Shown piece by piece: positions 1-20,101 of a stretch of 20,101 bases of DNA (positions are counted from its first letter, which is position 1; each line of letters starts with the position of its first letter). A model generated the notes under the pieces. It was given only the letters and a program-made list of their open reading frames with translations. It made no database searches and had not been told where the DNA came from. The position numbers and the translations under genes are program-made. This stretch comes from a virus: positions 1 to 20,101 of the IMG/VR virus record IMGVR_UViG_3300020450_000132; one strand, 5' to 3'.

Positions 1-1233
1 AAGAGAGATGTTTATATCTTTCCAGATAATGATGATGTAGGTAAAGAAGCTGCATGGGAGTTAGGAAAGTATCTAAAGAAGAACGGATGTAGTGTAAGGA
101 TTGCCTTACCACCTAAAGACTTTGCAGATAAGGACGATCTTTGGGATGCTAATGAAGCTAATTACTTTGATAATAGTTTTGCTTTAGAGCAATACATTAA
201 AGGTAATCAAATGTTACCGCCTAAAAGCGATATTTACTTTCAGCGTATCGATGAGGTTATGGCAGAAGTGAAAGAGCCAGATTGGTTGATACAAGATATG
301 TTTGAGAGAGAATCAGTTATGTCTATCTTTGGTGCTGCTAAATCAGGTAAATCTTTTGTAGCTATTGCTATGGCGTGTGCTGTTGCGATTGGAGAAGAAT
401 TTTATGGAAGTGCAAGTAAACAGGCAACTACACTTTATTTGTGTGGTGAAGGTAAGAGAGGAGTAGGGAGGAGGATAAAAGCTTATGAGCAATACTTTAA
501 TAAAGACTTATCAAAAGCACCGCTTCTGTTATCTAACAGGGGTGCAAGGATTACAGAAGATGATGAATTTGATAAGTTGTTAACAACTTGTAGAGAGATA
601 GAAGAACAATATGGCAGTATTGGTCTAATTATATTTGATACATTTCAACGAAACTTCTCAGGTAATGAGAACTCTAGTGAAGATGTAGGATTATTTATAC
701 AGCGTCTTGATAAGTTAGTTGCTGAGTTTGGTGCTACTTGTTGTTTTGTGCATCATACAGGTCATGGATCAAATGCTAGGGCAAGAGGTTCAAGTGTTAT
801 ACAAGCTAGTCTAGATTATGAATTTAAGGTAAGCAGAGACGATATAATTGATGAAATGTGGGTTGATTTTGAGCAGACACTTAACAAAGATGGAATGGGC
901 ATGGCTAAGATGCAATATAAGTTCCATGAAGTTAATCTGCTTGGCTTTGAAAATTTAACAAGTGGAGTGCTAATACCAGAAGATAAACCAATAGACATAA
1001 AAGAATCTACAGTTAATGAAGAAACTATAAAGGCACTTATAACTGTAGCTGAACAGCAATGCCCTGATGATCCTGTAAGTGTATGGCTTAATGCAAAAGA
1101 TATAAAAGGCATATTGAAGCAATCACGAAAGACTGCACAGGGTAGATTAAAGCAATTGAAGGAAAAAGGATTGGTACATTACAAAGAAAATTGCGGTTAT
1201 CAGGCTAAAAAATGGGATGAAGGACTGTTTTAG
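1..1233 (+). CDS. Primase/helicase, TOPRIM plus RepA-like ATPase (5' partial)
   Basis: The frame is open from base 1, so the gene begins upstream of the window; 410 codons are visible. Residues 5-50 look like the end of a TOPRIM domain (PDNDDVGKEAA, with the acidic DND), the metal-binding fold of primases. A RecA/RepA-like (AAA_25) ATPase follows. It has Walker A GAAKSGKS at residues 111-118, Walker B LIIFDTF at 209-215, and a downstream HHTGH...RGSS motif around 251-265 that is typical of RepA-like hexameric helicases. The last 60 residues (KDIKGILKQSRKTAQGRLKQLKEKGL) look like a winged helix for DNA binding. The inferred role is priming and unwinding at the phage replication fork. An internal ATG at 211 falls between the TOPRIM and ATPase parts and is unlikely to be the true start, because the upstream codons encode conserved TOPRIM sequence. 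Confidence 0.88.
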   Translation, partial: KRDVYIFPDNDDVGKEAAWELGKYLKKNGCSVRIALPPKDFADKDDLWDANEANYFDNSFALEQYIKGNQMLPPKSDIYFQRIDEVMAEVKEPDWLIQDMFERESVMSIFGAAKSGKSFVAIAMACAVAIGEEFYGSASKQATTLYLCGEGKRGVGRRIKAYEQYFNKDLSKAPLLLSNRGARITEDDEFDKLLTTCREIEEQYGSIGLIIFDTFQRNFSGNENSSEDVGLFIQRLDKLVAEFGATCCFVHHTGHGSNARARGSSVIQASLDYEFKVSRDDIIDEMWVDFEQTLNKDGMGMAKMQYKFHEVNLLGFENLTSGVLIPEDKPIDIKESTVNEETIKALITVAEQQCPDDPVSVWLNAKDIKGILKQSRKTAQGRLKQLKEKGLVHYKENCGYQAKKWDEGLF

Positions 1234-1382
1234 TGGATATAAAAGTGGATAGATGTGGATATAAAGTGGATATAAATTGGCTATTTTCTATCCGAAATCA
1301 ACATATAGTGGATATACTGGATATATATATACCTTGTATATATCCATATATCCATAATGATCCGAGTTTTTGATATATCCAT
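1233..1382. repeat. GTGGATA / TATCC repeat cluster after the primase gene
   Basis: GTGGATA occurs at 1233-1239, 1245-1251, 1255-1261, 1266-1272 and 1308-1314, with a variant CTGGATA at 1317-1323. Inverted copies of the core (TATCCA or TATCCG) occur at 1289-1294, 1341-1346, 1349-1354 and 1377-1382. Spacing of the first four direct copies is 10-12 bases, close to one helical turn. The stretch is extremely AT-rich and ends in an alternating TA run (1321-1330). Direct iteron-like copies followed by inverted ones next to a primase/helicase gene could be a replication origin or a repressor/activator array. This is inference only. The last inverted copies lie within the start region of the next gene. 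A GTG-started 46-codon frame (1233-1373) also spans the repeats but looks like chance. Confidence 0.55.
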
Positions 1383-1875
1383 GCAACGTATAACAAAAGA
1401 GCAAGTAATTGCAGAAGTAAAAGAAATCAGAAATTTTGAATCTGACTTAAATAAAACGTGGGGTGGTAAGGAGAGAATACTTAAATTAATACCAAGCGAC
1501 CTTATGCTTAAGTTTGAAAGAGCAGAATATATGTTTAAAAAATCTATAAGATCTGAGGATTATAAAAAAATTATAGAGATGTGTGATCTTATGTATAGAG
1601 CTTATAACGCAATCATTGCTGCTGCTGAACTAAATGGTTACGAAGAGCTTGATCCAGATGTGCTGTGTTTTAAGTATAACAAAGACAAATATGCACTTAT
1701 AACTAATAATGATACAGATTTAAAACACGTTTACGATAAATATAAACATGAAGATAATTGTATAATTTTTAGTGTAGAGGAATTGTTTAGATGCATACCT
1801 CAGCATTTAGTCGATGCTAAAGAAGAATTAACGCAAGCTAACTTCTCACCAACATTTGAAAAGATAGATGTTTAG
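1357..1875 (+). CDS. Hypothetical phage protein, 172 aa
   Basis: I do not recognise a defined domain. The protein is charged and mostly helical: an N-terminal helix (KEQVIAEVKEI) is followed by ERILKLIPSDLMLKFERAE and a helix around residues 75-95 (YRAYNAIIAAAELNG). The pattern resembles small hypothetical proteins carried near replication genes in alphaproteobacterial and marine phages. The first ATG (1357) lies inside the TATCC repeat cluster and has no Shine-Dalgarno. An in-frame ATG at 1381 (MQRITKEQ) is an equally plausible start and would leave the repeats outside the gene. The stop overlaps the start of the PP-loop enzyme gene by 8 bases, so the two are probably translated together. 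Function unknown. Confidence 0.75.
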   Translation: MIRVFDISMQRITKEQVIAEVKEIRNFESDLNKTWGGKERILKLIPSDLMLKFERAEYMFKKSIRSEDYKKIIEMCDLMYRAYNAIIAAAELNGYEELDPDVLCFKYNKDKYALITNNDTDLKHVYDKYKHEDNCIIFSVEELFRCIPQHLVDAKEELTQANFSPTFEKIDV

Positions 1876-2623
1876 AGATAAAAATATTACAGTCTGGTTT
1901 AGTTGTGGTGCTGCAAGTGCAGTAGCAGCTAAGAAAACTATAGAGCTATATGGTCAAGACAACACGATAAGAGTCGTCAATAATCCTATTAAAGAAGAGC
2001 ATGAAGATAATCAAAGGTTTTTAAAGGACGTAGAACATTGGTTGGGTGTTGAGATAGAGTATGCCATCAACCCCAAATTTCCTGACGCATCATGCGAAAC
2101 TGTATGGCAAGAAAGAAAATTTATGTCTGGTGTATTTGGTGCGCCATGCACATTACATCTAAAAAGAAATGCTAGACAAGTATGGGAAATAAAAAATCCA
2201 ACTGATTATATTGTTTTAGGTTTTACTGCTGATGAAGAAAAACGAGCAAAGAGATTTAGTGAAACAAATAAGCAGCAACTATTAACGCCTTTGATAGATG
2301 AGGGCATAACAAAGCAAGGTTGTTTTGATATTCTTATGTTTGAGGGTATAAAATTACCAGAGATATATTCTTTGGGTTACCCAAATGCTAATTGTATTGG
2401 TTGTGTCAAAGCATCTTCACCTACTTACTGGAATCTTGTAAGAAAAACATTTCCTAATGTATTTCAAAAAAGAAGTGAAACTTCAAAAAATATTGGAGCA
2501 AGGTTAGCTATTTATAAGGGACAAAGAATATTTTTACATGAACTGCCAGCAGATGCTAGAGGTAGAGATCTTAAGAGCTATGATTTTGAATGTGGTATTT
2601 TCTGTATAAAAGAAGATGAGTAA
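1868..2623 (+). CDS. Phage PAPS reductase-like PP-loop protein
   Basis: This 251-residue protein belongs to the adenine nucleotide alpha-hydrolase/PAPS reductase superfamily. The nucleotide-binding PP-loop is the N-terminal VWFSCGAASAVAA (residues 9-21), in which the canonical SGGxDS is altered to SCGAAS, a form common in phage members. Cysteines at 94 (GAPC), 176 and 179 (NCIGC), and 242 and 246 (ECGIFC) are spaced as expected for a metal or Fe-S site. Conserved stretches GARLAIYKGQRIF and HELPADARGRDLKSYDF support the phage family. Family members activate or reduce sulfate-type substrates. Relatives such as DndC and ThiI/TtcA-like enzymes put sulfur into DNA or tRNA, but the phage clade's substrate is not known to me. 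It overlaps its upstream neighbour by 8 bases and the following small gene by 8 bases, so it is within an operon. Confidence 0.85.
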   Translation: MFRDKNITVWFSCGAASAVAAKKTIELYGQDNTIRVVNNPIKEEHEDNQRFLKDVEHWLGVEIEYAINPKFPDASCETVWQERKFMSGVFGAPCTLHLKRNARQVWEIKNPTDYIVLGFTADEEKRAKRFSETNKQQLLTPLIDEGITKQGCFDILMFEGIKLPEIYSLGYPNANCIGCVKASSPTYWNLVRKTFPNVFQKRSETSKNIGARLAIYKGQRIFLHELPADARGRDLKSYDFECGIFCIKEDE

Positions 2624-2738
2624 GGGTAGTAAACGCAGGCCAGAAGATAAGAAAAAAATTGATAATAATTGGGATAAAATATTTCTAAATGAAAAAAATA
2701 AAAAAAAGATTAGTACAATACAGACAGACGATAGCTAA
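2616..2738 (+). CDS. Small basic phage protein, MSKGSKRRP type (40 aa)
   Basis: A 40-codon frame begins inside the end of the PP-loop gene (8-base overlap). It opens MSKGSKRRPED and carries NNWDKIF at residues 17-23. This arrangement (MSKGSKxRP, then a variable link, then NWDxIF) recurs in very small hypothetical proteins of many phages, usually near replication or nucleotide genes, which is why I trust so short a frame. The rest is lysine-rich with a TDDS end. No function is known to me. Translational coupling to the upstream gene is likely from the overlap. Confidence 0.72.
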   Translation: MSKGSKRRPEDKKKIDNNWDKIFLNEKNKKKISTIQTDDS

Positions 2739-2802
2739 CATTATTGATGCAAAGATTGAAAAGTCACTACAAAAGAAAGCAAACAAACTACATGGGAGAT
2801 AA
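2689..2802 (+). CDS. Possible small basic protein (37 aa)
   Basis: This short frame overlaps the 3' part of the preceding small gene in another phase and ends 5 bases before the DUF3310 start. It encodes a strongly basic, helix-prone peptide (MKKIKKRLVQYRQTIANII, ending KKANKLHGR). It fills what would otherwise be a gap in a tightly packed operon, but there is no clear Shine-Dalgarno before its ATG and I recognise no family. The GGGAG within its last codons is the ribosome binding site of the next gene. It may be a chance frame in A-rich DNA. Confidence 0.4.
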   Translation: MKKIKKRLVQYRQTIANIIDAKIEKSLQKKANKLHGR

Positions 2803-2807
2803 GAATA

Positions 2808-3035
2808 ATGGGTATATATGATTCGGTACAAAATCCTAAACATTATTGCGAAGATAAAATAGAATCTTTAGACTATATCAAGCAGCAATTAGGTAAGCAG
2901 GGTTTTATGGCTTATTGTGTTGGCAATATGCATAAATATTTGCATCGACATGAAAAGAAGGGTGAGAACATACAAGATCTTAAAAAGCTTATCTTTTATG
3001 CTAATGAAAAGATAAATGTATTAGAAAACTTATGA
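2808..3035 (+). CDS. DUF3310 family protein (75 aa)
   Basis: The protein matches the DUF3310 pattern seen across phages: an N-terminal NPKHY, then IESLDYIKQQLG, then a central FMAYCVGNMHKYLHRHEKKG, and a C-terminal DLKKLIFYANEKI helix. Length (75 aa) is normal for the core domain. The family is often called nucleotide kinase-like in annotation, but no catalytic role is established to my knowledge, and this short form has no P-loop. A good GGGAG site sits just upstream (about 2794-2798). The stop overlaps the next start as ATGA (3032-3035), indicating coupled translation. Confidence 0.88.
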   Translation: MGIYDSVQNPKHYCEDKIESLDYIKQQLGKQGFMAYCVGNMHKYLHRHEKKGENIQDLKKLIFYANEKINVLENL

Positions 3036-3196
3036 GTAAAGTTATTAGCGTAGAAGTATTAAGAGAAAAGATTAATAAAGGCATATCAAGTTATGATTGC
3101 GCTAGAACTTTCGGTGTAAGTCAATCAACAGTAATTAGAAGAGCAAAACAATACGGTTTACAGTTTAAGGGTAAATCAACCTGGAGAAACCTATGA
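3032..3196 (+). CDS. Small helix-turn-helix protein (54 aa)
   Basis: A 54-codon frame starts in the ATGA overlap with the DUF3310 gene and ends in another ATGA overlap with the next gene (3193-3196). The middle of the protein (residues 17-41) reads GISSYDCARTFGVSQSTVIRRAKQ in two parts: helix 2 (SSYDCARTFG), a turn (VS), and a recognition helix (QSTVIRRAKQYG). This is the resolvase/transposase-type helix-turn-helix found in homeodomain-like proteins. The overlaps at both ends strongly support it as a real gene. It may be a small DNA-binding regulator of the phage, or a packaging accessory given its position just upstream of the terminase. There is no evidence for either role beyond the fold. 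Confidence 0.78.
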   Translation: MSKVISVEVLREKINKGISSYDCARTFGVSQSTVIRRAKQYGLQFKGKSTWRNL

Positions 3197-3804
3197 AAAT
3201 AATTGTCAAGCATGATATAGATAAAGCTGTAAAAGCTATAAACAATTTTGATAAAAGACATTTACCTGAAGCTACAGCAAAATCAATAAATATAACTTTA
3301 TTTGGCTTACGCAAAGAGATGATGAAGCAATTGCCAAAAAAACTTGATAGACCTACACCAGCAACAATAAAAGGTTTTCTTGTATCAAAAGCACACAAAA
3401 ATAAATTGGGTGGTATATTGTTTATAAAAGAATTTGTAGAAAAATATTTAAAGTTTCAAATAACAGGTGGAGTTAGAACAAGCGAAAGGAAAATACCAAT
3501 ACCATATACACCAAACGCAAGATTAAATAAGTATGGAAATATTGTTGGAAAAAGATCTGGATTAATCAAAAAGAAGAGTCAGTTTATTGGAACTGTAAAA
3601 GGAATTACTGGTGTTTGGGAAAGAGTAAAGGTTAAGTCTACTAGTCAGTCAAAGTCTCCACTAAAACTTATTGTTGGATTTCATAAAACAGTAGATTATC
3701 AACCTAAATTTCCTTTTTTTAAAATAGGCAGAGGTTACATAAGGTCTAAGTTTCAAAGGAATTTTGTAAGAGCATTTAATGAAGCTAAGAGAGGTATACG
3801 CTAG
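3193..3804 (+). CDS. Phage structural-type protein, weakly like minor tail/completion protein
   Basis: The 203-residue protein is very basic. It opens with a helical stretch (DKAVKAINNFDKRHLPEATAKSI in parts), then LPKKLDRPTPATIKGF at about residues 49-64. A central part has TGGVRTSERKIPIP and NKYGNIVGK, and the C-terminal half contains GVWERVKV and YQPKFPFF. The order (paired AIN helix, DRPTP, a GGxR loop, YGNI, GVWER, then an FxFF end) matches a family of phage hypotheticals in prophages of Proteobacteria. Its start also resembles lambda gpZ-like tail completion proteins. Function therefore stays tentative. Its position upstream of terS, rather than among the tail genes, is unusual for a gpZ relative. 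It is coupled to the helix-turn-helix gene by an ATGA overlap. Confidence 0.62.
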   Translation: MKIIVKHDIDKAVKAINNFDKRHLPEATAKSINITLFGLRKEMMKQLPKKLDRPTPATIKGFLVSKAHKNKLGGILFIKEFVEKYLKFQITGGVRTSERKIPIPYTPNARLNKYGNIVGKRSGLIKKKSQFIGTVKGITGVWERVKVKSTSQSKSPLKLIVGFHKTVDYQPKFPFFKIGRGYIRSKFQRNFVRAFNEAKRGIR

Positions 3805-3898
3805 TGTGTAGGTTCTTCCTAGCAACGCAACGTGGGTTATTCGCGACGGCAGATGTTTTTTAGCGACAAATGTTCTGTACTAAGGTAATTTTCTACTA
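3805..3898. other. G+C-rich gap before terS, candidate cos site
   Basis: This is one of the few gaps in the packed gene array, 94 bases directly upstream of the Nu1-like small terminase gene, the place where cos lies in lambda. Positions 3821-3853 hold 19 G/C of 33 bases, clearly higher than the surroundings. They include CGTGGGTTATTCGCGACGGC (3831-3850), which loosely recalls the lambda cosN block with GCGGGTTTTCGC. TAGCGAC at 3861-3867 repeats the CGCGAC part. No frame of use spans it. The cos assignment rests on position, composition and this loose resemblance. Confidence 0.35.
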
Positions 3899-4399
3899 AT
3901 GGCAACACAAAGAGAAGCTGCTGAACATTTAGGACTTTCTGTTAAAAGTATTTCGCAATTAATAAAAAATGGAGTTTTGCCTTCAAAAAGAGGTCGATCA
4001 CCTCTTAATATTGATGTTTGTCGACATGCTTACATTAGTTATCTAAGAAAATTGTCTGGTTATCACAAAACTAGCGGTACAGGAGACATTGCAGAAGAAA
4101 AAACAAGGCTTACAAAGGCGCAAGCTGATAAAGCAGAACTAGAGGTATCTGAACTTGAGGGTAAGCTTATACCAGCACAATTAGTGCAAGATACCTGGAC
4201 TGATTTTGTAGCAAATGTACGAGCAAAGCTACTTGGTATGCCTTCAAGGCTAGCACATCAAATGATTGCAACTGAAGATTATGCCGAAGCAGAAAAATTA
4301 CTTAAAGATTGTGTATATGATGCACTGAATGAATTAGCAGAAAATGGAATACCTACAGAATATGCAGGACGTGTTGAAAAACACGATGCAGACGTTTAA
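3899..4399 (+). CDS. Terminase small subunit, lambda Nu1-like
   Basis: The 166-residue protein begins with a winged-helix DNA-binding domain (TQREAAEHLGLSVKSISQLI, then GVLPSKRGRSP) as in Nu1-type small terminases. A strongly conserved-looking EKTRLTKAQADKAELEVSEL at about residues 62-82 follows, matching the RLTxAQADxxEL signature of lambda gpNu1. Next come LIPAQLVQDTWTDFVANVRAKLLGMP and a C-terminal helix likely to bind the large subunit. It would recognise the phage packaging site and load TerL. The gene runs 14 bases into terL. The start ATG has only a weak AAGGT upstream. An annotated cos-type gap lies directly before it, as in lambda. Confidence 0.85.
   Translation: MATQREAAEHLGLSVKSISQLIKNGVLPSKRGRSPLNIDVCRHAYISYLRKLSGYHKTSGTGDIAEEKTRLTKAQADKAELEVSELEGKLIPAQLVQDTWTDFVANVRAKLLGMPSRLAHQMIATEDYAEAEKLLKDCVYDALNELAENGIPTEYAGRVEKHDADV
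4366..4388 (+). promoter_or_regulatory. Hairpin with GAAA loop between Shine-Dalgarno and terL start
   Basis: AGGA at 4366-4369 is followed at once by CGTGTT (4370-4375), a GAAA loop (4376-4379) and AACACG (4380-4385), then ATG at 4386. The 6-bp stem is perfect and GAAA is a GNRA tetraloop. Without folding the AGGA lies 16 bases from the ATG, too far for good initiation; folding would remove the hairpin from the spacing. A hairpin between SD and AUG is known for T4 gene 38. The same bases encode the end of terS. Confidence 0.42.
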
Positions 4400-6164
4400 A
4401 CCACCACCTGATCTTAAAGTTTCAGAGTGGTCAGATAGATATAGAAAGCTATCACCAGAATCTTCTTCTGAATCTGGTCAATGGTCAACATCTAGATGTC
4501 CTTATCAAAAAGAAATAATGGACACTTTTAATGATCCTTTTATAGAAAGGATTGTGGTAATGACCTCATCGCAAGTTGGCAAAACTGAAATATTGCTAAA
4601 TGCTATAGGTTATTACATAGATCAAGATGCTTCTCCAATACTAGTAACGCAACCTACTTTACAAATGGGACAAACGTTCAGTAAAGACAGATTATCTGCA
4701 ATGATTAGAGATAGTGAAAAGCTAAAAGGTTGTGTTAAGGACGCAAGAAGTAGAGATAGTGGCAATACTACAATGCACAAAAAGTTTCCTGGCGGTCATA
4801 TATCTATTGTCGGATCTAATAGTGCTAGTGGCTTGGCTTCTAGACCTATAAGAATATTGTTAATGGATGAGGTTGATAGATATGAACTATCAGCAGGATC
4901 AGAAGGCTCACCTATATCTTTGGCTATTGCTAGAACCAAAACATTTTGGAATCGCAAGATATTCATGTGTAGCACCCCAACAATTAAAGGCTTATCTGCA
5001 ATTGAGTCTGCTTTTGAAGAATCAGATCAACGTTACTTTTATGTGCCTTGTCCAGAATGTAATAAAAAACAAGTGTTAAAATGGAAAAACGTAGTCTGGG
5101 AAGAAAACAAACCTGAAACTGCTTCTTATGCTTGCGACCATTGTGGCTCAGTTATACAAGAATCAAAAAAGCAATGGATGCTTAAACATGGTGAGTGGCG
5201 TGCAACAAAAGAAACAGAAAACACAGCAGGCTTTCATATATCAGAGTTATATAGTGTTTGGTCAACATGGGCGCAGATGGCAACTGATTTTTTAGAAGCA
5301 AAGAAGAACCCTGAAACACTTAAAACATTTATCAATACAAGTCTTGGAGAATCTTGGGAAGAGCAAGGTGATTCTTTAGAGTATGAAAACTTGCTAGAAA
5401 GAAGATTAAACTACGATCATACAACAATACCTGAAGATATATTGGCAATAACTGTTGGCGTTGATACACAAAAGGATAGACTTGAGCTGCAATGCGTAGG
5501 TTGGGGTAAAAACTACGAAGCTTGGGTACTTGATTACAAAATACTTTGGGGAGATCCTAATGCATTTAATGTCTGGAATGAGCTTGATTCATATTTAAAG
5601 AAAAGATTTAAGACAGAAACAGGTAGAATTGTACCAATTTCTTGCGCTTGTGTTGACTCTGGTGGTTTACACACCAATCAAGTTTATGCCTTTACCAAAC
5701 CAAGACAAGCAAGACGAGTGTTTGCTATCAAAGGTGCAAGTGTTCAAGGCAAGCCAATAGTAAATAGGCCAAGCTATGTTGGCAAAAACAAAGCAGTCCT
5801 ATACACGCTTGGAGTTGATACTGCAAAAGAAGCGATCTTTAACAGATTAGCTGCTGAACCAGAGGACTCTACTTTGCACTTTTGTTTAGATTTAGACGAA
5901 GAATATTTTAAGCAACTTACTAGCGAAAAACGCATAACTAAATGGGTAAGAGGTAAAAAACAACTAGTTTGGAAGCAAATAGGCAAAAGAAATGAAGCTT
6001 TAGACACGCTTGTCTACAATTTTGGAGCTATTTACATACTTAATCCTAATTTTGATGTTTTAGAAGAAAAAATACTTGCAATAGGTACAAAAAAACCACA
6101 AAAACGTGAAAATCCTAATAGAATTGTTACAAAAAGAGGTAATTTTGCTACAAACTGGAAGTAA
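4386..6164 (+). CDS. Terminase large subunit, GpA family
   Basis: The ATPase-nuclease motor packages DNA into proheads. With the start at 4386 the protein has 592 residues, near the usual length for lambda gpA relatives. Visible features in order are: EWSDRYRKLSPES near the N-terminus; Walker A SSQVGKT at 61-67; Walker B ILLMDE at 157-162; the coupling motif CSTP around 195-198; and a zinc-ribbon-like pair of CPEC (222/225) and CDHC (250/253). The nuclease domain starts at GVDTQKDRLE (Asp 360), with CVDSGG (Asp 424) as the second metal-binding acid and KGASVQGKP shared with gpA. GKRNEALD is the conserved C-terminal nuclease helix. An in-frame ATG at 4344 would add 14 residues, but 4386 aligns better with the family start and follows the AGGA-hairpin. 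Confidence 0.94.
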   Translation: MQTFKPPPDLKVSEWSDRYRKLSPESSSESGQWSTSRCPYQKEIMDTFNDPFIERIVVMTSSQVGKTEILLNAIGYYIDQDASPILVTQPTLQMGQTFSKDRLSAMIRDSEKLKGCVKDARSRDSGNTTMHKKFPGGHISIVGSNSASGLASRPIRILLMDEVDRYELSAGSEGSPISLAIARTKTFWNRKIFMCSTPTIKGLSAIESAFEESDQRYFYVPCPECNKKQVLKWKNVVWEENKPETASYACDHCGSVIQESKKQWMLKHGEWRATKETENTAGFHISELYSVWSTWAQMATDFLEAKKNPETLKTFINTSLGESWEEQGDSLEYENLLERRLNYDHTTIPEDILAITVGVDTQKDRLELQCVGWGKNYEAWVLDYKILWGDPNAFNVWNELDSYLKKRFKTETGRIVPISCACVDSGGLHTNQVYAFTKPRQARRVFAIKGASVQGKPIVNRPSYVGKNKAVLYTLGVDTAKEAIFNRLAAEPEDSTLHFCLDLDEEYFKQLTSEKRITKWVRGKKQLVWKQIGKRNEALDTLVYNFGAIYILNPNFDVLEEKILAIGTKKPQKRENPNRIVTKRGNFATNWK

Positions 6165-6167
6165 ATA

Positions 6168-6194
6168 TTGACAAAAACAAAATGGTTCATAATG
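6168..6194 (+). promoter_or_regulatory. Putative sigma70-type promoter after terL
   Basis: A perfect -35 box TTGACA lies at 6168-6173, four bases after the terL stop. The best -10 box is CATAAT at 6189-6194 with a 15-base spacer, which is short. A TTATAT further on is too far away. The promoter would drive the head and tail genes. Strength is uncertain because of the spacer. Confidence 0.45.
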
Positions 6195-6224
6195 TTATAT
6201 GTAGGTGTATCTATAACATTTATG
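6189..6224 (+). promoter_or_regulatory. 9-bp inverted repeat before the structural genes
   Basis: AATGTTATA (6191-6199) and TATAACATT (6212-6220) are a perfect inverted repeat with a 12-base loop. With one bulged A the match extends outwards to CAT...ATG (6189-6224). The left arm overlaps the putative -10 box and the right arm abuts the GAGGA ribosome binding site at 6224-6228. It could therefore act as an operator on DNA or as a hairpin controlling translation in the mRNA. Confidence 0.5.
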
Positions 6225-6234
6225 AGGATTATTG

Positions 6235-6861
6235 TTGAGCAATAGATTCGATAGAACAAATTATCCGACTGCTGAACCTGCAAAACTTGTTGCTGGTGAT
6301 AGATTTACATGGCGAAGAGATGATCTTGCTAATGATTATGCAGTTGGTGCGTTTGCATTAAGCTATGAGTTTCACTCCGATGCAGGTGGTGGCGGAAGTA
6401 AGAAGTTTACTATTGCTGCAACTGAAGCAGATAGCACCTACTACATAGAGGTTGGTTCATCAACCACAGCAAGTTATACTCCTGGTGATTATATCTGGGA
6501 AGCTTATGTAACAAGAAGCTCTGACTCAGAACGCATTATGGTAGACTCTGGTAGAACAGAGATTACCACCAATCTTGCTAACACAAACGCTGATCTTAGA
6601 AGTCATGCAAAGAAAGTGCTTGACGCAATAGAAAGCGTTTTAGAGGGCAGAGCAACAATTGATCAAGCGTCCATGTCGATTGCAGGCAGATCACTCTCAA
6701 GAACTCCAATACCTGATTTGATGCAGTTGCGAGATAGGTATAAAGCCGAATATCTTAAAGAAATTAAATTAGCTAGAATCAGAAACAAGCAAGGATCAGG
6801 CAATACTATAAAAGTTAAGTTTGGTCAGAATACAACAATTAACCCAACAGATTACACATAA
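6235..6861 (+). CDS. Head-tail joining type protein with N-terminal beta domain, TTG start
   Basis: The protein (about 208 residues) lies directly before the portal gene, the slot of lambda gpW. Residues 1-115 are rich in beta strands and glycine (AFALSYEFHSDAGGGGSKK, YTPGDYIWEAYVTR) and look like a small beta-sandwich. Residues 120-208 are helical: DAIESVLEGRATIDQASMSI, RTPIPDLMQLRDRYKAEY, then a basic tail ending in a short strand region. That C-terminal part resembles gpW-like connector proteins. No ATG is available. TTG at 6235 lies 6 bases after GAGGA (6224-6228) and is preferred over TTG at 6232, which is too close. The ATG of the portal gene overlaps the stop by one base. The role is inferred from position and fold pattern. 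Confidence 0.66.
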   Translation: MSNRFDRTNYPTAEPAKLVAGDRFTWRRDDLANDYAVGAFALSYEFHSDAGGGGSKKFTIAATEADSTYYIEVGSSTTASYTPGDYIWEAYVTRSSDSERIMVDSGRTEITTNLANTNADLRSHAKKVLDAIESVLEGRATIDQASMSIAGRSLSRTPIPDLMQLRDRYKAEYLKEIKLARIRNKQGSGNTIKVKFGQNTTINPTDYT

Positions 6862-8354
6862 TGGCTTGGTACGATAATTTATTAGGCAATAACAAAAAGA
6901 AAGTTAAGAAAAGAACTTTTAAAAGAAGTTATCAAGGTGCAAATACAGGGAGACTATTTGCAGACTTTCTAACAAGCTCTACAAGTGCCGATGCAGAAGT
7001 CAAAGACAACCTTAGAATCTTAAGAGATAGAGGTCGAGAGTTAGCACGCAATGATGCATATATCTCAAGATACTTAAATTTGATGGTATCTAATGTCATT
7101 GGCAAGCAAGGCGTAAGAGTAAGCTCCAAATCGTACAATGATGATAGATCGTTGGACATTGGAGCTAACCTGCTGATCGAAAGAGGTTGGAAAGAATGGT
7201 CACAACTTGGCAACTGCACTCTTAATGGCAGGCTTTCATTTTTAGATTGTCAAAAAATATTTATAGAAACTCTATTAAGAGATGGAGAAGTACTAATTCG
7301 TAAAGTAAAAACTACCGATTCGCCTTTTGGTTTTCAAATACAATTTTTAGAAGCAGATCATTTAGACGAGCAAAAAAATGACAGCACTTTGCCAAATGGT
7401 AGAAGTATCAAGATGGGTGTCGAGGTTGACAGAAATGATAAACCTATTGCTTATCATTTATTTAAAAAACATCCTTATAGCAATACCTACCCAAAACCTG
7501 CGCAAGAATATATAAGAGTGCCTGCTGAAGAAATAATACACGCATATTTACCAAACAGAGCAGAACAAACAAGAGGTGTATCTTTTATTGCACCTGTAAT
7601 GGCAAATGTAAAACAATTAAACGCATACCTTGAAGCAGAGATAGTAGCTGCAAGAGTAGGAGCATCTAAACAAGGCTTCTTTATTTCTCCAGACGGAGAT
7701 GGGTACGTGGGAGATGGCGATTATGAAGATACTTTTAATCCTACAATGACTGCTCAAGCAGGTGTATTTGAACAATTGCCAGCAGGCATGGATTTTAAAG
7801 CTTTTGATCCATCTCATCCTAATTCTGCTTTTGATTCTTTTACAACTAGCGTATTAAGAAGTATCGCAAGCGGTTTAAATATTTCTTATCACAGCTTAAG
7901 TAACGACTTAACATCTGTTAATTATTCAAGCATTAGACAAGGAGCTTTAGAAGATAGAAGCAACTATCAAATTATGCAGCAATTTATAATTGAGCATTTT
8001 GTTGATCCTATATTTAAAGCTTGGCTTGAAATGACAATATCGACAGGTTACATAAATTTACCGATGGGTAAGTTTGATAAGTTTGCTAGAGGTATAACTT
8101 ATATACCTAGATCTTTTGCACACATTGATCCATTAAAAGAAATGCAAGCAAATGTAATAGGGTTGCAGAATGGCACAATAACTTATAGTGATATTACATC
8201 AACTTTTGGTAGAGATGTAGAAGAACTTTTTGAACAACATCAAAAAGAATTAGAGCTAGCAAAACAATACGACATAGAGTTAGCGTATCAACCCTTTGGT
8301 ACTAAACTACCAGTTGAAGCAAAAATACTAGGTGGAGACGATGAAGATGCCTAG
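6861..8354 (+). CDS. Portal protein, lambda gpB-like family
   Basis: The 497-residue protein has the features of the lambda-type portal family. An N-terminal region around residues 48-75 (DNLRILRDRGRELARNDAYISRY) is followed by VIGKQGVRVSSKS. Then come CTLNGRLSF and the ETLLRDGEVLIRK motif, IQFLEADHLD, IPAEEIIHAY-like VPAEEIIHAYLPNRAEQTRGVSF, and the helical SGLNISYHSLSNDLTSVNYSSIRQG stretch. This order, and the length of about 500 residues, are as expected. A dodecamer of this protein forms the vertex channel through which TerL pumps DNA and on which the connector assembles. The gene sits between the joining protein and the protease-capsid frame, which its last codons overlap (GGTGGAG within them is that gene's ribosome site). 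Confidence 0.93.
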   Translation: MAWYDNLLGNNKKKVKKRTFKRSYQGANTGRLFADFLTSSTSADAEVKDNLRILRDRGRELARNDAYISRYLNLMVSNVIGKQGVRVSSKSYNDDRSLDIGANLLIERGWKEWSQLGNCTLNGRLSFLDCQKIFIETLLRDGEVLIRKVKTTDSPFGFQIQFLEADHLDEQKNDSTLPNGRSIKMGVEVDRNDKPIAYHLFKKHPYSNTYPKPAQEYIRVPAEEIIHAYLPNRAEQTRGVSFIAPVMANVKQLNAYLEAEIVAARVGASKQGFFISPDGDGYVGDGDYEDTFNPTMTAQAGVFEQLPAGMDFKAFDPSHPNSAFDSFTTSVLRSIASGLNISYHSLSNDLTSVNYSSIRQGALEDRSNYQIMQQFIIEHFVDPIFKAWLEMTISTGYINLPMGKFDKFARGITYIPRSFAHIDPLKEMQANVIGLQNGTITYSDITSTFGRDVEELFEQHQKELELAKQYDIELAYQPFGTKLPVEAKILGGDDEDA

Positions 8355-11295
8355 ACCAAATGAGGGCATGAAAGCCGAAGCACGAAAGGGTATAGATTGG
8401 CGTGCCGAATTTGGTAGAGGCGGAACTAGGGTTGGAGCTACTAGAGCAAGACAAATTGTTAATGGTGAGAACTTATCAGATGATACTGTTAAGAGAATGT
8501 TTAGCTTTTTCTCAAGACATGAGGTAGATAAACAAGCAGAAGGTTTTAGACCTGGTGAAGATGGCTACCCTTCTAACGGTAGGATAGCATGGGCGTTATG
8601 GGGTGGAGATGCAGGATTTAGTTGGTCAAAGAGGTTTGTTGAAAAAATGAAAAATGAAAAGGGTATTGTTAGTGTGAGAAACGAGACTATTGAGTATAAA
8701 GTTATAATTAAAAAAGGTGAAAACAAATATGGTGAAGGGAACAAGTTTTATTTAGATGGCGAGTTATCACCAAGTTTAATGTTAGAGATTGGCAACACCT
8801 ACGTATTTGATATATCAGATCAATCCAATAAAACACATGGATTGCGTTTCTCAACAACAGAAGATGGTATCCACAATGATGGTCAAGAGTATAAAACAAA
8901 TGTAAAAGTTGTTGGCAAAGCTGGCGAAGCAGATTCGAGTATAAGTATTGAGATTGATGTTGATACTCCAGACCTATATTATTATTGTATTAATCACGCA
9001 GGCATGGGTAATAAGATAATGATAAAAGATAATGAAGAAAGAAGCGTGAGAGGCACAGAAGAAACCTTGCGAGAAAAAGCAAGAGAGCATAACAAAGAAG
9101 TTGGCGATAACCCATCTAAAAGAACAAGTTATGCAACCTTACAAAAAGTTTACAACAGAGGAATCGGTGCTTTTAAAACATCGCCTCAAAGCGTACGTCC
9201 CACAGTTAAGTCAAAAGAACAATGGGCGATGGCAAGAGTAAATAATTTTTTGCGTGTTCTAAGAACAGGCAGATTTAAGTCAGGAAAGCATGATACTGAT
9301 TTGCTTCCTGCATCACATCCTTTATCAAGTAAAAATAAAGAGGAGAAATCTATGAATGATAAAGACGATAGACATATCCTCAATGTTGCGGAAACAGGCG
9401 AAAAAGTTGTTGTCGAGTTTGCAAAGCACCTTGAGGATGGACAAGAAGGCGAAGAGGTGGAAATGCCTCAAGAAGCACGTCCATATCATTATGGCGATGA
9501 TGATGAAGATGAAAAAAATAGAAATGTAGTTGACTTAAAAGTTGAATACAGAACTATTGATTTATCAAGATCGGAATTTGTCGATGAAGAAAATAGACGT
9601 GTAAGGATTGGTGTTTCTAGTGAAGAGCCAGTTGAAAGAAGTTTTGGAATGGAAGTTCTAGGACATTCACCAGAAGAAATAAACATGGAGTTTATGCAAT
9701 CTGGACGAGCGCCATTGCTACTTGATCATAAGATGGATCAGGTAATTGGTGTTGTTGAAGAATTTAAACTTGATCAGGCAGCGCAAAGAACTGTTGCTGT
9801 GGTCAGATTTGGTCGATCTGATCTTGCTGAAGAAGTATTTAGAGATGTGCTTGATGGCATACGCATGAATATTAGCGTTGGCTATCGAGTAGATAAATTA
9901 ACCAGAATGAAAGAAAAAGACGAAAACTACTACAGAGCAAGCTGGACACCTTTAGAGGTATCCTCTGTTGCTGTGCCAGCAGATTCTAGTCGTAAAGTCG
10001 GTGTCGGACGTTCTAAAGAAATTGCTGAAAAAGCAAGGATAGAAATAATGTCAGAAGAAAAGAAAGAAATTAATCTTGATGATGTTAGATCAGAAAGTGC
10101 TGAAGCTGCTAAAAAAGAATTTGCAAGAAACTCAAAAGAGATTCTTGATTTAGCTGTTAAGCACAATAAAAGAGATTTAGCACACCAAGCTATATCTGAA
10201 GGCAAATCTGTTGAAGAATTTAGAGGTCTATTATTAGATAACATATCTAATGATGTGCCTTTAGAAACTCCAAAAGATATTGGTCTTACAGAGAAAGAAA
10301 CTAAAAGATTTAGCATAATGAGAGCTATTAATGCGATGGCTAATCCTACAGATAGGAAAGCTCAAGAAAATGCTAAGTTTGAATTTGAAGCTTCAGAAGC
10401 AGCACAAAGAGAGTATGGTCAAACTGCTCAAGGTATTATGTTGCCAGATGAAGTTTTAAGAAATTGGAATCAGAGAGATTTATCTGCTGGAAGTGATGGA
10501 GACCTAATCGGTCAAGATTACAGAGCAGGTGATTTCATTGATGTACTAAGAAATAACTCTGCTGTTATGCCATTAGCAACTATGCTAAATGGTCTTACAG
10601 GCGATGTTAAGATACCAAAGAAAACTGCTGCTGCATCTGCTGCTTTTATTAGTTCAGAAGGTGGCGCTGCTGGTGAATCAGAGTTAACAGTTGGCAATGT
10701 AAGTATGTCTCCTAAGTCATTAGGTGCGTTTACAGACATTACAAGACAACTTATGATTCAATCATCTTTGGACGTAGAAAATCTTGTTAGAAACGATCTA
10801 GCTGCTTCAATGGCTATTGCTATTGATGATGCTGCATTAGAGGGATCAGGAAGTTCAGGTAATCCAACAGGTATTACTAACACTTCAGGAATTAACACAG
10901 TATCACTTTCAAGTGCTGCTGCGCCTACTTTTGCAGAAATGGTAGCAATGGAAACAGCAGTCAGAGTGGATAACGCACTACTAGGCGATTTAGCTTACAT
11001 AGTACATCCATCTAACTATGGCACATTGAAAACTACTGAGAAAGCAACTAACACAGCACAATTTGTTGCTGAAAACGATCAGATCAATGGCTATAGTGCT
11101 GTTGTTTCTCCACAGTTAACAGCTAACAATTATGTTTTTGGTAACTTTAACGACCTGCTTATAGGTATGTTTGGAGGCCTTGACCTAGTTGTTGATCCTT
11201 TTTCTCAGTCAACTACTGGTACTGTGAGAATAGTCGCTTTACAATCAGTTGATGTCGCTGTGAGACATGCAGTTTCATTCTGCGCTGGTTCATAA
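8347..11295 (+). CDS. Multidomain prohead protease-major capsid fusion with cupredoxin-like domain
   Basis: One uninterrupted frame of 982 codons. Residues 3-100 (RGGTRVGATRARQI, RHEVDKQAEGF, RIAWALWGGDAG) form a domain recurrent in phage head-region proteins. Residues 118-223 form a cupredoxin-like domain with possible type-1 copper ligands His164, Cys214, His217, Met220 (YYYCINHAGMG). Residues 237-328 (YATLQKVYNRGIGAF, DLLPASHPLSS) form another recurrent phage domain. Residues 336-560 are an HK97-type (U35) prohead protease with catalytic-type His461 (LLLDHK) and Ser510 (NISVGY). Residues 568-982 are an HK97-fold major capsid protein with a helical scaffold-like start (EFARNSKEILDLAVKH) and GNPTGI. 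The protease would trim the scaffold part during maturation. I chose ATG 8347 because GGTGGAG lies 9 bases upstream; ATG 8341 and GTG 8332 are alternatives. Internal starts at 9352 and 10048 have good ribosome sites. Confidence 0.9.
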   Translation: MPRPNEGMKAEARKGIDWRAEFGRGGTRVGATRARQIVNGENLSDDTVKRMFSFFSRHEVDKQAEGFRPGEDGYPSNGRIAWALWGGDAGFSWSKRFVEKMKNEKGIVSVRNETIEYKVIIKKGENKYGEGNKFYLDGELSPSLMLEIGNTYVFDISDQSNKTHGLRFSTTEDGIHNDGQEYKTNVKVVGKAGEADSSISIEIDVDTPDLYYYCINHAGMGNKIMIKDNEERSVRGTEETLREKAREHNKEVGDNPSKRTSYATLQKVYNRGIGAFKTSPQSVRPTVKSKEQWAMARVNNFLRVLRTGRFKSGKHDTDLLPASHPLSSKNKEEKSMNDKDDRHILNVAETGEKVVVEFAKHLEDGQEGEEVEMPQEARPYHYGDDDEDEKNRNVVDLKVEYRTIDLSRSEFVDEENRRVRIGVSSEEPVERSFGMEVLGHSPEEINMEFMQSGRAPLLLDHKMDQVIGVVEEFKLDQAAQRTVAVVRFGRSDLAEEVFRDVLDGIRMNISVGYRVDKLTRMKEKDENYYRASWTPLEVSSVAVPADSSRKVGVGRSKEIAEKARIEIMSEEKKEINLDDVRSESAEAAKKEFARNSKEILDLAVKHNKRDLAHQAISEGKSVEEFRGLLLDNISNDVPLETPKDIGLTEKETKRFSIMRAINAMANPTDRKAQENAKFEFEASEAAQREYGQTAQGIMLPDEVLRNWNQRDLSAGSDGDLIGQDYRAGDFIDVLRNNSAVMPLATMLNGLTGDVKIPKKTAAASAAFISSEGGAAGESELTVGNVSMSPKSLGAFTDITRQLMIQSSLDVENLVRNDLAASMAIAIDDAALEGSGSSGNPTGITNTSGINTVSLSSAAAPTFAEMVAMETAVRVDNALLGDLAYIVHPSNYGTLKTTEKATNTAQFVAENDQINGYSAVVSPQLTANNYVFGNFNDLLIGMFGGLDLVVDPFSQSTTGTVRIVALQSVDVAVRHAVSFCAGS
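9341..9354 (+). promoter_or_regulatory. Internal ribosome binding site and start for protease-capsid product
   Basis: AGGAG at 9341-9345 (within AAAGAGGAG) is 6 bases from an in-frame ATG at 9352. The site falls exactly between the N-terminal extension and the protease domain. It would start MNDKDDRHILN and give a 647-residue protease-capsid protein without the cupredoxin and flanking domains. Confidence 0.62.
10036..10050 (+). promoter_or_regulatory. Internal ribosome binding site and start for major capsid protein
   Basis: AGGA at 10036-10039 is 8 bases before an in-frame ATG at 10048. Translation would begin MSEEKKEINLDD and yield a 415-residue capsid precursor with a normal HK97-type helical scaffold segment, the length expected for a stand-alone capsid gene. 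The site lies at the boundary of protease and capsid. Confidence 0.6.
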
Positions 11296-11313
11296 TTGAG
11301 TGGTTTTAACGAC

Positions 11314-11343
11314 TAAAAAAATGGGTGGCGCTATTGCCACCCA
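11314..11343 (-). terminator. Hairpin with A-tract, reads as an intrinsic terminator on the minus strand
   Basis: TGGGTGGC (11322-11329) and GCCACCCA (11336-11343) form a perfect 8-bp stem with a 6-base loop. An A run (11315-11321) lies on the left. On the minus strand the order is stem then T run, a canonical intrinsic terminator. On the plus strand the right flank (ACTTAATAAAG) has no U run, so any effect there would be partial, such as attenuation or mRNA protection just after the capsid gene. Confidence 0.55.
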
Positions 11344-11362
11344 ACTTAATAAAGGTGAATAT

Positions 11363-11572
11363 ATGAAATATTTAATATTAACTGACACAGTTGCAAACAA
11401 AGAAAAGGTCAAAGCAGGCGATGTGGTTGAACTTCCTATTGATGAAGGTAGATCATTAGTTGGCTATGGCAAAGCTGAAGAGTATAAGGGCAAAGCTAAA
11501 AAAGAAACCAATAGAAGCGTAGGACTTGAAGAGTCTGATGCTCCAAAGCCAAAGAAAAGAACTAAGAAGTAA
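11363..11572 (+). CDS. Small lysine-rich phage protein after capsid gene (69 aa)
   Basis: The ATG at 11363 follows a good AAAGGTGA site and starts MKYLILTDTVANKEKVKAG. The protein has a short beta-type N-terminal region (VKAGDVVELPIDEGRSLVGYGKAEE) and a lysine-rich tail ending KPKKRTKK. Small proteins of this kind, with an AGDVVEL strand and a basic tail, are common between the capsid and connector genes of siphoviruses. Their role is not established; a capsid accessory or assembly role is a guess. A longer frame from 11300 is possible but its start lies within the hairpin region and has no ribosome site. The stop overlaps the next start (TAATG). Confidence 0.7.
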   Translation: MKYLILTDTVANKEKVKAGDVVELPIDEGRSLVGYGKAEEYKGKAKKETNRSVGLEESDAPKPKKRTKK

Positions 11573-11919
11573 TGGCTCTTGAGTTTGATAGGGATTTTAA
11601 TGGCTATCTTGATGCAGATTTAGGTCATGGTATGACTGTTACCTATACTCCTCAAGGTGGCTCTGGATCATCTATCAATATTGTCTTGGAGCAAGAATAT
11701 TTTGGTATTGATGTTGGTACTGTAGATGTTGAGGGTTTTCAACCAATAGCATTTTGCAAAACAACTGATGTACCTAGTGTTGCTCATGGCGATACTATAG
11801 TTGCTCCTGCATATAAAAATCTTGATGGCACTACCATCAAGGCAGGTGCTACCTATAAAGTTATAAATGTGCAACCTAACAATACTGGAATAACGCAACT
11901 TATTCTTCAGGAGCAGTAA
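11572..11919 (+). CDS. Head-tail connector, lambda FII-like
   Basis: The 115-residue protein is mostly beta. After an N-terminal helix-like part (EFDRDFNGYLDADLGHGMTV) it reads FGIDVGTVDVEGFQPIAFCKT, VAHGDTIVAPAYKNLDG, then a C-terminal TYKVINVQPNNTGITQLILQEQ. The central pattern (a strand with the parameter checked, then GDTI, then a late strand with the binding property and an ending leucine-rich strand) is that of lambda gpFII/HK97 gp7-type connectors. Position before the U-like gene is the same as in lambda. It would sit between portal assembly and tail, forming part of the joining ring. The family call rests on pattern and gene order. Confidence 0.66.
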   Translation: MALEFDRDFNGYLDADLGHGMTVTYTPQGGSGSSINIVLEQEYFGIDVGTVDVEGFQPIAFCKTTDVPSVAHGDTIVAPAYKNLDGTTIKAGATYKVINVQPNNTGITQLILQEQ

Positions 11920-12365
11920 TGGCAAACCATGTGCGCCAGCAAATTCGTGAGAGAGTAGGTACTGTTTTAACAGGTCTTACTACTACAGCTTCTAGAGTCT
12001 TTGAAAGCAGAGTTTATGCTTTGCAAGATAATGAGCTTCCTGCTTTAATTATTTATTCAAAATCAGAAACTTCAGAACCCTTAGTAATGCACACCGATAG
12101 AGTAACAGAACGTGAATTATCTTTAATTGTTGAGTGTTATGCAAAGGCAAATTCTAATTTTGATGATACTATTGATACAATATGCAAGGAGGTTGAAGAA
12201 GCTATAGCTGCTGATACTACTCTAAATAATTTGGCTAAAGATGTTTACATAGAGTCAACAGAAATAGAGTTCAATGCAGAAGGCGAAAGTCCTGTTGGTT
12301 ATGCAACTTTGACATTTTTAACAACTTACCATGTTAAGGAAACTAATCCTGACGTGGCAGTTTAG
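11919..12365 (+). CDS. Tail terminator, lambda gpU-like
   Basis: The 148-residue protein begins with a helix (VRQQIRERVGTVLTGLTTT) and a strand-rich core, then RELSLIVECYAKANSNFDD and a helix (TICKEVEEAIAADTTLNN). It ends with a strand series (VYIESTEIEF, GYATLTFLTTYHVKE). This alpha/beta order and the ELxLIVECYAKA block are typical of gpU-type tail terminators, which cap the tail tube and stop its growth at the tape-measure length. AGGAG (about 11909-11913) is a good ribosome site. Its position between the connector and tail tube genes agrees with this assignment. The stop overlaps neither neighbour. Confidence 0.76.
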   Translation: MANHVRQQIRERVGTVLTGLTTTASRVFESRVYALQDNELPALIIYSKSETSEPLVMHTDRVTERELSLIVECYAKANSNFDDTIDTICKEVEEAIAADTTLNNLAKDVYIESTEIEFNAEGESPVGYATLTFLTTYHVKETNPDVAV

Positions 12366-12376
12366 CGAGGAAAATT

Positions 12377-12523
12377 ATGAAATTAGTTAGTCCAAATGGC
12401 AAAACTATTATAGATGCACAACCTGATAGTGTTGAGTATCTAAAAAGTAAGGGTTGGAAAGAAGAAGCAACCCCATCGAAAGATAAAGTTAAATCTTCTT
12501 CTAAAACTAAAAACGAGGAATAA
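12377..12523 (+). CDS. Small phage protein with KGW motif (48 aa)
   Basis: A 48-codon frame preceded by GCGAGG. The protein reads MKLVSPNGKTIIDAQPDSV, then EYLKSKGWKEEA, followed by a lysine/serine-rich tail. Short phage proteins with a GKT...V..LKSKGW pattern are frequent in tail regions of phages with low G+C; I know no function. It fills the space between the terminator and the tail tube gene, whose GAGG ribosome site lies in its last codons, so it is likely translated with them. Confidence 0.7.
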   Translation: MKLVSPNGKTIIDAQPDSVEYLKSKGWKEEATPSKDKVKSSSKTKNEE

Positions 12524-12525
12524 TT

Positions 12526-12915
12526 ATGGCAACTTTTTTAGGCAAAGGCGGAACTGTCCAGGTTGGATCAAACGCTATCGCTGAAATCAGGAGTTACAGT
12601 ATTGATGAAAATATTGACGTAGTTGAAGATACATCTATGGGTGATGCAGCAAAAAGCTACATAGCTTCTATAAAAGACTTTAGTGGATCAGTTGATGTAC
12701 TTTACGATGATACTGATACGAATGGACAGACAGCTTTATCTGTCGGTTCATCTGTGACACTTAACTTTGCTCCTGAAGGAACAGGAAGTGGTGCTGTTAA
12801 ATTGACTGGTACAGCAATTGTTACAGGTAAATCTGTTACTGCTACACATGATGGTCTTGTAGAATCATCTATTAGTGTACAAGGTACTGGCGGCTTAACT
12901 ACTACTACTTATTAA
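12526..12915 (+). CDS. Major tail tube protein
   Basis: The 129-residue protein is beta-rich with small residues. It has FLGKGGTVQVGSNAIAEIRS at the start, then SIDENIDVVEDTSMGDAAKSY (a common tail tube loop motif), then DFSGSVDVLYDDTDTNG and FAPEG, and a C-terminal GLVESSISVQGTGGL. This pattern is characteristic of phage tail tube proteins that stack in hexameric rings around the tape measure. The length is short, as in many siphoviruses that lack the extra immunoglobulin-like domain. GAGGAA sits upstream of the ATG. The next gene starts 2 bases after the stop. Confidence 0.85.
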   Translation: MATFLGKGGTVQVGSNAIAEIRSYSIDENIDVVEDTSMGDAAKSYIASIKDFSGSVDVLYDDTDTNGQTALSVGSSVTLNFAPEGTGSGAVKLTGTAIVTGKSVTATHDGLVESSISVQGTGGLTTTTY

Positions 12916-12917
12916 TT

Positions 12918-13256
12918 ATGTCAGCAATAGATAACGCAACAAGGCATTTTGATAGCATTGATACAAAAATTATAGAAGTCCCTGAATGGGGTGAGGATGC
13001 AGATAATCCGTTAAAGATTTACTGTAAACCGATTACTCTTTCAGAGACTTCTAAGTTTATGAAGCTAGCAAAAGATGATGAAATACAATTGCTTGCTTAT
13101 GTATTAATTTACAAGGCTTTAGATGCAGATGGAGAAAAGTTATTTAACATTGCTGATAGAAGCGCTTTTTTAGATAGAGTTGATAGAAGCGTTTTAATAA
13201 GAGTCGCTTCCGAAATTATGGGTAACATAGACCAGGAAGAAATTAAAAAAAAGTAA
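12918..13256 (+). CDS. Tail assembly chaperone G-type, with -1 frameshift into T
   Basis: The 112-residue product has a KIIEVPEWGEDADNPLKIY beta start, a helical middle (SETSKFMKLAKDDEIQLLAYVLIYKALDADG) and SAFLDRVDRSVLIRVASEIMGN, which is typical of tail assembly chaperones. It ends in three lysine codons and a stop. It and its longer T-containing form would coat the tape measure protein before tube polymerisation, as lambda G and GT do. The A AAA AAG slip site directly before the TAA stop connects it to the T part. It has no clear ribosome site and is probably coupled to the tail tube gene. Confidence 0.82.
   Translation: MSAIDNATRHFDSIDTKIIEVPEWGEDADNPLKIYCKPITLSETSKFMKLAKDDEIQLLAYVLIYKALDADGEKLFNIADRSAFLDRVDRSVLIRVASEIMGNIDQEEIKKK
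13234..13256 (+). promoter_or_regulatory. -1 programmed frameshift site, dnaX-like
   Basis: The heptamer A AAA AAG spans 13247-13253 in the zero frame, directly followed by the TAA stop of G (13254-13256). AGGA at 13234-13237 lies 9 bases upstream, close to the arrangement of the Shine-Dalgarno-like stimulator before the same heptamer in E. coli dnaX. A -1 slip continues as GTA ATT GAA, in the T frame. I did not detect a definite downstream stem-loop. Confidence 0.8.
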
Positions 13257-13438
13257 TTGAAGATAAGCAACTACAAATAAAATTTGTTTTAGCTGAAAAA
13301 TTACATAAAACTCTAGCTGAAATAGAAGAAATGACTTTAGAGGAATTTCATGGGTGGATGGCTTATCTTGAGATACAGAACGAGGAAAGGGAAAAGCAAC
13401 TAAGTGAACAAAAAAATAAAATTAAGGGAATTCAATAA
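13253..13438 (+). CDS. T extension of GT tail chaperone (61 aa, translated by -1 frameshift)
   Basis: In the -1 frame the code runs 61 residues (VIEDKQLQIKF..., then LAEIEEMTLEEFHGWMAYLEI) to TAA at 13436-13438. The EEFHGWMAYLEI motif is the EFxxWxAYxxI pattern of T-type chaperone C-terminal parts, and there is no ATG or ribosome site to start it alone. The full GT product would be 173 residues. The stop overlaps the tape measure ATG (TAATG). The segment therefore makes sense only as a frameshift product. Confidence 0.8.
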   Translation, partial: VIEDKQLQIKFVLAEKLHKTLAEIEEMTLEEFHGWMAYLEIQNEEREKQLSEQKNKIKGIQ

Positions 13439-15141
13439 TGGCTAGGTCAGATATACACATTAGAATGTTTGGTGACAACCGAACCTCTAAGATGTTTAAT
13501 CAATTTAGAAAAGATGCAAGATCATCAAGCCATGCTATTAATAATCTTAGAAATCAAATTGTAGCAGCATTTTCTGTGCGAGAGCTTGTAAGAGCAGGAG
13601 ATAGTTTTGTAAATATACAAAACAGGATGCAAGCACTTACAGGTTCAACTGAACAGACAGCAGATGCAATGGCAAATATTAAAAGAATTGCTAATGAATC
13701 CAGGTCAGATTTTGACGCTGTTGGTACATTGTTCACAAGACTTACCATAGCCACACAGGATTTAGGCGTTGCGCAGACAGACATAGCTAAAGCAACACAA
13801 ACAGTTGCAAATACTTTTGTTATAGCTGGTGCAGAGAGTTCTGAAGCAGCTAACTCTGCAAGACAGTTAGCACAGGGTTTAGCTTCTGGCGCTTTGCGTG
13901 GAGATGAGTTGCGATCAGTTATGGAGAATAATGTCATACTATCTAACTTACTTGCAGATGGTTTGGGTATAACAACAGGTCAGTTAAAAGATTTTGGATC
14001 AGAGGGTAAACTTACAGCAGAAGCAATTTTGCCAATTTTAATTAATGCTGTAGATGATACAACAAAGACTGTCGGAAATATGGATATGACTATTGGCCAA
14101 TCTTTAACATTACTCAGAACAAACTTTACAACATTAATTGGTGAGTTTGAAAAAGCAACTGGTGTTTTTGGCACTACTGCAACAGCATTGGGCATGTTGG
14201 CAAAAAATATGGAGCTTTTATTAATACCTGCGACAGCATTGGCTGTAAGTGCAATACCAAAACTTGTATCAGGAGTTGTGGCTTTAGGCGTAGCTGTAAG
14301 AGCAAATCCATTGACAGCATTAGCAACAGGTCTAGCTGCTTTATTTGCTACTATAAAAATATTAAATCCTGAATTTACTACACTACAAGAAGAACTTGCG
14401 AGCACAGTTACAAAACAGCAAAAATTGTTAGATCAAATGAATCAAATGGATGAGGATGCACCTATGTTTGACAGATTGCTTAAGCAATATATTGAGTTAG
14501 GTGACAAAGCACAAGATTTAAGAGATGCAATAATTGAACAAAGTGGAGCAATAGAAGAAACACCAGACTCATTAAAATCTTTCTTAGATGAATATAACAA
14601 AATTATAGAAAAGTCTAAAGAAGGCATACAAGTTGTTAAAACTTTTGGTGAAACTATTGAAGGCAAGCTAACTAATGCATTTACTGACTTTTTTGATATT
14701 GCAAGTGAAGGGTTTGGTAATTTTAAAAATTTAGCAACTTCAATTATAAGAGCTATTGTTGCTGAATTAGTGCAACTGCTGATTGTCCAAAAAGCAGTAG
14801 GAATGATTAAAAGCTCAATAGATGCTTTTGCTTTTGGAGCAACAGCAAAACCAGGACAATTATTAAATCTTGGTAATGTTGGTTATGAGGGTGGTGGCTA
14901 TACAGGCATGGGTGTTAGAGCAGGTGGTATAGATGGTCGTGGTGGCTTCCCTGCAATACTTCATCCCAATGAAACAGTTATAGATCACACAAAAGGACAA
15001 GGCATGGGTGCTACTGTAAACTTTAATATAACCACAGTAGATGCAGCAGGTTTTGATGAATTGCTTGCAAGCAGAAAAAACATGATTGTAAGCATGATAA
15101 ATCAAGCTTATAACTCAAGAGGTAAAATGGGAATAGCATAA
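13438..15141 (+). CDS. Tape measure protein
   Basis: The 567-residue protein has the conserved tape measure N-terminal domain (residues about 45-235): SFVNIQNRMQALTGSTEQT, DFDAVGTLFTRLTIATQDLG, and RQLAQGLASGALRGDELRSV with LPILINAVDDTTKTVGNM. A hydrophobic stretch follows (residues about 259-308: LLLIPATALAVSAIPKLV, then LATGLAALFATIKI), then a helix-rich part. The C-terminal segment (GGYTGMGVRAGGIDGRGGF, ILHPNETVIDHTKG) is typical of short siphovirus tape measures. It sets tail length and may help DNA enter the cell. By the usual rule of about 1.5 angstrom per residue the tail would be near 85 nm. AAGGGA is the ribosome site, inside the T part. The start overlaps the T stop. Confidence 0.88.
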   Translation: MARSDIHIRMFGDNRTSKMFNQFRKDARSSSHAINNLRNQIVAAFSVRELVRAGDSFVNIQNRMQALTGSTEQTADAMANIKRIANESRSDFDAVGTLFTRLTIATQDLGVAQTDIAKATQTVANTFVIAGAESSEAANSARQLAQGLASGALRGDELRSVMENNVILSNLLADGLGITTGQLKDFGSEGKLTAEAILPILINAVDDTTKTVGNMDMTIGQSLTLLRTNFTTLIGEFEKATGVFGTTATALGMLAKNMELLLIPATALAVSAIPKLVSGVVALGVAVRANPLTALATGLAALFATIKILNPEFTTLQEELASTVTKQQKLLDQMNQMDEDAPMFDRLLKQYIELGDKAQDLRDAIIEQSGAIEETPDSLKSFLDEYNKIIEKSKEGIQVVKTFGETIEGKLTNAFTDFFDIASEGFGNFKNLATSIIRAIVAELVQLLIVQKAVGMIKSSIDAFAFGATAKPGQLLNLGNVGYEGGGYTGMGVRAGGIDGRGGFPAILHPNETVIDHTKGQGMGATVNFNITTVDAAGFDELLASRKNMIVSMINQAYNSRGKMGIA

Positions 15142-15743
15142 TGTCAGGCACTTTCCCAACAACTATAAAACCAAGCAGCTTATCATTACAAGATAATAGG
15201 CCAAATCTTATCAATCAATCTGTATCTGGTAAAAGAGTTACTAGAAAATATGGATCACAATTTTTTACTCTGGATATTACATTACCATCTTTATCAAAAG
15301 ATGATGCAATGGATGTTTTTGCTTTTCTAAAAAAACAGCAAAACTCTTTTGATAAATTTGATTACACATATCCAATTACAAATAGAGGCGCAAATAGATC
15401 GCAAACAGATATTGTTGTAAATGGCTCTCATAGTGTTGGTGACACAACAATTGCTTTATCAGGCTTTGATAATTCGACAACAGATGTTTTAAAAGCAGGT
15501 GATGTTATCAAGTTTGCAAATCACGATAAAGTGTATATGCTTGAATCTGATTTAGATTCGGATAGTAGTGGTAATGCAACAGTTACTATTTCTCCAGGTA
15601 TTATTGCTACACTTGCAAATAGTGAAGCTGTAACTGTAGATCAACCAACCTTTAAAGTTTATCTTGATAGTGATATTCTCTACACAACAAATACTACAGG
15701 TTTGTTTTCAATAAGTTTTACATTGCGAGAGTGTATTGAGTAA
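15141..15743 (+). CDS. Tail-tip protein, minor tail/distal tail type
   Basis: The 200-residue protein starts at TAATG from the tape measure gene. The first 90 residues (PSSLSLQDNRPNLINQSVSGKRV, DAMDVFAFLKKQQNSFDKFDY) and strand-rich middle (GDTTIALSGFDNST, KAGDVIKFANHDKVYML), then the end with FSISFTLRECIE, match the general design of lambda gpM/distal tail-type proteins in the slot directly after the tape measure. The KAGDVIKF strand resembles SH3-like inserts of hub proteins. It may form the ring at the tail end. The family call is by position and strand pattern only; I recognise no catalytic motif. Confidence 0.55.
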   Translation: MSGTFPTTIKPSSLSLQDNRPNLINQSVSGKRVTRKYGSQFFTLDITLPSLSKDDAMDVFAFLKKQQNSFDKFDYTYPITNRGANRSQTDIVVNGSHSVGDTTIALSGFDNSTTDVLKAGDVIKFANHDKVYMLESDLDSDSSGNATVTISPGIIATLANSEAVTVDQPTFKVYLDSDILYTTNTTGLFSISFTLRECIE

Positions 15744-16291
15744 TGTCAAGATCATTAAGCAATACACTTTTAACGCAGTTAGCGAATCCTACTAATACAT
15801 TTTGCTTCCTGCTAGAAATTAATACATCAACAGTTTTTAGACTTACCGACAATCAGTTTGATGTAACTTATGATTCAAATACTTATACATCTTCTGGTGA
15901 AATAATATCAGTAGATACAACACCAGAAACAGGAGAACTAAAAGTTGAAGAAACATCTATAGTATTATCAAACATAAACTCAACACTTATATCTGTATTT
16001 GACGATCAAAACTATATAGATAACACAGTTAATATTTATCTTGGTTTCTTTGATAATAATAATTCTTTTATTGATGCATTTACCTATTTTTCAGGCAACA
16101 TAAAAAATGTAGAAGTTGACGAAAGTGCAAGAGATTCAAAGATTACTGTTACTTGCTCTAATCATTGGTCAAATTGGAATTTAAAACAGGGAAGGCATTT
16201 TACCGATGAATCTCAACAACTAGCCTTCACATCCGATAAAGGCCTTGAATATGCTCATGTCACAAAATCAAATATAAGGTGGGGTAGTTAA
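15743..16291 (+). CDS. Tail-tip protein, gpL/DUF2163-like
   Basis: The 182-residue protein shows FCFLLEINTSTVFRLTDNQFD, YTSSGEIISVDTTPETGELK, EETSIVLSNINSTLIS and an NVEVDESARDSKITVTCSNHWSNW block. Such an order (a linker, then strands on substrate position, then VxxSxxWxxW) resembles lambda gpL and DUF2163-type baseplate hub proteins, with NWNLKQGRHFTDESQQL near the end (a typical GRxFxxESQ feature). Two or three strands continue to the end (EYAHVTKSNIRWGS). It would join the tail tip to the J-like hub. The start overlaps the previous stop (TAATG), as does its stop with the next gene. Confidence 0.62.
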   Translation: MSRSLSNTLLTQLANPTNTFCFLLEINTSTVFRLTDNQFDVTYDSNTYTSSGEIISVDTTPETGELKVEETSIVLSNINSTLISVFDDQNYIDNTVNIYLGFFDNNNSFIDAFTYFSGNIKNVEVDESARDSKITVTCSNHWSNWNLKQGRHFTDESQQLAFTSDKGLEYAHVTKSNIRWGS

Positions 16292-19200
16292 TGGGTATAT
16301 TAAAATTTTTAGAAATAGCTTTTTATGTAGTAACAACTGTTGTTGGCATAAAAAACTATAAAGCAGCAAAGAAGCTACAAGATCAAGGTCAAGATATACT
16401 AGCCACCAAAACTGCTCAAGGTGGCAAAATTCCAATCATTTATGGAAGAAGAAGAGTTGGCTCAACACTTCTTTATATGGATACAGACTCAGGCAACTCA
16501 AAAGAATTATTTGTAATATATGGTTTATGTTTAGGTGAAGTTGATTCAATAGAGCTAGATACTATAGAAATTAATGGCGTACCTTTATCTGATACAAAAG
16601 TTTTTAGAGATGGTTATTACACAGGTTCAGACAAAATATCTAGTGGAGCAGGTTCGTTAAATACTGCTAGTCAGATTGGTACATCTTCGGGAAGTTTTAG
16701 GGGTGATGGAAGGTCTGGAACTGATCCAACAAAAATTTATAGAATGGTTTTAAATGCACATCATGGAGCAGACGATCAAACAGTTGATCCTATGCTTAAT
16801 GCTTCACAGTCTACTAAATTTACAAGTAATCACAGACTTAGAGGAATTGCTTACATAGCAGCATCTTTTCAGTATGACGAAAAGGGTATGTTTACTTCTG
16901 TTCCAGAATTAACAGTAGTTGTTAAGGGAAGAAAACTTTACGATCCTAGACTTGATGGCTCAATAACAGGTGGTACAGGTTCACACAGAATAGATGATCC
17001 GACTACTTATGAATGGTCTAATAATGCAGCTTTAACAATGCTTGACTATATGCATCAAGATTATGGTAAGGGTTTAGCAACATCTTCTATAGATTTACAG
17101 TCTTTTCAAACAGCAGCTAACACAGCAGATACTATTGTTGATGTTCCTGATTATAGTGGCTCATACGCTTCTGCTACTTTTTCAGCAGACGTTGAGGATA
17201 ATTTTATTACAGTAAATGAAGCAACTTGGAAAAAAATTAAGGGTGGTGAATTATTAAGCGTTAAGGATAGTGGTGGTTCTGTAATAATAAATCAAAACAA
17301 TGTGATTGATGCACAAAGATTTACACCACATACCGAAAGCACAAATTTTAGAATTTATACAGATGGGACACCACCTGCAAAAGTTAGCAAAAGCGTTACT
17401 TTTTCTGCTACTAATGGAGATGCAACTATTACTGTATCTTGTACTTCGCATGGTGCATCTGCTAACGATAGAGTGCTTTTTGCAGGAGCAACAAGTCTTG
17501 GTGGCAACATCACAACAACAGTTCTAAACAAAGGCTATACGATTGCAACAGTTGTAGATGCTAACAGTTTTACGATTGAAGCAACTGATCTGAACTTAAC
17601 AGCTGTGTTAGCTAACAGTTCTGATACAGGCAATGGTGGTGGAAGTGCTGTTGGTAAATTTATGTATGCAGACGAATCTGGCTCTGTATTAACACAAACT
17701 AGAAGATTGCAATGTGATGGTGTTTTAGATACCAATGAAACTGTATTAGATAACGCAAGAGATTTACTATCTAATATGCGAGGATTTTTAAATTACATAG
17801 ATGGTAAATACAGCGTCTTAGTAGAAGATGCAACATCATCATCTTTTAGTATTACCGATGATCACATAATTGATCAAGGTATTAAAATACGTTATGAAGA
17901 TAAAGCAGAAAAACTAAATAAAGTTGTTGTACAGTTTTTTAATGCACAGAAAAAATATGAAGCTGATACAAAAACTGTATTTCATAATAATAGCACTTCA
18001 ACTTATAAAAATGACGATGGTGGCGAAGAGCTTGAAACTACAGCAGAATTTCAATATATAACAAATCCTTATAACGCCTTTAACATGGGTAAAGGCATAC
18101 TTGAGAGAAGTAGAAGGCAAAAAACTATAAGTTTTATTGCTACTCCTAGATTATTAAATCTCACAGCAGGAGATGTAGTTACAATAACTTACTCACCTTA
18201 CAATTTATCAAATGCTGCTTATAGAATAGAAACAATAAATTTATTAGATAATGGCTTAGTAGGTATACAAGCAATAGAATATTTTGATCTTTACACGTGG
18301 TCAGCTACACCACCAGAAGAAAATGTTGGCTCTGATCCAGACTTGCCAACAGGCACAGAAGCAGAGCCACCAACCAACCTTACATTTACCGATGCTACTT
18401 CAGCCAGGAGAGCTTTTTTAACCTGGACAGCAGCAACAAATTATCCTGCAAAAGAATTTAGAGTAATTATTAAAAACTCTTCTGGCCAAGAAATACATAA
18501 TAGGATTGTAAGCGATGCTTTTATAGACTTAGATTTTATAGCTGTAGCAAATGGTTATGTTGCATCTATAACATCAATTAGTAGTACTGGTGCTGAATCA
18601 AGTGCAACTTCTATCACTTTTAATGTAACTCAACAACCTGTAAAGCTAGGTGACATTCAAGCTAATGCAATTACAGCAAATGAAATAAACGTAACCAATC
18701 TAGCTGCTATAGAATCAGACTTAGGTGATATTGATGCAGGAAGCATAAACATAGGATTAGGAGCTTTCACAGTTAGTTCTTCTGGTGTTATGACTGCAAC
18801 AGGAGCAACAGTATCAGGTGCAATCACAGCTTCATCATTAAATGTTACAGGTGCAACTGTTACAGGAACAATTGATGCCAGTAAGATTACACTTAATGGC
18901 GATCCTCTAACTGATATATTTGCTTTAGCAGGAAGCGGACAAGCAAAGACACTCTCTCTTGGTGGTGATACTAAAAATCTTCTTAAAGTTGATGGTATTC
19001 AACTTAAATACTTTGCTTTTGACCAAGTACAAAATCAAGGTACAGAAGTCTTAAAAATGGATATGGACACCTTAAGGTTATTCAACACAAGGTTTGATCA
19101 TACACAAATAACATTTACAAGCTCTGGATCAATTGCAGCAAATACTTTGTCTGCTACAACATCTCTAACACTTGGCTCTGGCTCTGCACCATCTACTACT

Positions 19201-20101
19201 ACAAACAAATTATATAATGTAAGTGGTAGTCTTTTTTTTAATGGTACACAACTTGGTACAGGCACAGGTGATATTACAGCAGTTGTTGCAGGTACTAACC
19301 TCAATGGTGGTGGCACAACTGGAAGTGTTACTCTTAATTTAGATTCAACCATTACAGGCAATCATACATTCTCAAACAACCTCATAGTTGGTGGTGATCT
19401 TACAGTTCAAGGCACAACCACAACGATTGACACCACTAACCTAGATGTAAAAGACAAAAACATAACCCTTAACTTCTCAACAGGCGATTCTTCTGCAAAT
19501 GCAAACGGAGCAGGTATAACTATTCAAGATGCAGTTAGTCAGGGTAACGATGCAACCATTCTATGGGATAACACAAATGATGAGTTTGATTTTTCTCATA
19601 AAATAAATGTTACAGGAACTATCTCTAGTGGTGCTTTGTCTGTAACTGGTTCAAGATCATTATTTTCAACATCTACTAATGGTCAACAAACTGCTCTAGC
19701 AGTAACTAATGGCACAGGCACAGGTGGTTATTTTAATGTAAAGTCTAATGTTGGTAATGTCAATACAGATGGAAATGTTGGTTTACATATAGGTTGGAAT
19801 AAATCTAATGGTGGTAGAGAAATCAACATGATCTTTGATGGTGGTACTTCTCAAGCAGATACTGAAATGATCTTTACTAGTACAGATGGGAGTATTTATA
19901 CAGATATCTTCCAAATTAATGGTGGTGGCAATGTTGATATTAAAAATGGTGGTTTAAGAATTGGTACAACCACAGTAATAGATTCCTCAAGAAACCTCAC
20001 AAACATAGGAACTATCTCTAGTGGTGCTATAACAACAACTGGATTTTTTAATATTCATGCAGCTCATACTGTTTATGCAGGTATGGTTACAACAACCTCC
20101 A
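16291..20101 (+). CDS. J-like tail tip/host-specificity protein with fused fibre (3' partial)
   Basis: The frame starts at ATG 16291 and stays open to the end of the window (1270 codons), so the gene continues. It opens with a hydrophobic LKFLEIAFYVVTTVVGIKNY, then KIPIIYGRRRVGS and QGGK. The hub region follows (residues about 50-690: LFVIYGLCLGEVDSIELDTI, MLDYMHQDYGKGL, VVVQFFNAQKKYE, SRRQKTISFIATPRLLNLTAGDVV). It includes an insert at about 365-455 (SHGASANDRVLFAGATSLGG) like a small strand domain of marine tail proteins. A fibronectin III-like domain lies at about 691-785 (PPTNLTFTDATSARRAFLTW). A long repetitive fibre then runs to the edge (TTTTIDTTNLDVKDKNITLN at about 1043). GGTGGGG upstream is the ribosome site. 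It would bind the host receptor. Confidence 0.82.
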   Translation, partial: MGILKFLEIAFYVVTTVVGIKNYKAAKKLQDQGQDILATKTAQGGKIPIIYGRRRVGSTLLYMDTDSGNSKELFVIYGLCLGEVDSIELDTIEINGVPLSDTKVFRDGYYTGSDKISSGAGSLNTASQIGTSSGSFRGDGRSGTDPTKIYRMVLNAHHGADDQTVDPMLNASQSTKFTSNHRLRGIAYIAASFQYDEKGMFTSVPELTVVVKGRKLYDPRLDGSITGGTGSHRIDDPTTYEWSNNAALTMLDYMHQDYGKGLATSSIDLQSFQTAANTADTIVDVPDYSGSYASATFSADVEDNFITVNEATWKKIKGGELLSVKDSGGSVIINQNNVIDAQRFTPHTESTNFRIYTDGTPPAKVSKSVTFSATNGDATITVSCTSHGASANDRVLFAGATSLGGNITTTVLNKGYTIATVVDANSFTIEATDLNLTAVLANSSDTGNGGGSAVGKFMYADESGSVLTQTRRLQCDGVLDTNETVLDNARDLLSNMRGFLNYIDGKYSVLVEDATSSSFSITDDHIIDQGIKIRYEDKAEKLNKVVVQFFNAQKKYEADTKTVFHNNSTSTYKNDDGGEELETTAEFQYITNPYNAFNMGKGILERSRRQKTISFIATPRLLNLTAGDVVTITYSPYNLSNAAYRIETINLLDNGLVGIQAIEYFDLYTWSATPPEENVGSDPDLPTGTEAEPPTNLTFTDATSARRAFLTWTAATNYPAKEFRVIIKNSSGQEIHNRIVSDAFIDLDFIAVANGYVASITSISSTGAESSATSITFNVTQQPVKLGDIQANAITANEINVTNLAAIESDLGDIDAGSINIGLGAFTVSSSGVMTATGATVSGAITASSLNVTGATVTGTIDASKITLNGDPLTDIFALAGSGQAKTLSLGGDTKNLLKVDGIQLKYFAFDQVQNQGTEVLKMDMDTLRLFNTRFDHTQITFTSSGSIAANTLSATTSLTLGSGSAPSTTTNKLYNVSGSLFFNGTQLGTGTGDITAVVAGTNLNGGGTTGSVTLNLDSTITGNHTFSNNLIVGGDLTVQGTTTTIDTTNLDVKDKNITLNFSTGDSSANANGAGITIQDAVSQGNDATILWDNTNDEFDFSHKINVTGTISSGALSVTGSRSLFSTSTNGQQTALAVTNGTGTGGYFNVKSNVGNVNTDGNVGLHIGWNKSNGGREINMIFDGGTSQADTEMIFTSTDGSIYTDIFQINGGGNVDIKNGGLRIGTTTVIDSSRNLTNIGTISSGAITTTGFFNIHAAHTVYAGMVTTTS
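19615..20028. repeat. Pair of exact 21-base repeats in the fibre part
   Basis: The same 21 bases occur at 19615-19635 and 20008-20028 in the same frame, encoding GTISSGA in both cases. The spacing of 393 bases is a whole number of codons (131). They lie in the long fibre region and mark repeating modules (NVTGTISSGALSVTG and NIGTISSGAITTTG) rather than a mobile element. Confidence 0.65.

Follow-up and report, generated by a model that had tools for sequence, protein, structure and literature searches.

Does a reading frame that places accessory domains, a prohead protease and a major capsid domain in series yield a single product? The question is raised by a 20.1-kb linear virus fragment, which constitutes the source record and was analyzed over its whole length of 20,101 nucleotides (hereafter the window). 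Translation of positions 8347–11295 of the plus strand gave 982 residues and no internal stop, as the initial annotation had reported, and near-identical full-length frames are present in independent contigs (L002–L005). Relatives of the long frame in other contigs share 86–99% identity, and almost every relative has the frame uninterrupted. Frame changes in the scaffold/capsid region were seen in contigs L024 and L049, in the same area of both (about core residues 656–716), and are probably assembly errors. The open stretch reaches upstream to position 8332, and its first ATGs are at 8341 and 8347. The sequence AGGTGGAG provides a Shine-Dalgarno element at the usual distance before ATG 8341 and is better placed for this codon than for 8347, so the long product may start at 8341 and comprise 984 residues.

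The small and large terminase genes (GpA type) come first, followed by a head-tail joining gene, the lambda-type portal gene and the long frame, and then by genes for head closure, the tail terminator, the major tail protein, the tape measure and fibres. By its gene content this is an ordinary siphophage late region, and we take the virus to be a marine siphophage. The last bases of the portal gene, which stops at 8354, also belong to the long frame, and promoter-like sites in the region were at no more than chance level. A phosphoadenosine phosphosulfate reductase-like gene (1868–2623; phrog_424, E 2.3e-39), possibly an auxiliary metabolic gene, is located just upstream of the packaging genes, and a small gene with a weak match to phrog_2616 (11300–11572) begins four bases past the capsid stop. 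The features of the locus are summarized in Table 1.

Table 1. Features of the long frame and the adjoining portal gene, in window coordinates
Feature	Position	Strand	Evidence
Lambda-type portal gene	6861..8354	+	PF05136, E 1.4e-96
Long frame: modules A, C, D, protease, scaffold, capsid	8341..11295	+	Open frame, AGGTGGAG; 982 residues from 8347, 984 from 8341
Module A	8347..8661	+	Residues 1–105; phrog_2859-like, E 3.5e-31; helical model; dN/dS 0.105
Module C, cupredoxin-like	8680..9030	+	Residues 112–228; AlphaFold pLDDT 93.3; Foldseek PDB matches; candidate ligands H164/C214/H217/M220 invariant
Module D, DUF5824-like	9031..9336	+	Residues 229–330; PF19141 at residues 257–309, E 1.6e-6, above cutoff
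Internal start ATG 9352 with ribosome site AGGAG (both proposed), protease-capsid, 647 aa	9341..9354	+	Near-invariant in the window's clade; energy against synonymous null
HK97-type prohead protease	9535..10047	+	Residues 397–567; phrog_617; TIGR01543 below cutoff; candidate catalytic His461, Ser510
Internal start ATG 10048 with ribosome site AAGGA (both proposed), capsid subunit, 415 aa	10035..10050	+	ATG in 49/49; Shine-Dalgarno against synonymous null
Scaffold region and major capsid domain (HK97 fold)	10048..11295	+	Pfam match 10525–11286, PF05065, E 2.4e-37

The protease-capsid half of the frame turned out to be ordinary. The capsid domain matched PF05065 at residues 727–980, and TIGR01554 was also above cutoff. 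The profile phrog_617, which covers protease plus capsid, matched residues 397–981 over almost its whole length (E 5e-141). His461 and Ser510, the candidate catalytic pair, are kept by all 50 relatives compared; the protease profile TIGR01543 taken alone was below cutoff. Joining of the two genes had initially been regarded as abnormal, but such fusions are common. A tblastn search with the whole protein gave 321 phage records, many of them with protease and capsid in one annotated gene, NCBIfam family NF045541 is entitled 'prohead protease/major capsid protein fusion protein', and in MD8-like phages protease, scaffold and capsid are reported in one gene (PMC8508860). The core of the window joins this kind of fusion via phrog_617 and stands outside NF045541 itself, since its score of 137.5 bits is below the cutoff of 525 and only the first half of the model was matched. 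The unusual part is the set of modules in front of an already known fusion, including the cupredoxin-like one.

At least six interchangeable modules were identified in related loci: A (phrog_2859-like), C (cupredoxin-like), D (DUF5824-like), T (Hva1_TUDOR-like, PF11160) and the unnamed N and H. With P for protease and M for capsid, the in-frame orders include ACDPM, NCDPM, NDCPM, ADPM, NDPM, ATPM, ACTPM, AHPM, ADHPM, APM, TPM and PM, and module C is thus found either ahead of or behind D. Once duplicate loci from the same contig are removed, module C is fused in frame to the protease-capsid in 40 distinct viral contigs, of which the window is one. Median pairwise dN/dS was lowest for A (0.105) and the capsid (0.111), followed by C (0.153), the protease (0.155) and D (0.233); these low values (0.10–0.23) indicate that the modules are translated and constrained. 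Chance fusion or misassembly is ruled out by the 40 distinct contigs together with purifying selection. The folds of modules A and D were modelled as helical from a shallow alignment, with no PDB match below E 2, and no metal motif was recognized in either.

Modules C and A were also found inside another type of head protease gene, PF14550 (Peptidase_S78_2, XkdF; E 2e-16), located at 2527–3855 of phage L124 and 2794–4122 of phage L125, where the gene upstream looks tape-measure- or tail-protein-like. These two modules are therefore tied to head proteases of two families and not to this capsid alone. Neither this second association nor the shuffling of modules and the internal start sites described below had been mentioned in the initial annotation.

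An acidic stretch ending in arginine (EER, DDR or DER) is present at nearly all module junctions, including those of related loci. It is suggestive only, and might represent protease cut sites or just linkers that tolerate recombination. In the natural variant L016 (1995–2260), a deletion and a frame change disrupt module A and leave the frame from D through the capsid intact, which is consistent with independent expression. In Roseobacter phage CRP-823 (L140, 689–3617), a run of Ts in module H is one base longer, and the gene is thereby split into two, both annotated as 'major capsid protein'. We dropped this split gene as a natural knockout, since the additional T may reflect either a sequencing error or a natural frameshift.

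The 117 residues of module C were modelled with AlphaFold2 from a 42-sequence domain alignment, which gave nine strands at a pLDDT of 93.3 and a pTM of 0.87. Among the matches listed by Foldseek against the PDB, 50 of 50 were cupredoxin-fold copper proteins, including CueO and other laccases, ascorbate oxidase, rusticyanin, AcoP and nitrite reductase, with a best E of 1.7e-4 and a TM score of only about 0.5. Module C is thus predicted to be a cupredoxin beta-sandwich, in agreement with the assignment first made from its motifs. The four residues then proposed, His164, Cys214, His217 and Met220, are at the positions given and are invariant in the 42 sequences, down to about 43% identity to the window. 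Judged by sequence, the module retains the complete type-1 copper ligand set in the order His, Cys, His, Met, and it probably binds copper.

Sequence searches reached less far than the structural model. Cupredoxin family profiles, proposed at the outset as a check, gave no match to module C that passed a family cutoff; PF00127 (Copper-bind) matched 6 of the 42 members weakly (best E 0.014), the window copy not being among them. PDB sequence searches with the module gave nothing meaningful (best E 0.05–0.15), and a match to FctA (PF12892, E 0.01) was below cutoff and taken as chance. Within phages, module C matched tail-fibre and baseplate PHROGs, and the nearest named viral models in Foldseek were cyanophage structural and fibre proteins, which bears out the early recognition of a recurrent module of marine phage tail and fibre proteins. 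A cupredoxin protein near the portal of S-TIM5 was considered and set aside, as it is not a recognizable protease.

A scan of genomes with the window's module C alone retrieved zero relatives, and a profile scan retrieved only more distant domains of at best 49% identity, in marine bacteria and archaea; a recent host origin of the module was rejected on these grounds. The genome contigs (L145–L185) carry the cupredoxin domain in proteins of SAR86, SAR92, Porticoccaceae and Marine Group II. The C-X2-H-X2-M motif is kept in 35 of 42 of the distant bacterial and archaeal domains, and a few have lost the Cys-His-Met ligands. The existence of such ligand-less relatives in marine bacteria indicates that the fold does not strictly need the ligand site. 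Module C could accordingly be a stable beta-sandwich spacer that aids assembly and makes no use of copper in the phage; modules A and D, which share its position, have no recognized metal motif. Against such a role, all four ligands are invariant across 42 sequences that diverge to about 43% identity. We consider this role possible but the less probable reading of module C; it would be compatible with the nested-gene model presented below.

Turning to the products of the frame, two putative internal start sites were found. Although the stretch joining protease to scaffold differs among relatives in both length and sequence, the column of ATG 10048 holds ATG in 49 of 49 relatives, counting those that have a residue in this column. 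The Shine-Dalgarno pairing before 10048 had a mean of −5.20 kcal/mol, as compared to −2.47 (sd 0.31) when codons were redrawn synonymously, and a pairing of −3.5 or better was observed for 92% of the 10048 sites versus 18% of 1,101 other internal ATGs. Column 10048 was alone in combining a mostly-ATG codon with a strong site; a few well-populated columns had Shine-Dalgarno-like sequence of equal strength and lacked a start codon. Alignment of the methionines at 10048 may partly reflect a preference of the aligner; the methionine and the ribosome site are nonetheless present in each sequence. The capsid start site was found in ep3, Alexa, RcCronus, VP882, Persinger and five Roseobacter phages. 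It was not clearly seen in FoX5, S-LBS1, MQ-4 and S-CBS3, and some relatives thus manage without it.

The second site, GAGGAG before ATG 9352, falls after module D and ahead of the protease and is near-invariant in the window's clade. Over the 39 module-bearing sequences its energy was −6.66, versus −5.13 (sd 0.30) for the synonymous null; the conserved residues KEEKS account for much of this strength, and the site is missing from one deep clade. The statistics of both start sites are strong but not fully independent, because the relatives share ancestry. We infer that the starts at 10048 and 9352 are used in translation. Thus, the 982-codon frame initially described stands as a frame, whereas a single product does not follow from it, given the two conserved internal starts.

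We propose that the locus is a nested capsid gene, to which we assign a probability of roughly 60%. Translation from 10048 would give the most abundant product, a capsid subunit of 415 residues (44.2 kDa), translation from 9352 a minor protease-capsid of 647 residues (70.8 kDa), and translation from 8341 or 8347 the rarest, a long form of 982–984 residues (108.6 kDa) carrying the modules into the procapsid. The capsid part of the longer chains would build them into the shell, which would place the protease and the modules inside the procapsid at low copy number. The protease would then cut the chains during maturation, and the modules would be freed as internal proteins that may be kept, ejected with the DNA, or degraded. 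The frame, the predicted fold, the ligand conservation, the module shuffling, the purifying selection and the conserved internal start sites are established at the level of sequence or prediction; from them we infer the product ratios, the interior location and the cleavage.

If each subunit were instead the full 982-residue chain, a self-cutting polyprotein with modules, protease and capsid in equimolar amounts, the internal sites would be relics of earlier separate genes. Few relatives, indeed, have a break in the frame, and fused genes in which no internal site is seen exist, such as those of FoX5 and MQ-4. Relics should decay, yet the capsid start is kept beyond the needs of the encoded residues in deep lineages. 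Furthermore, a T=7 procapsid appears to offer too little room for full-length chains in equimolar amounts: counting as mass everything before the mature capsid, and assuming a copy number of 415 and cleavage near residue 670, full-length chains would need about 31.5 MDa of interior as compared to about 20–28 MDa of room at an assumed inner radius of 18–20 nm. This rough estimate agrees with long chains being a minority, and we regard the polyprotein as improbable. Display of the modules on the head exterior as decoration, binding for example particles, metals or hosts, was suggested initially and would fit with phage heads commonly bearing decorating domains and with relatives of module C on tail fibres and other structural proteins, but it is highly improbable, since, by established topology, the part of the chain ahead of scaffold and protease should point into HK97-type procapsids, and another lineage has the same modules attached to its head protease.

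Conserved in-gene starts, as proposed in the nested-gene model, would be a testable explanation of why a phage whose protease and capsid are fused need not make a protease for every capsid subunit. The results also point to a family of conserved interchangeable modules before head proteases, two of which are common to two protease families. In the open-licence literature searched we found no report of internal starts or of exchangeable modules ahead of the protease in protease-capsid fusion genes, and no earlier description of a cupredoxin, or copper-protein fold, in a phage head or capsid precursor. A broader and more speculative proposal, which we hold only tentatively and consider rather unlikely, is that protease-capsid 'fusion' genes are in general nested and have an internal start dedicated to the capsid, and that in marine phages the rare long product is a loading device. 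It would covalently install exchangeable modules in the head interior, a copper-binding cupredoxin among them, which might then be delivered into the host along with the DNA.

Among known systems, the tripartite capsid gene of Salmonella phage Gifsy-2 holds protease, middle region and capsid in one gene and forms a T=7 head; its protease is ClpP-like, that of the window HK97-type, and we know of no accessory modules in the Gifsy-2 gene. With the type-1 copper cupredoxins (amicyanin, rusticyanin and the CueO domains), module C shares the predicted fold and the order of a His followed by C-X2-H-X2-M, with a ligand spacing that we take to be that of amicyanin. Unlike these proteins, it is part of a head precursor, matches no profile at cutoff, and is known here from sequence and a model. 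The XkdF-type head protease bears the same modules C and A; it belongs to a different protease family, is separate from the capsid, and has the modules between an N-terminal segment and the protease domain. The fusion family represented by phrog_617, NF045541 and the MD8-like phages (PMC8508860) has protease, scaffold and capsid in one frame in the same order as the core of the window, which differs in its up to three conserved exchangeable modules before the protease and in its conserved internal starts. A precedent for such a start is lambda C/Nu3, where a shorter head protein, the scaffold, starts in frame inside the longer protease gene (Shaw and Murialdo 1980, as cited in PMC8508860). The window's gene likewise has a conserved in-frame ATG with a ribosome site, but its nested product would be the capsid subunit instead of the scaffold. 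Finally, accessory proteins inside the head, the proposed outcome here, are found as the internal proteins of T4 and DarB of P1, which use a short targeting peptide (PMC9024508), whereas the cargo of the window would enter fused to the protease-capsid chain.
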